64,000 nt of DNA from Candidatus Sulfopaludibacter sp. SbA3 (lineage in GTDB: Bacteria; Pseudomonadota; Alphaproteobacteria; Caulobacterales; Hyphomonadaceae): contig CAMDAC010000012.1 in the NCBI GenBank assembly GCA_945888325.1, positions 1 to 64,000 on the forward strand. Direction: 5' to 3'. The translations under genes and the position numbers were made by a program. Shown here piece by piece: positions 1 to 64,000 of this stretch (position 1 is its first letter; every line of letters starts with the position of its first letter). A model generated the notes under the pieces. It saw nothing but the letters and a program-made list of their open reading frames with translations. It made no database searches and was not told the origin of the DNA.

Positions 1-58
1 CTTCGGTCAGGTTGTGTGTCGCAACCCAATCCTACCAAAGAACCGACAATGGCCAACC

Positions 59-117
59 GCGCTGCGGGCCTCGTCCTACAGCGCCATGTGGAAAGGCGCG
101 GACGAGACCCGCAGCGC
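59..117. repeat. Long near-perfect hairpin
   Basis: An 18-nt arm at 59-76 pairs with 100-117 with a single mismatch. Inside it GCGCC (81-85) pairs with GGCGC (95-99) around a 9-nt loop, leaving only TACA (77-80) as a one-sided bulge. The whole structure is about 23 bp of stem in 59 nt. It lies just upstream of two 5'-truncated genes, so it may mark an old recombination or insertion end. It has no T-run and does not resemble a terminator. Function unknown. Confidence 0.6.
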
Positions 118-164
118 TAACCAGCTACACCACGCGTTGGGACGCGACCTGGCAGTCGGCTGAT

Positions 165-347
165 GCAGCTGCAATCCGCAAGCGCTCGGAATTGTTGCAG
201 GCGGAGTTTGCTCGCAGCATTAGCGTCGCTTTAGGTACCCTGCGAGGCTGGGAGCAGGGGCGCAGACGCCCTGAAGGCCCGGCGCGGATCTTGCTTGCCC
301 TCATCGAGAAGCGACCGAGGATCGTGCAGGGCGAGCTGCGGGACTGA
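165..347 (+). pseudogene. Remnant of an Xre-type helix-turn-helix regulator (5' truncated)
   Basis: The readable protein carries a helix-turn-helix of the NadS/YiaG antitoxin-like type: IRKRSELLQAEFARS, then TLRGWEQGRRRPEGPARILL, then an IEKRPRIV tail close to the family C-terminus. The in-frame sequence upstream (from position 12) bears no resemblance to the family and includes the long hairpin at 59-117. No start codon with a ribosome site sits where the domain should begin. I read it as the 3' part of a lost regulator or antitoxin gene. A functional short protein starting at 12 cannot be excluded. Confidence 0.5.
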
Positions 348-382
348 GTGAAGATCGCAGGCAGCCAACCCCTTGTTGGCGC

Positions 383-613
383 TTGCCCGCAGCCGCCCTC
401 AAGGCTGACAGCTTTTGGTTGGCGGTAGGGTTTGGGGCCCTGCTGGGCTTCCTATGCTACGCGACCTACGACCTCACAAACCTCGCAACCCTGCGCAACT
501 GGCCGGTTGCGCTGACGTTCGTCGACCTGCTGTGGGGCACCCTGCTGACGGCGGCGGCATCCGCGGGCGGTTTCCTGGCCTGGCAAGTCGCTGGCGGGAA
601 GTGGCCTTCTTGA
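383..613 (+). pseudogene. Remnant of a DUF2177 membrane protein (5' truncated)
   Basis: The frame encodes the C-terminal half of a DUF2177 inner-membrane protein: GALLGFLCYATYDLTNLATL followed by RNWPVALTFVDLLWGTLLTA, which are family hallmarks. The usual N-terminal half (roughly 60 residues with the first membrane helices) is missing. The open frame continues upstream into unrelated sequence overlapping the helix-turn-helix remnant, and only a TTG at 383 could serve as a start. The adjacent broken regulator suggests both genes were cut by the same rearrangement. Confidence 0.55.
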
Positions 614-635
614 CCCGTTTTCGCCGGTGCGCAGC

Positions 636-872
636 ATGACCGAAGCGCTTGGATACGTGGCCATGTTTTCCGGCATCGTGGCCGCCGTGATGGTGTCGGC
701 CAACTTCGGCCGGCGCGTCACGGGTTACGGATTTGCCGTGTTTCTTTTCTCTTCCTTTGCCTGGATTGCGTATGCCGTGATCGGCGGGGATCAGCCGTTG
801 GTCATACAGAACGCCGTGTTGGCCATGATAAATGTTCTCGGAATTTATCGATGGCTGTTCCTCAAGGCTTAG
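636..872 (+). CDS. Small three-helix membrane protein
   Basis: This is a protein of about 78 residues, almost entirely hydrophobic, with three likely membrane helices separated by NFGRRVTGYG and GGDQPLVIQN. Size and layout resemble small PQ-loop/SemiSWEET-like membrane proteins, but I cannot assign a substrate. I chose the ATG at 636; a GTG at 627 would add three residues. It follows the two gene remnants and precedes the pectin locus with about 85 bp of non-coding sequence, so it is probably a separate unit. Confidence 0.55.
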   Translation: MTEALGYVAMFSGIVAAVMVSANFGRRVTGYGFAVFLFSSFAWIAYAVIGGDQPLVIQNAVLAMINVLGIYRWLFLKA

Positions 873-956
873 GCTGGGACGGACCATAAACTGTCCACAG
901 GCGGGAGCCGATCTATGGAGGGTCCGGGCAGCTGCCGCGTGTTTCGCTTGACGATA

Positions 957-970
957 TGTTACCGGTGTCA
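957..970. promoter_or_regulatory. LacI-type operator site 1 (before the PL10 pectate lyase)
   Basis: TGTTACCGGTGTCA, which reads TGACACCGGTAACA on the other strand. The central ACCGGT palindrome and flanking TG/CA match five other sites in the locus. It lies about 50 nt before the lyase start, in promoter range. Likely bound by the LacI regulator at 9952-11046 (inference). Confidence 0.75.
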
Positions 971-1020
971 TTATTCTTGAACAAGAGGCTGACAAAGCCG
1001 CGGCAACCGGGAGGCGAGAC

Positions 1021-2202
1021 ATGGCGCAGGCGCGGGTCAGATCCGGTCAACGTGCGCGAATCCTGCTCTGCGCGGGGGCTGCCTGGCTCGCCACCGGTGT
1101 TCCCGCTTTGGCAGACGGACTGGCCCTCGATGGATTTGAGGACGCGATCCACCACTGGCAGATGAAGCGCGGCGAAGACTATGCGCGGCATGATCCCTCG
1201 GACACGCGTGCGATCGCCGACAATATCCTCCTCCTGCAGCGGGCGCATGGGGGCTGGGTTCAGAATCGCGATCCGCTGCAGGTCATGAGCCCGCTGGAGA
1301 TCGCCGAACTGATGGCCGAGAAAGGCGAGGCGGCCGGCAGCTTCGACAACCGGAACGTCTTTACACAGATCGAATACCTGATGGGCGCGTTTGCCGAGAC
1401 GGGTGATGCGCGTTACCGGGACGGCGCCGAGCGGGGCCTGGCTTACCTTCTCGCCAACCAGTTCGAGGCGTGTGGCGGCTGGCCGCATACGGTGCCTGCT
1501 GCCAGCGACTACCAGTCGCGCCTGACTGTTGCGGACGAGGTGTTTTCCGGGTCGCTCATCCTGCTGCGAAGGATCGCCGAGGCAAAGCCGCCGTTCGATT
1601 CCTTCGACGCGGAAGTGCGTGCCAAGGCGGCGGCCGCGTTGGCGCGCGGCGAAGAGTGCCTGCTCGGCCTCCAGGTTCGCCAGGGCGAGACGCTTGCGGG
1701 CTGGGCCGGTCAATATGATCCGGCGACGCTCGCGCCGATGGGGGGGCGTAGCTTTGAGTTGCCGGGGATCGTCTCGCAGGAAACGGTGGCGATCGTGAAG
1801 TACCTGATGTCGATCAAAGATCCGTCCCCGGAGGTCATTGCAAGTATCCAAGGCGCGGCGGGGTGGCTGGTCACGGTGCAGATTGACGGAATGCGGCTGG
1901 AGACAGTCGAGCTGGATGCGGAGGCGTCTTACGAATATCACAATGCGAAAACTGATCGCCGGCTGACGCCCGATCCCGAGGCGCCGCCGCTCTGGGCCCG
2001 CTTCTACGATCTTGAGGACAACTCGGTTGTCCTCGCGAACCGTGATGGCGTTCGGGTCGAGCGTTACGACCAGATCCTTCCGGAGCGCCGCACTGGCTAT
2101 AGCTGGTACGGCAACTGGGCAGAAAGCCTGCTCGCAAAGGACTATCCGAAATGGCAATGTCGTGTGCTCGGCGTGCGAGAGGATGGCAACGCTTGTCCTT
2201 GA
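1021..2202 (+). CDS. Secreted pectate lyase, family PL10
   Basis: A 393-residue protein that cleaves polygalacturonate by beta-elimination. Residues 1-31 form a signal peptide ending near PALADG. The remainder carries PL10 landmarks: HGGWVQN near 75, SFDNRNVFTQIEYL near 105, CGGWPHTVP near 150, then SRLTVADEVFSG, and the C-terminal WARFYDLEDNSVV with RRTGYSWYGNWAE. It opens a two- or three-gene unit with the esterase that overlaps its stop and the small lipoprotein that follows. An ACCGGT operator lies upstream, consistent with induction by pectin breakdown products. The family assignment is firm; substrate preference (methylation, chain length) is not visible. Confidence 0.9.
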   Translation: MAQARVRSGQRARILLCAGAAWLATGVPALADGLALDGFEDAIHHWQMKRGEDYARHDPSDTRAIADNILLLQRAHGGWVQNRDPLQVMSPLEIAELMAEKGEAAGSFDNRNVFTQIEYLMGAFAETGDARYRDGAERGLAYLLANQFEACGGWPHTVPAASDYQSRLTVADEVFSGSLILLRRIAEAKPPFDSFDAEVRAKAAAALARGEECLLGLQVRQGETLAGWAGQYDPATLAPMGGRSFELPGIVSQETVAIVKYLMSIKDPSPEVIASIQGAAGWLVTVQIDGMRLETVELDAEASYEYHNAKTDRRLTPDPEAPPLWARFYDLEDNSVVLANRDGVRVERYDQILPERRTGYSWYGNWAESLLAKDYPKWQCRVLGVREDGNACP

Positions 2203-3761
2203 ACCGGCGGGTTTTCCTGGCGGCGTCCGCCGCTTTGCCTTTTGCCGGTAAGGCTTATGCGGGTGCGGGAGACCCGGTTGTCCAGACGTCAAATGGACCT
2301 GTCCGCGGCCTCGCCGAGAATGGCATCAACGTGTTCCGGGGCGTGCGCTACGGCGCTGATACGGCACTCTCCCGGTTTGCGAAGCCTGCGCCGCCTGCTC
2401 CGTGGGCGGAAATACTTCCCGCGACCGTGTATGGCGCCTCTGCGCCGCAGAAAGTCGGCGAAGCGAACCAGTCGGAAGATTGCCTTTTCCTGAATGTCTG
2501 GACGCCCGGTCTCGGGGACGGCGCGCACCGCCCGGTCATGGTTTACATCCATGGCGGAGCTTACAATTCCGGTTCCGGCTCCGATGTGCTTTACGATGGT
2601 GCGCGTCTCGCGGCCAAGGGCGATGTGGTGGTGATCACCGTCAACCACCGGCTCAATGCGTTTGGCTATCTCTACCTTGAGCCGTTCGTGCCGGGCGTGT
2701 TTCCGGATTCCGGAAATGCGGGGCAGTGGGACCTGGTGCTGGCCCTGCAGTGGGTGCGCGGCAATGCGGCGGCTTTCGGCGGAGACGCCTCACGCGTGAT
2801 GGTGTTCGGCCAATCGGGCGGCGGCGCCAAGATTGCGACCTTGATGGCCTCACCAGCGGCAGTCGGACTTTTCCATTCCGCTGCGACGATGAGCGGGCAG
2901 CAGGTAACGGCGTCTGGACCCCTGAATGCGGCGCGGCGGACGAGGGCTTTCCTTGCGGCCCTGAAGTTCGATCCCTCGAACGCAGGCGCGATTGCCAAAC
3001 TGCCAGCGGCTGCGATCGTCGAGGCGCTGTCTACACGCGATCCGCTGGATGAGACTCAGGGGATTTACTTCGGCCCGGTGCTCGACGAGCGGATGCTGAC
3101 GCGCCATCCCTTCTGGCCGGATGCGCCGTCGCAATCGGCGCGCATCCCGATGATCCTCGGAAATACGCTGGATGAGACCCGCACGCTGATCGGGCGGCGG
3201 GAGCCGGAGATGTTCACGCTGAGCTGGGAGTCGCTACCCGGTGCGGTGGCGCGGCATATGCGGACGGATATTGATCCGGGCACGGTGGTGGCGGCCTACA
3301 GGGCGGCCTATCCGGACCGCACGGCGGGCGAGATATTCTTCGCGGCAACGACTGTGGGCCGTTCCTGGCGCGGGCAGGTCGAGGAGGCGGACGCGCGCGC
3401 CCGTCAAGGGGCGCCGACATGGGTTTACCGGTTTGATTTACCCTGGATTGCGGATGGCGGAAAATGGGGCGCTCCGCATACGGTGGATATCGGGTATGCA
3501 TTCGGAAATCTGGATTGTGTTGGCGCGATGCCGGGTGACGCCGAGGCGGCGCGGCGCGTCAGTGACGAGCTCAGCGGCGCCTTCATTGCGCTGGCGCGCA
3601 GCGGCTCTCCGGAACACGCCGGGCTCACGCGTTGGCCGCAATACAGGATCCCGATACGGGAGACGATGATCTTCGGCGCCGAGACGCGCGCGGAGAGAGA
3701 CCCGCGCGGCGTGGAGCGGGCACTGTTTGCGAAGGTGCCGTTTATCCAGTGGGGCAGCTGA
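2193..3761 (+). CDS. Tat-exported type-B carboxylesterase
   Basis: An alpha/beta hydrolase of the carboxylesterase type-B family. It has the oxyanion motif YIHGGAYNSGSGSD, a nucleophile elbow FGQSGGGAK, the DETRT segment where the acid is expected and a histidine in APHTVDIGYAFGN. The N-terminus reads LNRRVFLAASAALPF, a twin-arginine signal. I prefer the TTG at 2193 because GAGAGGA (2177-2182) is correctly spaced before it and the signal then starts directly; an ATG at 2151 would add 14 residues inside the preceding gene. It overlaps the PL10 lyase stop, so translational coupling is likely. Probable job: removing methyl, acetyl or feruloyl esters from pectin (inference from position). Confidence 0.85.
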   Translation: MSLNRRVFLAASAALPFAGKAYAGAGDPVVQTSNGPVRGLAENGINVFRGVRYGADTALSRFAKPAPPAPWAEILPATVYGASAPQKVGEANQSEDCLFLNVWTPGLGDGAHRPVMVYIHGGAYNSGSGSDVLYDGARLAAKGDVVVITVNHRLNAFGYLYLEPFVPGVFPDSGNAGQWDLVLALQWVRGNAAAFGGDASRVMVFGQSGGGAKIATLMASPAAVGLFHSAATMSGQQVTASGPLNAARRTRAFLAALKFDPSNAGAIAKLPAAAIVEALSTRDPLDETQGIYFGPVLDERMLTRHPFWPDAPSQSARIPMILGNTLDETRTLIGRREPEMFTLSWESLPGAVARHMRTDIDPGTVVAAYRAAYPDRTAGEIFFAATTVGRSWRGQVEEADARARQGAPTWVYRFDLPWIADGGKWGAPHTVDIGYAFGNLDCVGAMPGDAEAARRVSDELSGAFIALARSGSPEHAGLTRWPQYRIPIRETMIFGAETRAERDPRGVERALFAKVPFIQWGS

Positions 3762-3789
3762 TCAACTGATACGACAAGGGAGCGAAAAG

Positions 3790-4296
3790 ATGAACCTGCG
3801 CTTATCCGGACTGGCCGCAGCAGCGGCGCTGACCATGACGGCCTGTGCGACACCGGCCGCGCCAGCGGTTGTCATTACGGACCTCTCGTCAGAAGAGCTG
3901 CCGGCCAATGTACGCTCGCTGGCGGAAGGCGCAGCGGCGGGCTTTGTCGTCAGCGAAGCCCAGAAGAAAGTGCGCGATGGCCGGATCTACTATGACGTGG
4001 AGGGCAGCCTGCTCGACGGCAGCGAGATCGAGTTTGATATCCTGTTGACGGAGCAGGGACCGGAGATTGTCGAGATACAACGCGACATGCCGTGGGCTGA
4101 TGTTCCCGCTAGCGTGCGTGCGGCGGCAGAAGCGGCTGCGCCGGGTATGCTTCCGGCCCGCGTAATCGAAAGCCGCCAGCCGGATGGCGCAGTAATCTAT
4201 GAGCTTTTCGCCCCTGGCGCGCCGGCCGACCCGGCGATGGAAGTATCGCTGATTGGCGGCGTCGCAGCGGTCCTTGCCGAACGCTGGCCGCACTGA
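3790..4296 (+). CDS. Small PepSY-like lipoprotein
   Basis: A 168-residue exported lipoprotein: ATG at 3790 after GGGAGCGAAAAG, hydrophobic segment, then a lipobox-like MTAC. The mature part looks like two similar segments (IYYDVEGSLLDGSEIEFDIL and AVIYELFAPGAPADPAMEVS), each preceded by a helix, which recalls PepSY/DUF2874-type repeats. It lies 28 nt after the esterase and is probably cotranscribed with the pectin enzymes. Its role is unknown; periplasmic binding or inhibitor-like functions are possible for this fold. Confidence 0.7.
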   Translation: MNLRLSGLAAAAALTMTACATPAAPAVVITDLSSEELPANVRSLAEGAAAGFVVSEAQKKVRDGRIYYDVEGSLLDGSEIEFDILLTEQGPEIVEIQRDMPWADVPASVRAAAEAAAPGMLPARVIESRQPDGAVIYELFAPGAPADPAMEVSLIGGVAAVLAERWPH

Positions 4297-4306
4297 CGCT
4301 CGTCCC

Positions 4307-4342
4307 AAAAAAATGCCGCCGGTTCGGGGGCGAACCGGCGGC
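4307..4342 (-). terminator. Rho-independent terminator of the TonB receptor gene
   Basis: A perfect 12-bp stem (4315-4326 with 4331-4342) and 4-nt loop. Read on the minus strand it is followed by GCAT and seven Ts (4313-4307). It sits about 70 nt past the receptor stop codon, and as a hairpin it may also end transcription from the plus-strand lipoprotein gene. Confidence 0.85.
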
Positions 4343-4409
4343 TGGGGACGGACTTGAAATGCAGACGGCGGAGGGAGGGGACCGGCCGCCAGCCTGACTT
4401 GTTCAAACC

Positions 4410-7259
4410 TCAGTAGCGATAACGAACACCTACGACAAATTCGCGGCCGGTATGCTCGTAGTTCAGGCTGTTCTGACGCTGGCTGTTGATCCAGCGCTCA
4501 TCGTAAACATCCGTCAGGTTGATGGCTTCGAACGTCAGTTCGAGCTTCTCGGAAAGCTCGTACGAGGCCGAGAAATCGAGGTTCAGCGTCGCCGCCTTGC
4601 CTTCCACATCATTGCCGCTCGCGGCGGGTACCGTCGTCAGGTATTCGTCCCGCCAGCTGCTCGAGATGCGGGCTTCAAGCGGACCGCGCTCATAGTAAAG
4701 CGTTGCTGAGACCGAGGACGGGGACTGGCCGATCAGGGATTCGGTGACCGTTGCCCCGGTCGTTGGGTTGATGATGTAATCGAACTCCGAGTTGATGGCC
4801 GTGTAGTTGACGAGACCGCCGAAGCCCTGAAGCGGCTCGGGGATGAAGTCGAAGTTGAACGGCGTTTGCACGGTGAACTCGATGCCGTCCAGGACGCCGC
4901 CCGGCGTGTTCACGAAGTTCGTGACCGTGAAGACGTCATCCGGTGTGACGCCAACCGGAAGCAGAGAGTTCGGGAAGCCCGACTGCGAGTACGGGATCGT
5001 CCGTACAAGGCGTTGTGTGAAGCTCTCGATGTTCTTGCGGAACAGGGCGACCGAGAAGAGCGCTTCTTCGTATGGATACCATTCCAGTGAGAGATCGACG
5101 TTGGTGGAGCGGATGGGCTCCAGATAAGGGTTGCCCGAGGTGAGCGAGAAACCCGGCGGGCTGACATCGATCGTACCGCCCGGCGTTAGGGACGCAAGGC
5201 TCGGGCGTGCGATCGTCTTGGCGGCGGCAATGCGCAGCACAACATTTTCGGCAGGCTCAACAACGATGTTCATGGCCGGCAGGGTATCTTCGTACTTGAA
5301 GTTAGCCTCCACGGGCGAACCACTGAGGATGCCGACCGAAGTCAGGTCCGTCTCCACATACCGTACACCGACGTTTCCGCGCACCGGGATGTAGCCAAGG
5401 TCAGCCCGCCAGTCGAGCTGGACATAGCCGCCGGTCGACTTCTCGATGGCGCTGCGTGTTTCACCCGGGAACGCGGTCTGCCGGAAATCACCGAAAGTGT
5501 TGACGCAGTTGCAATCAAAATCGATCAGGGCGTTGAGGGCGTTGAGATCCGGGATGACCCAGCTGGTCGGCGTACCGACCGGAATATCCATGCCGTTTCC
5601 GAAGTTGGTCAGCAGCGTCGTATAGGCCGAAAGCGGGATCCCTTGGGCGTTCAGTTGGGAAATCGTTGCCGCGGTCACGGCTTCCGACGTGCGCCATTCC
5701 TTCACATCGAAACCGAACTCCTTGTAGGATGCGCCGCCGCTGAGCGTGAACATATCGTTGACGTCCCAGGCCAGATCAAGACGGCCCGTTTCATAGGAGT
5801 TGACGGTCTTGTTCGGACGCTGACGGATGATCGACGCATCGCCGGTTGCCGTGCTCGAGGAGAACACGAAGTTGGCCGGGTTGGTGACGTCGAATGCGTA
5901 GTTGAAACCCGGCAGGTTCGGGTCGGTATAGTCGTAGGAGTAGCCGTCGACATCATAACGCTCGAGCGAGATGGTCGTCTGCTGAGGGTTGGTGCCGATG
6001 GCACGCGAGACGCCGGCAAGACCGGACAGGCGGAGGTTGTCTGCGAGTTCGGATTCGAAGTTGACCGAGTTCTGGAAGAACTCCGTCGCCAGGACGTCGA
6101 TCCGCTGCTCGGTACGGATGTCCACATCGTTGAAAGTGCCCTGCACGAGCGTGGCGTTGTCATCGACGACACCCGAGACGAGGTCGACGCTGCGCAGGCC
6201 TTGCACGCCGGTTTCGCGTGCGAACGAGATGGCCTCGAGGAATTCTTCCGTACGCGTCTGGTCGAGCTGGGCGTAGAGGGAATCCACGGTGATCTCGGTG
6301 CCTTCCCAAGGCTCAACCTGGAAGGCGCCCGTGATGCCAAGCCGTTCGCGGTCATAACCAATACGGCCGTAGCGCGGAATGCGCGGGTGCGCGCCGCCTG
6401 CGGCGGCGACACGTGCCGCGGCCCCGGTGAGTAAGTTGCCGTTGGCATCCGTCACAGTGCCGACCGATTGGTAGCAGCGCGTCGTGTTGACGAAGTTGGG
6501 GCCGGCGCAGCCATCATCGGCCGGGACGCGGAAGCGGAGCGAGCTTGAGCCCTCTTCAAACGTGTTGCGGGTCGAGTAGGCGACCGAGAGCAGGGCGCCC
6601 ACGCGGTCATCGAACCAACGATCCGAGATCAGCGCGGTGAAGCGCGGGTCGGTGTTTTCCGAGAGGTCGTTGTAGGAGGCCTGCGCACCCGTGGCGAAGG
6701 TGAATCCATCATAGTCGAAAGGTTTGGCGGAGCGCAGCTGGACAGTTGCGCCGAGCGAGCCTTCATCCGTTTCGGCTTCCTGGGACTTCGCGATCTTCAC
6801 ACTGGTGAAGAGGTCTGCGGCGAAGACGTTGAAGTCGAACTGGCGGTTGCGGTTGGCGCGGCCGTCGCGGCCACCGGTTGTGGCGAGGGCTTCCATACCG
6901 TTGATCTGGACGCGGACGAAATCGGATGAAAGGCCGCGCACGTTGATCGAACGGCCTTCGCCGCCGTCGCGGTCGATCTGCACGCCGGGGACGCGCTGGA
7001 GCGCTTCAGCAAGGTTGAGGTCCGGGAAGTCGCCGATGTCTTCGGCGCTGATCGCATCCACGATACCGGTCTCGTTGCGCTTGACCGAAATGGCCTGCTG
7101 CAAGCTCTGGCGGAAGCCTGTGACAACGACCGTCTCCTGACGGCTCTCATCTTCGGCCGGAACGTCTGTTTCCTGAGCCGTTGCGCCACCCGCGATCAGG
7201 CCTACGGCAGCGGCGCTCATGAGCAGACGGAAATTGAAACTGGTATCCTTGAAACGCAT
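4410..7259 (-). CDS. TonB-dependent receptor, probable oligogalacturonide importer
   Basis: A 949-residue outer-membrane receptor. After a signal peptide ending near GGATAQ it has a TonB-box-like ETVVVTG, a plug domain (DLNLAEALQRVPGVQIDRD, then the RSINVRGL core) and a long beta-barrel ending in VVGVRYRY with the usual terminal aromatic. No carboxypeptidase-like N-terminal extension or SusD partner is seen, which is typical of proteobacterial TonB carbohydrate receptors. I chose the ATG at 7259, directly after GGAGAG, over an ATG 33 nt earlier. Two tandem ACCGGT operators lie 67-104 nt upstream. Specificity for pectin oligomers is inferred from this regulation and the neighbours. Confidence 0.9.
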   Translation of the reverse strand: MRFKDTSFNFRLLMSAAAVGLIAGGATAQETDVPAEDESRQETVVVTGFRQSLQQAISVKRNETGIVDAISAEDIGDFPDLNLAEALQRVPGVQIDRDGGEGRSINVRGLSSDFVRVQINGMEALATTGGRDGRANRNRQFDFNVFAADLFTSVKIAKSQEAETDEGSLGATVQLRSAKPFDYDGFTFATGAQASYNDLSENTDPRFTALISDRWFDDRVGALLSVAYSTRNTFEEGSSSLRFRVPADDGCAGPNFVNTTRCYQSVGTVTDANGNLLTGAAARVAAAGGAHPRIPRYGRIGYDRERLGITGAFQVEPWEGTEITVDSLYAQLDQTRTEEFLEAISFARETGVQGLRSVDLVSGVVDDNATLVQGTFNDVDIRTEQRIDVLATEFFQNSVNFESELADNLRLSGLAGVSRAIGTNPQQTTISLERYDVDGYSYDYTDPNLPGFNYAFDVTNPANFVFSSSTATGDASIIRQRPNKTVNSYETGRLDLAWDVNDMFTLSGGASYKEFGFDVKEWRTSEAVTAATISQLNAQGIPLSAYTTLLTNFGNGMDIPVGTPTSWVIPDLNALNALIDFDCNCVNTFGDFRQTAFPGETRSAIEKSTGGYVQLDWRADLGYIPVRGNVGVRYVETDLTSVGILSGSPVEANFKYEDTLPAMNIVVEPAENVVLRIAAAKTIARPSLASLTPGGTIDVSPPGFSLTSGNPYLEPIRSTNVDLSLEWYPYEEALFSVALFRKNIESFTQRLVRTIPYSQSGFPNSLLPVGVTPDDVFTVTNFVNTPGGVLDGIEFTVQTPFNFDFIPEPLQGFGGLVNYTAINSEFDYIINPTTGATVTESLIGQSPSSVSATLYYERGPLEARISSSWRDEYLTTVPAASGNDVEGKAATLNLDFSASYELSEKLELTFEAINLTDVYDERWINSQRQNSLNYEHTGREFVVGVRYRY

Positions 7260-7325
7260 TTTGCTCTCCTCCCAGGATTGAGCGTTTGTCATCCGGCGGC
7301 TGCCTACAAGGGAAGCCGCTCATTA

Positions 7326-7339
7326 TGTCACCGGTAGCA
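7326..7339. promoter_or_regulatory. LacI-type operator site 2 (TonB receptor, proximal)
   Basis: TGTCACCGGTAGCA, matching the locus consensus. It lies 67 nt before the receptor start, with its centre 24 bp from a second copy at 7350-7363, so two dimers could bind about two helical turns apart. Confidence 0.75.
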
Positions 7340-7349
7340 TAATCAGGAA

Positions 7350-7363
7350 TGCCACCGGTATCA
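7350..7363. promoter_or_regulatory. LacI-type operator site 3 (TonB receptor, distal)
   Basis: TGCCACCGGTATCA, the second half of a tandem operator pair between the hydratase-like gene and the TonB receptor. It is the only promoter in the locus with two copies, which may give tighter repression of the outer-membrane receptor. Confidence 0.75.
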
Positions 7364-7433
7364 ATTCTTAATCTTTCCGCCCTGTCATCTTCTTATACAT
7401 TCCAGTTTGGTGTTGCAGAATGGTCGCCCCGGC

Positions 7434-8282
7434 TCAGGCCGGATTGGATTGGGCTTGGCTGGTTGGTGCCATGGCGGCGCGGCATTCTATTGCCGGCAGA
7501 CCTGCCATTTCGATTTTGGCAGACTGGCCCGCCCGGATTGGGTGCACGCCAGTCACGGCGCCGGTGGTCACCTGCATGCCGCGGCGAAGGGGCTGCCCGA
7601 TACGGGCGCAGATCTCGAGAACAGCCCGGAAAGACTCCATCGGGCCACCGGGCACGGCCGATGCGTCGGCAGCGCCGACCTCGACGCCGTCTATCAGGGT
7701 GCGCAGGCGCCAGTCTGAGGGGGACGCCGAGCGCCAGTCCTTGATCTGGCTTCCGAGGATCAGACCGTTGTTGTTGCCAAAATCCGAAATGGTCACCAGA
7801 GGTCCGTGATCATTGATTTCCGCAAACGGGCTGGACGCGATTTCGACACCAACCCTTGTTAATCCAGCGATTTCTTTGGCCTCAGCGATCGTCCAGTTGA
7901 GTTTGTCCGCCGGTGTATCCGCCGCCACTTCGATGACGATCTCGCCTTCGACGGCCCCGAAGCCGCCCTGGAAAACAAACACGGAGTCTGCCGCTTCGCC
8001 CGCGCGAATGAGCTGGCGGGAAAAGATCGGGCCTGCGAGCCGGTCGGTTCCATATTGAGCATCAAAGGGGGCGTTGATACGGCCGACTTTCCAGCCGGCC
8101 ACTCTGTCCGGCCAAAGGCTTATGGCTTGGGATTGGACCGCGTAGGCCTCGGAAAGGGAGGCAGGCAGCGCGCCCGGGTAGACCGGAATCGAACGACCCG
8201 CGAGACGCGCCGCGACGAAGGTGGCCGCGCGCGCATCTGCTGCAGGGTTGCCTGTCCGTCCTGCGAGGTGTGTATCCGCCAT
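7434..8282 (-). CDS. 2-keto-4-pentenoate hydratase-like protein (MhpD/FAH fold)
   Basis: A 282-residue cytoplasmic protein of the fumarylacetoacetate-hydrolase fold, closest in pattern to MhpD-type hydratases and decarboxylases. It shows WKVGRINAP, the acidic metal-ligand segment GFGAVEGEIVIEV, NDHGPLVTISDFGNNNGL and the C-terminal TTGAVTGVHPIRAGQ. In aromatic catabolism the family hydrates or decarboxylates 2-oxo acids with Mg2+. Here it is embedded in a pectin locus between the receptor and a pectate lyase and shares a divergent promoter region with the lyase. It could act on a 2-keto-3-deoxy sugar acid or an unsaturated uronate-derived keto acid; the true substrate is unknown. Confidence 0.8.
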   Translation of the reverse strand: MADTHLAGRTGNPAADARAATFVAARLAGRSIPVYPGALPASLSEAYAVQSQAISLWPDRVAGWKVGRINAPFDAQYGTDRLAGPIFSRQLIRAGEAADSVFVFQGGFGAVEGEIVIEVAADTPADKLNWTIAEAKEIAGLTRVGVEIASSPFAEINDHGPLVTISDFGNNNGLILGSQIKDWRSASPSDWRLRTLIDGVEVGAADASAVPGGPMESFRAVLEICARIGQPLRRGMQVTTGAVTGVHPIRAGQSAKIEMAGLPAIECRAAMAPTSQAQSNPA

Positions 8283-8365
8283 TCTATGCCGTCCCTTGTG
8301 GCGGCGGGCCTAGAAATGGCTAGCCGGCCTTATTGCTTTTGCCGCGCCTGTTGCTGGACAGGTTT

Positions 8366-8379
8366 GGAAACCGGTGTCA
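8366..8379. promoter_or_regulatory. LacI-type operator site 4 (before the PL1 pectate lyase)
   Basis: GGAAACCGGTGTCA (TGACACCGGTTTCC on the other strand). It lies 86 nt before the PL1 lyase start and 84 nt before the divergent hydratase-like gene, so one site could control both. Confidence 0.7.
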
Positions 8380-8464
8380 TGATCTTACGAAATGGGGCCC
8401 TGTCAATCGATTTTTGGAAGACTGGCTCCAGAAAAAAGTCTCTAGTCCTTTGAGGGAGGATCAC

Positions 8465-9859
8465 ATGACGAAGCAACTTTACCGGGTGCTGGCCGCCTGT
8501 GCCGCAGTGATTTTCCTGCCCGTGTCCGGCTGTGCCACCCCCACTGCGCCAACCTTGGAAAACGCAGGCGCGGGCTCTGCATCCTATGCGCCGCCGCCGG
8601 CCGGACCAGTCTGGTTCTTTCCGGAAATTGACTGGCAGGCGATCACGGACGGCGGCCGCGGGGGCGAGATCGTGCGGGTCACCACACTGGACAATGACGG
8701 ACCTGGAAGCCTGAGAGAGGCTATTGCAAAAGAAGGCGCGCGGATCATCGTGTTCGAAGTGGGCGGTGTCATCGATCTCCAGAAGGAGACAATCTCGATC
8801 ACCCATCCGGACATCACGATTGCGGGGCAGACGGCGCCCTCGCCGGGCATCACGCTGATTCGCGGCGGCATTGATGTGAAGACCAACGACGTGATCATCC
8901 AGCACCTTCGCATCCGGCCGGGCGACAATGGCGAGCCGCGCGCTTCGGGCTTTGCCGAAGACGCCATCTCGACCGCGAGCGCGCACAATCTGATCGTTGA
9001 TCATTGCTCCTTCACCTGGGCGGTGGACGAGAACCTCTCGGCCTCCGGTCCGCGCTTCACCGGGACAACGGCGGATGAGTGGCGTGCTGGCACATCGCGC
9101 AACATCCTCTACAGCCACAACTTGATCGCCGAGGGGCTGGCGGATGCGACGCATCCGAAGTTCGAGCACTCGAAAGGCTCGCTGATCCACGACAACATCA
9201 GCGGCATCCTGATCTACGGTAATCTGTATGCGCACAATTATGAGCGCAATCCGCTGTTCAAGGGCGGCGTGCAGGGGCAGATCGTCAACAACTTCATCTA
9301 CGATCCCGGCCAGCGCGCCGTTCACTACAATTTGCAGGCTCTGGAATGGGGCGAGGTGCCCTTCCAGACCGGCAAGATGGACCTGATCGGCAACGTGCTG
9401 CGCGGCGGGCGGTCAACCGTGAAGGATCTGCCGCTGGTCATGCTGGGCGGGGACGGGGACCTGGCACTCTATTCCCGGGACAACATTGCCGTCGACTGGA
9501 AAGGCGACCCCCTGCCGGAGCGGGGCTATTACACGACCGGCCGCGCTAGGATTGTAGATGCCCTCGAAAGCCAGCCGCTTCCAGCCGGCCTGCCGGTGCT
9601 TGCACCGGAAGACGTGGAACTGTTCGTTCTGAAGAATGCCGGCGCCCGGCCGTGGGACCGGGATGGGCATGACGTGCGCGTGCTGGCGAACGCAGCCGAA
9701 GGGCGGGGCGAGATCATTGACAGCCAGTCGCGCGTTGGAGGGTATCCCGTGATGGCGCCGAGCTTGCGGGCGTTTGATCCGGCGATCTGGGACCTTGAAA
9801 CGATGCTGCCGAAGGCACCCGAAGCGCTGGATGCCAGCCAGAAGGGCCGGGGCACCTGA
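8465..9859 (+). CDS. Lipoprotein pectate lyase, family PL1
   Basis: A 464-residue parallel-beta-helix lyase. The ATG at 8465 follows GGGAGGA and starts a signal peptide with the lipobox VSGC, so the enzyme is probably anchored in a membrane. Family hallmarks are GSLREAI, the rung sequence DITIAGQTAPSPGITLIRGG, the Ca2+/catalytic region DAISTASAHNLIVDHCSFTW and HDNISGILIYGNLYAHN. It cleaves polygalacturonate by beta-elimination, complementing the PL10 enzyme. It has its own promoter with an ACCGGT operator and is followed by a strong hairpin. Confidence 0.9.
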   Translation: MTKQLYRVLAACAAVIFLPVSGCATPTAPTLENAGAGSASYAPPPAGPVWFFPEIDWQAITDGGRGGEIVRVTTLDNDGPGSLREAIAKEGARIIVFEVGGVIDLQKETISITHPDITIAGQTAPSPGITLIRGGIDVKTNDVIIQHLRIRPGDNGEPRASGFAEDAISTASAHNLIVDHCSFTWAVDENLSASGPRFTGTTADEWRAGTSRNILYSHNLIAEGLADATHPKFEHSKGSLIHDNISGILIYGNLYAHNYERNPLFKGGVQGQIVNNFIYDPGQRAVHYNLQALEWGEVPFQTGKMDLIGNVLRGGRSTVKDLPLVMLGGDGDLALYSRDNIAVDWKGDPLPERGYYTTGRARIVDALESQPLPAGLPVLAPEDVELFVLKNAGARPWDRDGHDVRVLANAAEGRGEIIDSQSRVGGYPVMAPSLRAFDPAIWDLETMLPKAPEALDASQKGRGT

Positions 9860-9880
9860 CGCTCGCCTGAAGCGGGGTTG

Positions 9881-9929
9881 AACTTGCCAAAGCCCGGTCT
9901 CCGCGCGAGACAGGCGATTGGCAAGTTTT
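9881..9929 (+). terminator. Composite hairpin terminator after the PL1 lyase
   Basis: AACTTGCCAA (9881-9890) pairs with TTGGCAAGTT (9918-9927). Inside, GCC/GGC and GTCTC/GAGAC give further pairing around a CGCGC loop, and TTTT follows. It starts 21 nt after the lyase stop and ends 22 nt before the lacI-type gene, so the regulator must be transcribed from within or after this element, or by read-through. Confidence 0.7.
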
Positions 9930-9951
9930 CCCGCTGCATCAAGGGCCTGTT

Positions 9952-11046
9952 GTGACCGACCTACCCGATTCCGAACAAGAAGCAGAAGTCGCCGACGCGC
10001 TGCGCGAAGCCGCGGCCTTCCGGCTGACGGGCCGCGCAACGATCAACGACATCGCGCGCATCGCCAAGGTGTCGAAAAAGACGGTGTCCCGGGTCATCAA
10101 CGAAAGCCCGCTGGTCAAGCCGCGCACCCGGCATCTGGTCAAATCGATCATCGCGGAACTCGGCTTCACGCCGGACCCGCAGGCCCGCGCCTTGGCGCTG
10201 CGCCGGTCGTTCCTCGTCGGCCTCGTGTACGACAACCCGAGCCCGCAATACGTCGTCAACATGCAGCGCGGCATTCTCGACGGGCTTGAGGCGACGGATT
10301 TCCAGCTCGTCTTGCGCCCGGTGAACCGCGGTGACGCCAATTACTGGCACCGCCTGCGCACTTTCATCCAGCAGCACAAGCCGTTCGGCCTGATCCTGCC
10401 GCCATCGGTGTCGGAGGATGAAGAGTTGATCGACATGCTGCGCGAGCATGGAGTGGACTATGTGCGGATTGCCTCGGTCGAGCTCGATACGCCGGCGCGG
10501 ATGATCCGCACCCATGATGCCGAAGGCGCGGCGCAGGCCGCGCGCCACCTTTGCGCGCTCGGTCATGTCGACATCGCCCACATTCAGGGACCCGAGACGT
10601 TCCGTTCGGCGCATGAGCGGCGGAGCGGGTTTGTGCGGGGGCTCGCCGAATCGGGCCGCACCCTGCCAGCCGACATGATTGCGGAGGCGGGCTATACATT
10701 CGACTCCGGCCTGCAGGCGATGGAGCGACTGATCTATGCCAAGCACCGGCCGACCGCCGTGTTTGCCGGGAACGACGAGATGGCGACGGGCGCCTATGTC
10801 GCCGTTCGCAAGGCGGGGCTGCGCATCCCGGAAGACATCTCGATTGTCGGGTTCGACGATACGCCGATCGCGGGGCGGCTCTGGCCGGCGTTGACAACTG
10901 TTCGCCTGCCGATCCGCGAGATGGGGGCGGCCGCCGCGAAACTGCTCCTCGACCAGGCGGCGGGAAATCCGCCGGCCGGGATCATCAGCTTTTCGCCTGA
11001 GATTGTTGTCCGCGAGTCCGCAGCGCCGCCGCCGAAGTTTGGCTGA
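9952..11046 (+). CDS. LacI-family regulator of the pectin locus
   Basis: A 364-residue LacI/GalR repressor. The helix-turn-helix TINDIARIAKVSKKTVSRVI begins near residue 30 after an unusual polar N-terminal extension, followed by the hinge region ARALALRRS and a periplasmic-binding-protein-like effector domain ending GFDDTPIAGRLWPALTTVR. GTG start at 9952. It lies between the PL1 lyase and kduI. Six copies of an ACCGGT-centred palindrome sit in front of the lyases, the receptor, kduI and the TRAP operon, which is the kind of CG-centred site LacI proteins bind. The likely effector is a KDG-type or unsaturated uronate intermediate (inference). Confidence 0.88.
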   Translation: MTDLPDSEQEAEVADALREAAAFRLTGRATINDIARIAKVSKKTVSRVINESPLVKPRTRHLVKSIIAELGFTPDPQARALALRRSFLVGLVYDNPSPQYVVNMQRGILDGLEATDFQLVLRPVNRGDANYWHRLRTFIQQHKPFGLILPPSVSEDEELIDMLREHGVDYVRIASVELDTPARMIRTHDAEGAAQAARHLCALGHVDIAHIQGPETFRSAHERRSGFVRGLAESGRTLPADMIAEAGYTFDSGLQAMERLIYAKHRPTAVFAGNDEMATGAYVAVRKAGLRIPEDISIVGFDDTPIAGRLWPALTTVRLPIREMGAAAAKLLLDQAAGNPPAGIISFSPEIVVRESAAPPPKFG

Positions 11047-11095
11047 TACAAAAAGGGGCGGGAACGCCGCTTGCGGTTGGTAATTCCTGTTGATA

Positions 11096-11109
11096 TGACA
11101 CCGGTTACC
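11096..11109. promoter_or_regulatory. LacI-type operator site 5 (before kduI)
   Basis: TGACACCGGTTACC, identical over 14 nt to the site before the TRAP operon. It lies 27 nt before the kduI start, where bound repressor would overlap the promoter or initial transcribed region. Confidence 0.8.
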
Positions 11110-11136
11110 AAATTCAAGAAACACTAGGGAGCGCAC

Positions 11137-11982
11137 ATGTTCGAGAAAACCTTCCATGCCACCCATCCGGACATGATGGAGGGGGCTTCGAATGACGACC
11201 TGCGCGCCCGTTATATCGTCTCCGGCCTGTTCGAAGCGGACGCCGTGAAGCTGAACTATTCGCACAATGAGCGGATGGTGATCGGCGGGGCGATGCCGGT
11301 GAAGGGCAAGGTGGCGCTGCCGGACCAGACCGAGCCCGCCTCGGCGGCCGGCAAGCCTTTCCTGGAGCGGCGCGAACTGGGCATCGTCAATGTCGGCGCG
11401 GGCGCGGGCGCCGTGACCGTGGACGGAACATCCTACGACATGGCGCCGCGCGACGGGCTGTACGTGCCGATGGGATCGAAGGTGGAATTTGCGTCCAGCG
11501 ATCCGGCGTCACCCGCGAAGTATTACCTCGTCTCGACGCCTGCGCATGTGCGCTACGAGACGGTGAAGCTGTCGGTCGAAAAGGCCGTGCCGCTGGAGCG
11601 CGGATCGCTCGCGGAGAGCAACAAGCGGGTAATCTATCAGTACATCGTGCCGGCGACGGCCAAGTCCTGCCAGTTGCTCCTTGGGCTGACGATCCTGGAG
11701 ACGGGATCGGTCTGGAACACGATGCCGCCGCACCTGCATGACCGCCGCTCGGAAGTGTATTTCTACTTCGGCATGGGCGAGAATGACCGCGTGTTCCACT
11801 TCATGGGCGAGCCGGACAAGGCGCGCCACCTGGTGATGAACAATGACGAGGCAGTAATCTCGCCGCCGTGGTCGATCCACATGGGTTCGGGCACCAAGAG
11901 CTATGCCTTCATCTGGGCGATGGGCGGGGAAAACCTCGACTATACCGACATGAACGTGCTCGACATCTGCCAGCTGAAATAG
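11137..11982 (+). CDS. kduI: 5-dehydro-4-deoxy-D-glucuronate isomerase
   Basis: A 281-residue cupin enzyme that converts 5-keto-4-deoxyuronate (DKI), released by pectate lyases, to 2,5-diketo-3-deoxygluconate. Length and sequence match KduI throughout, including [11 protein letters not shown], the metal-binding [15 protein letters not shown] (two His and a Glu), the later [12 protein letters not shown] histidine and [12 protein letters not shown]. It starts an operon with kduD and kdgK, preceded by GGGAGC and an ACCGGT operator. No kdgF is seen beside it. Confidence 0.96.
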
Positions 11983-11991
11983 GGGCAGGCG

Positions 11992-12750
11992 ATGGCGTCG
12001 GCATTTGATCTCACTGGCAAGGTGGCGCTGGTCACCGGCGCGAATACCGGGCTCGGGCAGGGGCTTGCCGTTGGGCTCGCGGCGGCGGGCGCGGACATTG
12101 TGGCCGCGGGTCGCTCGACGCCGACCGAAACGGAAGCGGCGGTGAAATCGCTCGGGCGAAAGTTTGCGTTCGTGCCGGCTGATTTCTCGAAGCCCGCCAG
12201 CGTGGGCGATGTCGCTGCCAAGGCGGAGTCCGCCTTCGGGCCGGTCAACATCCTCGTCAACAATGCAGGCACGATCAAGCGCAATGATGCGCTGGATTTC
12301 ACTGAGGCCGACTGGGACGAGGTGATGGATGTGAACCTCAAATCGGTCTTCTTCCTGTCGCAGGCGGTGGCGCGCAGCATGGTGTCGTCCGGCGAAGGCG
12401 GCAAGATCATCAACATTGCGTCCATGCTGTCTTTCCAAGGCGGCATAAGGGTTGCGAGCTATACATCTTCCAAGAGCGGCATCGCCGGACTGACCAAGCT
12501 TCTCGCCAATGAATGGGCGAAGCACGGTATCAATGTGAACGCCATCGCGCCGGGATATTTCGCGACCAACAATACCGATGCTCTGCGGGCGGACGAAAAA
12601 CGCAACACCGAAATTCTTGGACGTATTCCTGCGGGCCGCTGGGGGCAGCCTTCTGATATCGCGGGCGCTGCCGTGTTCCTCGCTTCCGGCGCATCGGACT
12701 ATGTGCACGGAACAATCCTCGCCGTAGACGGCGGCTGGCTCGCACGGTAA
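11992..12750 (+). CDS. kduD: 2-dehydro-3-deoxy-D-gluconate 5-dehydrogenase
   Basis: A 252-residue short-chain dehydrogenase. It has the nucleotide-binding VTGANTGLGQGLAVGL, the NNAG motif, the catalytic SYTSSKSG (Tyr-x3-Lys) and the C-terminal YVHGTILAVDGGWLAR typical of KduD. It reduces 2,5-diketo-3-deoxygluconate to KDG with NAD(P)H. It begins 9 nt after kduI and precedes kdgK, giving the canonical KduI-KduD-KdgK order. Confidence 0.93.
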   Translation: MASAFDLTGKVALVTGANTGLGQGLAVGLAAAGADIVAAGRSTPTETEAAVKSLGRKFAFVPADFSKPASVGDVAAKAESAFGPVNILVNNAGTIKRNDALDFTEADWDEVMDVNLKSVFFLSQAVARSMVSSGEGGKIINIASMLSFQGGIRVASYTSSKSGIAGLTKLLANEWAKHGINVNAIAPGYFATNNTDALRADEKRNTEILGRIPAGRWGQPSDIAGAAVFLASGASDYVHGTILAVDGGWLAR

Positions 12751-12773
12751 TTCTGGACCGGGGAGGCTGCATC

Positions 12774-13769
12774 ATGGCGCGTGTCATCTGCTTCGGCGAA
12801 CTGCTGCTGCGCCTGACGGCGCCCGGCAGCGAGCGCCTGCTTCAATCCCACACACTCGAAGTTTGCGTCGGCGGCGCTGAGGCCAACGTTGCTGTCTCGC
12901 TGGCCAATTTCGGGCATGACGTGCGCTTCGCAAGCGTCGTGGCGGACAATCCGCTCGGCGCGGCCGCGCTCGGCGAACTGCGCCGGCACAATGTGGACAC
13001 AAGCGGTGTGCTAAGGGCGCCCCAACGGATGGGGCTATACTTCCTGGAGCCCGGCGCCGTGCGCCGTCCCTCCGGCATCACCTATGACCGGGCGGGATCC
13101 GCTTTTGCGGAGGCGGCACCAGACGCAATGGACTGGGCCAAAATACTTCCGGGGGCGGATCTTTTCCATGTGTCGGGCGTGACGCCTGCCATCGGGCAGA
13201 GAGGCGCAGACGCCGCGATCCGCGCCGTTAAAGCCGCCAATGCGGCAGGCGTGCCGGTGTCGTTCGACGGCAATTACCGCGCGCTGCTTTGGCAGGCCTG
13301 GGATGGCGACGGCCCGGCGATCCTGAGGGAAATCCTGAGCGCCGCGACATATGCCTTCATCAATGAACGCGACATCGCCCTGATCCTGAGATCCCGCTTT
13401 GAAAGCCGGGAAGGCGCCTTCGAGGCAGCCTTCGCCGCGTTTCCGCGCTTGAAAGCGATTGCCTGCACCACGCGCCAGCAATCCTCCGTAGATGACCAGG
13501 CGATTGCCGGCGAGCTCGTTACCCGCGTCAAGCGCTGGGTGTCGCCCGTGCACGAACTCCCCGGCGTGATCGACCGGATCGGCGGCGGGGATGCCTTTGC
13601 GGCCGGGGCTCTGCACGGCTTCATCACGGGACGTGACGAGCAGTACACCATCGATTTTGCCGTCGCAGCGGGCGCGCTCAAGCATTCCATTCCGGGTGAT
13701 TTCAACCGCGTCTCGCGCACTGAAGTCGAAGCCACCATGGCCGGCGGCAGCCTTGACGTGAGACGCTGA
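12774..13769 (+). CDS. kdgK: 2-dehydro-3-deoxygluconokinase
   Basis: A 331-residue PfkB-family kinase that phosphorylates KDG to KDPG. It shows the N-terminal CFGELLLRLT, the substrate-binding VGGAEANVAVSLA, SFDGNYRALLWQAW (a KdgK hallmark) and the PfkB signature IDRIGGGDAFAAGAL with the catalytic Asp. It closes the kdu operon. The next step, KDPG aldolase, is not encoded in this window and must be supplied elsewhere. Confidence 0.93.
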   Translation: MARVICFGELLLRLTAPGSERLLQSHTLEVCVGGAEANVAVSLANFGHDVRFASVVADNPLGAAALGELRRHNVDTSGVLRAPQRMGLYFLEPGAVRRPSGITYDRAGSAFAEAAPDAMDWAKILPGADLFHVSGVTPAIGQRGADAAIRAVKAANAAGVPVSFDGNYRALLWQAWDGDGPAILREILSAATYAFINERDIALILRSRFESREGAFEAAFAAFPRLKAIACTTRQQSSVDDQAIAGELVTRVKRWVSPVHELPGVIDRIGGGDAFAAGALHGFITGRDEQYTIDFAVAAGALKHSIPGDFNRVSRTEVEATMAGGSLDVRR

Positions 13770-13790
13770 ACCGGCCGACCGAATATGTAT

Positions 13791-13804
13791 TGACACCGGT
13801 TACC
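13791..13804. promoter_or_regulatory. LacI-type operator site 6 (before the TRAP operon)
   Basis: TGACACCGGTTACC, 14/14 identical to the kduI site and 76 nt before the TRAP binding-protein start. It separates the TRAP operon from kdgK as an independently controlled unit. Confidence 0.8.
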
Positions 13805-13880
13805 TTACCAGGAGTATGGCGGCATAAGAAGACGATGACACAGCCCCGGTGCGATATGGCGCCGGAGCGGGGAAGCGAAA

Positions 13881-14900
13881 ATGAGGAACAGCCCCAACAC
13901 AGGCGCAGGCGGACCCAGCCGCCGCACCTTGCTGGCTGCCGGAGCGGCCGCCGGCGCGCTCACGGCGTGCGGTCAGCGCGCAGGCAGGGCCTTTCTTTCT
14001 TCTGATACGCATCCTTCCGATTACCCCACGGTGCAGGCCGTCGACGAGATGGCGCGCCTCCTCCGTGAGCGGACGAATGGCCGGCTGGACGTCAAGACCT
14101 ACTCGGGCGGCCAGTTGGGCTCCGAGCGGGACACGCTGGAGATCACCGTGTTCGGCGGTCTCGACATGAACCGCGTCAACCTTGCGCCGCTCAATTCCAT
14201 CGAGCCGATGACGACCATCCCGGCGCTGCCTTTCCTGTTCCGCTCCAATGCCCACATGCGCCGCGCGCTGGACAGTCCGGTTGGCGACGAAATCCTCGCG
14301 TCCCTCACGCGGCATGGCCTGATCGGCCTCTGCTTTTATGACAGCGGCGACCGCAATTTCTATAACACCAAACGCCCGGTCTACACGCCTGCCGACATGA
14401 AGGGCCTGAAGATCCGTGTACCGAATTCCGATCTCTACATCGCGATGATCAAGGCGCTCGGCGCGGACGCGACGCCGATGAGTATTTCGGAAGTCTACCA
14501 GTCGCTGGTTCAGGGCGTCATCGACGGCGCGGAAAACAACTGGCCTTCCTACGAGAGCGGCCGGCATTTTGAAGTCGCGACCTATTACAGTCTGACCCAG
14601 CATGTGATCGCCCCGGAAGTGCTCGTCATGTCGGGGCGCCGCTGGAACAAGCTGACGGAAGAGGACCGCGCTCTTGTGCGGCAGGCGGCGAAAGAGTCCG
14701 TGCCGCTCATGCGCACGCTTTGGGATGCGCGCGTCGAAGCGGCCCGCACGAAGCTGATGGCGGCAGGCGTGAAGGTGAACGAAATCTCCGATCCGGCCGC
14801 CTTCGCCGCCGCGATGCGTCCGGTCTGGGACAAGTACATCGTCACCGATGCGCAGCGGCGCCTCGTTCAGGAAATCGAAGCCATAGCGGAGGCGGGCTGA
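13881..14900 (+). CDS. TRAP transporter substrate-binding lipoprotein (DctP family)
   Basis: A 339-residue periplasmic solute-binding protein. The N-terminus combines a twin-arginine motif (SRRTLLAAG) with a lipobox (LTAC), so it is probably exported folded and lipid-anchored, which is less common for TRAP binding proteins. Conserved elements include the GGQLGSERDTLE segment, GLKIRVPNSDLYIAMIKALG (with the carboxylate-binding arginine) and GVIDGAENNWPSY. It is first in a three-gene TRAP operon under an ACCGGT operator. The likely cargo is a uronate or unsaturated (di)galacturonate, inferred from context. Confidence 0.9.
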   Translation: MRNSPNTGAGGPSRRTLLAAGAAAGALTACGQRAGRAFLSSDTHPSDYPTVQAVDEMARLLRERTNGRLDVKTYSGGQLGSERDTLEITVFGGLDMNRVNLAPLNSIEPMTTIPALPFLFRSNAHMRRALDSPVGDEILASLTRHGLIGLCFYDSGDRNFYNTKRPVYTPADMKGLKIRVPNSDLYIAMIKALGADATPMSISEVYQSLVQGVIDGAENNWPSYESGRHFEVATYYSLTQHVIAPEVLVMSGRRWNKLTEEDRALVRQAAKESVPLMRTLWDARVEAARTKLMAAGVKVNEISDPAAFAAAMRPVWDKYIVTDAQRRLVQEIEAIAEAG

Positions 14901-15397
14901 TGGAGCGCTTGTCGAGGTTCACGCACATAACAGCCGATTTGCTGGTGAAGGTGTCGGCCTTCGGGCTTGTGTTGATGACGGCGATTGTCGGGTGGCAGGT
15001 GTTTGGCCGGTACGTACTGAACTCCACGCCATCCTGGTCAGAAGAAGCGGCGCTGACGCTGATGATCTGGTTCGTGTCGCTCGCCGCCGCCGCCGGCGTC
15101 CGTCAGGGCTTCCACATCCGCATCGTCGCTGTGGAAGACGCGGTGCCTCCCGGCGTGCGCAAAGTCATGCAGATCGCTTCAAACCTCGTGGTGGCCGCGT
15201 GCGGCCTCGCGATGCTGGTCTGGGGCGGTGAGCTGGTTGTTCTCACCTGGGACCACGTGATCCCGTCGCTCGGAATTTCCCGCGGCCTCGCCTATCTCGG
15301 CCTGCCGATCTCGGGCGCGCTGATGGCGCTCTATGCCGTCGAGCGGGCGCTTGAAGTCCTGTATCCGAAACCCCTCAAGGACGAGGCCAGCGCCTGA
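14900..15397 (+). CDS. TRAP transporter small membrane subunit (DctQ family)
   Basis: A 165-residue protein with four predicted membrane helices, carrying the DctQ pattern GWQVFGRYVLNSTPSWSEE followed by LMIWFVSLAAAAGVRQGFHI. The ATG at 14900 overlaps the binding-protein stop by one base, and the stop overlaps the next ATG, so the three TRAP genes are translationally coupled. Confidence 0.92.
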   Translation: MERLSRFTHITADLLVKVSAFGLVLMTAIVGWQVFGRYVLNSTPSWSEEAALTLMIWFVSLAAAAGVRQGFHIRIVAVEDAVPPGVRKVMQIASNLVVAACGLAMLVWGGELVVLTWDHVIPSLGISRGLAYLGLPISGALMALYAVERALEVLYPKPLKDEASA

Positions 15398-16677
15398 TGG
15401 AACTCCTCATCCTGATGGCCGTGCTGTTCGGACTGCTCGCGCTCGGCGTGCCGGTTGCCTACTCACTTCTGGGCGCCTCCATTGCCACGTTTCTCGCGAT
15501 GGACATCCCGTTGGTCGTCGTCTTCCAGCGCCTCGCGGCGGGCGTCAGCGTATTCTCTCTGATGGCGATCCCCTTCTTCATTTTCGCTGGCGACCTGATG
15601 TACCGCTCCGGTATCGCGCAGCGCCTGGTCGAAGTCGCCGAAGCCATGCTGGGGCGCACGCGCGGCGGGCTTGGGCTCGTGAACGTTGGCGCTTCCACGA
15701 TGTTCGGTGCCGTCTCCGGCTCGGCCATCGCGAGCGCCTCGGCGATGGGTGCGACCCTCATGCCGCTGATGAAGCAGAAGGGCTATGACGCAGACTACGC
15801 GGTCAACGTCACGGTGACAGCCGCCATCGTCGGCCTTCTCATTCCGCCGTCGCACAACATGATCATCTACTCCGCAGCCTCCGGCATCGGTGTGCCCATC
15901 GGTGACTTGTTCCTGGCGGGCGTTTTCCCTGGACTTGTCACAGCGGCGATCCTCGCGCTGGTCACCTGGCTCGTCGCGGTGCGCCGCGGTTATCCGCGCG
16001 GCGAATTCCCGGGCTGGCGCGCCTTCGCGCGGGCGATCTTCTTCGCGGTGCCGGGCCTGATGGCGGCCGTCATCATCATGGGCGGCATCCTGTCGGGCAT
16101 CTTCACCGCCACGGAATCCTCCGCCATCGCAGTCATCTACACGATCCTCGTCGGCGCGTTCGTCTACCGCTCGCTCGGCTGGAGCCGTTTCGTCGAGGCG
16201 GCCATGCAATCGGTCAAGGTGACCGCCATGGTCTTGCTGATCATCGGCGCCGCGACGGCCTTCGGCTACGCCCTCGCCGTGCTCGAAGCGCCCGCCCAAC
16301 TCGCCGACCTGATCACGTCGATCACGCGAAATCCATTGCTCATCCTGCTGATCATCAACATCACCCTGCTCGTGCTCGGCACGTTCATGGACATGTCGCC
16401 GCTGATCGTCATCACGACGCCGATCCTGCTGCCCGTGGTCATGGAAGTTGGCGTCGATCCGGTCCACTTCGGCATCATCATGATGCTGAACCTCGGCATC
16501 GGCCTTGTCACGCCGCCCGTCGGCTCGGTTCTGTTCGTCGGCGCGGCGGTAGCAAACCTGCCGGTCGAGAAAGGCGTTAAGACGATCTGGCCGTTCTATC
16601 TGGCGCTTGTCGTGTCGCTGATGCTCGTCACCTATGTTCCCGCGCTTTCGCTTTCGCTTCCTGCGATGTTCAAATAG
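15397..16677 (+). CDS. TRAP transporter large permease subunit (DctM family)
   Basis: A 426-residue permease with about a dozen hydrophobic helices and DctM landmarks: GVPVAYSLLGASI, MSGS-like SGSAIASASAMG, LIPPSHNMIIYS and the C-terminal NLGIGLVTPPVGSVLFVG. It provides the ion-driven translocation path for the uronate bound by the DctP subunit. Its ATG overlaps the dctQ stop. Confidence 0.94.
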   Translation: MELLILMAVLFGLLALGVPVAYSLLGASIATFLAMDIPLVVVFQRLAAGVSVFSLMAIPFFIFAGDLMYRSGIAQRLVEVAEAMLGRTRGGLGLVNVGASTMFGAVSGSAIASASAMGATLMPLMKQKGYDADYAVNVTVTAAIVGLLIPPSHNMIIYSAASGIGVPIGDLFLAGVFPGLVTAAILALVTWLVAVRRGYPRGEFPGWRAFARAIFFAVPGLMAAVIIMGGILSGIFTATESSAIAVIYTILVGAFVYRSLGWSRFVEAAMQSVKVTAMVLLIIGAATAFGYALAVLEAPAQLADLITSITRNPLLILLIINITLLVLGTFMDMSPLIVITTPILLPVVMEVGVDPVHFGIIMMLNLGIGLVTPPVGSVLFVGAAVANLPVEKGVKTIWPFYLALVVSLMLVTYVPALSLSLPAMFK

Positions 16678-16689
16678 CGGAGCGAAGCG

Positions 16690-17679
16690 ATGGAGTTGCC
16701 TCGGCGATCGGTGCTCCTCTCGCTCGCCGGTCTGGCGGCCAGCGCCTGCGCCTCGCGGACACAGCCTGCGGCTACTCCGTTCACGGAAAAAGAGATTGTT
16801 CCGGACGCCGTTATCCCGCTTTGGCCTGAAGGCGTTCCGGGCGGTGTGCCTGCAGGTCTGACGGAACATGTCGTCTACCGGGACAATCCGTTCGGCCTCG
16901 TCGACCGCGCGGCGCACGACGTCACTTCACCGAATCTCTCTTTGTTCCGGCCCGCCTCGCCGGATGGCTCGGCGATCCTGATCATTCCTGGCGGCGGGTA
17001 CAAATGGGTTGTGATCGACAAGGAAGGTTTCGAAGGCGCCCGGCATTTCAGCGGAGGCGGCGCAACAGTATACGTCCTGCGCCACCGCCTTCCACATCAG
17101 GGCTGGTCGGCCGGTGCCGAGGCACCTTTGCAGGACGCGCAGCGCGCGATGCGTGTGATCCGGTCGCGGGCCGGGCGTGACGGGATTGATCCGTCCCGCG
17201 TGATGGTCATGGGATTTTCCGCAGGCGGCCACGTCGCGGGCACGCTGGCGACCGGGTTCGACGCGGCCGTTTATGCGCCGGTGGACAGCGCAGACGGTTT
17301 GTCCGCCCGTCCGTATGCCGCCGCGCTGATCTACCCGGTAGTGACCATGATGCGTCCCTTCGCGCATGAGGGCTCGCGTCTGCATCTGCTCGGCGAAGCC
17401 CCAACAGACGAAATGGTCGCGGCCTGGTCGCTGGAAAGCCGCGTGCGGGCCGACATGCCGCCGGTCTTCCTCATGCACGCGGCGGATGATGCAGCGGTAC
17501 CAGTGGAAAATGCGCTTCTGCTGCAAGCCGCTCTAAGGGCAAAACGATGCGCTGTGGCGATGCACCTGTTTGAGACGGGCGGGCACGGCTTTGGTCTCCG
17601 GGGCATCGACGGCACGCCGCTCGAAGCTTGGCCGGACCTCGTGTCAGCCTGGGGCAGGGCAAAGGGAATCTTCCCCTAG
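16690..17679 (+). CDS. Exported alpha/beta-hydrolase, probable pectin acetylesterase
   Basis: A 329-residue esterase of the BD-FAE/acetylxylan-esterase-like alpha/beta-hydrolase group. It has the oxyanion loop IIPGGGYKWVVID, nucleophile elbow MGFSAGGH, acid in MHAADDAAVP and histidine in ETGGHGFGLRG. The N-terminus (LPRRSVLLSLAGLAASAC) has both a twin-arginine pattern and a lipobox. It lies 12 nt after the TRAP permease and is probably the last gene of that operon. Removal of acetyl groups from pectin oligomers in the periplasm is the most plausible role; xylan or rhamnogalacturonan acetyl groups are alternatives. Confidence 0.82.
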   Translation: MELPRRSVLLSLAGLAASACASRTQPAATPFTEKEIVPDAVIPLWPEGVPGGVPAGLTEHVVYRDNPFGLVDRAAHDVTSPNLSLFRPASPDGSAILIIPGGGYKWVVIDKEGFEGARHFSGGGATVYVLRHRLPHQGWSAGAEAPLQDAQRAMRVIRSRAGRDGIDPSRVMVMGFSAGGHVAGTLATGFDAAVYAPVDSADGLSARPYAAALIYPVVTMMRPFAHEGSRLHLLGEAPTDEMVAAWSLESRVRADMPPVFLMHAADDAAVPVENALLLQAALRAKRCAVAMHLFETGGHGFGLRGIDGTPLEAWPDLVSAWGRAKGIFP

Positions 17680-17957
17680 AACGTGACTTGGCGCCGGGGG
17701 CGACGGTCAAGCCTTCGCCCGATTCAGAATGATGGGCCGTGCCAGATCAGCTCAGTTAACGCTAAGGCGCAGGGAACTTTGCGGCCGGCTCGGCGCTTTG
17801 TAGCGGTGCGCTTCCTGCAGAAGTACCTGTTTTACTCCCCGTGAAGTTGTGGTTCACACGCTGTCAGGCGAAGTCTGGCGCAGACTTGCACGGAACTTGC
17901 AGAATTTCGCGCGGCAGGGCGCCCCACGGCCGCCCGTATAGTTAAAGGACATTATCC

Positions 17958-18920
<963 letters not shown>

Positions 18921-18948
18921 GGTACGAAGGTCTAAAAGCATCAACCGG

Positions 18949-18979
18949 ATGTAGATGACACAGCGTCATCTACATTTTT
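18949..18979 (+). terminator. Rho-independent terminator after the UXS gene
   Basis: ATGTAGATGAC (18949-18959), loop ACAGC, GTCATCTACAT (18965-18975), with five Ts at 18975-18979: a perfect 11-bp stem starting 28 nt after the stop codon. Confidence 0.9.
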
Positions 18980-19061
18980 GGGTTGACGATAATCCTGTGC
19001 GGGATCAAACCGGACGTAGTTCGAGAACGCGGCCAGAAGGCGCGCAACCGGGTGAGTCCGC

Positions 19062-20036
19062 ATGTCAATTGACCGTCTGGATTGGGATACCTTGCGCGTT
19101 TTTCGCGTGGTTGCCGAATTGTCGAGCATGAGCGCGGCCGCTGCACGCCTCGGCGAGTCGCCACCGACCATCAGCCGGAAAATCGACGATCTCGAGAGAA
19201 GCCTGGGCACCCAGGTCTTCTTGCGGTCCACACGAGGTGTTGAACTCACGGACGTGGGCAAGCAAGTGCTCCGGCACGTGCGCAGCATGGCCGACGCAGC
19301 AGAAACACTACGCCGCGAAACGGCCGCCACTGGCGCCACCATTACCGGTTCGATAACCCTGAGGACGGGAGACGGCCTCGGACCCTACTGGATCGCCCCG
19401 CGCCTGGCGCAGTTCCACAAGGCCAATCCCAAGGTACAGGTCCGGATGATCGTTGGCGACACGGAGCCCGATCTGCATGGCCAGGACGCCCAGATCGCCA
19501 TCAGTTTTTCAGAATCGCGCCCGCACGATGTCATCGCCCACAAACTGGGTGTTCAGCATTATGTCGGCTTCGCTTCCGCCGGCTATCTCGAAGAATTTGG
19601 CAGGCCAGAGAACATCCACGAATATCACAAGCACCGCTGCATCCTGCACACGTCCTACGTTCACCAGGTCGAGCGATGGGCGCCGCGCATGTCCGAGCTG
19701 CGCAGGATGGTGGATTTCGCCTTCATCACGAACTCCGGCACGGCCATTGCCGAAACCTGCGCCAGAGGCGGCGGCATCGGCATTCTCCCCTCGTTCATGT
19801 CGGTCCTGGATCCGCGCCTTGAGCCGCTTGAGTTGCCCGAACTCGTGCCGATCCGCTTCTGGATCCACTACACCGAACGCGTCCGCCGTCTGCCTCAGGG
19901 ACAGGCTTTGATCGACTGGGTTCGCCAGCTGTTTGACTCGCCGGAAGCCCTCTGGTTCGCGGACGAGTTCGTTCATCCCCGCGATTACCACCAGAAAGTG
20001 CATGAGCTGCACCCTCAGAAACGCCGCGACATGTGA
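19062..20036 (+). CDS. LysR-family transcriptional regulator
   Basis: A 324-residue LysR-type protein. The winged helix-turn-helix covers residues 5-65 (LDWDTLRVFRVVAELSSMSA then LGESPPTISRKIDDLERSLG), followed by a linker helix and a LysR_substrate-like effector domain (GSITLRTGDGLGPYWIAPRL). It resembles the GcvA/DsdC-type branch that regulates distant or adjacent metabolic genes. It has no obvious divergent partner: uxs ends upstream with a terminator and a LacI gene follows. Target unknown. Confidence 0.88.
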   Translation: MSIDRLDWDTLRVFRVVAELSSMSAAAARLGESPPTISRKIDDLERSLGTQVFLRSTRGVELTDVGKQVLRHVRSMADAAETLRRETAATGATITGSITLRTGDGLGPYWIAPRLAQFHKANPKVQVRMIVGDTEPDLHGQDAQIAISFSESRPHDVIAHKLGVQHYVGFASAGYLEEFGRPENIHEYHKHRCILHTSYVHQVERWAPRMSELRRMVDFAFITNSGTAIAETCARGGGIGILPSFMSVLDPRLEPLELPELVPIRFWIHYTERVRRLPQGQALIDWVRQLFDSPEALWFADEFVHPRDYHQKVHELHPQKRRDM

Positions 20037-20180
20037 GCTTGCTGCGCGCGGCAGGCTTGCTCCCCGGAGGCGACACCATAAGGTAAGTCACACAAGTGTC
20101 ATCGCTCAGGCGGTGGCAGACGCTTATCCTGGGGAACGACCATCGACACGCATGACCGCCGTCCCGCAACGATCGTCGAT

Positions 20181-21155
20181 GTGGCGCGTGAGGCGGGTGT
20201 CTCGTTCAAGACCGTCAGCCGCGTCCTGAACGGCGAGCCCAACGTGCGCGAGCCGACGCGCCAGCTTGTGATGCAAGCCGTCAGGACGCTCGGCTACCGC
20301 GCAAATCCCTATGCCCGCAATCTGAGGGCGGCCCAGAGCCGGATCATTGCCGTCTATTTCTCGAATCCCTCGCGAAACTACACGAGCGAAATCCAGATTG
20401 GCGTGCTGCAGCGCTGCAATGCTGAAGGGTTCAACGCCATTTTCGAGGACGCGAGCACCGGGCCAGACGGTCTGGTTTCCCTGCGGGGCGAACCGAACCT
20501 CGCAGGGGTCATTCTTGTGGCGCCGCTCACCGAGGACCCCGCCTTTCTCCGGCGCCTTTCCGAAGCCGGTATTCCGTTCGTGCGCCTCGCGCCCGTCGAT
20601 GCGGCCGGCGAGACGGGGCATGTCAGCATGGACGATGAAGCCGCCGCCGCCGAAATGACGGACTATCTGATCTCGCTGGGCCATCGGCGCATCGGCTTCA
20701 TTGCGGGGCCGGATGATCACCCGCAGGCGCGCCTTCGGGAGGCCGGGTACCGGTCGGCCCTGGCGCGCAACGGTCTCGAACCGGACGCAGCCCTGATGGC
20801 CCAAGGCAGTTTCCACTTCGATTCCGGCCTGCGGGCCGCCGAAACCCTGCTGGCGCAATCCAACCCGCCCACCGCCATCTTCGCCAGCAACGATGATATG
20901 GCCGCCGCTGCAGTGGCTGTGGCTTACCGGAAGGGTCTTCGCATCCCCCAGGATCTCTCTGTGGCCGGTTTCGACGACACGCCGCTCGCGTCGGTCGTGG
21001 TGCCGTCCCTCACCACGATCTACCAGCCGATCCGCGAGATGGCGGCTCAAGCGGCCGGCATGCTGTTTGGCAAGGTTGATACGGACGCGCCGGCGTCTAG
21101 CGTGCTGCCGCATCGCCTTGTCGCGCGCGAATCCACGGCCGCGCCGAAGCGCTGA
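20181..21155 (+). CDS. LacI-family transcriptional regulator with an unclear start
   Basis: A LacI/GalR-type regulator related to the one at 9952. It has the helix-turn-helix VAREAGVSFKTVSRVLNGEP, then a sugar-binding-like domain ending GFDDTPLASVVVPSLTTI. The first standard start codon in frame is the GTG at 20181, but this removes the first half of helix 1: in-frame codons upstream (from 20163) still encode PATIVDV, the normal LacI start. An ATC at 20142 lies seven bases after GGGGA, and an ATG at 20152 is in another frame. Either a rare start codon is used or there is a one-base indel. It precedes hisC, whose control by it is not supported by any visible operator. Confidence 0.8.
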   Translation: MAREAGVSFKTVSRVLNGEPNVREPTRQLVMQAVRTLGYRANPYARNLRAAQSRIIAVYFSNPSRNYTSEIQIGVLQRCNAEGFNAIFEDASTGPDGLVSLRGEPNLAGVILVAPLTEDPAFLRRLSEAGIPFVRLAPVDAAGETGHVSMDDEAAAAEMTDYLISLGHRRIGFIAGPDDHPQARLREAGYRSALARNGLEPDAALMAQGSFHFDSGLRAAETLLAQSNPPTAIFASNDDMAAAAVAVAYRKGLRIPQDLSVAGFDDTPLASVVVPSLTTIYQPIREMAAQAAGMLFGKVDTDAPASSVLPHRLVARESTAAPKR

Positions 21156-21210
21156 TCGCGGCAAGCCGCGCCATTCCCGCCGCCCTGCCTTTGGTGTAAG
21201 CGCCCCGTCG

Positions 21211-22305
21211 ATGAACACGATCAAGCCTCTCGACCATATCACCCACACCAAGTCCTATGTCCCGGGCGGCAAGCTGCACGGGGCGACCGGACCTGTCGCC
21301 ATGCTCGCCTCCAACGAGAACCCGTTCGGACCGAGCCCGCTCGCCGTCGAAGCGATCCGCAAGGCGGCGGGCGAGGGGCTGCAAGTCTATCCGGACCCCG
21401 ACTACACCGCCCTGCGCGAAGCGATCGCCAAGGCGAAAGGCATTGCCGACGCCTCGCGCGTCGTCACCTCCGCAGGCTCTGACGAGATCATCCACCTGCT
21501 GACCCAGTGCTATGCCGGTCCCGGCGACGAAGTGCTGTTCACCGAGCATGCCTTCTCGATGTACGAAGTCTCCGCCCGCGCGCACGGCGCTGCGGCCATC
21601 AAGGCGCCGGAGACCGACATGACGGCCGGCGTCAATTCGATCCTCGGGGCGGTCTCGCCGAAAACGCGGATCCTGTTCCTCGCCAACCCGAACAATCCGA
21701 CCGGCACGATGCTGTCCCTCGACGCCCTAAAAAGCCTGCAAGAAGCCTTGCCGCCGCACGTCCTGTTCGTCGTCGATGGTGCGTATTCGGAATATCTCGG
21801 CCCGGACTATGAAGCCGCCCTGCGAGACCTGGTCGATCGCCGCGACACCACCGTGATGATGCGGACCTTCTCGAAAATCTACGGCCTCGCCGCCCTCCGC
21901 CTCGGCTGGGCCTATATGCCCAAGCCCATCGCCGACACTTACCAGCGCATCCGCGGCCCGTTCAACGTCAACACGCTTGCGGTGGAAGCGGGCATCGCCA
22001 GCGTCGGCGACGACGCGTTCCTGAAGCTTTCCCGCGACCACAATACCGCATGGCGCGGCACCATGACCGACGCCCTGAATGCGATGGTCCTGCCGACACC
22101 GCCTTCGCATGCGAACTTCGTGGTCTGCGAATTCGGCGACGCCGAGCGAACCGCCGCCGCGCACCAGTATCTGAAGGATCAGTCGATCCTCGTGCGTGCG
22201 GTCGCAGGCTACGGTCTGCCGACGAAACTGCGCATCACGATTGGCAGCGCCGAGGACAACACGCGCTGCCTTGAGGCCCTGAAAGCCTTCACCGCGTCAC
22301 GCTGA
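21211..22305 (+). CDS. hisC: Histidinol-phosphate aminotransferase
   Basis: A 364-residue class-II PLP aminotransferase. It has ASNENPFGPSPLAVEAI at the N-terminus, ANPNNPTGTM, the cofactor-binding Asp/Tyr region VVDGAYSEY, the PLP lysine in TFSKIYGLAALRLGWA and the C-terminal RITIGSAEDN. It makes histidinol phosphate in histidine biosynthesis; this subfamily may also transaminate aromatic amino-acid precursors. The ATG at 21211 follows the LacI gene by 55 nt. Its 3' end overlaps the convergent panC by 17 bp. Confidence 0.9.
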   Translation: MNTIKPLDHITHTKSYVPGGKLHGATGPVAMLASNENPFGPSPLAVEAIRKAAGEGLQVYPDPDYTALREAIAKAKGIADASRVVTSAGSDEIIHLLTQCYAGPGDEVLFTEHAFSMYEVSARAHGAAAIKAPETDMTAGVNSILGAVSPKTRILFLANPNNPTGTMLSLDALKSLQEALPPHVLFVVDGAYSEYLGPDYEAALRDLVDRRDTTVMMRTFSKIYGLAALRLGWAYMPKPIADTYQRIRGPFNVNTLAVEAGIASVGDDAFLKLSRDHNTAWRGTMTDALNAMVLPTPPSHANFVVCEFGDAERTAAAHQYLKDQSILVRAVAGYGLPTKLRITIGSAEDNTRCLEALKAFTASR

Positions 22306-23185
22306 GATTGTCGATCAGCCGCGTCCGCCCCAGCCAGGCAGCGCCGAGCAGCCGCGCCGTGCCGTCAGGAATCGACGCATCATCCGGCAGGGCCGCGAGC
22401 GTGTCCGGGTCGACCAGCGCAATATAATCGACGCTCCGGAACCCTGACCGCATCAGATGCGCAGCCGCCTCTGCACGCACGTCCGAGGGCAGAGCGCCTT
22501 GCGACAGGCGCACCGATGCCCGGTGCAACGCCGCAAACATCGCGCCGGCCGCACGCCGCTCCTCTGCCGAGAGATAAAGGTTGCGGGACGACTGCGCGAG
22601 CCCGTCCGCATCGCGCCTCGTCTCGCCGCCGATGATGCGAATCGGAAAGCCAAGATCGCGCACCATGCGGCGGATGACTTGCAGCTGCTGGTAATCCTTC
22701 TCCCCGAACACCGCGACGTCCGGCTGGGCATGCAGGAACAGCCGCGCCACGACAGTCGCAACGCCATAGAAGAAGTGCGGCCGGTAGATTCCGTCCAGCA
22801 GGTCCGACATCCCGTTCACCCGAACGTCCGTGACCGAACCATCTGGATACATTTCTGCAACAGTCGGCAAATAAACGAGGTCGCATCCGGCGCCCGAAAG
22901 CAACGCCAGATCGGCCTCTTCGCGCCGCGGGTATGTCTCGAAATCCTCACCGGGTGCGAACTGCGCCGGGTTAACGAATATGCTCGTGATCGTGCGGCTC
23001 GCGTTTTCCTTCGCTTTTTCAACGAGCGAGAGGTGGCCCGCATGCAGGGCTCCCATGGTGGGCACGAAGCCGACCGTTTCACCTGCGGCTTTCCAGGCAC
23101 GCACCTGTTGCTGCAGGGCCACACGCGAACGTACGACGGCCACAGGCTTTTCTGTCTTGGAATTCACTTTGATCCTGTCCCGCAT
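22289..23185 (-). CDS. panC: Pantothenate synthetase
   Basis: A 298-residue nucleotidyltransferase joining pantoate and beta-alanine with ATP. Diagnostic motifs are VPTMGALHAGHLSLV (HIGH-type), FVNPAQF, FGEKDYQQLQVIRR and SSRNLYLS. The first roughly 15 residues are an extension beyond the usual PanC start; an internal start is possible but I see no better ribosome site. It is convergent with hisC and divergent from the gene at 23235. Confidence 0.95.
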   Translation of the reverse strand: MRDRIKVNSKTEKPVAVVRSRVALQQQVRAWKAAGETVGFVPTMGALHAGHLSLVEKAKENASRTITSIFVNPAQFAPGEDFETYPRREEADLALLSGAGCDLVYLPTVAEMYPDGSVTDVRVNGMSDLLDGIYRPHFFYGVATVVARLFLHAQPDVAVFGEKDYQQLQVIRRMVRDLGFPIRIIGGETRRDADGLAQSSRNLYLSAEERRAAGAMFAALHRASVRLSQGALPSDVRAEAAAHLMRSGFRSVDYIALVDPDTLAALPDDASIPDGTARLLGAAWLGRTRLIDNLSVTR

Positions 23186-23234
23186 CAGGCTGATGTAAAC
23201 GGGTTGTTAACCCATAGGCCGGAATTTCCAAGTC

Positions 23235-23699
23235 ATGACACACCGCATCGTTAACACTGTTCGTTCGCTGGCCATGTACGGGGCCGTCTCGCTGGGTCTG
23301 CGCAAGGCCCGCATCGATATCCGCGAGCCGGATGCCTTGCGAAGCGGTGCCGAACCGGAAGATGCCGGCGACAACTGGCTGTTCGATCGTCCGCTCGCGG
23401 CGGTTTCTTCGGAAGCCTACATGCTGGACCAGGAATACGGGCGGGTGTCGGGCGCGCTGGCGAGCCTCCGGGCCGTCCTGTCGAACCTTACCAAGATGCC
23501 GCTCCACGCCGAAGAGACCTACACGCCGCTCGCTGCGTCCTCGGTCGCCTTCGATCCGGCGCTGTTCGACGAGATCGCCCAGCCGATCCCGCTGCTCACA
23601 AATGTTGTCGCATTCGATGAAGATGACTTGTTCATCGAAAGCTCCCTAACACTTCAGAAACCCTCCACGTCTATTGAATCACTCTCACGCGTCGCGTGA
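23235..23699 (+). CDS. Conserved-looking hypothetical protein upstream of mipZ
   Basis: A 154-residue soluble protein with no recognised domain. It begins MTHRIVNTVRSLAMYGA and has a central acidic or helical region and a hydrophobic, Asp/Glu-rich C-terminus. The intergenic region with panC contains GTTAACCCAT, and GTTAAC recurs within the first codons; these are half-sites like those bound by CtrA in Caulobacterales (inference only). It lies 49 nt before mipZ on the same strand and may share its promoter. Confidence 0.65.
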   Translation: MTHRIVNTVRSLAMYGAVSLGLRKARIDIREPDALRSGAEPEDAGDNWLFDRPLAAVSSEAYMLDQEYGRVSGALASLRAVLSNLTKMPLHAEETYTPLAASSVAFDPALFDEIAQPIPLLTNVVAFDEDDLFIESSLTLQKPSTSIESLSRVA

Positions 23700-23748
23700 T
23701 TTGTAGGTTTCGCCGGTCCCAGACCGTGCAGATTGTGGAGTAGGTTTC

Positions 23749-24636
23749 ATGCCCGCCGATGGGATGTCTTCTTTGAGCCGCGACGGCTTGACCGACATCC
23801 CGCAGCAGGTACGTGACGCCCGCGTGATTGTTATCGGAAACGAGAAGGGCGGCGCCGGCAAGTCCACGGTCTCGATCCATCTCAGCGTGGCCCTTCTCTG
23901 CATCGGCAAGAAAGTCGGCGTCATCGATCTGGACGTCCGCCAGCGCTCGCTGACCCGCTATCTCGAAAACCGCACCCGCTGGATGCAGAATACCGGCGCC
24001 AAGCTGTCGATGCCGGACGTCGTCCGCGTCGAGGCGAGCCAGGAGCGTGATCTCGACAAGGCCGAGGCCGAGGAAAGCCAGCGCTTCCTCACGTCGCTCG
24101 CCCGCCTGAAGCGCGAATGCGATTTCATCATCATCGATGCGCCCGGCGGCGACACCTTCCTGTCGCGCCTCGCGCACATGTACGCCGATACGCTGATCAC
24201 ACCGCTGAACGACAGCTTCGTGGACTTTGACCTTCTCGGCGACGTGAACCCGCAGACGCTCGAAGTGCTGCGTCCCAGCTTCTATTCCGAGATGGTCTGG
24301 ACCTGCCGCAAGAAGAAAGCCCAGACCTCCCGCCGCCCGATCGACTGGGTGGTGATGCGCAACCGCATGTCGCCGCTGGCGGCCCGCAACAAGGAACGCG
24401 TCGGCGGCGCGCTGGAAAACCTCTCCAAGCGTATCGGCTTCCGCCTTGCGCCCGGTCTTTCGGAGCGGGTCATCTACCGCGAACTCTTCCCGGCGGGCCT
24501 GACCCTGCTGGACCTGACCGAGTCGTCCTCGAACGTCGCCTTCACGATGAGCCACAAGGCGGCCCGTCAGGAACTGCGCGATCTCGTGATCGTGCTGCAG
24601 CTGCCGGAACTTGCCGGCGTCGAAATCACGTTCTGA
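23749..24636 (+). CDS. mipZ: Division-plane positioning ATPase MipZ
   Basis: A 295-residue ParA/MinD-superfamily P-loop ATPase. It has the deviant Walker A GNEKGGAGKSTVSIHL, IDLDVRQRSLTRYLENR, IIIDAPGGDTFLSRLAHMYA, then LITPLNDSFVDFDLLG and RVIYRELFPAGLTLLDL. Each segment is typical of alphaproteobacterial MipZ. The protein forms a gradient from the ParB-bound origin and blocks FtsZ assembly near the poles. An extra N-terminal stretch of about 25 residues precedes the usual RVIVIGNEKGG start. Its presence is strong evidence for an alphaproteobacterial chromosome. Confidence 0.93.
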   Translation: MPADGMSSLSRDGLTDIPQQVRDARVIVIGNEKGGAGKSTVSIHLSVALLCIGKKVGVIDLDVRQRSLTRYLENRTRWMQNTGAKLSMPDVVRVEASQERDLDKAEAEESQRFLTSLARLKRECDFIIIDAPGGDTFLSRLAHMYADTLITPLNDSFVDFDLLGDVNPQTLEVLRPSFYSEMVWTCRKKKAQTSRRPIDWVVMRNRMSPLAARNKERVGGALENLSKRIGFRLAPGLSERVIYRELFPAGLTLLDLTESSSNVAFTMSHKAARQELRDLVIVLQLPELAGVEITF

Positions 24637-24776
24637 TCGCCAGCAAATTGAGAGCCTGAGACCTCCCTACGCCCCTGCGGAAGGTATTGTCACGGCCGTC
24701 GTCCCTGCGTAAAGCCGTGCCGATCCCGCCGGAATGATCCCGGAAAACCGGACGCTGGCGGGGCGGGAGGACTTCA

Positions 24777-25916
24777 ATGAGCAGCGTCAAAGCCCATGGA
24801 TTCGCAGAGGACCGCTTCGCGCCGGTGAAGGCTGCGTTCGAGGCCAATTTCGACGGCGTGCAGGAAAACGGCGCCAGCTTCTGCATGACGCTCGAGGGGA
24901 AACCCGTCGTCGATATCTGGGCCGGCTTCGCAGACGAAGCGCAGACAAAGCCCTGGGAAAAGGACACGATCGTCAACGTCTACTCGACGACCAAGACGAT
25001 GACCGCGCTGACCGCGCTCTACCTCGCCGACAAGGGCGCGCTCGACTTTGCCGCCCCGGTTGCGAAATACTGGCCGGAATTCGCCGCCAACGGAAAAGAA
25101 GATGTCACCGTTGCCCACCTGATGAGCCACTCCGCCGGCCTCTCGGGCTGGAAAGAGCCGCTGGTGCGCGAAGACCTCTATGACTGGGAGAAGGCGACCA
25201 GCCTCCTCGCCGCGCAGGCGCCCTACTGGAAACCCGGCAGTGCGCCCGGCTACCATGCCATGACGCAGGGCTACCTCGTCGGCGAAGTCATCCGCCGCGT
25301 TGCTGGTGAGACCGTAGGCAACGTTTTCCGCAAGCAGATTGCTGAACCGCTCGGCGCGGACTTCCATATCGGCCTTCCGTCCACGGAGGATTACCGCGTC
25401 GGCGAACTAACGCCGCCGCCCGCCAGCGGCACGCTCGGCAACGGCTCAGCCGACGAACTCGTCACCAACATGTCGAACAACCCGCCGCTCAATCCACTCG
25501 ACACCCGCACCCGCGCCTGGCGCGGCGCGGAGATTCCCGCAGCAGGCGGCACCGGCAATGCGCGCTCCGTCGCCATGGTCCAGTCGCTGATGGCGAATGG
25601 CGGTTGGGGCAACGGCAAGCAGATCCTGTCGGAAGCCGGCGTCCGCAAGGCGCTCGAACTGCAGATCGAAGGCACGGACAAGATCCTCGGCATTCCGGTC
25701 CGCTACGGCATGGGCTTCGGCCTCGCCGGCGGCATGGTCCCGTTCCCGAACCCGAACTGCGTCTACTGGGGCGGCTATGGCGGCTCGCTCGTCGTCAGCG
25801 ACATGGATGCGCACGCCACCTACGCTTACGCCATGAACAAGATGGCCCCCACGACCACCGGCGACATGCGGGCCTTCGCGATGCTGATGGCCGCCTGGGG
25901 CGCGATGGCGGCCTGA
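24777..25916 (+). CDS. Serine-beta-lactamase-family esterase
   Basis: A 379-residue protein of the class-C beta-lactamase/EstB group. The nucleophile motif is STTK (in NVYSTTKTMTAL), the second-block tyrosine is in PGYHAMTQGYLVGE, and WGGYGGSLVVSD near the C-terminus replaces the KTG box. No signal peptide, so probably a cytoplasmic esterase rather than a resistance enzyme. It stands alone between mipZ and a long non-coding stretch. Confidence 0.85.
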   Translation: MSSVKAHGFAEDRFAPVKAAFEANFDGVQENGASFCMTLEGKPVVDIWAGFADEAQTKPWEKDTIVNVYSTTKTMTALTALYLADKGALDFAAPVAKYWPEFAANGKEDVTVAHLMSHSAGLSGWKEPLVREDLYDWEKATSLLAAQAPYWKPGSAPGYHAMTQGYLVGEVIRRVAGETVGNVFRKQIAEPLGADFHIGLPSTEDYRVGELTPPPASGTLGNGSADELVTNMSNNPPLNPLDTRTRAWRGAEIPAAGGTGNARSVAMVQSLMANGGWGNGKQILSEAGVRKALELQIEGTDKILGIPVRYGMGFGLAGGMVPFPNPNCVYWGGYGGSLVVSDMDAHATYAYAMNKMAPTTTGDMRAFAMLMAAWGAMAA

Positions 25917-25984
25917 GCAAGGCTGGAGCTTCGGGAGCAGGGCAAAAGCTAACGCCCGGCTTGTGCAACACAATCCACCCCGTC

Positions 25985-26030
25985 CCGGGATAAATTCCGC
26001 AGGCGCCTCAAGCGCCTGAAAGATTCCCGG
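25985..26030. repeat. Two-tier hairpin in the long intergenic region
   Basis: CCGGGA (25985-25990) pairs with TCCCGG (26025-26030), and inside CAGGCGC (26000-26006) pairs with GCGCCTG (26012-26018) around CTCAA. It starts about 70 nt after the esterase stop. No T-run follows, so it is either a Rho-type stabilising hairpin or part of a repeat family. Confidence 0.5.
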
Positions 26031-26041
26031 CAGGAACTTAC

Positions 26042-26355
26042 GCCACACCCCTCCGCGCGGGGTTATACTCAGCGTCGCCCCGCACACCGGCAAACCGTAG
26101 GTCGGATAGAGGCCGCAGGCCGAAATCCGACACCCCCGAGAACCAGCAATAACCGATCGATACGAAGTGATAAAAAGTGAGAATCAATGAGAAAGATTCG
26201 ACACCGGGAATACAAAGCCTGCAACTGGATGAGACCGTTTGTGAGCCCATCGGGGAGACTTCCGCCTACAAAGAACCGCGCTCCGGAAAAATAAAACCCA
26301 TCCCCATCAAACCCTTATGAAATCCGCCCTCAATCCTTGCGCCACACCTCCGCGC
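26042..26355. repeat. Non-coding stretch with a REP-like palindrome and a short direct repeat
   Basis: Positions 25917-26483 hold no convincing gene. At 26101-26131 GTCGGAT pairs with ATCCGAC with GGCC/GGCC inside, preceded by GTAG. This is the shape of a repetitive extragenic palindrome. GCCACACC(CC)TCCGCGC occurs at 26042-26058 and again at 26341-26355 with two bases missing, bracketing the palindrome. The enclosed sequence is locally less GC-rich than the genes on either side. No transposase is seen. Confidence 0.45.
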
Positions 26356-26483
26356 ACGGATCTACGAAAAACCGCTGGATTCCGAACCTTCACCCCAATC
26401 CCGGCTCAGGTGGCGGCGGGATTCCATCCGGCTCCGCATAATGCGCTTGGACCCGCGCGCCCGCCGTCCTATAGGCCGCCCCC

Positions 26484-27620
26484 ATGGCAACCTTTCCGTT
26501 TGAAATCAGCGCAACCGAAGGCGCAGCCCGCACCGGCTGCCTGCGCACCCCGCGCGGCGATATCCGCACGCCCGCCTTCATGCCGGTCGGCACCGCAGGC
26601 ACGGTCAAGGCGCTCTACATGGACCAGGTGGCGTCCACCGGCGCCGACATCATCCTGGGCAATACCTACCACCTGATGCTGCGCCCCGGCGCCGAACGCG
26701 TGAAGAAGCTCGGCGGCCTGCATGCCTTCGCCAAATGGTCCGGCCCGATGCTGACTGACAGCGGCGGCTTCCAGGTCTGGTCACTCGCCCAACTGCGCAA
26801 GATGGATCCCGACGGTGTTACCTTCCAGAGCCATATCGACGGCTCAACGCACCGCCTTACCCCCGCGCGCTCCATCGAGATCCAGGCCGACCTCCTCGGC
26901 GCCGACATCTCCATGCAGCTCGACGAGTGCACCAACTTTCCGTGCACCGCGCAGGAAGCCGAACGCAGCCTCGAGCTGTCGCTGCGCTGGGGCGAGCGTA
27001 GCCTCGACGCCTTCGGCCAGCGGGGCGCGCAAACCCTGTTCGGCATCGTGCAAGGCTCGAACTTCCCGGCATTGCGCGAACGCTCCGCCAAAGGCGTTGT
27101 CGCGCAAGGCTTCGGCGGCATAGCGCTCGGCGGCCTCGCGGTCGGCGAAGGCCACCAGCAGATGTGCGATACGATCGACTTCACCGTCCCGCACCTGCCG
27201 GCCCACCTGCCGCGTTACGTCATGGGCGTCGGCAAACCGATCGACCTTGTCGAAAGCGTCGCGCGCGGCATCGACATGTTCGACTGCGTGCTGCCGACAC
27301 GCTCCGGTCGCCATGGCCAGGCCTGGACCTGGGACGGTCCGGTCAACATCACCAACGCAAAATTTGCCGAAGACCTCTCGCCGCTGGACAATGCTGTAGA
27401 TTGCCCCGCCAGCCGCGATTTCTCGCGCGCCTATTTGCATCACCTGTTCAAGGCAGGTGAGTATCTCGGGCCCATGGTGCTCTCCTGGCACAACACGGCC
27501 TTCTTCCAGGCGCTGATGCAGGAAGTCCGGGCTGCGCTTGCCGAAGGGCGATTCGACTCGCTGCGCGCAGAATTGTCGGCCCGTTGGGCCTCGACTCGGT
27601 CGGCGCCGAAAACCGCCTAA
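26484..27620 (+). CDS. tgt: tRNA-guanine transglycosylase with a degenerate zinc site
   Basis: A 378-residue enzyme that exchanges G34 of GUN-anticodon tRNAs for preQ1 (queuosine pathway). Catalytic features are intact: TDSGGFQVWSL (Asp92), DECTNFP, GGLAVGEG and MFDCVLPTRSGRHGQAW (Asp267 nucleophile). The C-terminal zinc motif is not. The usual Cys-x-Cys-x2-Cys before SRAYLHHL reads V305-D-C307-P-A-S310 here, so two of the three cysteines are Val and Ser; the fourth ligand His336 (LSWHN) remains. The gene overlaps the convergent lipoprotein gene by 4 bp. Assignment is secure; whether it binds zinc is not. Confidence 0.95.
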   Translation: MATFPFEISATEGAARTGCLRTPRGDIRTPAFMPVGTAGTVKALYMDQVASTGADIILGNTYHLMLRPGAERVKKLGGLHAFAKWSGPMLTDSGGFQVWSLAQLRKMDPDGVTFQSHIDGSTHRLTPARSIEIQADLLGADISMQLDECTNFPCTAQEAERSLELSLRWGERSLDAFGQRGAQTLFGIVQGSNFPALRERSAKGVVAQGFGGIALGGLAVGEGHQQMCDTIDFTVPHLPAHLPRYVMGVGKPIDLVESVARGIDMFDCVLPTRSGRHGQAWTWDGPVNITNAKFAEDLSPLDNAVDCPASRDFSRAYLHHLFKAGEYLGPMVLSWHNTAFFQALMQEVRAALAEGRFDSLRAELSARWASTRSAPKTA

Positions 27621-28267
27621 CCGGGCGGCAGCGCGACCGGCGCCGCTTCGGCTGGCGTGTCTTCCTTGTAGATGATCTGTTCGACCTCACCGAGATGCAG
27701 GGTCAGGAAGTCGGGCTTGGCGGGGGCAGGGCAGCCTTTCGCGAGGCCGTAGCCTTTGAGATAGGTGCGCCGCTGCGCGCCGATCTTGTAGGCGCGGTTG
27801 TATTTCTTCTCATGGCTTTCCGCGCCTGTGGCCTTCCGGATCAGGCCGCGGAACGGGATCCAGCCGGTCACGCCCGATTCCACAGCGCCCAGCGCCGCCT
27901 GGGCCGCTTCATCGCCCAGCACTTCGGTTTTGAGGCGCTCGTCCGGCTTTGGGGCATCCCAGTCAGGCCCGAGCACGCCCTCGAGCTCGGCAATCATCCG
28001 GTCCAGTTCCTCGCAGGTGAGGTCCGCCGGCACGTGGTAGGGGCTCGCCATGGCGGCCAGCAGCGGCGGGATTTCCCGGCGCTTCAGGTTCAGGTCTTCC
28101 AGCGGCGAAAGGGCTGCGTCCGCAAATCCCTCCATAGTCTGCGAAACAGTGGTGCCGGCCGCCTCGCCGACATTTGCAGCCAGATCCTTCTCCCGCGCAG
28201 GTTTGTCACGGCTGGCGCACCCCGAAAGGCACAGAATCACGACCACAGCGGCATAAAAAACCTTCAT
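27617..28267 (-). CDS. Lipoprotein of unknown function
   Basis: A 216-residue protein starting at the ATG at 28267 with a clear lipoprotein signal (VVVILCLSGC). The mature part is helical and charged, with EELDRMIAELEGVLGPDWD, a hydrophobic GVTGWIPFRGLIRKATG and RRTYLKGYGLAKGC. No catalytic motif is recognised. The segment GWIPFRGLIRKATG followed by RRxYLKG recalls small envelope proteins common in Caulobacterales. Convergent with tgt. Confidence 0.7.
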   Translation of the reverse strand: MKVFYAAVVVILCLSGCASRDKPAREKDLAANVGEAAGTTVSQTMEGFADAALSPLEDLNLKRREIPPLLAAMASPYHVPADLTCEELDRMIAELEGVLGPDWDAPKPDERLKTEVLGDEAAQAALGAVESGVTGWIPFRGLIRKATGAESHEKKYNRAYKIGAQRRTYLKGYGLAKGCPAPAKPDFLTLHLGEVEQIIYKEDTPAEAAPVALPPG

Positions 28268-28382
28268 GACCAGAGGGAACGACAAAAAGCGGGAGCCATC
28301 AAGCCGCACCGTGCAGGTAGCGGTTGACCGACCCCTTCGCGCAGCCTAAATGGCCGCTTCGGTTGATTCCGACCGTTCGGTC

Positions 28383-28458
28383 GTGCCCATAGCTCAGCCG
28401 GTAGAGCAACTGACTTTTAATCAGTAGGTCACAGGTTCGAATCCTGTTGGGCACACCA
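28383..28458 (+). tRNA. tRNA-Lys (anticodon TTT)
   Basis: Full cloverleaf: acceptor GTGCCCA/TGGGCAC, D arm GCTC-AGCCGGTAGA-GC, anticodon stem ACTGA/TCAGT with loop CTTTTAA (anticodon TTT), T arm ACAGG-TTCGAAT-CCTGT and encoded ACCA at 28455-28458. 76 nt. Confidence 0.97.
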
Positions 28459-28608
28459 ATACCACCGGACTTCCGGGGCTTTCCAGCCGGCCCGGATGCG
28501 TCTTGGAAGCAATCTGAAAATCACGCAGACGCCCGGCGGACGAGCGAATGAATTGGCTGCCGGGCAGATCAGCGGAGTCGCAAACGCCTGTGACGCCCTG
28601 CCGGCAGG

Positions 28609-28935
28609 TCAGCGGTCACTGGGCGCATAATGCTGGCAGAGCGTTTCGATCAGGTCGCGGGCGATGCCCGCTCGAGACCTGTAGAGAATGGTCTGTCCAT
28701 CGCGGCGGCTTTCGACGAGACCCGCCGCCCGCAGTTTGGAGAGGTGCTGGGACACCGCCGACTGGGATTGCGCCGTCAGTTCGGCCAGCTTGTTGACGGG
28801 CATTTCGCCAGCGCTCAGCGCGCACAGGATCATCAGCCGTGTTTCGCTCGCCATCGCTTTCAGTGTGTGGGCCGCCTCTGCGGCGCGACCGGAAACAATT
28901 TCAAGCGCTCCGCGCGTCTCAAACTTCGTTGGCAT
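28609..28935 (-). CDS. ArsR-family repressor, SqrR/BigR-like persulfide sensor
   Basis: A winged-helix ArsR protein of about 108 residues with TLKAMASETRLMILCALSAG, the recognition region AQSQSAVSQHLSKLRAAGLV and LYRSRAG. Two cysteines lie in the positions typical of the sulfide/persulfide sensors SqrR and BigR: one in MILCALS (helix 2) and one in ETLCQHY (C-terminal helix); metal-binding ArsR motifs are absent. The ATG at 28935 follows AGGAGG; another ATG lies 24 nt earlier. It is the last gene of the RND operon, overlapping the pump gene's stop. Linked genes (sqr, thioredoxin, DUF2892) support a reactive-sulfur role. De-repression by disulfide or tetrasulfide formation is inferred. Confidence 0.85.
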   Translation of the reverse strand: MPTKFETRGALEIVSGRAAEAAHTLKAMASETRLMILCALSAGEMPVNKLAELTAQSQSAVSQHLSKLRAAGLVESRRDGQTILYRSRAGIARDLIETLCQHYAPSDR

Positions 28936-31900
28936 CGGGAAGCCTGCCTCCTGCTTCATCTTGGGTGCTGGTTGGCAAGGGCGCGCCAGGCAGCCAGTCC
29001 GGCCCTCTCAGGGCAACATAGATTGCCGGAATTACCAGAACAGTAAGGGCTGTGGATGAGGCAAGGCCAAACAACAGCGAGATCGCGAGGCCCTGGAAGA
29101 TCGGGTCTGTCAGGATCACCGCCGCGCCAATCATCGCGGCCAACGCTGTGAGAACGATCGGTTTGAACCGGATCGCGCCGGCGTCCAGCAAGACCTCCCT
29201 CAGCGGCGTATGGGCATCTGTCCGGTGCCGGATGAAATCAACCAGCAGGATGGAGTTGCGCACTATGATGCCCGCGAGGGCGATGAAGCCGATCATCGAC
29301 GTGGCTGTGAACGCTGCCCCGAAAATCCAGTGCCCGATCATGATGCCGATCAAGGTCAGCGGAACCGGCGTCAGGATGATCAGCGGTACACGGAACGTAC
29401 CGAACTGGGCGACTACGAGAATGTAGATGCCGATCAGGGCGACACCGAAGGCGAGACCCATGTCGCGGAACGTCACGTACGTCACTTCCCATTCGCCGTC
29501 CCAGAGCAGGCTGGTGCGGGTTTCATCCGCCGGCTGACCATACAGGCTGACGGAGGGCATCTCCAGGCCCTCTGCGGCCCAGTCGTAAGCCTTGATGCGG
29601 TCTTCGATCTCGAACATGCCGTAGATGGGCGCTTCAAAGCGCCCCGCAAGTTCGCCGAGCACCATGTCGGCGAAATGTCCGTCCCGGCGGAAGATTGAGA
29701 GCGATCCCGCCTCTTCGTGCAGGTCAACCAGTTCTCCAAGCTCTGCGGGCGGCGCATCGGTCCCGGCCAGCCGGCGCGGAACAGGCGTGGCCGCCATCTG
29801 CTGCGACCAGCTGCGCTCCGGCCGCGGAAGATAGACACGGATGTTGAGCGGATCGCGTCCCTCGCCGCGCGGCGAAACGCCAACGGTCTCGCCGTGAAAG
29901 GCCAGCCGGATCGTGTCCAGGATGTCCGACTGCAACACGCCGGCGTCAGCCGCGCTCGGCTCATCAATCCCGAAGGTCAGCCGCGGCGCCGTCTCGCCAA
30001 TCGAATTATCCACATCAACGATAAAATCGGTCTCGACAAAGAACGTCTCGATGATCGCAGCTGTCTTGCGCCGGGCTTCTGGCGACGGGCCGTAGATCTC
30101 GGCCATCAGTGTAGAGATGACAGGTGGACCGGGCGGCACTTCGACCACCTTCACGCGTGTCCCCTCGGGCAGCGGGACACCGGAAACGCGTTCGCGCAGG
30201 TCCAGCGCGATTTCGTGGCTCGCCCGGCTGCGCTCTTCCTTTTCTGTCAGGTTGACCTGCAGGTCTCCCAGCTCGGGACTTGCCCGCAGGAAATAGTGCC
30301 GGACCAGACCGTTGAAGTTGAAGGGGGCGGCTGTGCCGGCATAGGCCTGTATTGTCTTGACTTCCTCGACCGGCACAATCGCATCTGCAAGCGACAGCAA
30401 GGCGCGTTCGGTATCTTCGAGCGCGGCGCCATCCGGCAGGTCGACGATCACCTGCACTTCGGACTTGTTGTCGAAGGGCAGGAGTTTGACCGGCACGGCG
30501 CGGGTGACAAAGAACAGCAACGACAGCAGCGTTGCCACGCCGACGGCGATCAGGAATATCCACGCGTTCTTCTTCGAGTCCACAACCGGCGCAGCGACGC
30601 GCCGGTAGAAACCGCTCAGGCGGGTTTCGCCCCCGTGCGCATGTCCGCCTGTAGCCGCCGGCGCACTACTGACGATCTTCATCATCAGCCAGGGGGCAAT
30701 GCCGACGGCGACGAAGAACGAGAACACCATGGCCGCGGAGGCGTTGGCGGGTATCGGGGCCATGTACGGCCCCATCAGTCCGGATACGAACATCATCGGA
30801 AGCAGCGCTGCGATCACGGTCAGCGTCGCGATGACTGTGGGATTGCCGACTTCCGATACCGCGTCGATGGCCGCTTCGGCGCGGCTTCGCCCATCATTCA
30901 TCGCCCAGTGCCGGGCAATGTTCTCGATGATGACGATGGCATCATCAACCAGAATGCCGATCGCGAAGATCAGGGCGAACAGGCTGACGCGGTTGATCGT
31001 GTAGCCCATCATCATCGAGGCAAACAGCGTCAGCAGGATCGTCGTCGGGATGACGATCAGCGTCACCAGCGCCTCACGCCAGCCAATGCTGAAGGCGATC
31101 AGGACCACGATCGAGACCGTCGCAAGTCCAAGATGGAACAGCAGTTCGTTGGCTTTGTGGTTTGCGGTCGCGCCATAGTCGCGGGTCACTTCCACTTCCA
31201 CGCCCTCGGGGATCAGGGGGCCTTTGAGGGACTCGAGTCGCTCGAGCACCGCACTCGCGACCACTACGGCGTTGGCGCCGGGGCGTTTGGCAACCGTGAC
31301 GGTGACGGCAGGCCTGGCGCTGAGCGTGCCGGTTTCGCCTGGCTGGATCGTCCAGACGCGGGAATCGGTTTCGGCGCCTGTCACGCGGACGTTGGCCACA
31401 TCGCTGAGGTAAACCACACGTCCGCCCGCGCCGCGGATCTGCAGACGCTCCAGCTCATGCACGGCGTTCACGCGGTCGCCGGCCTGCACGATCAGCGATT
31501 GGCCTTCCTGATGCGTGCGGCCCGAGGGCAGGGCAGACGCAGCGGCGGTGACGCTCTGCACGAGGGTCTGCAACGACACCCCTTGCGCCGACAGCGCCTG
31601 CACATCCGGCTCCACCCTCAGCTCGAGCGGGCGCCCGCCGATCACATCTGTGAGGCCGACATCCTTGACCTTGGTGAGTTCGTTGCGCAGCTCGTCAGCG
31701 AGCATCCGCAGGGCGGTATCATTCCAGACATTCCCGGTTGAGGGATCCGGCGAGAGTGTAATGGTCACGATCGGCACATCATTGATCCCGCGCCCCACCA
31801 CCAGCGGCATCGGCACATCGTAGGGAATGCTGTCGAGGTTGGCGCGGATCTTCTCGTGCACCCGGAGGATCGCATTGTCGGCATCGGTGCCCACGTCAAA

Positions 31901-32197
31901 CCGCGCCGTAACCAGCGCGCCGTCATCGCGGGTCTGGGAGTAGACGTGCTCGACATCCGGGATCGCCATCAGGATGCTTTCAAGCGGCTTGGTCACCTGC
32001 TCGACAGCATCTGCCGCCCTGAGGCCTGGCGCTGACACCATGATGTCGACCATCGGCACCGAAATCTGTGGCTCTTCCTCGCGAGGGATCGACAACAAGG
32101 CGATCAGCCCGACCGCGAGCGCCGAGAGCAGGAAGAGGGGCGTCAGGGGTGAGCGGATGGTCGCCCGCGTGATCCCGCCGGAAAGATCGGGCTTCAT
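28919..32197 (-). CDS. RND efflux permease
   Basis: A 1092-residue AcrB/MexF-superfamily inner-membrane pump with twelve membrane helices in two halves. It has the N-terminal RSPLTPLFLLSALAVGLIAL and RxPREEEPQI-type loop, SAPGLRAADAVEQVTKPLES, the proton-relay segment GILVDDAIVIIENIARH and the second-half GIIVRNSILLVDFIR. The porter-domain organisation places it in the HAE/HME-like group, but the substrate cannot be read from sequence. The GTG/ATG start overlaps the adaptor's stop by 4 bp. It is coexpressed with a sulfide-sensing repressor, so it may export a reactive sulfur species, a polysulfide or a thiol adduct (speculative). Confidence 0.93.
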   Translation of the reverse strand: MKPDLSGGITRATIRSPLTPLFLLSALAVGLIALLSIPREEEPQISVPMVDIMVSAPGLRAADAVEQVTKPLESILMAIPDVEHVYSQTRDDGALVTARFDVGTDADNAILRVHEKIRANLDSIPYDVPMPLVVGRGINDVPIVTITLSPDPSTGNVWNDTALRMLADELRNELTKVKDVGLTDVIGGRPLELRVEPDVQALSAQGVSLQTLVQSVTAAASALPSGRTHQEGQSLIVQAGDRVNAVHELERLQIRGAGGRVVYLSDVANVRVTGAETDSRVWTIQPGETGTLSARPAVTVTVAKRPGANAVVVASAVLERLESLKGPLIPEGVEVEVTRDYGATANHKANELLFHLGLATVSIVVLIAFSIGWREALVTLIVIPTTILLTLFASMMMGYTINRVSLFALIFAIGILVDDAIVIIENIARHWAMNDGRSRAEAAIDAVSEVGNPTVIATLTVIAALLPMMFVSGLMGPYMAPIPANASAAMVFSFFVAVGIAPWLMMKIVSSAPAATGGHAHGGETRLSGFYRRVAAPVVDSKKNAWIFLIAVGVATLLSLLFFVTRAVPVKLLPFDNKSEVQVIVDLPDGAALEDTERALLSLADAIVPVEEVKTIQAYAGTAAPFNFNGLVRHYFLRASPELGDLQVNLTEKEERSRASHEIALDLRERVSGVPLPEGTRVKVVEVPPGPPVISTLMAEIYGPSPEARRKTAAIIETFFVETDFIVDVDNSIGETAPRLTFGIDEPSAADAGVLQSDILDTIRLAFHGETVGVSPRGEGRDPLNIRVYLPRPERSWSQQMAATPVPRRLAGTDAPPAELGELVDLHEEAGSLSIFRRDGHFADMVLGELAGRFEAPIYGMFEIEDRIKAYDWAAEGLEMPSVSLYGQPADETRTSLLWDGEWEVTYVTFRDMGLAFGVALIGIYILVVAQFGTFRVPLIILTPVPLTLIGIMIGHWIFGAAFTATSMIGFIALAGIIVRNSILLVDFIRHRTDAHTPLREVLLDAGAIRFKPIVLTALAAMIGAAVILTDPIFQGLAISLLFGLASSTALTVLVIPAIYVALRGPDWLPGAPLPTSTQDEAGGRLPDANEV

Positions 32198-33243
32198 GAA
32201 CGTTGTTCCGGCTTTTCGATCCGGTCGCCCGGCTTGAGGCCAGACAGGATCTCGAACTGGCCGGCCGCGTCGACCAGCGGCGCTGCCAGTGCCACCGGCG
32301 CGTCGATGAACCGTTCACCCACCTGCACGCGGACAAAGTCGACGCCAAAACGGGTCGACACGTAGTCCTTGGGAATCCGGATCGCGCGTCGCTCACCGAC
32401 GGGCGCCAGCACGTCGACGCGTTCTCCAAACAGGGCGGTGAGCCCGCCTTCCACCTTGGCATCGGCAATCACCGAGCCTTGCTTCAGCTCGGGATAAATC
32501 TTGATGATGGTTGCTGTACGGATGTCTTCAGAACGGGAAGGCAGCCTCAGGGAGATGGATTCGCCTTCGGTGATGGTCGCGGCATGGCGCTCTGGCAGCG
32601 CGAGACGGACGACGCCGTTGACCGTTGCGAAGCTCGCCAGGACATCGCCCGGCGAGACAACGGAGCCGCGCACAACATTGACGTCGGTCACATGCGCTTC
32701 GGCCGGCGCCAGAATACGCCCTTCCGCTTCGCGCGCCGACAGCGCGCGCCGTTCCGCTTCTGCCGAGGCGAGACTGCGCTTCAGCACTTCGAACGCCGTC
32801 TTTTCTTCATCCAGCCGCACGCGCGGATAGAAGCCCTGGGCGAGCAGACCTTCATTGCGGGCGATGTCGCTTTCCGCCTGCTTCACCTGAGACTTGAGCC
32901 CCTCGATGTTGGAGCCGAGGGCTGAAAGCTGCGGCGGCAGCGTGCTGTCCGTCACCACGGCGACGAGATCGCCCGCCTTGACGATCTGTCCTTCCACTAC
33001 ATTGAGCCGTGTCACCACACCCTGCAGGCGCGACCGCGCCGTCGCCGTATCGCCCGCCTCGATCCGCGCGATTACCGGCCGGTAGTCGATGACGACCGAT
33101 TCTTCCACCGTGATCGTTTGGGCCTGGACCCCTTCGGCAAGACCCAGAAACAGCCCGGCCGCTGAAAGCCAGATGCCAAAGGTTTTTCGCAAGGAAGGCG
33201 CTGTTTTCCTTCGGTCTTTGCGGGACTTGCCCTGAATTTCCAT
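32194..33243 (-). CDS. RND periplasmic adaptor (HlyD/MFP family)
   Basis: A 349-residue membrane-fusion protein: signal peptide ending near EGVQAQ, lipoyl half-motif RLQGVVTRLNVVEGQIVKAGD, a coiled-coil hairpin (about residues 100-160), second lipoyl half GRILAPAEAHVTDVNVVRGSV and beta-barrel/membrane-proximal domains. It bridges the RND permease to an outer-membrane channel, which is not encoded here. I chose the ATG at 33243, seven bases after GGGAG; a GTG lies immediately before it. First gene of the operon, divergent from sqr. Confidence 0.9.
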   Translation of the reverse strand: MEIQGKSRKDRRKTAPSLRKTFGIWLSAAGLFLGLAEGVQAQTITVEESVVIDYRPVIARIEAGDTATARSRLQGVVTRLNVVEGQIVKAGDLVAVVTDSTLPPQLSALGSNIEGLKSQVKQAESDIARNEGLLAQGFYPRVRLDEEKTAFEVLKRSLASAEAERRALSAREAEGRILAPAEAHVTDVNVVRGSVVSPGDVLASFATVNGVVRLALPERHAATITEGESISLRLPSRSEDIRTATIIKIYPELKQGSVIADAKVEGGLTALFGERVDVLAPVGERRAIRIPKDYVSTRFGVDFVRVQVGERFIDAPVALAAPLVDAAGQFEILSGLKPGDRIEKPEQRS

Positions 33244-33328
33244 CACTTACTCCCGTCCAGAAGGGCCTTGCCCGCAGCGTGCCCCATTCGACCCAGTCCG
33301 AGGCCGCGAGCAATGCGTATCTATACGT

Positions 33329-33350
33329 ATATTATAAAATGATAAAATAT
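33329..33350. promoter_or_regulatory. Candidate ArsR operator between the RND and sqr operons
   Basis: ATATTATA (33329-33336) and TAAAATAT (33343-33350) form an imperfect inverted repeat with one mismatch and a 6-nt spacer, next to a perfect TATACGTATA (33322-33331). It is conspicuously AT-rich in GC-rich surroundings, and lies in the only shared control region of the divergent operons, 35 nt before sqr. Binding by the ArsR protein is inference. Confidence 0.5.
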
Positions 33351-33384
33351 GTTTCGTCAGCGGCAGGAAACGGGAGATCCTGAC

Positions 33385-34659
33385 ATGGCCAAGATAGTTG
33401 TTCTCGGCGCGGGCCTCGGCGGCGTGATCGCGGCCTACGAAATCCGGAAGGCCTTGAGGCCGGAGGACGACGTAACGGTCATCAACGAAAACGCGTTCTA
33501 TCAGTTCGTGCCGTCGAACCCCTGGGTGCTGGTCGGTTGGCGCGAGCGGGAGGACATCGTGGTCGATCTCGTGAAGCCGATGAAGAAGCGGCACATCGAA
33601 CTGGTTGTCGGCAAAGCGGAACGCGTCGAGCCGGATCAGAAGCGCGTGCGCCTCGCAGGCGGACGGGAAGTGCCGTATGACTATCTGGTCATTGCCACCG
33701 GCCCAGAACTCGCCTTCGATGAAATCGAAGGCCTCGGCCCAAGGGGGCATACGCAATCGGTCTGCCACATCGACCACGCGGTTCAGGCAAACAAAGCCTT
33801 CGAAGCCTTTTGCAAGGATCCCGGCCCGGTGATCGTCGGCGCAGTTCAAGGCGCGTCCTGCTTCGGCCCGGCCTACGAAACGCTGATGATCATCGAGACC
33901 GAGCTGCGCCGCCGCAAAATCCGCGACCGCGTGCCGATGACCTATGTCACGTCAGAGCCCTACATTGGCCACCTCGGCCTTGACGGCGTCGGTGACACGA
34001 AAAGCCTGCTCGAAAGCGAACTGCGCGAGCGGCATATCAAGTGGATCACGAATGCACGCGTGATCAAGGCCGAGCCGGGCAAGATGACGGTCGAGGAACT
34101 CGGCGACGACGGCAATGTGAAACAGCTTCACGAACTGCCGATGAAATTCTCGATGATGCTCCCGGCATTTCGGGGCGTGGACGCCGTCCGCGGCATCGAT
34201 GGCCTGACAAACCCGCGCGGCTTCATCCTGACGGACAAGCATCAGCGCAATCCGAAGTACCCGGAAATTTTCGGTATCGGCGTTTGCATCGCGATCCCGC
34301 CCATCGGCAAGACACCGGTTCCGGTCGGCGTTCCCAAGACCGGCTTCATGATCGAATCGATGGTCACGGCGACGGCCGAGAATCTCGGCCAGATCGTGCG
34401 GGGAGAGGCGCCGACGCACGAGGCGACGTGGAACGCGATCTGCCTGGCAGACTTCGGCGACAAGGGCGTTGCCTTCGTTGCTCAGCCTCAGATTCCGCCG
34501 CGCAATGTCAACTGGTCTGGATCGGGCGGATGGGTGCATACCGCGAAGGTCGGGTTCGAGAAATACTTCATCGGAAAGGTGAAAGCCGGGAAGTCGGAAA
34601 CCTTTTACGAGAATGCGGTTCTCGGACTCATCAAGACACACAAGATCAAGGCGGATTGA
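33385..34659 (+). CDS. sqr: Sulfide:quinone oxidoreductase
   Basis: A 424-residue flavoprotein that oxidises sulfide to sulfane sulfur and reduces the quinone pool at the inner membrane. It shows the FAD-binding VVLGAGLGGVIAAYEIRKAL, a second nucleotide-fold ATG motif (LVIATGPEL), and three cysteines at 127 (SVCHIDHA), 159 (GASCFGPAYE) and 353 (AICLADFG), the positions of the redox-active cysteines in the Rhodobacter capsulatus enzyme. The ATG at 33385 is preceded by GGGAGA. It starts an operon with a thioredoxin and a DUF2892 protein and is divergent from the RND/ArsR operon. Confidence 0.93.
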   Translation: MAKIVVLGAGLGGVIAAYEIRKALRPEDDVTVINENAFYQFVPSNPWVLVGWREREDIVVDLVKPMKKRHIELVVGKAERVEPDQKRVRLAGGREVPYDYLVIATGPELAFDEIEGLGPRGHTQSVCHIDHAVQANKAFEAFCKDPGPVIVGAVQGASCFGPAYETLMIIETELRRRKIRDRVPMTYVTSEPYIGHLGLDGVGDTKSLLESELRERHIKWITNARVIKAEPGKMTVEELGDDGNVKQLHELPMKFSMMLPAFRGVDAVRGIDGLTNPRGFILTDKHQRNPKYPEIFGIGVCIAIPPIGKTPVPVGVPKTGFMIESMVTATAENLGQIVRGEAPTHEATWNAICLADFGDKGVAFVAQPQIPPRNVNWSGSGGWVHTAKVGFEKYFIGKVKAGKSETFYENAVLGLIKTHKIKAD

Positions 34660-34675
34660 CAAAGGCGCAGGCATC

Positions 34676-35122
34676 ATGACCGGGCACGACAGGAACATTC
34701 TTTGCCTCGCTTGCGGCGCGGTGAACCGTGTGCCGGCAGGCAAATCCCTGGCGCCTGCAAAGTGCGGCCGGTGCGCCCAAAAACTTGCGACACCTGAGCC
34801 GGTGGACATCACGTCCGATCAGCTGACGGCTTTGAAGACAAAGGATACGGGCGCCTTTATTCTGGACGTTTGGGTGCCCTGGTGCGGACCTTGCCGCATG
34901 ATGGCCCCGCATTATCAATCTGCGGCGTCCCGCCTGAATCCGGACGTGCGATTCTTCAAACTCGACTCCGATCAGAACCGAGACGCCGCCGCCAGCCTTC
35001 AGATACGGGGCGTGCCAACCCTGATCGGCTGGAACAGCGGCCGTCAGATCGCAAACCAGCCCGGCGCCCAGACCGGCCCGGCCCTCGAAGCCTGGATCCG
35101 CAACCTCTTCAACCTTGCCTGA
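34676..35122 (+). CDS. trxC: Zinc-ribbon thioredoxin (TrxC type)
   Basis: A 148-residue thioredoxin-2-like protein. The N-terminal zinc ribbon has two Cys-x2-Cys pairs (CLAC at 10-13, CGRC near 32-35); the thioredoxin domain carries the active site VPWCGPCRMMAP and cis-Pro loop GVPTLIGW. It lies 16 nt after sqr. The likely role is reducing protein or low-molecular-weight persulfides produced by sulfide oxidation. Confidence 0.92.
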   Translation: MTGHDRNILCLACGAVNRVPAGKSLAPAKCGRCAQKLATPEPVDITSDQLTALKTKDTGAFILDVWVPWCGPCRMMAPHYQSAASRLNPDVRFFKLDSDQNRDAAASLQIRGVPTLIGWNSGRQIANQPGAQTGPALEAWIRNLFNLA

Positions 35123-35152
35123 ACCCCAAACGATCCCGATCGGAGCACTCCC

Positions 35153-35356
35153 ATGAACCTCGACCGCGCTGTCCTCGCTTTTGCCGGAACTGTCGTCCTT
35201 GTCAGCCTGGCGTTGGGCTATCTCGTCTCGCCCTACTGGTTTTTGCTCACCGCCTTTGCCGGCCTGAACATGTTGCAAGCTGCTTTCACGGGCTTCTGCC
35301 CGGCGGCGATGATCTTCAAGGCTTTTGGCGTCAAATCGGGCAATGCATTCCGCTAA
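35153..35356 (+). CDS. DUF2892 (YgaP-type) small membrane protein
   Basis: A 67-residue protein with two membrane helices: MNLDRAVLAFAGTVVLVSLA and a second helix ending in FTGFCPAAMIFKAFGVK. The NLDR start and GFCP motif are the DUF2892 signature also found at the C-terminus of YgaP rhodanese proteins. It is the third gene of the sqr-trxC unit, a common companion of sulfide-detoxification genes. The exact role is unknown, possibly handling of sulfane sulfur at the membrane. Confidence 0.88.
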   Translation: MNLDRAVLAFAGTVVLVSLALGYLVSPYWFLLTAFAGLNMLQAAFTGFCPAAMIFKAFGVKSGNAFR

Positions 35357-35378
35357 GGCACGCGCCCGCGGCATCACC

Positions 35379-35407
35379 AGCGTGTGACGGGCGCCGTCGC
35401 ACGCTTT
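35379..35407 (+). terminator. Possible terminator of the sqr operon
   Basis: AGCGTGTGACG (35379-35389) and CGTCGCACGCT (35395-35405) pair with one mismatch around GGCGC, followed by only three Ts. It starts 22 nt after the DUF2892 stop. The weak T-run makes it tentative. Confidence 0.45.
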
Positions 35408-35541
35408 ACGGATCGCCTGCAAAGTCGTAATCCCCGGTTGGGGATATGATTGCGACGCCCGGCCATCGTCCACAGGGTACCAGACAAATCTCTGGAGCCC
35501 GGCCAATCAGGGCAACAGGGGTCCTCACGGGCCGAGCATGA

Positions 35542-36267
35542 ATGTCGAGCCTTTCCGACGCAGAAGACGACCATGATCCCGATGACGTGGTCAGGGAAAA
35601 AGTTTCGGGCCGAGCGCCCGAGAACGACAACCCGGCCGCGCGGGGCATTGATGCACTCCACGGATCGGCGTCCGACATCCTGCGCCAGATTTCCGAACTC
35701 GCCGACGAAACCGAGATTTCCTTCGGGGCCATCGTCGATGCGCTGGAAGAGCGCGCGTTCGGCATGCTCATCTTCCTGTTTGCGATCCCCGCGCTGATAC
35801 CGTTCCTGGTGGGCATCCATTCGGCCGTCGCGCTGCCGATTGCGCTGCTGTCGCTGCAGATGCTGGCCGGACACCGCCGCCCCTGGCTGCCGAAACGTGT
35901 GCGCACGCAGACGATCAGCATGGCCACGTTCCGCAAGATGACGACTGCCGTGAACCCCTGGCTGCGGCGCGTCGAGAAGCTGACAAAGCCGCGCCTGAAA
36001 TTCCTCGCTGGCCGCGGCGCTGAGCCCGTACTGGCCATCGTCATGCTGGTTTTCGCCGCCATCATCGCCATACCCGGTCCGGGAACGAACGGCGTGCCGG
36101 GCCTTTGCGTCGCCCTGATCGCTCTCGCAATGATCGAGCGGGACGGCGTCCTCGCGATCATCGGCAGCGTCCTTGGCGCGCTCTACGCCGTGCTCCTGTT
36201 TACGCTGGGATACGCGGCGTTCGATTTCGTGATCCACCAGGTCATGCGCCTCTTCCAGGGCGGTTGA
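35542..36267 (+). CDS. ExoD-family membrane protein
   Basis: A 241-residue protein: a polar N-terminal tail of about 45 residues, then the ExoD domain (SDILRQISELADETEISFG), FGMLIFLFAIPALIPFLVG, LLSLQMLAGHRRPWLP and four or so membrane helices ending in IIAIPGPGTNGVPGL. ExoD homologues affect exopolysaccharide production and alkaline tolerance in rhizobia; the biochemical function is unknown. Separate from the sqr unit by a weak hairpin. Confidence 0.88.
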   Translation: MSSLSDAEDDHDPDDVVREKVSGRAPENDNPAARGIDALHGSASDILRQISELADETEISFGAIVDALEERAFGMLIFLFAIPALIPFLVGIHSAVALPIALLSLQMLAGHRRPWLPKRVRTQTISMATFRKMTTAVNPWLRRVEKLTKPRLKFLAGRGAEPVLAIVMLVFAAIIAIPGPGTNGVPGLCVALIALAMIERDGVLAIIGSVLGALYAVLLFTLGYAAFDFVIHQVMRLFQGG

Positions 36268-36395
36268 AATAAACGCACGCCGCTGCGGAGTCTTGATCCC
36301 GCGAGATAATGGCGTCATGCCTGTCAATTGATTGGACCCGGGACCAGCGGAGTAACCGCGGCCCGGCCGTGCTTGCATAAGCAGATCGGGAGGCA

Positions 36396-38162
36396 GTGGT
36401 GCGGATACTGGTGGCAGCGGTCGTTGCGTTTCTCCTGGCGGCGGGCGAAGCCGCGCCTCAGGCAGAACCTGCGCCGGCGCGCCCCAACATCGTCATCCTG
36501 ATCATCGACGACGCCGCTTTCATGGATCTCGGCGCCTATGGCGGCGAAGCACGCACTCCGAACATTGACGCGCTGGCCGCGCGCGGCTCGCTGTTCACCC
36601 GCTACTATTCCTCGCCGCTCTGCTCGCCCTCGCGCGCGATGCTCCTCACCGGCATGGACAACCACCTGACCGGCGTCTCCACCATCCCCGAAGTCCTGCC
36701 AAAGGCGCACGAAGGCCAGCCCGGCTACACCATGCGCCTCGAGCCCGGCGTCGCCACGCTCGCCGAACGCCTGAAGCCCCTCGGCTATCGGACGCTGATG
36801 ACCGGCAAGTGGCACCTCGGCAGCGGCGAGGGCGATCTGCCGAAAGCCCACGGCTTTGACCGGTCCTTCGCGCTGGACGCGTCCGGCGCAGACAACTGGG
36901 AAGACAAGTCCTACATGCCGTACTACGCGGACGCGCCATGGTACGAGGACGACGTGCCGGCCAGCTTGCCGGACGACTTCTATTCCTCCGAATTCATCGT
37001 CGACCAGATGATGACCTACATGGACGAAGGGGACGCCGAAGCGCCGTTCTTCGCCTACCTCGCCTTCATGGCCGTTCATATCCCGGTGCAGGCTCCCCCG
37101 GAATTCACCGCGAACTATGCTGGCGTCTATGATGCCGGCTGGGACGCCACCCGCACCGCCCGCTGGGAGCGCGCGAAGGAACGCGGCTATGTGCCCGCCG
37201 ATGCCGCCCTCGCGCCGATGCCGGCTAACTTCCGCCCCTGGAACTCCCTTCCGGCGGAAGAGCAGAAACTTTACGCCGCCCGCATGCAGGTCAACGCCGG
37301 CATGCTCGAAGCGATGGATCACCATATCGGCCGCCTCGTTGAACACCTGAAATCCACAGGCCAATATGACAACACGGTCTTCGTGGTCACCTCTGACAAC
37401 GGCCCGGAACCGTCACGCGGCGACACGGACCCGCGCCTCAAGTTCTGGATGGACATGAACGGCTACCACCTGGACCTCGAAGGCATGGGCGAGAAGGGCA
37501 GCTGGGCTTTCATCGGCCCCGAATGGGCCATGGCCGCCGCTTCGCCGCATGACAAGTTCAAGTTCCTCGGCTCCGAAGGCGGCATCCGTGTGCCCTTCAT
37601 CATGTCCGGCGCAGGTCTAGGTGAGGGCAGCCGCGTCGATGCGCGGGCCTTTGTCGCCGATGTGGCCCCAACCCTGCTCGCGCTTGCGGGCGGTGGGCCG
37701 GAGCCGGACGGCGCCAAACCCATGACCGGCCGAAGCCTCTTGCCACTGCTGCGCGGCGAGACAAGCGCTGTCTACGGCCCGGACGATGCCATCGTCATTG
37801 AGGTCTCGGGAAACGCCGCAGTGATCAAAGGCGACTACAAGCTGACCCGCAACCAGCTCCCGCATGGCGATGCTCGCTGGCGCCTCTATGATCTCTCCAA
37901 AGATCCGGGCGAAACGACAGACCTCAGTGCGTCGTTCCCTGAAATCTACGATGATCTGTCCACGGAATATGCGGCCTACAGCAAGCGCGTTGGTGTTCTG
38001 GAAGTGCCGGAGGGCTACAATTCCCTCGATGAGGTCACCCGCCACTCGCTCGTCCGGCAGCAGGAACGCTACCGGCCTTACCTGATCGGCGGCGGCATTG
38101 CATTGTTTGCCCTCATTGCGGGCGGCGTGCTCCTCTGGCGCCGCCGCAAGCAAAAGGCTTGA
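36396..38162 (+). CDS. Type I (formylglycine) sulfatase with a C-terminal membrane anchor
   Basis: A 588-residue arylsulfatase-like enzyme. After a signal peptide (residues 1-21) it has NIVILIIDDAAFMDLGAYGG (metal-binding Asp pair), the maturation motif C76-S-P-S-R followed by AMLLTGM, TGKWHLG, VVTSDNGPEPSRGDTD and a C-terminal helix GIALFALIAGGVLLW with a basic RRRKQK tail that would tether it to the inner membrane. It hydrolyses a sulfate ester in the periplasm; the substrate is unknown. It lies just upstream of the TetR-type palindrome and before a gene cluster with a second sulfatase and an FGE, so they probably share a pathway, although it has its own promoter region. Confidence 0.9.
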   Translation: MVRILVAAVVAFLLAAGEAAPQAEPAPARPNIVILIIDDAAFMDLGAYGGEARTPNIDALAARGSLFTRYYSSPLCSPSRAMLLTGMDNHLTGVSTIPEVLPKAHEGQPGYTMRLEPGVATLAERLKPLGYRTLMTGKWHLGSGEGDLPKAHGFDRSFALDASGADNWEDKSYMPYYADAPWYEDDVPASLPDDFYSSEFIVDQMMTYMDEGDAEAPFFAYLAFMAVHIPVQAPPEFTANYAGVYDAGWDATRTARWERAKERGYVPADAALAPMPANFRPWNSLPAEEQKLYAARMQVNAGMLEAMDHHIGRLVEHLKSTGQYDNTVFVVTSDNGPEPSRGDTDPRLKFWMDMNGYHLDLEGMGEKGSWAFIGPEWAMAAASPHDKFKFLGSEGGIRVPFIMSGAGLGEGSRVDARAFVADVAPTLLALAGGGPEPDGAKPMTGRSLLPLLRGETSAVYGPDDAIVIEVSGNAAVIKGDYKLTRNQLPHGDARWRLYDLSKDPGETTDLSASFPEIYDDLSTEYAAYSKRVGVLEVPEGYNSLDEVTRHSLVRQQERYRPYLIGGGIALFALIAGGVLLWRRRKQKA

Positions 38163-38175
38163 GCAATCTTCATGA

Positions 38176-38198
38176 TTATGGCACTTAGAGTGCCATAA
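38176..38198. promoter_or_regulatory. TetR-type operator, left copy
   Basis: TTATGGCACT (38176-38185) and AGTGCCATAA (38189-38198) form a perfect 10-bp inverted repeat with a 3-nt spacer. The core TGGCAC-N5-GTGCCA recurs at 45801-45817 before the facing operon. It lies about 100 nt upstream of the gene at 38297. It is not followed by Ts, which argues against a terminator for the preceding sulfatase. Confidence 0.75.
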
Positions 38199-38296
38199 TA
38201 ACCGTTTCACACGAAAGGCTCGGTGAGCCGTATGGTCCACATTGCCTTCTTGCTCGCACATGGCGCACTCAGGCGCTTGGAAGGGGGCGTCCCCTC

Positions 38297-39571
38297 ATGT
38301 CCCTGAAAACCTTGCTGGTTTCGCGGATTGCCGCGATCTTCACCGGCGAAAAGAGACTGATACGGAACCGAGCCATGCAGGAATCCCGTCGCCTCGCGGC
38401 TTCAGCGCCTCACACGGTCGAATACTTCCACGAAGCGGCGGATCCCTATTCACACCTCGCCGCGCAGGCGCTGGCAAGCCTTTTGGCGCGCTACGACATC
38501 GCGCTGCAAGTTCACCTCGTCGGCCCGCCGGCCGACTGGGCCGCGCCGGAGCGCGAGCGTCTGGAAGCTTACGCCCGGCTGGATGCCCAGCGCCTCGCCC
38601 GCAAGGCGGAACTTGGGTTTGCGGATCCGGGCGCGCAGCCCGGTGCAGCCCAGATCCAGCGCGCCAATGCCCGGCTCGCGGCCGCGATCAAGTCAGGCAG
38701 TTTCCCGACCGAAGCGCCCGCGATCGGCGAAGCGCTCTGGAACGCCACCCTCGAAGGCGAAGCCCAATCAGTAAACCTTGCCGCGGGCAATGCGCGGCGC
38801 GAAGACCTCGGCCATTATCTCGGCGGCACGTTCCACTATGGCGGCGAATGGTACTGGGGCATCGACCGGCTGCACTATCTTGAGGCCCGTCTGATCGAAC
38901 TCGGAGCCCGCAAGCCGGATACCGGCACTGCCTTGGTGTTTCCGCCGCCTGTCTCTCCCTCGGGTGGCGCGCGTTCGTCCGCGCCGCTGGAACTGCATTA
39001 TTATCTCTCCTTCAGGAGTCCGTACACGTACATTGTGGCGGCCCGGGCCAAGGCGCTCGCGGATGCTTACGGGGCTGAGCTAAAGCTGCGCTATGTGCTG
39101 CCTATGGTAATGCGCGGCCTGCCGGTGCCCCGCATGAAAAGCCGGTACATCACGTTCGATACCGCCCGCGAAGCGCGCCGCCACGGTGTCCCGTTTGGCA
39201 AGATCGCAGACCCGGTCGGCAAGCCCGTGGAGCGCGGCTATTCGATCCTGTCCTGGGCGCAGGCGCAGGGCAGGGGCTATGAATTCTGTCACGCCTTCCT
39301 CACCGGCGTCTGGTCGCAGGGCATTGATGCCGGCAGCGATTCCGGCCTGCGCCAGATCGTCGAGGCAGCTGGCCTCGACTGGAACACCGCCCGCCAGCAG
39401 CTGGACACCGACACCTGGCGCGCCGAAGCCGAAGCCAACCGCGCCGAAATGATGGCCCTCGGAGTCTGGGGCGTGCCCAGCTTCCGGGTGGGCGATGTAA
39501 TCACCTGGGGGCAGGACCGCCTCTGGGTCATCGAGGAAGAATTGAAACGTCAAGCCGGACAATCCGTCTAA
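38297..39571 (+). CDS. Tandem DsbA-fold protein (HCCA isomerase/GST-kappa-like)
   Basis: A 424-residue protein with two DsbA-like thioredoxin-fold domains in tandem. Domain 1 starts at HTVEYFHEAADPYSHLAAQ (about residue 40), domain 2 at LELHYYLSFRSPYTYIVAAR (about residue 233) and ends with LGVWGVPSFRVGDVITWGQDR. Neither domain has a Cys-x2-Cys active site; the SxRSPYTY start matches 2-hydroxychromene-2-carboxylate isomerase/GST-kappa proteins, which use glutathione. There is no signal peptide, but a basic N-terminus of about 30 residues precedes domain 1. It is first in the operon behind the left TetR-type palindrome. Role unknown; glutathione-dependent isomerisation or conjugation is plausible. 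Confidence 0.75.
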   Translation: MSLKTLLVSRIAAIFTGEKRLIRNRAMQESRRLAASAPHTVEYFHEAADPYSHLAAQALASLLARYDIALQVHLVGPPADWAAPERERLEAYARLDAQRLARKAELGFADPGAQPGAAQIQRANARLAAAIKSGSFPTEAPAIGEALWNATLEGEAQSVNLAAGNARREDLGHYLGGTFHYGGEWYWGIDRLHYLEARLIELGARKPDTGTALVFPPPVSPSGGARSSAPLELHYYLSFRSPYTYIVAARAKALADAYGAELKLRYVLPMVMRGLPVPRMKSRYITFDTAREARRHGVPFGKIADPVGKPVERGYSILSWAQAQGRGYEFCHAFLTGVWSQGIDAGSDSGLRQIVEAAGLDWNTARQQLDTDTWRAEAEANRAEMMALGVWGVPSFRVGDVITWGQDRLWVIEEELKRQAGQSV

Positions 39572-39583
39572 GGAGGAATATAC

Positions 39584-40042
39584 ATGCAGGTATTGAACGA
39601 AGTTTTCCCGACCGACCCCGCTCGCTTCTCGGCGATGATGGAGAAAGGGCCCGACGGCCCCATCTTCATGGTCAACCTTCTGAAATTCAAGGACAAGGCC
39701 GCGTATGACGACGGCCGCCCCTGTGATCTTTCCGGCCGCGACGCCTACATGATCTACGGCCGCGCCGTTACCGAACTCCTGCCGAAATTCGGCGGGCGCG
39801 GGATCTTCGCCGGCGATGTGACCTTCCTTGCGCTCGGCCAGGTCGAGGAGCTTTGGGACGAAGTCGCCATCGCGATGTATCCCGACCGCGCCTCGATGGT
39901 GCGCATGTCCCTCTCCGAGGAGTGGCGCGAAATCGCGGTGCACCGCTCCGCCGGCCTCAAGGGCCAGTTGAACATCGAAACCGTGCTGCCGCAGACGGGT
40001 GTTGCGTCACCCTTCCTCGACATGATCAAGGCGCTGGGCTGA
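39584..40042 (+). CDS. DUF1330-like protein
   Basis: A 152-residue cytoplasmic protein with the ferredoxin-like DUF1330 pattern: GPIFMVNLLKFKDKAAY, AYMIYGRAV, FAGDVTFLALGQVEELWDEV and MYPDRASMVRMSLSEEWRE. The family is of unknown function and is often found beside oxidative catabolic genes. It begins 12 nt after the tandem DsbA-like gene with a strong AAGGAGGA ribosome site. Confidence 0.82.
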   Translation: MQVLNEVFPTDPARFSAMMEKGPDGPIFMVNLLKFKDKAAYDDGRPCDLSGRDAYMIYGRAVTELLPKFGGRGIFAGDVTFLALGQVEELWDEVAIAMYPDRASMVRMSLSEEWREIAVHRSAGLKGQLNIETVLPQTGVASPFLDMIKALG

Positions 40043-40046
40043 GACC

Positions 40047-41132
40047 ATGGGACCCGTTCGCTGGACTCTCCTCATCGCAGGCGCCGCTGCCGTGCTCTTC
40101 TTCGCGGGCGCCCAGGTCTTCCGTGTGCAGATCTCGGAATTCCTGTTCGAACGCGCGGTAAAGCAGAACATCGGCCGTAACTCTGCCGCGGGTCTGGATG
40201 ATGGTCTCCACGTCTACGTTTGCGGCGCGGGCTCCCCGTTCCCCGACCCCCAGCGCGGCGGCCCCTGTCTTGCCCTCATCGCTGGCGACCAGCACATCAT
40301 CATCGACGCAGGCTCCGGCGGTATCCGGACCTTGACCCGAATGGGCTATCCCGTCTCCGAGATCGACGCGGTCTTCCTCACCCATCTGCACTCGGATCAT
40401 ATGGACGGTCTCGGTGAACTCCTCATGCAGGCCTGGGTCAATGGCGGCCGGGATGTGCCGATGCCGGTTCACGGGCCCACCGGCGTGGAAGAAGTCGTGA
40501 ACGGTTTCAACGCCGCTTACCGCATCGACAGTACCTATCGCACCGGCCATCACGGCCCCGAAATCGCCAACCCCGAAGGCCGCGGCGGCGCGCCCATCCC
40601 GATCACCATGCCCGCGGGCCCCGGCGGCCAGTCCGTCGTCTACGACGCGGGCGGCCTGACGATCACTGCCTTCAAGGTCAGCCATGCCCCGGTCGAGCCG
40701 GCCTATGGTTACCGCGCTGACTACAAGGGCCGTTCGGTCTCGATCAGCGGCGATTCGATTTACGATGCGAACCTCGTCGCCGTCTCCACCGGCACGGACC
40801 TCCTGTTCCATGATGCGCTGAACCCCGACATGGTTCTCCGCTTGCGCGAAGCGATGGCCGAAGCGGGCAGGGACGATCTTGCCAAGGTGCTGAACGACAT
40901 CCTCGATTATCATGCGACGCCCGCAGACGCCGCCCGAGCGGCCCAGGATGCCGGCGCCGCGCGCCTCGTCCTTTACCATACCGTCCCTCCGCTGCCGTCA
41001 CGTGCGCTAAACGCCTTGTTCATGAAGGACGGTCAGGCTCTATTTGACGGCCCGATGGAGGTCGCCGAAGATGGCCTCATCTACTCCCTGCCTGCGGCTA
41101 CCGGGTCGATTGAAGTCAAGAAAGCGTTCTGA
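40047..41132 (+). CDS. Membrane-anchored metallo-beta-lactamase-fold hydrolase
   Basis: A 361-residue MBL-fold protein. Residues 5-24 form an N-terminal membrane helix without an obvious cleavage site. The metal site THLHSDHMD (His113, His115, Asp117, His118) follows IIIDAGSGG; SHAPVEPAYGYRADYKGRSV and ISGDS provide further ligands, and LYHTVPPLPS lies near the C-terminus. The layout is RNase Z/arylsulfatase-like, with an insertion between the metal motifs. A sulfatase or lactonase activity is possible; an RNase role is unlikely for an anchored protein. It starts 4 nt after the DUF1330 gene. Confidence 0.82.
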   Translation: MGPVRWTLLIAGAAAVLFFAGAQVFRVQISEFLFERAVKQNIGRNSAAGLDDGLHVYVCGAGSPFPDPQRGGPCLALIAGDQHIIIDAGSGGIRTLTRMGYPVSEIDAVFLTHLHSDHMDGLGELLMQAWVNGGRDVPMPVHGPTGVEEVVNGFNAAYRIDSTYRTGHHGPEIANPEGRGGAPIPITMPAGPGGQSVVYDAGGLTITAFKVSHAPVEPAYGYRADYKGRSVSISGDSIYDANLVAVSTGTDLLFHDALNPDMVLRLREAMAEAGRDDLAKVLNDILDYHATPADAARAAQDAGAARLVLYHTVPPLPSRALNALFMKDGQALFDGPMEVAEDGLIYSLPAATGSIEVKKAF

Positions 41133-41744
41133 ATGACCGACCTGAAAATTGTTCCGCTCGATGCTGCAGCCAAGTCCGACATCTCCGACGGACGGCGCCA
41201 GCGCAGCGAGCGTAGCCGTGCGCAGATCATTGAGGCGATGTTCAGCCTCATCCGCGAAGGCGAGATGAGCCCCAGCGCCGCCCGCGTTGCCGAACGCGCC
41301 GAAGTCGGCCTTCGGACGGTCTTCCGCCACTTCGAGGACATGGACAGCCTCTATGTCGAGATGGCCGAGCGCATCTCATCGGAAGTGATGCCGAAAATTC
41401 TCGCGCCGTTCGAGGCGCGCGACTGGCGCGAACGTTTCTTCGAACACATCGCCCGCCGTATCGAGATCTACGAACACATCCTGCCTGTGCGGGTCTCGGC
41501 CAACCTTCGCCGCTTCCAGTCCCGCTTCCTCATGGAGGAATACCGCCGCAGCCTCCTGATCGAGCGTTCGACCCTCACGGCGCTCCTGCCGGAGGAGATC
41601 AACAACGATCCCATCCTGTTCGCCGCCATCGAAACCTCTGCCAGCTTCCAGACATGGCGCCGCTTGCGCCAGGATTCGGACCTCGCACCGTACGAAGCCG
41701 GCGCTGTCTTCCGGCTGATGCTGGAACGCCTCCTCGGCGCATGA
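41133..41744 (+). CDS. TetR-family transcriptional regulator
   Basis: A 203-residue regulator. The N-terminal helix-turn-helix (about residues 28-75) has RSRAQIIEAMFSLIREGEMS and ERAEVGLRTVFRHFEDMDSL, followed by an all-helical ligand domain. It starts immediately after the MBL gene's stop and overlaps the FGE gene by 4 bp, so it is cotranscribed with the operon it probably controls. The two TGGCAC-N5-GTGCCA palindromes that begin this operon and the facing one are the natural candidates for its operator (inference). Confidence 0.88.
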   Translation: MTDLKIVPLDAAAKSDISDGRRQRSERSRAQIIEAMFSLIREGEMSPSAARVAERAEVGLRTVFRHFEDMDSLYVEMAERISSEVMPKILAPFEARDWRERFFEHIARRIEIYEHILPVRVSANLRRFQSRFLMEEYRRSLLIERSTLTALLPEEINNDPILFAAIETSASFQTWRRLRQDSDLAPYEAGAVFRLMLERLLGA

Positions 41745-42673
41745 GGCGCGCGGGCGCGCTGCTCGCAGCGGCAATCCTTGCCGCATGCGGTGCCGCAGCG
41801 CCACCGGATGCTCCGCAGGCTGATGGATCGCTGCAGACTTGCGGTCTGGACGCGGGTGCCATCGGCCAATTCGTCAACGTCCCCGCCGGCCAGTACCGCA
41901 AGGGCGCCTATGCCGTCTATCCCGAAGAAGCGCCCGAGATGATCCTGCATTTCGCAGGCTTCGAGATGCTCGCCCATGAAGTCACCAATGCCGAGTTTGC
42001 CCGCTTCACTGAGGCCACCGGATATCTGACGACGGCCGAGCGCAGCGCGGCCGCCGGTGGCCCAGGTGCAGGTTCCGCCGTGTTCCGTATGCCAGCCGAA
42101 CGCGCGGCGCCCACCGACACCTGGCAACTCGTCCCCGGCGCCACCTGGCGCGAACCCGAAGGTCCGGGGACGGATATTTCGGCGCGGGCGAACCATCCGG
42201 TCGTGCACGTCTCGCTTGCTGACGCCGAAGCCTACGCCGCCTGGGCCGGCGCCCGGCTGCCGACCGAAGAGGAATGGGAATACGCCGCCGCCATAGGCCT
42301 ACCAGATCCCGCCGACCCCCAGTCAGGCGCCTACGACGCCTCAGGCAAACCTGTCGCCAATACGTGGCAAGGCATTTTCCCGGTTGCGGATCAGGCGTCG
42401 GACGGAGTCGCCGGCCGCGCTGCGGCTGGCTGTTTCGCCCCGAGCGCCATCGGCCTCTACGACATGATCGGCAATGTTTGGGAATGGACCGCCACGCCCT
42501 ACCAGACAGGCGAGAACACCATCAAGGGCGGCTCCTATCTATGTGCGGACAATTTCTGCCGCCGCTACCGGCCAGCCGCCCGCCAGCCCCAGGAGGCGGA
42601 CTTCTCCTCAAGCCATATCGGCTTCCGAATCGTGAGAGACACAGGCCAAGCCGGATCAAGCGCGCCGGAGTGA
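41741..42673 (+). CDS. Formylglycine-generating enzyme (sulfatase maturase), lipoprotein
   Basis: A 310-residue FGE/SUMF1-domain protein that converts the active-site cysteine of type I sulfatases to formylglycine. The C-terminal motif GGSYLC268-A-D-N-F-C273-RRYRPAAR keeps both copper-binding cysteines with the canonical spacing. Other landmarks are EVTNAEFARFTEATGYLTTAE, HPVVHVSLADAEAYAAWAG, RLPTEEEWEYAA and YDMIGNVWEWT. The N-terminus is a lipoprotein signal with lipobox LAAC16, implying that it acts outside the cytoplasm. The ATG at 41741 overlaps the tetR stop. Two CxPSR-type sulfatases are encoded within 6 kb, making them the obvious clients. Confidence 0.9.
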   Translation: MRRAGALLAAAILAACGAAAPPDAPQADGSLQTCGLDAGAIGQFVNVPAGQYRKGAYAVYPEEAPEMILHFAGFEMLAHEVTNAEFARFTEATGYLTTAERSAAAGGPGAGSAVFRMPAERAAPTDTWQLVPGATWREPEGPGTDISARANHPVVHVSLADAEAYAAWAGARLPTEEEWEYAAAIGLPDPADPQSGAYDASGKPVANTWQGIFPVADQASDGVAGRAAAGCFAPSAIGLYDMIGNVWEWTATPYQTGENTIKGGSYLCADNFCRRYRPAARQPQEADFSSSHIGFRIVRDTGQAGSSAPE

Positions 42674-43090
42674 CATTGCCAGTAGCACCAGCAGAACAGG
42701 CACGCTGCCCAATGTCACCCAGACTTCCGGGGGATGATGGCCGCCTGCCAGATGGCCGCCCTTCGGCCCCCACATGTTCCAGGTGTGCAAGGCGCGTTCA
42801 AGGGCCAGCAGGCCCAGCGCGAGGGGCACGAGCGAGCGGTATCGCAAGGACACCGCGAGCAACATCAGTCCCCAGACGAATTGTGTTGTCCCGGCCCAGG
42901 CAAACAGGCTGACGATGGTGCGCTTGTCGCCCGAGAGGTCAAGCCCGGCAATTACGCCGGCGCCGCCGTCGGGCAGCCCTATGTGCAGCAATGCCGGAAT
43001 GATCGTTGCCGCCGCAATGACGGTCAGCGCCCAGGCAGCTGCCTTCATGCCCCGATAGGAGTCGTTGGTGGAGGCGGGAAACAAGGACAT
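42656..43090 (-). CDS. Four-helix membrane protein of unknown function
   Basis: A protein of about 144 residues with four hydrophobic helices (WALTVIAAATIIPALLHI, a segment ending FVWGLMLLAVSL, LVPLALGLLALE, WVTLGSVPVLLVLLAM) and a HxW-containing loop, HTWNMWGPKGGHLAGGHH. I prefer the ATG at 43090; a GTG at 43114 would overlap the preceding sulfatase. It is the last gene of the minus-strand operon and overlaps the end of the convergent FGE gene by 18 bp. No family recognised. Confidence 0.7.
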   Translation of the reverse strand: MSLFPASTNDSYRGMKAAAWALTVIAAATIIPALLHIGLPDGGAGVIAGLDLSGDKRTIVSLFAWAGTTQFVWGLMLLAVSLRYRSLVPLALGLLALERALHTWNMWGPKGGHLAGGHHPPEVWVTLGSVPVLLVLLAMSLRRA

Positions 43091-43101
43091 GCCGGGCGCC
43101 G

Positions 43102-44760
43102 TCAGTTGGGCCACCAGACGATCTCGTCCCCGGCCGTCAGCTCCTCCGCGCCCGTCTTGTCGATCGACACCGGTATGTCCGACGTCGACGCATACAGCGG
43201 CGCACGCGCGTTCTCATGGTGCCGGTCCAGCAGGGCTTGCAGTTCCGCCAGCTTCTCGGGCTCGCTTGCCGCGAGGTTTGTCGACTCAGTCGGATCTTTC
43301 CCGAGGTCGAACAACCAGGACTTGCCCTGCTTGCCATCCACCTGCAGCTTCCAGTCGCCCGCCCGCACCACGCGGTAATAGCCGCTCTGCCAGAACAGTG
43401 CATCGTCCGCGCGGGCGAGCCCGCCCACTCTCTCCGCTAACGGAAGAAGGCTGCGCCCGTCGATCTCCACGCCGGCCGGCAGGACCGCGCCCGCGGCTTC
43501 GGCCAGTGTGGGCGTCACATCGATATGCGCCACCGGCGTGTCGATCACCGTGCCTGCCGGAATACGCGCCGGCCAGCTGACGAACATCGGTACACGGATG
43601 CCGCCTTCGAACAGCGAGAGCTTCCAGCCGCGATAGGGGTCATTGATGCCCGCCAGATCGATATAGCCCGGTCCGCCATTGTCACTGGAAAACACGATGA
43701 TCGTGTTCTCGGCGAGGCCCTCTTCTTCAAGTTTTGCAACGATCTGTCCCACGCTGCGGTCGAGCGCGCGCAGCATCGCTGCGTACACCCGCAGCTTGTG
43801 CGAGCCGACATCGCCGACCGCGTCATAGTCTTCCTTCGTCGCCTGCAGCGGCGTGTGCACGCCCCAGTGGGCGAGATAGAGGAAGAACGGCTGGTTCTTG
43901 TTGGCCTCGATCACCTTGAGGGATTCCGCAGTCCAGTAATCGGCAAGGTATCCGCCCGGCGCAAAGGTCGGCCCGCCATTGTAGGACGTCGAAAAATCGC
44001 CGCGGGCCCAGAGGAACTTGTCGATTGGGTCCGTCTCGACCTTGGCGTTCACGACGCCCGGATCATCTGCCGGCAGATGAAGCAGCCCTGTCATGTTGAG
44101 GCTTTCGTCAAAGCCTTGTGCATTCGGATGGAACTCGCCCGAATTGCCGAGATGCCACTTGCCGATATGAACGGTGTGATAGCCCTTGTCTTTCAGCATT
44201 TCGGCGATCGTCACTTCAGACCCGGGCAAGCCTTGGTCCGCGAAATCGGGAAGTGTGGCGGCCGCCTTCGGGTCATAGCCCACCTTCGGCCGCCCCCGCG
44301 TGTCTTCATTGGCGAACAGGGTAACGATCCGCCCCATGCCGTTTGGCGTCGGCGTGAATTCGAACCCCGTCCGCGTCGGATAGCGGCCCGTCAGCAGCAT
44401 CGCGCGTGACGGCGCGCAGGTGCCTGTGCCGGAATAGGCCGTGGTGAAGTTGGCGCCGCGCGCGGCGAGCGCATCAATGTTCGGTGTCGGCACGCGCCCG
44501 CCTGCGACGCCGCCGCCAAAGGTTGTGATGTCGTTGATGCCGAGGTCATCCACGAGAATGAAAATGATGTTTGGCGGCCGGTCGCTTGGCGCAGTCACGG
44601 CGGCGGCCGGTCCCTGCATCCAGGCTACCGGCTCGTAGGGCGCAATCTCTGGCCGGTCGGCGCGGGTGACCAGAAACAGGATGATCTCTTTCCGGAAGTA
44701 AAAGCCAAGCGCGCCCGCGCCTACAATTATCGCCAGGATTATCAGCAATATGCGTTTCAT
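43102..44760 (-). CDS. Type I (formylglycine) arylsulfatase, N-terminally anchored
   Basis: A 552-residue sulfatase. An N-terminal helix (MKRILLIILAIIVGAGALGF) is followed by NIIFILVDDLGINDITTFGG, the maturation motif C115-A-P-S-R with AMLLTGRYPTRTG, HIGKWHLGNSGEFHP, HWGVHTPLQATKEDYD, VFSSDNGGPGYID and the C-terminal DWKLQVDGKQGKSWLFDL. This resembles N-acetylgalactosamine-6-sulfatase and arylsulfatase A groups. The start at 44760 places the anchor at the N-terminus; an open frame continues upstream but overlaps the dehalogenase gene. It is second in the minus-strand operon behind the right TetR-type palindrome. Substrate unknown. Confidence 0.9.
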   Translation of the reverse strand: MKRILLIILAIIVGAGALGFYFRKEIILFLVTRADRPEIAPYEPVAWMQGPAAAVTAPSDRPPNIIFILVDDLGINDITTFGGGVAGGRVPTPNIDALAARGANFTTAYSGTGTCAPSRAMLLTGRYPTRTGFEFTPTPNGMGRIVTLFANEDTRGRPKVGYDPKAAATLPDFADQGLPGSEVTIAEMLKDKGYHTVHIGKWHLGNSGEFHPNAQGFDESLNMTGLLHLPADDPGVVNAKVETDPIDKFLWARGDFSTSYNGGPTFAPGGYLADYWTAESLKVIEANKNQPFFLYLAHWGVHTPLQATKEDYDAVGDVGSHKLRVYAAMLRALDRSVGQIVAKLEEEGLAENTIIVFSSDNGGPGYIDLAGINDPYRGWKLSLFEGGIRVPMFVSWPARIPAGTVIDTPVAHIDVTPTLAEAAGAVLPAGVEIDGRSLLPLAERVGGLARADDALFWQSGYYRVVRAGDWKLQVDGKQGKSWLFDLGKDPTESTNLAASEPEKLAELQALLDRHHENARAPLYASTSDIPVSIDKTGAEELTAGDEIVWWPN

Positions 44761-44779
44761 GCCGCGTTCGCCCCCTTTG

Positions 44780-45766
44780 TTATCCCTGCCGCATGAAGGT
44801 GATGATCGCCTCGGAAAACGCGGCCGGCTGGTCTTCCTGCAGGAAGTGTCCGCCATTTTTGATGGTGACACAATCGGCGCCGGAAATGCGCGCCTTGAAA
44901 ACTGCGTCGCCGCCCTTGGTGACAGGGTCGCCGTCGCTGAACGCAATCAGCGTGCGGCCTGTAAACGCCTCGAGCACCGCCCAGGCGCGGTCGTTCGCCA
45001 GCCGGTCTTCCTTGTGCTGGGGCAGCAGCGGCACCAGCGCCGGAAACTTCCGGGCACCCGCGATATAGCGATCATCCGGGAACGGAGCGACATAGCCATC
45101 AAGGATCCGGGCATCTGTCACGCCGGACAGCAATCCGAACACATCGCGTACCGAGAAGGAGGACGATTCGCTCGCATACTTCACCCAGTAGAGGAACGCC
45201 CCCGGCCCGCCGGACTGGAACTGCTCGCGCACCATGCCCGCATCCGGCACCGGCACAGCCGGATACATCTGACCGAGAAACGCAGACATCTCGTCCGAAA
45301 TCATCGCCGTGCTTGGCAGGCCCGTATTCGCGACGACGATCCGCTTGAACCGTCCGATCTGGTTCGCCGCCACGCGCAGGCCGATCAGCCCGCCCCAATC
45401 CTGACAGACCAGCGTCAATCCGCCGAGGTCCATCTTCGTTAGCCACTGGCCCAGCCAATCCACATGCCGCGCATAGGTATAATCGGCCATCGCGCCCGGC
45501 TTGTCGGATTTGCCGAAACCGATCAGGTCTGGCGCCAGAACGCGGTAACCCGCGTTCGTCAGTAGAGGGATCATCTTGCGATAGAGATAGCTCCACGAGG
45601 GCTGCCCGTGCAGGCAGAGGATCGGCTCGCCGTCCTTCGGGCCCTCGTCGAGGTAATGCATCCGCATCGCCTCACCGCCAGGGCCAGCAATGTCGACATA
45701 GTGCGGCGCAAATCCGTACTCGAACAGGGCGTCGAACTGCGCATCAGGTGTTCTGAGAATCTGCAA
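44780..45766 (-). CDS. Haloalkane dehalogenase-like hydrolase (DhlA/HLD-I type)
   Basis: A 328-residue alpha/beta-hydrolase closely patterned on DhlA. It has the N-terminal LRTPDAQFDAL, MHYLDEG, the oxyanion motif LCLHGQPSWSYLYRKM, PDLIGFGKSDKP, nucleophile Asp123 and halide-binding Trp124 in VCQDWGGLIG, an acid in FSDGDPVTKGG and the histidine in NGGHFLQED. These would hydrolyse a carbon-halogen bond, or possibly another good leaving group. No signal peptide. First gene of the minus-strand operon, 35 nt after the right TetR-type palindrome; followed by a sulfatase. True halogenated substrate not known. Confidence 0.87.
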   Translation of the reverse strand: MQILRTPDAQFDALFEYGFAPHYVDIAGPGGEAMRMHYLDEGPKDGEPILCLHGQPSWSYLYRKMIPLLTNAGYRVLAPDLIGFGKSDKPGAMADYTYARHVDWLGQWLTKMDLGGLTLVCQDWGGLIGLRVAANQIGRFKRIVVANTGLPSTAMISDEMSAFLGQMYPAVPVPDAGMVREQFQSGGPGAFLYWVKYASESSSFSVRDVFGLLSGVTDARILDGYVAPFPDDRYIAGARKFPALVPLLPQHKEDRLANDRAWAVLEAFTGRTLIAFSDGDPVTKGGDAVFKARISGADCVTIKNGGHFLQEDQPAAFSEAIITFMRQG

Positions 45767-45800
45767 GGCTCCGGCCTCCCCGCCAGCAAGTTTTATAATA

Positions 45801-45817
45801 TGGCACGAATAGTGCCA
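45801..45817. promoter_or_regulatory. TetR-type operator, right copy
   Basis: TGGCAC-GAATA-GTGCCA (45801-45817), the same 6-5-6 core as at 38178-38194, with AT-rich flanks on both sides. It lies 35 nt before the dehalogenase start. Together the two sites bracket the facing operons that contain tetR. Confidence 0.75.
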
Positions 45818-45844
45818 ATTAGGGGGTGCGTCAATCGGGGAAGC

Positions 45845-47065
45845 TCAAGTTACCTTCGCGCGGGCGTGGAATTGCGGCTGGTCCCAGCTCTTTGTCGCAA
45901 GGATGTCCGCCAGCGCCGCCATCGCGTCCCAAACCGCGCCATAGCTCAGGAACAGGGGCGAGAATCCGAACCGCACAGTATCAGGCGAACGGAAGTCCGC
46001 CATCACGCCGCGCGCCGCCAGCGCCTGCACGACCGGATAGCCTTCGGTAATCCGTAGACTGACATGTCCGCCGCGGCGCCGGTCCTCCACCGGGCAGAGC
46101 ACCTCCAGCCCCATCGCCTGCGCCTGCGCTATCGCCAGCGCCCCAAGGCCTCGCGCCTTAGCCTGAAGCTGGCCGAGGTCCACGCCCTCGATTGCCTCCA
46201 GCGCCCCGCTGAGCGCCGCGAGTGAAAGGATCGGCGGCGTCCCGCTGGCAAAGCGTGCTACGCCGTCTCGGGGCACATACTTTCCGTCAAACGCAAATGG
46301 CGCGGCATGCCCCATCCAGCCGGGAAGAGGATTGGCGAGCTTCGGCGACAGCGCCGCCGCTACGTAGACAAAGGCCGGCGCGCCCGGGCCGCCATTCAGA
46401 TATTTGTACGTACACCCCGCCGCGAGCACCGCGCCGTCCTCGGCCAGTTTCAGATCGAGGACGCCGGTCGCATGGCTGAGGTCCCAGATGATCAGCGCCC
46501 CGTGCCGCCTCGCCTCGCGCTCATGCGCAGCGATGTCGGCCACTTCAGAGGAGCGATAATTCACCGCGCTCTTGATCACCACGCCGCCTGCTTTCAGCGC
46601 GTCGAAGCTGCCGCCCGGCGCGAGCTGGCGCACTTCCGCGCCCGACAGTCCGCCCAGCCCCGCCGCGATATACTGGTCCGTCGGAAACTCGTCTTCTTCC
46701 ACGAACAACGCATAGGTTTGCGCCTGCGGCAGCGCGGCGGCGGCGAGTTTGAACAGGTTCACCGACACGCTGTCGGCCACGATCACCTCGCCGGGCCTTG
46801 CGCCGAGCAGCGCGGCCAGCCGGTCGCCGGTGCGTTCGGCGAGATCGATCCAGCCTGCCGAATTCCAGCTGCGCACGAGGTCGCCGGCCCAGTCGGCTTG
46901 CGCGGCGGCGAGCCGGTCCCGCGCGCCTTTGGGTGGCGGTCCCAGCGAATGGCCGACCAGATAGGTCACGCCGTCCGGCAGGTCGAACAGCGCGGCCCGG
47001 TCCGCCAGCGGATCAGCGGCGTCGCGCTGCAGCGCCTCTTCGCGCGTGGTAGGGGCCTGGGTCAT
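45845..47065 (-). CDS. kynU: Kynureninase
   Basis: A 406-residue PLP enzyme that cleaves kynurenine (or 3-hydroxykynurenine) to anthranilate (or 3-hydroxyanthranilate) and alanine. It has YLVGHSLGPPPKGAR, SWNSAGW, VADSVSVNLFKL, IIWDLSHATG (cofactor Asp), the PLP lysine in GCTYKYLNGGPGAPAF and FASGTPPILSLAAL. The ATG at 47065 gives the usual length; the open frame extends further upstream without family similarity. No other tryptophan-degradation gene is certain here, although the divergent hydrolase has formamidase-like motifs. Confidence 0.93.
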   Translation of the reverse strand: MTQAPTTREEALQRDAADPLADRAALFDLPDGVTYLVGHSLGPPPKGARDRLAAAQADWAGDLVRSWNSAGWIDLAERTGDRLAALLGARPGEVIVADSVSVNLFKLAAAALPQAQTYALFVEEDEFPTDQYIAAGLGGLSGAEVRQLAPGGSFDALKAGGVVIKSAVNYRSSEVADIAAHEREARRHGALIIWDLSHATGVLDLKLAEDGAVLAAGCTYKYLNGGPGAPAFVYVAAALSPKLANPLPGWMGHAAPFAFDGKYVPRDGVARFASGTPPILSLAALSGALEAIEGVDLGQLQAKARGLGALAIAQAQAMGLEVLCPVEDRRRGGHVSLRITEGYPVVQALAARGVMADFRSPDTVRFGFSPLFLSYGAVWDAMAALADILATKSWDQPQFHARAKVT

Positions 47066-47136
47066 GCCGGTGCTTGCCTCATGGAGTGAAGCCCGCAACA
47101 GTAGAGGCGAAGCCCCCGGCGGCAAGGGAGAGAAGC

Positions 47137-48090
47137 GTGTGGAAACAACAGTTTGCAGCGGCGGCACTGGCCCTGGTGGCGGCTTGCGCGCCGGCGCGGG
47201 AAGAGGCGGCGACTCCCGAGGTACCTGTCATGGCTGAGCCGTCAAAGCTGATGACCTGGGACGACCTTTCGGCGCTGCCGCGTCCGGTGGCCTCACACAC
47301 CATCCGGTGGGGCGAGGGGGTGACGGATGTCGTGGATCTCTGGTTGCCGGAGGGGGCCGGGCCGCATCCGGTGGTCGTGATGGTGCATGGCGGTTGCTGG
47401 CAAAAATCCATTGCTGACAAGAACTTGATGGACTGGATGGCGGACGGTTTGCGCCAGCAGGGCTGGGCGGTGTGGAACATCGAGTACCGGGGCGTGGACG
47501 AGCCCGGCGGGGGGTATCCCGGCACGTTCCTCGATGCGGGCGCGGCGACGGACCAGCTCCGGGAGCATGCGGCTGAATACAATCTCGATCTCTCGCGGGT
47601 GACCGGGATCGGGCATTCGGCGGGTGGGCACCTGATCCTGTGGCTCGCGGCCCGCTCGAAGCTGCCCGACGACAGCCCGCTGCGGGTGTCGGATCCGCTG
47701 CAATTTCAAGGCGTTGTCGTCTCGGGCGGCCTCGCGGATCTGGAGGCTTCGCGGCCGGTGACCGCGCCTGGCTGTCTCGATGCGATCTACGACCAGCTGA
47801 CCGGTCCGGCCTCGCCGGAGCGGCCGGATCCGCTGTCGGATACTTCGCCCGCGCGGCTGTTTCCGGTGGGGGTGGCGTTCGTCAGCGTCAACGGGAGTGA
47901 GGACAGGATTGCCCCGCCGATGCTGGGCGACGCGTTGACGCGAAAGGCCGAGGCAGCGGGAGATTCCGCTTCATTGGTCATCATTCCGGCCACAGGCCAT
48001 GTCGAACTCGTCTCGCCGGGTACACAGGCGTTCGACATTCAGTCTCAGATCTTATCAGATTTTATCGCTTCTCCGGGGACGCCGAAGTAG
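47137..48090 (+). CDS. Lipoprotein alpha/beta hydrolase, kynurenine-formamidase-like
   Basis: A 317-residue secreted hydrolase. GTG start at 47137 after GGGAGAG; signal peptide with lipobox VAAC. It has the HGG oxyanion motif (VMVHGGCWQKS), nucleophile elbow GIGHSAGGHLI, acid region SEDRIAPP and the histidine in PATGHVEL. The HGGxW plus GHSAGG pattern is that of the alpha/beta-hydrolase arylformamidases (KFA) and BD-FAE esterases. It is divergent from kynU with about 70 bp between. Formamidase activity on N-formylkynurenine would fit the neighbour, but an extracytoplasmic lipoprotein location argues for a general esterase instead. Confidence 0.78.
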   Translation: MWKQQFAAAALALVAACAPAREEAATPEVPVMAEPSKLMTWDDLSALPRPVASHTIRWGEGVTDVVDLWLPEGAGPHPVVVMVHGGCWQKSIADKNLMDWMADGLRQQGWAVWNIEYRGVDEPGGGYPGTFLDAGAATDQLREHAAEYNLDLSRVTGIGHSAGGHLILWLAARSKLPDDSPLRVSDPLQFQGVVVSGGLADLEASRPVTAPGCLDAIYDQLTGPASPERPDPLSDTSPARLFPVGVAFVSVNGSEDRIAPPMLGDALTRKAEAAGDSASLVIIPATGHVELVSPGTQAFDIQSQILSDFIASPGTPK

Positions 48091-48108
48091 GCGCAAGTTC
48101 CGCGCGCC

Positions 48109-49512
48109 TCAGGCCCTTGCCTTGAGGCTGGCCAGCAGGTCCTGCGCGAACGTGGTCAGCGTGTCGTCGCGGGCGCCCATGATGAGGATGCGGTCGCCGG
48201 GTTTGGCGAGTTCGAGGAGGCGCGCGCCGCAGGCGGGGCGGTCGCCGAGGGCTTCGGCGCGGCGGCCTAGGGCGACGATGTCGGCGGCAAGTTCCTGGCT
48301 GCCGACGGAGCGGTCCACCGTGCCGCCGAAATAGGCGGGCTCCGGCATCAGGAGGATATCCTCCGTGCCCAGATTTTCGGCGAAGCATTCGGCGAATTCG
48401 CGGCGCATCTTTTTCAGCGGGCCGAATCCGTGCGGCTGGAACATCACGAGGACGCGGCCGGGGAACTGGTTGACGGTGCGCAGGGTGGCGGCGATCTTGT
48501 CCGGGTTGTGGCCGAAATCATCGATGACGGTGACGCCGTTCTCGGTGCCCACGATGTCGAAGCGGCGGGCGATGCCGGCAAACTCGCCCAGCGCGGCGGC
48601 GGCCTGCGCGAGCGTGACGCCGCAGGTCATCGCGGCGGCGATGGCGGCGAGGGCGTTGGAGACGTTGTGCTTGCCCGGCGTCGCCAGACGGACGATCGCC
48701 GACTCGCCAGTCTTTTGATCGTGCACGGAGAATGAGATGCTCGTCTCTGCGGGCGTGATGGCCCAGGCGATCAGCTGCGCGGCGTCGCGGTCGAGGCTGT
48801 AGGTGATCGCCTCCGGCATGGCGCGGGCCATGCGGGCCGTTTCCGGATTGTCGAGGTTCAGCACGACCGTTCCGGCGCGCGTGGCAAAGCCGGTGAACAG
48901 GGCGCGCAGCTCCTCCATCGTCTTGTGGTCGAGCGCGATGTTCATCAGCACGGCGACGCGGGGATTGTACGCGGCGATGGAGCCATCGCTTTCGTCCACT
49001 TCCGAAACAAAAATGCCTCTGGTGCCGACGAGGGAGCTGGAAAACAGCGCTTCGGGTGTGCGGAAGTTCTTCATCACCGCCCCGTTCATCACGGTGGGGC
49101 TCTTGCCGGCGTGATGGAGGATCCAGGCGACCATGCCGGTGACGGTCGACTTGCCGCTTGTGCCCGCCACACCGATGGCGAAGGGGGCGGCGTTGAACAG
49201 GGCCGAGAGCATGTCCGCCCGGCTCATCCGCTTCGCGCCGACGCGGAGCGCGGCGGCAATGTCCGGCACGGTATCTTCCACGGCGGCGGAGGCGACGACG
49301 ATTTGTTCCGGGCTCGTCACGCCGCTGCCATCCTGCGGGAAGAGGCGGATGCCCTTGCTGCGGAGATAGTCGAACTTTGCGGGCGTGCGCCCCTGGTCGA
49401 GCGACCGGTCCGAGCCCTCGATGATGTGGCCCTGGTCGAGCAGGATCAGAGCCAGCGGCAACATGCCGGAGCCGCCGATGCCACAGAAGAAATAGCGAGT
49501 CGGTTGTGTCAT
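48109..49512 (-). CDS. MurC/Mpl-type Mur ligase
   Basis: A 467-residue Mur ligase with all three domains: N-terminal FFCGIGGSGMLPLALILLDQGH, central ATP-binding VAGTSGKSTVTGMVAWI (P-loop 117-123), SEVDESDGSIAAYNPRVAVL and NIALDH, then C-terminal DDFGHNPDKIAATL and VMFQPHGFGP. The P-loop reads GTSGKST where MurC and Mpl usually have GTHGKTT. Murein-tripeptide recycling (Mpl role) is likely because an LD-carboxypeptidase gene lies nearby and murC normally sits in the dcw cluster; a secondary MurC cannot be excluded. Convergent with the hydrolase gene. Confidence 0.85.
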   Translation of the reverse strand: MTQPTRYFFCGIGGSGMLPLALILLDQGHIIEGSDRSLDQGRTPAKFDYLRSKGIRLFPQDGSGVTSPEQIVVASAAVEDTVPDIAAALRVGAKRMSRADMLSALFNAAPFAIGVAGTSGKSTVTGMVAWILHHAGKSPTVMNGAVMKNFRTPEALFSSSLVGTRGIFVSEVDESDGSIAAYNPRVAVLMNIALDHKTMEELRALFTGFATRAGTVVLNLDNPETARMARAMPEAITYSLDRDAAQLIAWAITPAETSISFSVHDQKTGESAIVRLATPGKHNVSNALAAIAAAMTCGVTLAQAAAALGEFAGIARRFDIVGTENGVTVIDDFGHNPDKIAATLRTVNQFPGRVLVMFQPHGFGPLKKMRREFAECFAENLGTEDILLMPEPAYFGGTVDRSVGSQELAADIVALGRRAEALGDRPACGARLLELAKPGDRILIMGARDDTLTTFAQDLLASLKARA

Positions 49513-49552
49513 GGGGCCTGTCTATAGCACCAGAATACTTGGGAACATCGCT

Positions 49553-49873
49553 TTAGTGCTCAAGCAATTTCAGCCCGATGACCCCGACAATGATCAATCC
49601 GATAAACACGAGCCGGATGGGTGGCAGGCTTTCGTTGAAGAAGAGGCCGCCGACGAGGACCGTGCCGACGGCGCCGATGCCGGTCCAGACGGCGTAACCC
49701 GTGCCCAGGGGCACGGTCTTCACCGCCTGCTGAAGGCAAACGAAGCTGGCAATGATCAGAACCACGAAGATGACATTCAGCGCGAGGCTGCTGGGCGCCT
49801 TGAGCAGCAGGCGCAGCGTGGTGGTGAACCCGACTTCGAGCGCTCCGGCGAGCAACAGAAAAATCCAGCCCAT
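49553..49873 (-). CDS. Small multidrug resistance (SMR) transporter, SugE/Gdx-like
   Basis: A 106-residue four-helix membrane protein with the SMR layout: MGWIFLLLAGALEVGFTTTL (conserved Glu13), LQQAVKTVPLGTGYAVWTGIGAVGT and FFNESLPPIRLVFIGLIIVGVIGLKL. The WxGIGAxGT motif is common to Gdx (guanidinium) and QacE groups; the AxxE start leans to SugE/Gdx. No guanidine riboswitch is seen upstream. It lies upstream of the Mur ligase gene on the same strand, probably as an independent gene. Confidence 0.88.
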   Translation of the reverse strand: MGWIFLLLAGALEVGFTTTLRLLLKAPSSLALNVIFVVLIIASFVCLQQAVKTVPLGTGYAVWTGIGAVGTVLVGGLFFNESLPPIRLVFIGLIIVGVIGLKLLEH

Positions 49874-50009
49874 GGCTTGCTCCCGAAACCGCTTGCGACC
49901 GGGAACATGTAGGGAGACTTTGCGGCGCGCCTATGGGCGGAGGCGCCCTTTCGGCGCCGAGGGCCTATCCTGCGTTCAGCCGCTGGCAGGATGGGCGACG
50001 CTGGCTAAG

Positions 50010-50768
50010 GTGTATGGGACAGGCGCGGGGGAACAGCATGGCAGCAAGGCAGCAAGGCAGATTCTGGTGGCGGCGGTTTTCCTGATGGCGGCGTGCGGGA
50101 CCGCGAGAGCGGAGCCCGCCGCGAAGCTCTGCACGGCGTCGTTTGAGCAGGCCGACGGGATGGGCGGGTTTGCGTCGGCGAACATCCGGGACGGCACCCT
50201 TTTGACGCTCTTTGTCGAGATGGGACCCACCCGCTCGCCCCTGGTGATGGCCGGCGAGGGCTTCGCCAGCGGCTATACGGCCGTGGGGCCCGAACCGGAA
50301 CTCGCTTACTGGACCTACATGAGCATCTATGAGCCGGCGGCCGACTGGTTGACGCCCGGCAGCGTGCAGCTTTTCTATTCGGGCTTCCGCCTTGGCTGGC
50401 CGGAGTTTCGCAGGGGCAGCAACCCGGTGAACCATCTCGAGCTGGTGGTGACGCAGTGCGACCAGACGATGACCATCGAGGCGCGTCCGGATGAGACCGG
50501 CGCTGTGGTCAACAGCCGCGTGGTCGCCATCGATTTCGAGGAGATGCTGCCAGGCCGGGCGCCGGCTGTCCGGGTTCCGAGCCACCTCGACTGGCGCAGG
50601 GTGTCGGAACAAGGACACACCGTTTCCGCGACGCTGATCAATCTGGAGACACGTGAAGTGGTGGCGCGCGGAGAGGGGGCACGCCTGCAGGGCGATGCCG
50701 CGCAGGCCTTGCTGAGCGGCGGACTGAACGCACTGCGCGACAAGTTCAAGGCCGGGCAGTGCGGGTGA
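50010..50768 (+). CDS. Exported protein of unknown function
   Basis: A 252-residue protein starting at a GTG at 50010; a hydrophobic segment (ILVAAVFLMAACGTARAE) provides a signal peptide with either a lipobox (MAAC) or signal-peptidase I site (ARA-E). Mature part: LCTASFEQADGMGGFASANI, two conserved-looking cysteines (KLCTAS, VTQCDQT), and a Tyr/Trp-rich middle, YWTYMSIYEPAADWL. No family recognised; the pattern resembles small periplasmic beta-proteins. It is followed closely by the LD-carboxypeptidase gene. Confidence 0.65.
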   Translation: MYGTGAGEQHGSKAARQILVAAVFLMAACGTARAEPAAKLCTASFEQADGMGGFASANIRDGTLLTLFVEMGPTRSPLVMAGEGFASGYTAVGPEPELAYWTYMSIYEPAADWLTPGSVQLFYSGFRLGWPEFRRGSNPVNHLELVVTQCDQTMTIEARPDETGAVVNSRVVAIDFEEMLPGRAPAVRVPSHLDWRRVSEQGHTVSATLINLETREVVARGEGARLQGDAAQALLSGGLNALRDKFKAGQCG

Positions 50769-50842
50769 GGCCGCCCGCGAAAAGCGGTTTCCAGATGCCG
50801 GGAATGCCGGTTTAACTGCGCGGGCATGGCCCGGAGACTGAC

Positions 50843-51682
50843 ATGACGCGAGCGAAGATACGCATAGGCATCGTGGGGCCGGGGCGGGCGATTGACCAGG
50901 GGCTGGCGGAGCGCGTGACAGCGCTGGCGGCGGACGAGGCGGAGTTGGTGTTTCATCCGCAATGCTTCCTGCGGGAGGGGCATTTTGCGGGGCCGGACAG
51001 CGCGCGGGCGGAGGCGTTTGCAGAGTATGCGAATGATGCGTCGCTGGACGCGGTGTGGTTTGCGCGGGGCGGGTATGGCGCGTGCCGGATACTGGACCTG
51101 GCGTTCGACAATCTCGGCAATGCGGCGCGGCGGAAGACCTATCTCGGCTATAGCGATGCGGGCAACCTGCTGGCGCGGCTGGCGCGCGACGGGATCGGGC
51201 GGGTGGCGCATGGGCCGATGCCGGCGGACATTTTGCGCGAGGGCGGCGAGGCGGCGGTGCGGCGCGCGCTCGGCTTCCTGACGGGTACGGACGATGGCGC
51301 GGGGATGGATGCGGCGGCGCTCGCGCCGGGCAAGTATGCGGCGTTCAACATCTCGGTGTTTGCGAGCCTGATTGGCACCGGCTGGCTGCCGGACCTCAGC
51401 GGCCATGTGCTGATGCTGGAGGATGTCGGCGAGTATCATTACCGGCTGGACCGGATGATGTTCACGATCACGTCGAACCCGGAGGTGCGGAAAGTGGCGG
51501 GTATCCGGCTGGGGCGGTGCGGGGCGATCCCGGTGAACGATATCGACTTCGGCCGGAACGAAGAGGAGATCGTGCAGCACTGGTGCGCGCGGGGCGGGAT
51601 TGCCTATCTCGGCCGCGCGGATATCGGCCACGATGTGGACAACAAGATCGTGGTGTTCGGGGAGCGGGGCGCAGGCGCCTGA
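50843..51682 (+). CDS. LD-carboxypeptidase (peptidase S66)
   Basis: A 279-residue cytoplasmic serine peptidase of the LdcA/MccF family. It has IGIVGPGRAID at the N-terminus, WFARGGYGACRIL, the nucleophile region LGYSDAGNLL, LEDVGEYHYRLDRM (Glu) and DIGHDVDNKI (His). It releases the terminal D-alanine from murein tetrapeptide, feeding the tripeptide ligase encoded nearby (48109-49512). A strong terminator follows. Confidence 0.88.
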   Translation: MTRAKIRIGIVGPGRAIDQGLAERVTALAADEAELVFHPQCFLREGHFAGPDSARAEAFAEYANDASLDAVWFARGGYGACRILDLAFDNLGNAARRKTYLGYSDAGNLLARLARDGIGRVAHGPMPADILREGGEAAVRRALGFLTGTDDGAGMDAAALAPGKYAAFNISVFASLIGTGWLPDLSGHVLMLEDVGEYHYRLDRMMFTITSNPEVRKVAGIRLGRCGAIPVNDIDFGRNEEEIVQHWCARGGIAYLGRADIGHDVDNKIVVFGERGAGA

Positions 51683-51694
51683 ACGCCTGAAAAG

Positions 51695-51728
51695 AAAAGG
51701 CGGGCTGCGCTGTGCGAGCCCGCCTTTT
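51695..51728. terminator. Bidirectional Rho-independent terminator
   Basis: AAAAGGCGGGCT (51695-51706) pairs perfectly with AGCCCGCCTTTT (51717-51728), with extra CGC/GCG pairing in the loop. A-tract on one side and T-tract on the other let it end both the LD-carboxypeptidase (+) and pntB (-) transcripts, which converge here. Confidence 0.92.
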
Positions 51729-51751
51729 GTTTGTGCGCGGAAGATCGGAAC

Positions 51752-53170
51752 CTAGAGGTTCTTGACGATGTCCTCGACCATCTTCTTGGCGTCCGCGAGC
51801 AGCATCATCGTGTTGTCGTGGAAGAAGAGTTCGTTCTCGATACCGGCATAGCCCGAGCCCATCGAGCGCTTGATGAAGAGCACGGTGCGGGCGTTTTCGA
51901 CGTCGAGGATGGGCATGCCGTAGATCGGCGAGGTCTTGTCGGTTTTGGCGGCGGGGTTCGTCACGTCGTTGGCGCCGATGACGAAGGCGACGTCCGAGGC
52001 GGAGAATTCGGAGTTGATGTCTTCGAGTTCGAACACTTCGTCATAGGGCACCTGGGCCTCGGCGAGGAGGACGTTCATGTGGCCCGGCATCCGGCCCGCG
52101 ACGGGGTGGATGGCGTATTTCACTTCGACGCCTTCGGCCTTCAGCTTCTCGGCCATCTCCTTCAGCGCGTGCTGAGCCTGGGCGACGGCCATGCCGTAGC
52201 CGGGGACGATGATGACCTTTGAGGCGTTCTTCATGATGAAGGCGGCGTCTTCGGCGGAACCCTTCTTGTACGGACGATCGACCTTCGCGCCGCCGGCGGC
52301 AGCAGCTGCATCCTCGCCGCCGAAGCCGCCGAGGATGACCGAGATGAAGGAGCGGTTCATGCCTTTGCACATGATGTACGAAAGGATCGCGCCGGAGGAG
52401 CCGACGAGGGCGCCGGTGATGATCAGCGCGAAGTTGCCGAGCGTGAAGCCGAGGGCGGCGGCCGCCCAGCCGGAATAGGAGTTCAGCATCGAGACGACGA
52501 CCGGCATGTCGGCGCCGCCGATGGGGATGATGAGCGTGATGCCGAGGATCAGCGCGAGGACGGTGAGGCCCCAGAAGGCCCACTGTGCCTGGCCGCCGCT
52601 CATGATGAGCACGACGGTGAGGGCGATGATGCCGCCGGCGAGGGCGAGGTTCAGGAGGTGGCGGGCGGGCAGCAGGATCGGCGCGCCGCTCATGTTGCCG
52701 TTGAGCTTGGCGAAGGCGATGATCGAGCCGGTGAAGGTCAGCGCGCCGATGGCGGAGCCGAGGCCGAGTTCGATCAGCGAGGCGGTCTTGACGCCGGTGA
52801 GGCCCATGATGCCGAAGCTGTCGGGCGCATAGAGCGCGGCGGCGGCGACGAGCACGGCGGCGAGGCCGACGAGGGAGTGGAAGGCCGCGACAAGCTGCGG
52901 CATGTCGGTCATGGCGATGCGGCGGGCAGTGACCGCGCCGATGGTGCCGCCGACGGCGACGGCGCCGATCATCAGGGCCCAGGTGGTGGGGTCAAGCTTG
53001 TCCCAGAGCAGCACGATGGTGGTGGCCACCGCGATGGCCATGCCGATCATGCCGTTGCGGTTGCCCTTCTGGCTGGTCGCCGGGCTCGAGAGGCCGCGCA
53101 GCGCGAGGATGAACAGCACGCCCGCGACGAGATAGAGCAGCGGCGCCCAGGTGGAGTTGAAGGATTCCAT
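51752..53170 (-). CDS. pntB: NAD(P) transhydrogenase subunit beta
   Basis: A 472-residue membrane subunit with about nine helices (LYLVAGVLFILALRGLSSP onwards) and a C-terminal NADP(H)-binding domain (KVIIVPGYGMAVAQAQHAL, YAIHPVAGRMPGHMNVLLAE, FVIGANDVTNPAA, VLFIKRSMGSGYAGIEN). With PntA1 and PntA2 it couples proton entry to NADPH formation. It starts one base before the preceding SnoaL-like gene ends, so the two are coupled. Confidence 0.96.
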   Translation of the reverse strand: MESFNSTWAPLLYLVAGVLFILALRGLSSPATSQKGNRNGMIGMAIAVATTIVLLWDKLDPTTWALMIGAVAVGGTIGAVTARRIAMTDMPQLVAAFHSLVGLAAVLVAAAALYAPDSFGIMGLTGVKTASLIELGLGSAIGALTFTGSIIAFAKLNGNMSGAPILLPARHLLNLALAGGIIALTVVLIMSGGQAQWAFWGLTVLALILGITLIIPIGGADMPVVVSMLNSYSGWAAAALGFTLGNFALIITGALVGSSGAILSYIMCKGMNRSFISVILGGFGGEDAAAAAGGAKVDRPYKKGSAEDAAFIMKNASKVIIVPGYGMAVAQAQHALKEMAEKLKAEGVEVKYAIHPVAGRMPGHMNVLLAEAQVPYDEVFELEDINSEFSASDVAFVIGANDVTNPAAKTDKTSPIYGMPILDVENARTVLFIKRSMGSGYAGIENELFFHDNTMMLLADAKKMVEDIVKNL

Positions 53171-53598
53171 CAGTTCTTAGCTCCTAAGGGTGTGCCGCGG
53201 GCAGCCCAAGCGGCGACTTCGCCATCGGCGATGGCGAAGCAGGCTTTCCAGGCGCCGGTCTTGTTGCGGCGAAGTGTGTAGGTTGTCGGCCAGGCGACGA
53301 TGCGTTGGCCCGAGGCGTCTGCGAGTTCGTAATCAACCTCAACGATGGCGACGCCGTCATGCGGCTCCGCCACCTGCCGGACCGTGCCGGACGCCTTGGC
53401 AACGCCTTGGCGGACGTAGAAGCCGTCGAGCGAGCTGACGTTCTTGTGGAAGCTGTCGCGGTCCGAAAAGGCCAACGAGGCGGCGCGCTGGGTGATGAGG
53501 CAGGGATAAGTCCAGGCATCGACAATCGCGTCCATGTCGCGGGCCGAGAAGGCAGCGGCATAGGCGTCGAAAAAAGATTGGGCCTGGGCGAGCGTCAC
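53170..53598 (-). CDS. SnoaL/DUF4440-like small protein inside the pnt operon
   Basis: A 142-residue protein with an NTF2-like pattern: LAQAQSFFDAYAAAFSARDM, DAIVDAWTYPCLIT, VRQVAEPHDGVAIVEVDYEL, WPTTYTLRRNKTGAWKACFA and a short tail. No catalytic residues recognised. It lies between the second alpha-subunit gene and pntB, 3 nt after the former and overlapping the latter by one base, so it must be cotranscribed with the transhydrogenase. Function unknown. Confidence 0.72.
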   Translation of the reverse strand: MTLAQAQSFFDAYAAAFSARDMDAIVDAWTYPCLITQRAASLAFSDRDSFHKNVSSLDGFYVRQGVAKASGTVRQVAEPHDGVAIVEVDYELADASGQRIVAWPTTYTLRRNKTGAWKACFAIADGEVAAWAARGTPLGAKN

Positions 53599-53601
53599 GC
53601 G

Positions 53602-53967
53602 CTACTGACCCTTCTTCTTGTACATGGCCAGCATGCGCTGGGTGACAAGGAAGCCGCCGAAGATGTTGACGCTCGCAAGGGCCACGGCGACGGCGCCGAG
53701 GATCTTGGCGACCCAGCCTTCGGACGTGAGGCCTGCGGCCGCAGCGGCGACAAGGGCGCCGACGACGATCACGGACGAGATAGCGTTGGTGACGGCCATC
53801 AGCGGCGTGTGCAGCGCGGGCGTGACCGACCAGACGACATAGTAGCCGACGAAGCAGGCGAGCGCGAAGATGGCCGCGAGGAAGACGGTGGACTCGATGC
53901 CGCCGGCGTCTGCGTAGGCGGGCAGGGCGAGCGCCGCGAGGGCGAGGACGGAAAGGGCGCGTTTCAT
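53602..53967 (-). CDS. NAD(P) transhydrogenase subunit alpha, part 2
   Basis: A 121-residue membrane subunit: signal-like N-terminus, then three helices with [40 protein letters not shown] and the C-terminal [20 protein letters not shown] with [11 protein letters not shown]. This split alpha-2 chain (PntA2/PntAB) is typical of alphaproteobacteria. It begins one base after the alpha-1 stop. Confidence 0.95.
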
Positions 53968-55095
53968 TTACTTGAGCCTTTCGCTGACGGTGGCGCCATT
54001 GCGGGTGAGCAGCATGGCTTTGACGATCTCATCGTCCGTATCGAGATTGAGCTTGCCGCCCTCGCCGGTGATCAGCGGCAGGAAGGCGAGCAGGTTCTTG
54101 GAATAGAGCGAAGAGGAGTCGGCGGGCAGGCGGGCCGGCAGGTTCGAGAAGCCCGCAACCTTCACGCCGTTGACGTCGACGATTTCGTCCGCCTTCGAGA
54201 GCGGGCAGTTGCCGCCCTGGCTGACGGCCATGTCGACAATGACCGAGCCCGGCTTCATGGAATGAACCATGGCCTCGGTGATCAGCACGGGTGCGGCGCG
54301 GCCGGGGATCAGCGCGGTGGTGATGACGATGTCCTGCTTGGCGATGTGGCTGGCGGTGAGCGCGGCCTGTTTCGCCTGGTATTCCGGCGACATTTCCTTG
54401 GCATAGCCTGCCGAGGTTTCGGCGGCCTTGAACTCTTCATCCTCGACCGCGATGAACTTGGCACCGAGCGAGGCGACCTGTTCCTTGGCGGCGGGGCGCA
54501 CGTCGTTGGCGGTCACGACCGCGCCGAGGCGGCGGGCGGTGGCGATGGCCTGGAGACCGGCGACGCCGGCGCCCATGACGAACACCTTGGCCGGGGCAAC
54601 CGTGCCCGCGGCGGTCATCATCATCGGCATAGCGCGGCCATAGATCTGGGCGCCTTCGATGATGGCGCGGTAGCCGGCGAGGTTCGATTGCGATGAGAGC
54701 GCGTCCATCGACTGGGCACGGGTGATTCGCGGAGTGAACTCCATCGACAGGCCGGCGATCTTGCGGGCGTTGAGCGCCGCGACCTCGTCTGCTGCGTAGG
54801 CGAAGGGCTCCATCAGGGCGATCAGGGCCGAGCCTTCGGGCAGGGCCGCGATCTCTGCAGGCTCCGGCCGGCGGACCTTGAAGACGATATCCGCGCCGGC
54901 TGCTGCAGCGGCGGCGCCGGCAGCGATGGCGGCGCCCGCCTCGGTGAAGGCGCTGTCAGGGAAGCCGGCGACGGTGCCCGCGCCGGATTCGATCGTCACC
55001 GTGTGGCCGAGGCCCACGAGCTTCTTGACGGTCTCCGGGGTTGCCGCAACGCGGGTTTCACCGGCTCTACGTTCTTTGAGCACTGATATCTTCAT
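53968..55095 (-). CDS. pntA: NAD(P) transhydrogenase subunit alpha, part 1
   Basis: A 375-residue soluble NAD(H)-binding subunit related to alanine dehydrogenase. It starts at MKISVLKERRAGETRVAATP (ATG at 55095) and has SMDALSSQSNLAGYRAI, VFVMGAGVAGLQAIATARRLGA (Rossmann fold), DVRPAAKEQVASLG and the C-terminal SVIVDMAVSQGGNCPLS. First gene of the four-gene pnt operon; divergent from an SDR gene with a 59-bp gap that must hold both promoters. Confidence 0.95.
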   Translation of the reverse strand: MKISVLKERRAGETRVAATPETVKKLVGLGHTVTIESGAGTVAGFPDSAFTEAGAAIAAGAAAAAAGADIVFKVRRPEPAEIAALPEGSALIALMEPFAYAADEVAALNARKIAGLSMEFTPRITRAQSMDALSSQSNLAGYRAIIEGAQIYGRAMPMMMTAAGTVAPAKVFVMGAGVAGLQAIATARRLGAVVTANDVRPAAKEQVASLGAKFIAVEDEEFKAAETSAGYAKEMSPEYQAKQAALTASHIAKQDIVITTALIPGRAAPVLITEAMVHSMKPGSVIVDMAVSQGGNCPLSKADEIVDVNGVKVAGFSNLPARLPADSSSLYSKNLLAFLPLITGEGGKLNLDTDDEIVKAMLLTRNGATVSERLK

Positions 55096-55154
55096 GGCGC
55101 CCTGAATTAGGTTAAACCTTGCGCTGTGCAACTGTTATTTTGGAGGTTTGGGGC

Positions 55155-55922
55155 ATGAGCTTGTTTAGTCTGGCTAACAAGACGGCATTGGTAACGGGGG
55201 CCTCGAGCGGTCTCGGCGAGCATTTTGCGCATGTGCTGGCGGGGGCGGGCGCCACGGTGGTGATCGCGGCGCGCCGCAAGGACAGGCTGGAAGCCGTGGC
55301 GGCGGACATCCAGGCCAAGGGCGGCCAGGCCGTGGCGGTCGAGATGGATGTCACCCAGGAGGCGAGTGTCGCCGACGCGTTCGCCTCGATCCAGGCGCAG
55401 CTGGGGCGGCCCTGCGATATCGTGATCAACAATTCGGGCATGTCGCGCGGGGGCTGGTTCCGCGAGCAGAGCGAAGAGGACTGGAACGCGGTGATGGACA
55501 CGAACCTCACCGGCGTCTGGCGCGTCGGCAAGCATGCGACCAATGCGATGATCAATGCCAAGGCGAAGGGATCGATCATCAACATTGCCTCGATCACCGC
55601 GCACCGGACGCAGTTCATGACAACGGCTTATTGCGTTTCGAAAGCGGGGGTGGATCACCTGACCCGGCACATGGCGCTGGAAAATGCGCGCTATGGCATC
55701 CGGGTGAACGCGATCTCGCCGGGCTATTACAAGACCGCGATCAATGACGAATATCTCGATTCCGAAGCGGGCGAGGCGATGCGCAAGCGGATCGCGTTTC
55801 GCCGGTTTGGCGAGTACCGGGAGCTCGACGGGGCGCTGCTGCTGCTGTCGTCCGAAGCGGGGAGCTACATGACCGGCTCGACGATTGTCGTGGATGGCGG
55901 GCATTTGCTATCTTCTTTGTGA
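55155..55922 (+). CDS. Short-chain dehydrogenase/reductase
   Basis: A 255-residue classical SDR. It has VTGASSGLGEHFAHVLAGAG, the NNSG motif, IINIASITAH, the catalytic AYCVSKAG (Tyr-x3-Lys) and the C-terminal YMTGSTIVVDGGHLL. The ATG at 55155 follows TTGGAGGTTTGG. The substrate cannot be inferred; 3-oxoacyl or alcohol substrates are usual for the family. It precedes a GNAT gene by 18 nt, so they may be cotranscribed. Confidence 0.88.
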   Translation: MSLFSLANKTALVTGASSGLGEHFAHVLAGAGATVVIAARRKDRLEAVAADIQAKGGQAVAVEMDVTQEASVADAFASIQAQLGRPCDIVINNSGMSRGGWFREQSEEDWNAVMDTNLTGVWRVGKHATNAMINAKAKGSIINIASITAHRTQFMTTAYCVSKAGVDHLTRHMALENARYGIRVNAISPGYYKTAINDEYLDSEAGEAMRKRIAFRRFGEYRELDGALLLLSSEAGSYMTGSTIVVDGGHLLSSL

Positions 55923-55940
55923 GTTACGGAGAATGGGCCG

Positions 55941-56372
55941 ATGGCAATTGAGATCGTGAAGATTGATGCCTCGAACGCTATGTATCTTGAAAGCATCGCG
56001 CCGGAGGTCTTCGATTATCCGGTAAGGCCGGATTATCTTTCGGCGTTCCTGAGCGATCCCCGGCATGTTCTGATTGTTGCGATCGACGGCGGCTGCGTGG
56101 TGGGCATGGCAACGGCGTTCGAGTATTTCCATCCCGACAAGCCGCCGCAGATGTTCATCAACGAAGTCGGCGTTTCGCCTGGCTGGCAACGCAAAGGTCT
56201 GGGCCGGAAGCTGACGGCTGCCTTGGTGGAGGAAGCGGAACGTCGCGGTTGCCTATACGCCTGGCTCGGAACGGAACCGCAAAACATCGCGGCGCAAAAG
56301 TGCTTTGCCAGTGTTCCAGAGGCCGAAGGACCGAAAACCTTTCTGCTTTACGAGTGGGACATGGAAGACTGA
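55941..56372 (+). CDS. GNAT-family N-acetyltransferase
   Basis: A 143-residue acetyltransferase with the GNAT core: VVGMATAFEYFHPDKPPQMF, the acetyl-CoA-binding VSPGWQRKGLGRKLTAAL and a C-terminal GCLYAWLGTEPQNIAAQKCF. The aminoglycoside N(3)-acetyltransferase-like subgroup is possible from EYFHPD, but no substrate can be assigned. It ends 48 nt before the B12 riboswitch. Confidence 0.85.
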   Translation: MAIEIVKIDASNAMYLESIAPEVFDYPVRPDYLSAFLSDPRHVLIVAIDGGCVVGMATAFEYFHPDKPPQMFINEVGVSPGWQRKGLGRKLTAALVEEAERRGCLYAWLGTEPQNIAAQKCFASVPEAEGPKTFLLYEWDMED

Positions 56373-56420
56373 CGCGGACTTGCCGCCCCGCCAAGGAAGC
56401 ACTAACAGTCAAGAACGCGA

Positions 56421-56577
56421 AAGGTGCCCGGGTCCAAAGCCCGGGTGAAAAGGGAAGCCGGTGGGAATCCGGCGCTATGCCCGTAACTGTCAGCGGGGAG
56501 TTTTGGGGCCACACGCCACTGGGAAACCGGGAAGGCCGCCTCAAGACGCTGATCCGCAGAGCCAGGAGACCTGCCTC
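56421..56577 (+). promoter_or_regulatory. Cobalamin riboswitch
   Basis: Order and sequence of the conserved parts are clear: GGTGCCCGGGT...GCCCGGGTGAAAAGGGAA, GCCGGTGGGAATCCGGC, CCCGTAACTGT, CACTGGGAAACCGGGAAGGC, GACGCTGATCCGCAGAGCC and the B12-box GCCAGGAGACCTGCC near the end. Between it and the btuB start a stem GTTCATG/CATGAAC (56636-56642 with 56651-56657) could be part of the expression platform. It should repress the btuB-btuF-btuC-btuD operon when adenosylcobalamin is plentiful. Confidence 0.95.
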
Positions 56578-56703
56578 TCGCCGTCGTGAGCTCGCCGCCC
56601 GGGACCAGGCGTAGGGCTGCGGAGGCACGCCTTCCGTTCATGCGACATGTCATGAACCCGCCGCAGGGATGCACTCCCTCCGGCATTTGAAGGAGCTGTG
56701 GAC

Positions 56704-58554
56704 ATGATCCTCAGACTGACTTTGCTTGGCGCCTCGGCGCTGGCTTTCACTTTTTCCGTGGCGTCGGCCGATGAGGCGCGCCTGCTTGATCCGGTCGAGG
56801 TGACGGGGCTGCGCCCGGTCGAGGCCGATCAGGCGACCGTTTCCGTCTCGGTACTGACGGCTGACGAACTTGCCGTGCGCGCCTCGCCCAATCCGGCGGA
56901 TCAGCTGCGCGGCGTGCCGGGAGCGGCGGTGTCGCGCTCGGGCAGCCTTGGCGGGCTGACGCAGGTGCGCTTCCGCGGGGCGGAGGCGAACCATACGCTG
57001 GTGCTGTTCGAGGGGATCGAGATTTCCGATCCGGTGAATGGCGACACCGATTTCGGGCTGCTGACAGCGCTGCCCGTGGGCCGCATTGAAGTGCTGCGCG
57101 GGGCGTCGTCGTCGGTGCATGGATCGGATGCGATCGGCGGCGTGGTGTCGATTGACGCCGCGCGGGCGGCCGGCTTGTCCGGCTTTGCGGAGGGCGGCAG
57201 TTTCGGCACTGCGCAAGGCGCGCTGGGCTGGAGCGGCGATGCCTTTGGCGGCGTGATCTCGGGACTGACGACTGACGGCGTGGACGCGGCCGGAACGGGC
57301 GGCGAGAAGGATGGATCTGAAGCTCTGTCCGGTCTGCTGAAGGGGAGATTTGATCTGGGGGCGGACTGGTCGCTCTCGCTGGTCGGACTCGCGCGCAAGG
57401 CGGATTCGGATTTTGATACGGATACGGACTTTGACGGGCTGCTGAATGATGTGGACCGTCGCACGGAGGCGGAGCAGCGCCTCGTCGGCGCGGCGCTGGC
57501 CGGCACGCTTGGGCCGCTCGACCATGTGGTGCGGGCAAGCTTCAACGAGGTGGACCGGGACAATTTCGCCGATGGCGCCATCACGGATGTGGCGAAGGGG
57601 CAGCGCGCCAAGGTGAGCTGGTCGCCGAGCTATGCGGCGGGTGCGCATACGGTGACCGGGCACGTGGATTTCGAGCGCGAGACGTATGAGCGCTCGGATG
57701 TGCAATTCGGCGGGGCGACGGATGCGGACGAGGCGTTCGAGTCCGTGTCGTTTGCCGGCGAGTACCGGCTGGCTGCCGGGGCGTTTGATCTGGCGGCCTC
57801 GGTGCGCCATGACGACAACAAGAGCCGGTTCGATGATGCGACGACGTGGCGGATCGGCGCGGGCTATGCGCTGGGCAGCGTGGGCGGGCGCGTGCGGGCT
57901 TCGGTCGGCACGGGGATAAAGAATCCGACGTTCACGGAGCTTTATGGCTTTTTCACGGGCAGCTTCATCGGCAACCCCGACCTCAAGCCGGAGGAGTCGC
58001 AGGGCTGGGAGATCGGCTGGGAACAGGCCATCGGCGGCTTCAGCTATTCGGCGACGTATTTCGATGCGAACCTGGAGAATGAAATCTATACGGCGTTCAA
58101 TCCGGACTTCACCTCGACGGCGCTGAACCGCGCGGGCGAGAGCGAGCGGAGCGGCGTTGAGCTGGCCGGGCGCTGGCAGGCGCTGGCGAACCTCTCGTTT
58201 GCGGGTCAGGCGACGCTCTTCGACTCGCAGGATGATACGGGGGCGGACGAGATCCGGGTGCCGGAGATGACGGCGTCGGTATCGGCGGACTGGCAGGTGC
58301 AGCCAGACGGGCTTCGGATCGGTCTTGCGCTGGACCATGTGGGCGAGCAGGGGGACTTCGATTTCGGGCCCTTCCCGTCACGTCTGGTGGCGCTGGAGGC
58401 CTATACGCTGGCGTCGCTGACGGCGGAATATCCGCTGACGCAACGTCTCGCGGTCACGCTGCGCGGGGAGAACCTGCTGGACGAGACGGCCACCGATGTG
58501 TTCGGCTATAACGGGCCAGGCGCCGGCGTGTTTGTGGGGCTGAAGCTGAGATGA
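56704..58554 (+). CDS. btuB: TonB-dependent cobalamin receptor
   Basis: A 616-residue outer-membrane receptor. Signal peptide ends near VASADE; TonB-box-like LLDPVEVTGLRP, plug domain NPADQLRGVPGAAVSRSG and FRGAEANHTLVLFEGIEIS, then a 22-strand-type barrel ending in GVFVGLKLR. Length and plug sequence fit BtuB, and the upstream B12 riboswitch and downstream B12 ABC importer support cobalamin as cargo. I start at the ATG at 56704, eight bases after AAGGAG; a GTG two codons earlier is possible. The stop overlaps the next start. Confidence 0.93.
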   Translation: MILRLTLLGASALAFTFSVASADEARLLDPVEVTGLRPVEADQATVSVSVLTADELAVRASPNPADQLRGVPGAAVSRSGSLGGLTQVRFRGAEANHTLVLFEGIEISDPVNGDTDFGLLTALPVGRIEVLRGASSSVHGSDAIGGVVSIDAARAAGLSGFAEGGSFGTAQGALGWSGDAFGGVISGLTTDGVDAAGTGGEKDGSEALSGLLKGRFDLGADWSLSLVGLARKADSDFDTDTDFDGLLNDVDRRTEAEQRLVGAALAGTLGPLDHVVRASFNEVDRDNFADGAITDVAKGQRAKVSWSPSYAAGAHTVTGHVDFERETYERSDVQFGGATDADEAFESVSFAGEYRLAAGAFDLAASVRHDDNKSRFDDATTWRIGAGYALGSVGGRVRASVGTGIKNPTFTELYGFFTGSFIGNPDLKPEESQGWEIGWEQAIGGFSYSATYFDANLENEIYTAFNPDFTSTALNRAGESERSGVELAGRWQALANLSFAGQATLFDSQDDTGADEIRVPEMTASVSADWQVQPDGLRIGLALDHVGEQGDFDFGPFPSRLVALEAYTLASLTAEYPLTQRLAVTLRGENLLDETATDVFGYNGPGAGVFVGLKLR

Positions 58555-59339
58555 AGCCGGGGCTTGCCGCCTTTTTCCTGGTGGTGCTGGCCGGTTTCGC
58601 GCAGGCGGAGCCGGCCCGCCCGACGCTCGTGTCGCTCGATTACTGTGCGGATCAGTTCGTGTTGGCGCTCGCCGACCGCGAGCAGATCCTCGCCGTGTCG
58701 AAGGATGCCGAGCGCCGCTTCAGCCATCTGCGGGAGAAGGCGGCGGGCATCCCCAAGGTGCGCGCGGCGGCGGAGGATGTGATTGCGCTGCAGCCGGATG
58801 TCGTCGTGCGCAGTTTTGGCGGGGATGCGCGGGCGCTGGAATTCTATGAGCGGTTCGGCATCCGCACGGTGCAGCTCGGCTATGCGGAAGATGTTCAGGG
58901 TACGGCGGATGTGCTGCGAGCCGTGGCGGCCGAGATCGGGCAAGGCGCGCGGGCCGAGGCGCTGATTGCGGCGATGCCGGGCGCGGCGCCGGACAAAGGG
59001 CGGGCGGCGCTGTATGTGACGCCCGGAGGCGTGAGCGCGGGCCAGGGCACGATGATCGGCTCGATCATGGCGCAGGCGGGCCTCTCCAATGCGAACACGG
59101 GAGAGGGTTGGACAGACTTGCCGCTGGAGCGGCTGGTGCAGGCGCCGCCGGCGCTGATGCTGACGGCGTTCTTCGGGTTTGATGATGACGCGACGGATCG
59201 CTGGTCGGTGTCGCGGCATCCGGTGATGCGGCGGTTGATGGCCGATGCGCAGGTGGTCGCGATGGACGAGTCGCGTATCTCTTGCCCGGCCTGGCTGGTG
59301 GCGGACGAGGCGCAGGCGATTGCGCAGGCGCTGAAATGA
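58551..59339 (+). CDS. btuF: Periplasmic cobalamin-binding protein (BtuF-like)
   Basis: A 262-residue class-III binding protein. It has the signal peptide ending FAQAEP, then SLDYCADQFVLALADREQIL, ALQPDVVVRSFGGD, a long linking helix (AEIGQGARAEALIAAM) and a C-terminal lobe ending near SRISCPAWLVADEAQAI. Overlaps btuB by 4 bp and the permease gene by 4 bp. It delivers corrinoid to BtuCD; the family also includes siderophore binders, but the riboswitch favours B12. Confidence 0.88.
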   Translation: MKPGLAAFFLVVLAGFAQAEPARPTLVSLDYCADQFVLALADREQILAVSKDAERRFSHLREKAAGIPKVRAAAEDVIALQPDVVVRSFGGDARALEFYERFGIRTVQLGYAEDVQGTADVLRAVAAEIGQGARAEALIAAMPGAAPDKGRAALYVTPGGVSAGQGTMIGSIMAQAGLSNANTGEGWTDLPLERLVQAPPALMLTAFFGFDDDATDRWSVSRHPVMRRLMADAQVVAMDESRISCPAWLVADEAQAIAQALK

Positions 59340-60319
59340 GCCGGCTGACGTTGATCCTTGGGCTGATCTCTGCGGCGCTGCTGGCGGTGTCGGCGCTCGT
59401 GGGTACCGCGCCTGTGTCGCTGGGTGACAGTCTGGCTGCGTTGGCCGGGCAGGGCGATGCGGCGACGCGGACGATCCTCTGGGAAATCCGGTTACCGCGG
59501 GCAGCGGCAGCGTTTGCGGTCGGCGCGGCGCTGGGGCTGGCGGGGGCGGGATTGCAAGGGCTGCTGCAGAACCCGCTGGCGGAACCGGGCGTGCTCGGCG
59601 TTTCGGCGTTCTCGGCGCTGGGGGCGGTGATCGCGATCTTCTTTGGCCTTGCGGCGGTGAGCAGTTTTGCAGTGCCTGTTGCGGCCATCTTGGGCGCGGG
59701 CGTCGCGACGGTGTTGCTGGCCACTGCGGCGATGCGAGGCGCCGGGAGCGTGACGCTTTTGCTGATCGGCATTGGCCTTTCCAGCTTTGCCGGGGCGCTG
59801 ATGTCGCTGGCGCTGAACATGGCGCCGAACCCTTACAGCCTGTCGGACCTCGTGAACTGGATGATGGGATCGGTGGCGAACCGTTCGTGGGCGGATATTG
59901 TACTCGCGGCGCCGGCGCTGGCGATTGGGGCGGCGCTGGTGCTGATGGCGGGGCCGGGCCTGCGCGCGCTGAGCCTGGGCGACGAGGCGGCGGTGAGCCT
60001 TGGGGCGGACCCAAAGCGGACCCGCCTGCTGGTGATCGGCGGCTCGTCTCTGCTCGCAGGCGCGAGCGTGGCGACGGCGGGAACCATCGGGTTCGTCGGT
60101 ATCGTGGCGCCGCATGTGATGCGGCCCTTCGTGGGACATGATCCCCAGCGCCTGCTGGTACCTTCGGCGCTGTTTGCGGGAATCGTGCTGCTGGTGGCGG
60201 ATATCGCGATCCGGGTGCTGCCGTTCCAGCAGGAACTGAAGCTGGGCGTGGCAGCGGCGCTGGTGGGCGGGCCGGTGTTCATCTGGATTGCGGCGCGGAT
60301 GGGTAGGTCGTTTTCATGA
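59336..60319 (+). CDS. btuC: Cobalamin ABC permease (FecCD family)
   Basis: A 327-residue inner-membrane permease with about ten helices and FecCD landmarks: EIRLPRAAAAFAVGAALGLA, GLLQNPLAEPGVLGVS, VNWMMGSVANRSW, GDEAAVSLGADPKRTR and FVGIVAPHVMRPFVGHDPQR (coupling region). The ATG at 59336 overlaps btuF by 4 bp. With the ATPase that follows it forms the inner-membrane vitamin B12 importer. Confidence 0.93.
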   Translation: MSRLTLILGLISAALLAVSALVGTAPVSLGDSLAALAGQGDAATRTILWEIRLPRAAAAFAVGAALGLAGAGLQGLLQNPLAEPGVLGVSAFSALGAVIAIFFGLAAVSSFAVPVAAILGAGVATVLLATAAMRGAGSVTLLLIGIGLSSFAGALMSLALNMAPNPYSLSDLVNWMMGSVANRSWADIVLAAPALAIGAALVLMAGPGLRALSLGDEAAVSLGADPKRTRLLVIGGSSLLAGASVATAGTIGFVGIVAPHVMRPFVGHDPQRLLVPSALFAGIVLLVADIAIRVLPFQQELKLGVAAALVGGPVFIWIAARMGRSFS

Positions 60320-61068
60320 TCTCCGCGAACGGACTGTCGGTATCTCTCGGTGGGCGGCGTGTTGTGGAAGATGTTTCCTTCGCGCTGGGCGCAGGCGAGT
60401 TTGCGGCGCTGACCGGGCCGAACGGCGCGGGCAAGAGTACGGCGCTGAAGGCGCTGGCCGGGGTAGCGGCGGTGGAAGCCGGTGGCATCGAGATCGGCGG
60501 CGCACCGGCGGCCTCGCTGAACGCGCTGGCGCGGGCCCGGCGCGTGGCCTGGCTCCCTCAGACGCGGCCGGTGGCGTGGAACCTGCGGGTGGAGGATGTT
60601 GTCTCGCTCGGTCGGTTTGCCGAGGCGCCGGCGGCCTATGACCGGATGGGCGCCGAAGGCCGCGCCGCGGTGGACGCCGCGCTGGCGAAGGCGGACGCGG
60701 CGCATCTGGCGGGCCGGACGTTCCAGGCGCTGTCCGGCGGCGAGCAGGCGCGGGTGCACCTCGCGCGGCTGCTGGCGAGCCCGGCGCCGTGCCTGTTGCT
60801 GGACGAGCCCTGCGCCGCACTGGATATCGCGCATCAACTGTCCCTAATGGAAACGCTGGCGGCGGAGGCGGCGGCGGGGCGGACGGTTCTGGTGGTGCTG
60901 CATGACCTCGAACTGGCGGCGCGCTATTGCCGGCGGGTGATGGTGATGGAGGCGGGGCGGCTGGTGGCAGACGGGGCGCCGGGCGAGGCGCTGTCTAGCG
61001 AGGTGCTGGGGCGTGTGTTCCGGGTGCGGCGAGGCGCCGATGGCGCACTTTTTCGCGGGCCGCGTTAG
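60316..61068 (+). CDS. btuD: Cobalamin ABC transporter ATPase
   Basis: A 250-residue ABC ATPase with Walker A GPNGAGKSTALKALAG, Q-loop VAWLPQTRPVAWNLR, signature LSGGEQARVHLARLLAS, Walker B LLLDEPCAALD and the H-loop LVVLHDLELAARYC. It overlaps the permease stop by 4 bp and closes the btuB-F-C-D unit. Confidence 0.94.
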   Translation: MISANGLSVSLGGRRVVEDVSFALGAGEFAALTGPNGAGKSTALKALAGVAAVEAGGIEIGGAPAASLNALARARRVAWLPQTRPVAWNLRVEDVVSLGRFAEAPAAYDRMGAEGRAAVDAALAKADAAHLAGRTFQALSGGEQARVHLARLLASPAPCLLLDEPCAALDIAHQLSLMETLAAEAAAGRTVLVVLHDLELAARYCRRVMVMEAGRLVADGAPGEALSSEVLGRVFRVRRGADGALFRGPR

Positions 61069-61124
61069 TCAAGGTTTAGGGATAACGGGATAGGGTTCAG
61101 GCTTGATCACGAGGTCGGCCTGAC

Positions 61125-61385
61125 ATGCAGTCCAATCCGAAACTCAGGGAAAGCGTCAAGACTCCGGTGCAGACGCCGGATTCCACGCCCGTGGCGGATG
61201 TCACCGCTGTGGACGCCGGCGCGCCCGGGATTGCCCATGCGTCGCCGGCGCGGGCGCTGCAGAACCGTCTCGTCCGGGAAATGACCCAGCCGAACCGGCC
61301 CTGGCTGTGGCATTCGGCGGGATTGGTCCTGACCGCGATGCTGGCGCTCTGGATGGCCGGCTTGTTGCTTAACGCGGGTGTCTAA
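61125..61385 (+). CDS. Small protein with a C-terminal membrane helix
   Basis: An 86-residue protein: about 55 polar, Pro/Thr/Ala-rich residues, then RPWLWHSAGLVLTAMLALW and a short hydrophobic end, a tail-anchor arrangement. No family recognised. It lies between btuD and galU with gaps of 56 and 78 bp, probably as its own small unit. Confidence 0.6.
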   Translation: MQSNPKLRESVKTPVQTPDSTPVADVTAVDAGAPGIAHASPARALQNRLVREMTQPNRPWLWHSAGLVLTAMLALWMAGLLLNAGV

Positions 61386-61463
61386 CCCGGCCCCGCTGGC
61401 AGGTGATTTGCTAGACACTTCCAATTTCCGGCCTATAGGCCAGCCCCAATTAGGAGCGAATTG

Positions 61464-62336
61464 ATGCGCATCAGGAAAGCCGTCTTGCCGGTGGCCGGGC
61501 TTGGCACACGGGTCCTGCCCGCGACCAAGGCCATTCCGAAGGAATTGCTGCCCGTCGTGGACAGGCCGGTGATCCAGTATGTGGTCGACGAAGCCCTCGA
61601 GGCCGGGATCGAGCACATCATTTTCGTGACCGGCCGGGGCAAGGGCGCGATCGAGGACTATTTCGACCATTCCTATGAGCTGGAAGCCCAGCTGAAAGCC
61701 AAGAACAAGACCGACATCCTGGCGGCGGTAGAGGGCTCGCGCCTCCCGGCCGGCGCGTCCAGCTTCGTGCGCCAGCAGGCGCCGCTCGGCCTCGGCCACG
61801 CCGTCTGGTGCGCGCGCGACGTGATCGGCGACGAGCCCTTCGCGGTGCTGCTGCCGGACGTGATCGTCAAGGGCAAGCCGTCGGGCCTGAAGCAGATGGT
61901 GGACGCGTTCGGCAAGGTGGGCGGCAATATCATCGCCGTCGATCCGGTTCCGGAAGACCGGGTGTCGTCCTACGGTGTGATCGCGCCGAAGTCGCGCGAC
62001 GGGCGGCTGATCGCGATGTCCGGCATGGTGGAGAAGCCGCCGCGCGAGAGTGCGCCGTCGAACCTGGCGATCACCGGGCGCTACATTCTCCAGCCGGAAA
62101 TCTTCGGACTGCTGGAAAAGCAGGGCGCGGGCGCCGGCGGCGAGATTCAGCTGACGGATGCGATGGCGCGGCTGATGGAGCTGCAGGACTTCTATGCCTA
62201 CGAGTTCGAAGGCTCCGTCCATGATTGCGGCAACAAGACCGGGTATTTCGAGGCGGTGCTGGCGCACGCGCTCGACAATCCGGACACGGCCGCGTTTGCG
62301 CGCGACCTCGTCAAGCAGGCCGCTGGCAAGCTCTAG
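61464..62336 (+). CDS. galU: UTP-glucose-1-phosphate uridylyltransferase
   Basis: A 290-residue nucleotidyltransferase that makes UDP-glucose. It has the N-terminal KAVLPVAGLGTRVLPATKAI with PKELLPVVDRPVIQYVV, the FVTGRGKGAIEDYFD segment, QQAPLGLGHAVWCARD, AVLLPDVIV, GMVEKP and VHDCGNKTGYFEAV, all GalU landmarks. The ATG at 61464 follows AGGAG at proper spacing. UDP-glucose from this enzyme feeds UDP-glucuronate and then the UXS at 17958. Confidence 0.96.
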   Translation: MRIRKAVLPVAGLGTRVLPATKAIPKELLPVVDRPVIQYVVDEALEAGIEHIIFVTGRGKGAIEDYFDHSYELEAQLKAKNKTDILAAVEGSRLPAGASSFVRQQAPLGLGHAVWCARDVIGDEPFAVLLPDVIVKGKPSGLKQMVDAFGKVGGNIIAVDPVPEDRVSSYGVIAPKSRDGRLIAMSGMVEKPPRESAPSNLAITGRYILQPEIFGLLEKQGAGAGGEIQLTDAMARLMELQDFYAYEFEGSVHDCGNKTGYFEAVLAHALDNPDTAAFARDLVKQAAGKL

Positions 62337-62585
62337 ATAGCGCTTGCAGAAATCGGCCGCGTTAAGACTTTTCCTCCGGAATCGCCCGTAAAACCGGCCT
62401 CGCGGCCAAAACGGTTAGCGCGTTCTTAAAGAAGTCCTGCGAATTTTGCGGTGAGCAAGAAGCTTGTGGCATGCGGAAACGGGTGGTCTGGCGGGCGCGC
62501 CGGCCAGCGCGATCCTGCTATTCCGCTTCCTGTGAACGTTACCGCCGGCTGACCGGCATCCCGCGAACATCTATGGAGAAAGAAT

Positions 62586-62918
62586 ATGTCGCAAACTGCT
62601 TATCTGGTTTCGTGCGAAGTGATGTGCGGCGAGGGCAGCGACGGCGCCCTGGCCGGTATGGAACACGCCTTCATGGTCGTGGGCGTGAACGCGTCCAGCG
62701 AAGAAGACGCCGTCTCGAAAATCGAAGCCGACTTCGAAGAGCAGGGCTACGGCCTCGTGGAAGTCGAGTGGATGTGCGAAGCCGCGAAAATGGAATGGGA
62801 AGACGCTGAAGGCGAAGCCGAAGGCAAGGACATCATCGCCCGCCTCGCCGCCGAGCCGAACGACGTGATCCACGGCGAACTCTATGACGCGGGCGAAGAG
62901 GTCAGCGCCGCCGCCTGA
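62586..62918 (+). CDS. Small acidic protein of unknown function
   Basis: A 110-residue, strongly acidic cytoplasmic protein: MSQTAYLVSCEVMCGEGSDG, then VVGVNASSEEDAVSKIEADF, and a C-terminus rich in Glu and Asp (EWEDAEGEAEGKD). The beta-alpha-beta pattern suggests a small ferredoxin-like fold. A good AGAAAG/GGAG-type leader and a strong terminator just downstream suggest high expression. The 250 bp upstream show no recognisable gene. Confidence 0.7.
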   Translation: MSQTAYLVSCEVMCGEGSDGALAGMEHAFMVVGVNASSEEDAVSKIEADFEEQGYGLVEVEWMCEAAKMEWEDAEGEAEGKDIIARLAAEPNDVIHGELYDAGEEVSAAA

Positions 62919-62958
62919 GCCCCCCCTTTTTCGTTCAACACAACAAGCCAAGCCTGCT

Positions 62959-62991
62959 GCGGCCACTCCATTGAGTGGCCGCTTTTCTTTT
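62959..62991 (+). terminator. Strong Rho-independent terminator
   Basis: GCGGCCACTC (62959-62968), loop CATT, GAGTGGCCGC (62973-62982), then TTTTCTTTT: a perfect 10-bp stem and long T-tract about 40 nt after the acidic-protein stop. Confidence 0.93.
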
Positions 62992-63183
62992 GGCACGGAC
63001 CGTGCGGCATTCGCCTTGCACCTCTCGTTGGAAGCCGGGCCGGATTGGCCTGAATTAAAACAATCAGTTAGCGGGATGGCGGTCTCTTGGGGACGGAGGG
63101 CTGCCGACGCGGGGGGAAGCTCGCCGGGAAACCGGCGGGCTTTTTCGATTGTGCAGCGGCGCCGGGCGGATAAACAGGCGCGC

Positions 63184-64000
63184 ATGACAGGCCAGCCCTT
63201 TCTTCCGGACTATGACGATGTGTGCGCCGCAGCAGAGCGCGTGCGCCCGTATGTGCGCGAGACCCCGGTGCTGACGCATGGAGCGATCGATGCGGCGGCA
63301 GGTGCGAGCGTGTTCGTGAAGGCGGAATGCCTGCAGGTGACCGGCAGTTTCAAGATGCGCGGCGCGGCGAACCGGCTGGCGCAGATCCCGCCGGAGGGTC
63401 GCAAGGCCGGCGTGGTGGCGTTCTCTTCCGGCAACCATGCGCAGGGTGTGGCGCGGGCGGCGCGGCTGATGGGGATGCCGGCGGTGATCGTGATGCCAGC
63501 GGATGCCCCGCAGGTGAAGATTGCCGGTGTGAAGGCGGATGGCGGCGAGGTGGTGCTGTTCAACCGCGATACCGAAAGCCGCGAGGAGATCAGCCAGCGG
63601 ATTGCGACGGAGCTCGGCGCGGTGGTGGTGCCGAGCTATGACGACGCGCACATCATTGCCGGGCAGGGCACGGCGGGGCTGGAATTTGCGCGGCAGATGG
63701 CGGCGGGCGGCGAGCCGCTGGACGCGCTTATCTGCTGCACGGGCGGGGGCGGGCTGATCTCGGGGATCGCTCTGGCGTTCGAGCGGCTGTCGCCCGCGAC
63801 GCAGATCTGGACAGCCGAGCCCGAGGCACATGATGACTGGGCGCGCTCGCTCGAGGCGGGCGAGATCCTCGCCAATGCGCCGGGCACGCGCTCGATCTGC
63901 GATGCGATCCTGACGCCGCAGCCGGGCAAGCTGACCTTTGCGATCGGGAAGCGGCTGTTTGCGGGTGGGCTGCGGGTGAGCGACGAGGGCGTGAAAGACG
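63184..64000 (+). CDS. Threonine dehydratase/serine racemase-type PLP enzyme (cut by the window end)
   Basis: The first 272 residues are visible and the frame is still open at 64000. It is a fold-type II PLP enzyme: VCAAAERVRPYVRETPVL, the cofactor lysine in VTGSFKMRGAANRL, SSGNHAQGVARAARLMGMPA, SYDDAHIIAGQGTAGLE and the phosphate-binding CTGGGGLISG. It deaminates threonine or serine to 2-oxo acids, or racemises serine; the two groups cannot be separated without the C-terminus. ATG at 63184. Confidence 0.9.
   Translation, partial: MTGQPFLPDYDDVCAAAERVRPYVRETPVLTHGAIDAAAGASVFVKAECLQVTGSFKMRGAANRLAQIPPEGRKAGVVAFSSGNHAQGVARAARLMGMPAVIVMPADAPQVKIAGVKADGGEVVLFNRDTESREEISQRIATELGAVVVPSYDDAHIIAGQGTAGLEFARQMAAGGEPLDALICCTGGGGLISGIALAFERLSPATQIWTAEPEAHDDWARSLEAGEILANAPGTRSICDAILTPQPGKLTFAIGKRLFAGGLRVSDEGVKD

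Follow-up and report, generated by a model that had tools for sequence, protein, structure and literature searches.

A conserved sulfatase and haloalkane dehalogenase gene set with a candidate TetR operator

Genes and palindromes at the locus

The window, meaning the whole stretch of 64,000 nucleotides analysed here, contains two facing operons (38297-42673 on the plus strand and 45766-42656 on the minus strand), each of which begins behind TGGCAC-N5-GTGCCA. The features of the island are as follows:

36396-38162, plus strand: SulfA, Cys-type S1 sulfatase with predicted signal peptide and C-terminal hydrophobic anchor (PF00884, 2e-59)
38175-38199, no strand: operator 1, ATTATGGCAC-N5-GTGCCATAAT, about 110 bp 5' of DsbA2, kept in relatives
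38297-39571, plus strand: DsbA2, tandem thioredoxin-fold protein whose C-terminal half is HCCA isomerase/GST kappa-like, without CxxC (PF01323)
39584-40042, plus strand: DUF1330-like protein (PF07045, E 1.7e-4, slightly under the Pfam cut-off)
40047-41132, plus strand: metallo-beta-lactamase-fold hydrolase with predicted N-terminal membrane anchor (PF12706)
41133-41744, plus strand: TetR-family regulator (PF00440, under the Pfam cut-off)
41741-42673, plus strand: FGE, formylglycine-generating enzyme, predicted exported lipoprotein with a LAAC box (PF03781, 2.9e-61)
42656-43114, minus strand: TM4, small membrane protein without Pfam match, with a homologue in the C29 operon
43102-44760, minus strand: SulfB, Cys-type S1 sulfatase with predicted N-terminal membrane anchor (PF00884)
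44780-45766, minus strand: HLD, subfamily-I-like haloalkane dehalogenase, no leader seen
45797-45821, no strand: operator 2, centred about 43 bp 5' of HLD

A Pfam search of ten window proteins found in the island all the genes that the earlier note on this DNA had named, although two of its descriptions need qualification. The DUF1330 protein is there but, at 22.3 bits, scores just under the Pfam cut-off of 23, and the supposed four-helix membrane protein, TM4, showed only two strong hydrophobic segments in a crude hydropathy scan. The TetR_N match of the regulator is also weak (E 6.2e-4, 19.9 bits against a cut-off of 24). Re-examination of start sites placed the FGE start at ATG 41741, in an ATGA overlap with tetR, and that of SulfB at 44760. 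SulfA lies upstream of operator 1 and is thus not placed under it in the window.

Both sulfatases carry PF00884 and the S1 signature C-x-P-[ST]-R (CSPSR and CAPSR in the window), and both are of the Cys type, matching the requirement of FGE. The SulfA family is Cys-type in 43/43 members (one of them by inspection), and C-x-PSR is found in 43/47 of the SulfB family, two of the four exceptions reading CTVSR. The closest solved structure to SulfA is the Pseudomonas aeruginosa arylsulfatase 1hdh (359 bits), and carrageenan S1 sulfatases are the closest to SulfB; kinship of this sort suggests aryl and carrageenan substrates and counts against the pathway proposed below. FGE aligned with human FGE across both active-site cysteines of the C-x4-C motif of aerobic FGEs, a motif present in 35 of 37 family members. 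Only three sulfatase-family matches were found in the genome, two in the island and a weak third; two more FGE-domain proteins are encoded elsewhere, which also counts against the pathway. The nearest solved structure to the metallo-hydrolase is 8gyg, named 'Arysulfatase', and its family has an N-terminal hydrophobic segment in 53/53 and HxHxDH in 52/52 sequences. An SdsA1-type enzyme, as in alkyl-sulfate (SLF/SdsA) operons, was not found: neither Alkyl_sulf_dimr nor Alkyl_sulf_C had a match among the ten window proteins.

HLD has the complete active-site pentad (catalytic Asp-His-Asp and two halide-stabilising Trp) and the alpha/beta-hydrolase fold with cap, and by these residues and this structural type it fits a haloalkane dehalogenase, subfamily-I-like. 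The two tryptophans are retained in 24/24 and 23/24 sequences. Fold and pentad are as in DmrA, DpcA and DccA (4mj3, 6f9o and 5esr; 47-50% identity), but the Hyphomonas-type HLD has a cap region longer by about 30 residues (about residues 152-190). DsbA2 gave profile matches to PDB 3fz5 and 2imd, and the latter was also the best Foldseek match of its AlphaFold model (pLDDT 89.7). It has a DsbA-like fold with the Ser of S-P-[YF] and no CxxC, as expected of the HCCA isomerase/GST kappa group, from which it differs by an extra N-terminal domain. Across its family, S-P-[YF] occurs in 85/86 members (70 by strict pattern and 15 by inspection) and CxxC in 1/86.

By their predicted leaders and anchors, the enzymes fall into an outside and an inside group. 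SulfA, SulfB and the metallo-hydrolase are predicted to be anchored and FGE to be exported, while the dehalogenase, the GST and the HCCA-isomerase-like protein look cytoplasmic. Within the SulfA family, hydrophobic segments lie near the N-terminus in 38/43 and near the C-terminus in 39/43 members.

The palindrome in the genome and in relatives

Operator 1 has the perfect 10-bp arms reported earlier (38175-38184 and 38190-38199), but its core is at 38179-38195, one position from that given before; the core of operator 2 is at 45801-45817 as described, with imperfect outer arms. Perfect copies of TGGCAC-N5-GTGCCA number only three in the 3.28-Mb genome, two of them at the island and the third preceding a C24 gene outside the island set. 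The palindrome is therefore not common genome-wide, a point on which the earlier note had let its proposal depend. With up to two mismatches, the core matched six times in the window against 3.6 expected by shuffling, and 24 of 100 shuffles reached six, so that only the two perfect palindromes count. With one mismatch, it showed no enrichment in the whole genome (it had 11 sites, the reversed control pattern 19) and the short core alone thus says little. The flanked operator 1, allowing up to three mismatches, was found at five genome sites, operator 2 not being one of them, against none for its control.

Operator-like sites also occur in this genome at an operon encoding a second dehalogenase (HLD2), a membrane protein and a GST on contig C29, where the mismatch to the operator is a single one, and at an SCP2-like gene. 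Among 36 further genomes of the genus, none gave a match to the HLD2 operon at E 1e-90. A match was found in four genomes of the order, with a good operator in two (L177, 17.6; L179, 17.7) and without one in L178 and L180. A search of the genus with the SCP2 gene at E 1e-20 yielded nothing, and the five relatives that this gene has in the order are without a good operator. Given these patchy matches both are accessory and weaker as regulon members. The proposed regulon would take in the two operons at the island and, probably, these two elsewhere. For a site near a GST gene (C8:103098), the distance to the called start is about 320 bp, or about 480 bp to a likelier one, and the site falls inside another called ORF; no link was seen for C7:58574.

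We trained a motif on six sites, taken from the window and from close relatives, and applied it to 87 other loci, with the training loci and L044 excluded and some close relatives (e.g. L076, L077 and L097) kept. Strong sites were those scoring at or above the level missed by 95% of shuffled loci, the shuffles being first-order Markov resamples and the loci themselves related by descent. Of 46 strong sites, 38 are upstream of island-family genes, regions that make up 6.4% of the sequence. A strong site was present in 27/36 loci with the TetR family, 21 of which have it 5' of an island-family gene, against 11/51 without the family. This association bears indirectly on binding of the TetR protein to its own operon, and we infer that this protein may be the binder of the palindromes and the repressor. 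The nine of 36 TetR loci without a strong operator, and the 11 of 51 with one but no TetR call, count against the regulon proposed below. In L103, one of those 11, TetR had been missed by the gene caller and was found in a separate search. In all seven examined Hyphomonas loci where HLD is unlinked or rearranged (elsewhere or in the DsbA2 position; the G001 HLD contig was left out), the best site of the locus is 41-53 bp 5' of the HLD start, including L163 (G027), where it scores 7.9 only. In G001, HLD and DsbA2 are on separate short contigs.

Recurrence of the gene set

The gene set recurs in reshuffled order in Alpha- and Betaproteobacteria, and the co-occurrence in relatives that the earlier note had called for is thus observed. 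In 94 non-duplicate loci (14 duplicates were removed beforehand; L044 and L074, from the same contig, were both retained), HLD is present in at least 24, SulfA in at least 43, the TetR family in at least 42, and DsbA2, SulfA and HLD together in at least 14. These are lower bounds, as the codon-usage script that we wrote to call genes in relatives overlooked some, among them HLD in the window and DsbA2 in 8/94 loci; many loci also end at contig ends. With HLD in only 24 loci by this bound, dehalogenation need not be common to all members, which counts against the pathway proposed below. In 37 Hyphomonas genomes, 16 have both DsbA2 and HLD, 14 neither, and 4 and 3 a single one (Fisher p 2.3e-4, uncorrected for descent). 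Altogether, the island looks like a real conserved gene set. The set is not strictly marine, the setting from which the earlier note drew its example: several related loci come from records that have ponds, or genera such as Limnohabitans and Limnobacter, in their titles, and these are freshwater. An SdsA1-type alkylsulfatase gene adjoins the island in five loci; it was rejected as a core member since an MBL-fold and a DNA-ligase gene intervene in part of them. A plasmid-borne island was likewise discarded, since searching the plasmid collection with DsbA2 at E 1e-60 found nothing.

Possible function and related systems

The island is probably switched by one repressor, and its most likely function is to catabolise or detoxify a hydrophobic compound that is both sulfated and halogenated. 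The explanation we lean towards, with little more than even confidence, is a TetR-switched regulon for desulfation outside and dehalogenation inside the cytoplasm of one such compound. The TetR-family repressor would hold off the regulon until relieved by an inducer. Outside the cytoplasm, anchored sulfatases, matured there by the exported lipoprotein FGE, would strip sulfate from the incoming hydrophobic sulfate ester, and the anchored metallo-hydrolase may cleave another ester or sulfate group. Once freed, the product would enter the cell, where HLD would swap halogen for hydroxyl, and the glutathione-type enzymes DsbA2 and GST could isomerise or conjugate the product ahead of ordinary oxidation. 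The step order, and a single substrate bearing both sulfate and halogen, are what we infer from the gene content. The earlier proposal of a dedicated, co-regulated, two-compartment set is well supported by distant co-occurrence, by the operator tracking the TetR gene and by predicted anchored sulfatases beside a cytoplasmic dehalogenase. None of the ten window proteins covered by the Pfam search is a transporter, which counts against the pathway.

The substrate could instead be sulfated but not halogenated (an alkyl, steroid or terpenoid sulfate), with the HLD-like enzyme a general hydrolase or one handling halogenated co-pollutants. We regard this as doubtful though plausible: HLD was not found in most loci, an epoxide-hydrolase-type gene stands in its stead in six (a point against the dehalogenation pathway), some loci adjoin lipid or ketone enzymes (SDR, AMP-binding, fatty acid hydroxylase, FMO and wax ester synthase), an SCP2-like gene follows an operator-like site, and there are the five neighbouring SdsA1-type genes. 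However, the halide-stabilising tryptophans are kept, the operator moves along with HLD, and HLD2 has its own one-mismatch operator. A co-regulated defence against mixed algal chemicals, in which the sulfatases and the dehalogenase have separate targets that are encountered together, such as sulfated polysaccharide and algal organohalides, is decidedly unlikely. It would fit the carrageenan sulfatases nearest to SulfB and the carrageenan-induced TetR and HLD-like genes beside a kappa-carrageenase in Zobellia, as far as the available part of that account goes (PMC5613140), but glycoside hydrolase families were not found in the ten window proteins or in an annotated selection of relatives' neighbours. 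A polysaccharide locus was set aside, as none of the ten window proteins is of that kind. One TonB receptor was seen, in L104, so that uptake of a large compound is conceivable.

A reading of the palindromes as sigma-54 promoters or chance occurrences, with the genes side by side only through descent, is highly improbable. TGGCAC-N5-NTGC does resemble the -24/-12 element, and the one-mismatch core is no rarer than its control. However, the two arms change in concert in relatives (e.g. TTGACAC-N5-GTGTCAA), for which reason we reject the promoter reading, and the set and operator persist though gene order is reshuffled. We rejected a chance palindrome because position and conservation are enriched across loci, even if the one-mismatch short core is not.

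Returning to the two-compartment regulon, our best guess at its substrate, of low probability, is algal chlorosulfolipids (chlorinated alkyl sulfates), which PMC13413282 reports for chrysophytes of fresh water and for coastal plankton. It is unlikely, though conceivable, that the island represents the first genetic system by which bacteria break down chlorosulfolipids, polychlorinated alkyl sulfates of freshwater and marine algae. Two anchored sulfatases, matured by FGE outside the cytoplasm, would there take off the sulfate esters, and one or two HLDs and glutathione enzymes would remove chlorine inside, all under one TetR operator. If the regulon is right, the operator predicts further members genome by genome, the gene set offers a concrete way to ask which bacteria degrade sulfated organohalides, e.g. 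chlorosulfolipids, and there are FGEs that probably work outside the cytoplasm.

Each enzyme family is known, but we found no description of the set as one regulon in the open-licence PMC literature, where the combination appears undescribed. In the available part of its description, the SLF module of Psychrobacter pP62BP1 (slfR-slfCHSL, SDS degradation; PMC10779009) is likewise a compact repressor-controlled operon in which desulfation precedes processing of the aliphatic product. It differs in its AraC/XylS regulator and its enzymes (aldehyde oxidoreductase, alcohol dehydrogenase, alkyl sulfatase and fatty-acid-CoA synthetase), and the genes described there do not include the FGE, S1 sulfatase, dehalogenase or HCCA-isomerase-like protein of the island. 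ZGAL_234-236 of Zobellia galactanivorans also has TetR and haloalkane-dehalogenase-like genes, next to one that serves to degrade a sulfated algal polymer; it is a polysaccharide locus, its HLD domain is 40% identical to DbjA, and the part of the account available gives no operator analysis, DsbA2 or FGE (PMC5613140). Cys-type sulfatases are typically cytosolic according to a review (PMC3920027), and among the papers listed in searches for exported FGEs none was on point. Like 1hdh and human FGE/SUMF1, the island pairs a Cys-type sulfatase with its type of maturing enzyme, but here the sulfatases are predicted to be exported and anchored and the FGE to be a lipoprotein.

Gene content and conservation of the island

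The sulfatase/dehalogenase gene set, here called the island, is arranged as follows, with corrected start codons at 41741 for the formylglycine-generating enzyme (FGE) and at 44760 for sulfatase B.

36396-38162, plus strand: sulfatase A, directly upstream of the plus operon
38297-42673, plus strand: plus operon encoding a tandem DsbA/HCCA-isomerase-like protein (DsbA2), a DUF1330-like protein, an anchored metallo-beta-lactamase-fold hydrolase (MBL), a TetR-family protein and FGE
45766-42656, minus strand: facing operon encoding a haloalkane dehalogenase (HLD), sulfatase B and a small membrane protein

DsbA2 was found at E 1e-70 or better in 20 of the 37 genomes of the genus. We read 27 DsbA2 neighborhoods from the genus and other genomes of the order, and at least 80 further loci came from a scan of named genomes, with titles mostly from Alpha-, Beta- and Gammaproteobacteria. 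Clustering of our own gene calls in the 94 loci left after dropping 14 duplicates gave DsbA2 in 86, MBL in 53, sulfatase B in 48, sulfatase A in 43, TetR in 42, FGE in 37, DUF1330 in 25, and HLD and a GST-like family in 24 each; DsbA2, sulfatase A and HLD shared one locus in 14. The earlier expectation that the island genes co-occur in relatives was thus borne out, as the set recurs among these loci, including betaproteobacterial ones at ~36-54% identity to the window proteins. Within the genus, 16 genomes encode both DsbA2 and HLD, 14 neither, four DsbA2 only and three HLD only (Fisher p 2.3e-4, treating genomes as independent despite their descent). The kynureninase, the hydrolase at 47074 and other island neighbors were seen only where DsbA2 identity was ≥72%.

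The kynureninase-like gene (45845-47167), immediately before the facing operon, scored 192 bits, short of the 246-bit cut-off, and is absent from the island in distant relatives. Two records titled Acidobacteria (L073 and L074) carry the island with 89-91% DsbA2 identity and synteny as in the window; they are probably mislabelled or mixed bins.

A candidate operator

The earlier note had placed the palindrome TGGCAC-N5-GTGCCA at the starts of both facing operons, and the two perfect window copies do sit there (operator 1, 38175-38199, before DsbA2; operator 2, 45797-45821, before HLD). The perfect palindrome is not common genome-wide, with three copies across the 3,281,823 bases (65 contigs) scanned. 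The bare core is nevertheless weak evidence, since genome-wide sites with at most one mismatch (11) were fewer than those of a reversed control pattern (19); with at most two mismatches, the window held 6 against 3.6 expected. When operator 1 was searched with its flanks (≤3 mismatches), five sites were found genome-wide and none with the control. Operator 2 has different flanks and is missing from these five. The third perfect copy (C24:42877; L071 5500-6347) lies ~15-30 bp before a putative Rrf2-like regulator gene, with a putative TonB-receptor-like gene opposite.

We trained a weight matrix on six sites, taken from the window and its close relatives, and applied it to 87 loci outside the training set, a strong site being one at or above the score that 95% of shuffled loci miss (13.4). 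Strong sites occurred in 27 of the 36 loci with the TetR family versus 11 of the 51 without. Upstream regions of island-family genes, 6.4% of the sequence, held 38 of the 46 strong sites. Among the 51 loci lacking a TetR call, a strong site was present in 8/21 with at least three island families and in 3/30 of the rest. Because the tested loci share descent, these counts do not represent independent events. The arms co-vary among relatives, as would be expected of a dimeric regulator.

The most telling case for the operator is the displaced HLD. In eight genus genomes HLD lies off the contig of the DsbA2 island or is relocated within the island; seven were examined, G001 being left out because two short contigs account for its HLD/DsbA2 separation. 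HLD stands among other genes in five, which have gene content in common and probably stem from one ancestor; in the other two it occupies the DsbA2 position, beside DUF1330, TetR, FGE and sulfatases. The best motif of the locus fell 41-53 bp before the HLD start in all seven (scores 13.8, 16.4, 16.9, 14.9, 7.9, 11.8 and 19.2, two of them below 13.4).

Two further operons of the genome are candidate members of the same regulon and look accessory. On contig C29, a one-mismatch palindrome is centered ~33 bp before the start codon of a second dehalogenase, which shares 52% identity with the first in the best-aligned stretch. Downstream come a homolog of the small membrane protein (38% identity across 72 residues) and a GST whose family is found within the island in other species. 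On contig C63, one operator-like site lies ~50 bp before an SCP2-family gene and a second overlaps the start called for a member of gene family c10, which occurs in 10/94 related loci; the family of a nearby DUF2855 gene occurs in 4/94. Beside the second-dehalogenase operon, on the opposite strand (L171 3546-6402), are genes for another TetR protein, a FAD-binding protein and a DAPG-hydrolase-domain protein.

Predicted compartments and a possible route

A simple hydropathy scan of family members found an N-terminal hydrophobic segment in MBL (53/53), sulfatase B (44/49), sulfatase A (38/43, with a C-terminal segment in 39/43) and FGE (26/37), and rarely or never in DsbA2 (1/86), HLD (2/24) and GST (0/32). 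An automatic lipobox pattern matched 18/37 FGEs; inspection by eye of the 19 it missed showed a short Cys-terminated leader in 13 and a hydrophobic anchor in five, the last sequence being cut. These predictions support a location of FGE outside the cytoplasm, which would be unusual among bacteria. The predicted lipoprotein or anchored N-terminus of FGE (41741-42673) is kept in relatives.

We favor, with moderate confidence, a two-step route in which sulfate would be removed outside the cytoplasm, halogen removal and glutathione-linked processing would follow inside the cell, and one repressor would control both steps. Neighbors of the island or of HLD in relatives include lipid-type genes (AMP-binding, fatty acid hydroxylase, enoyl-CoA hydratase, thiolase-like); together with the SCP2 gene, they fit a lipid substrate, and other hydrophobic sulfates fit too. 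Chlorosulfolipids, which bear both sulfate-ester groups and chlorine on aliphatic carbon, are our best substrate candidate, at low probability. They have been reported from freshwater chrysophytes, and mass spectrometry of coastal plankton gave putative identifications (PMC13413282). No description of the whole gene set together was found in open-licence PMC literature, which is weak evidence of absence.

An SdsA1/Pisa1-type alkylsulfatase adjoins the island in several Hyphomonas (e.g., L055 16346-18295) and directly precedes HLD in L081 (4292-6352). Hyphomonas-type HLDs, and those of L081 and L117, have a cap-region extension of ~30 residues (~residues 152-190 of HLD, 44780-45766) that is missing in betaproteobacterial forms and in the solved enzymes compared.
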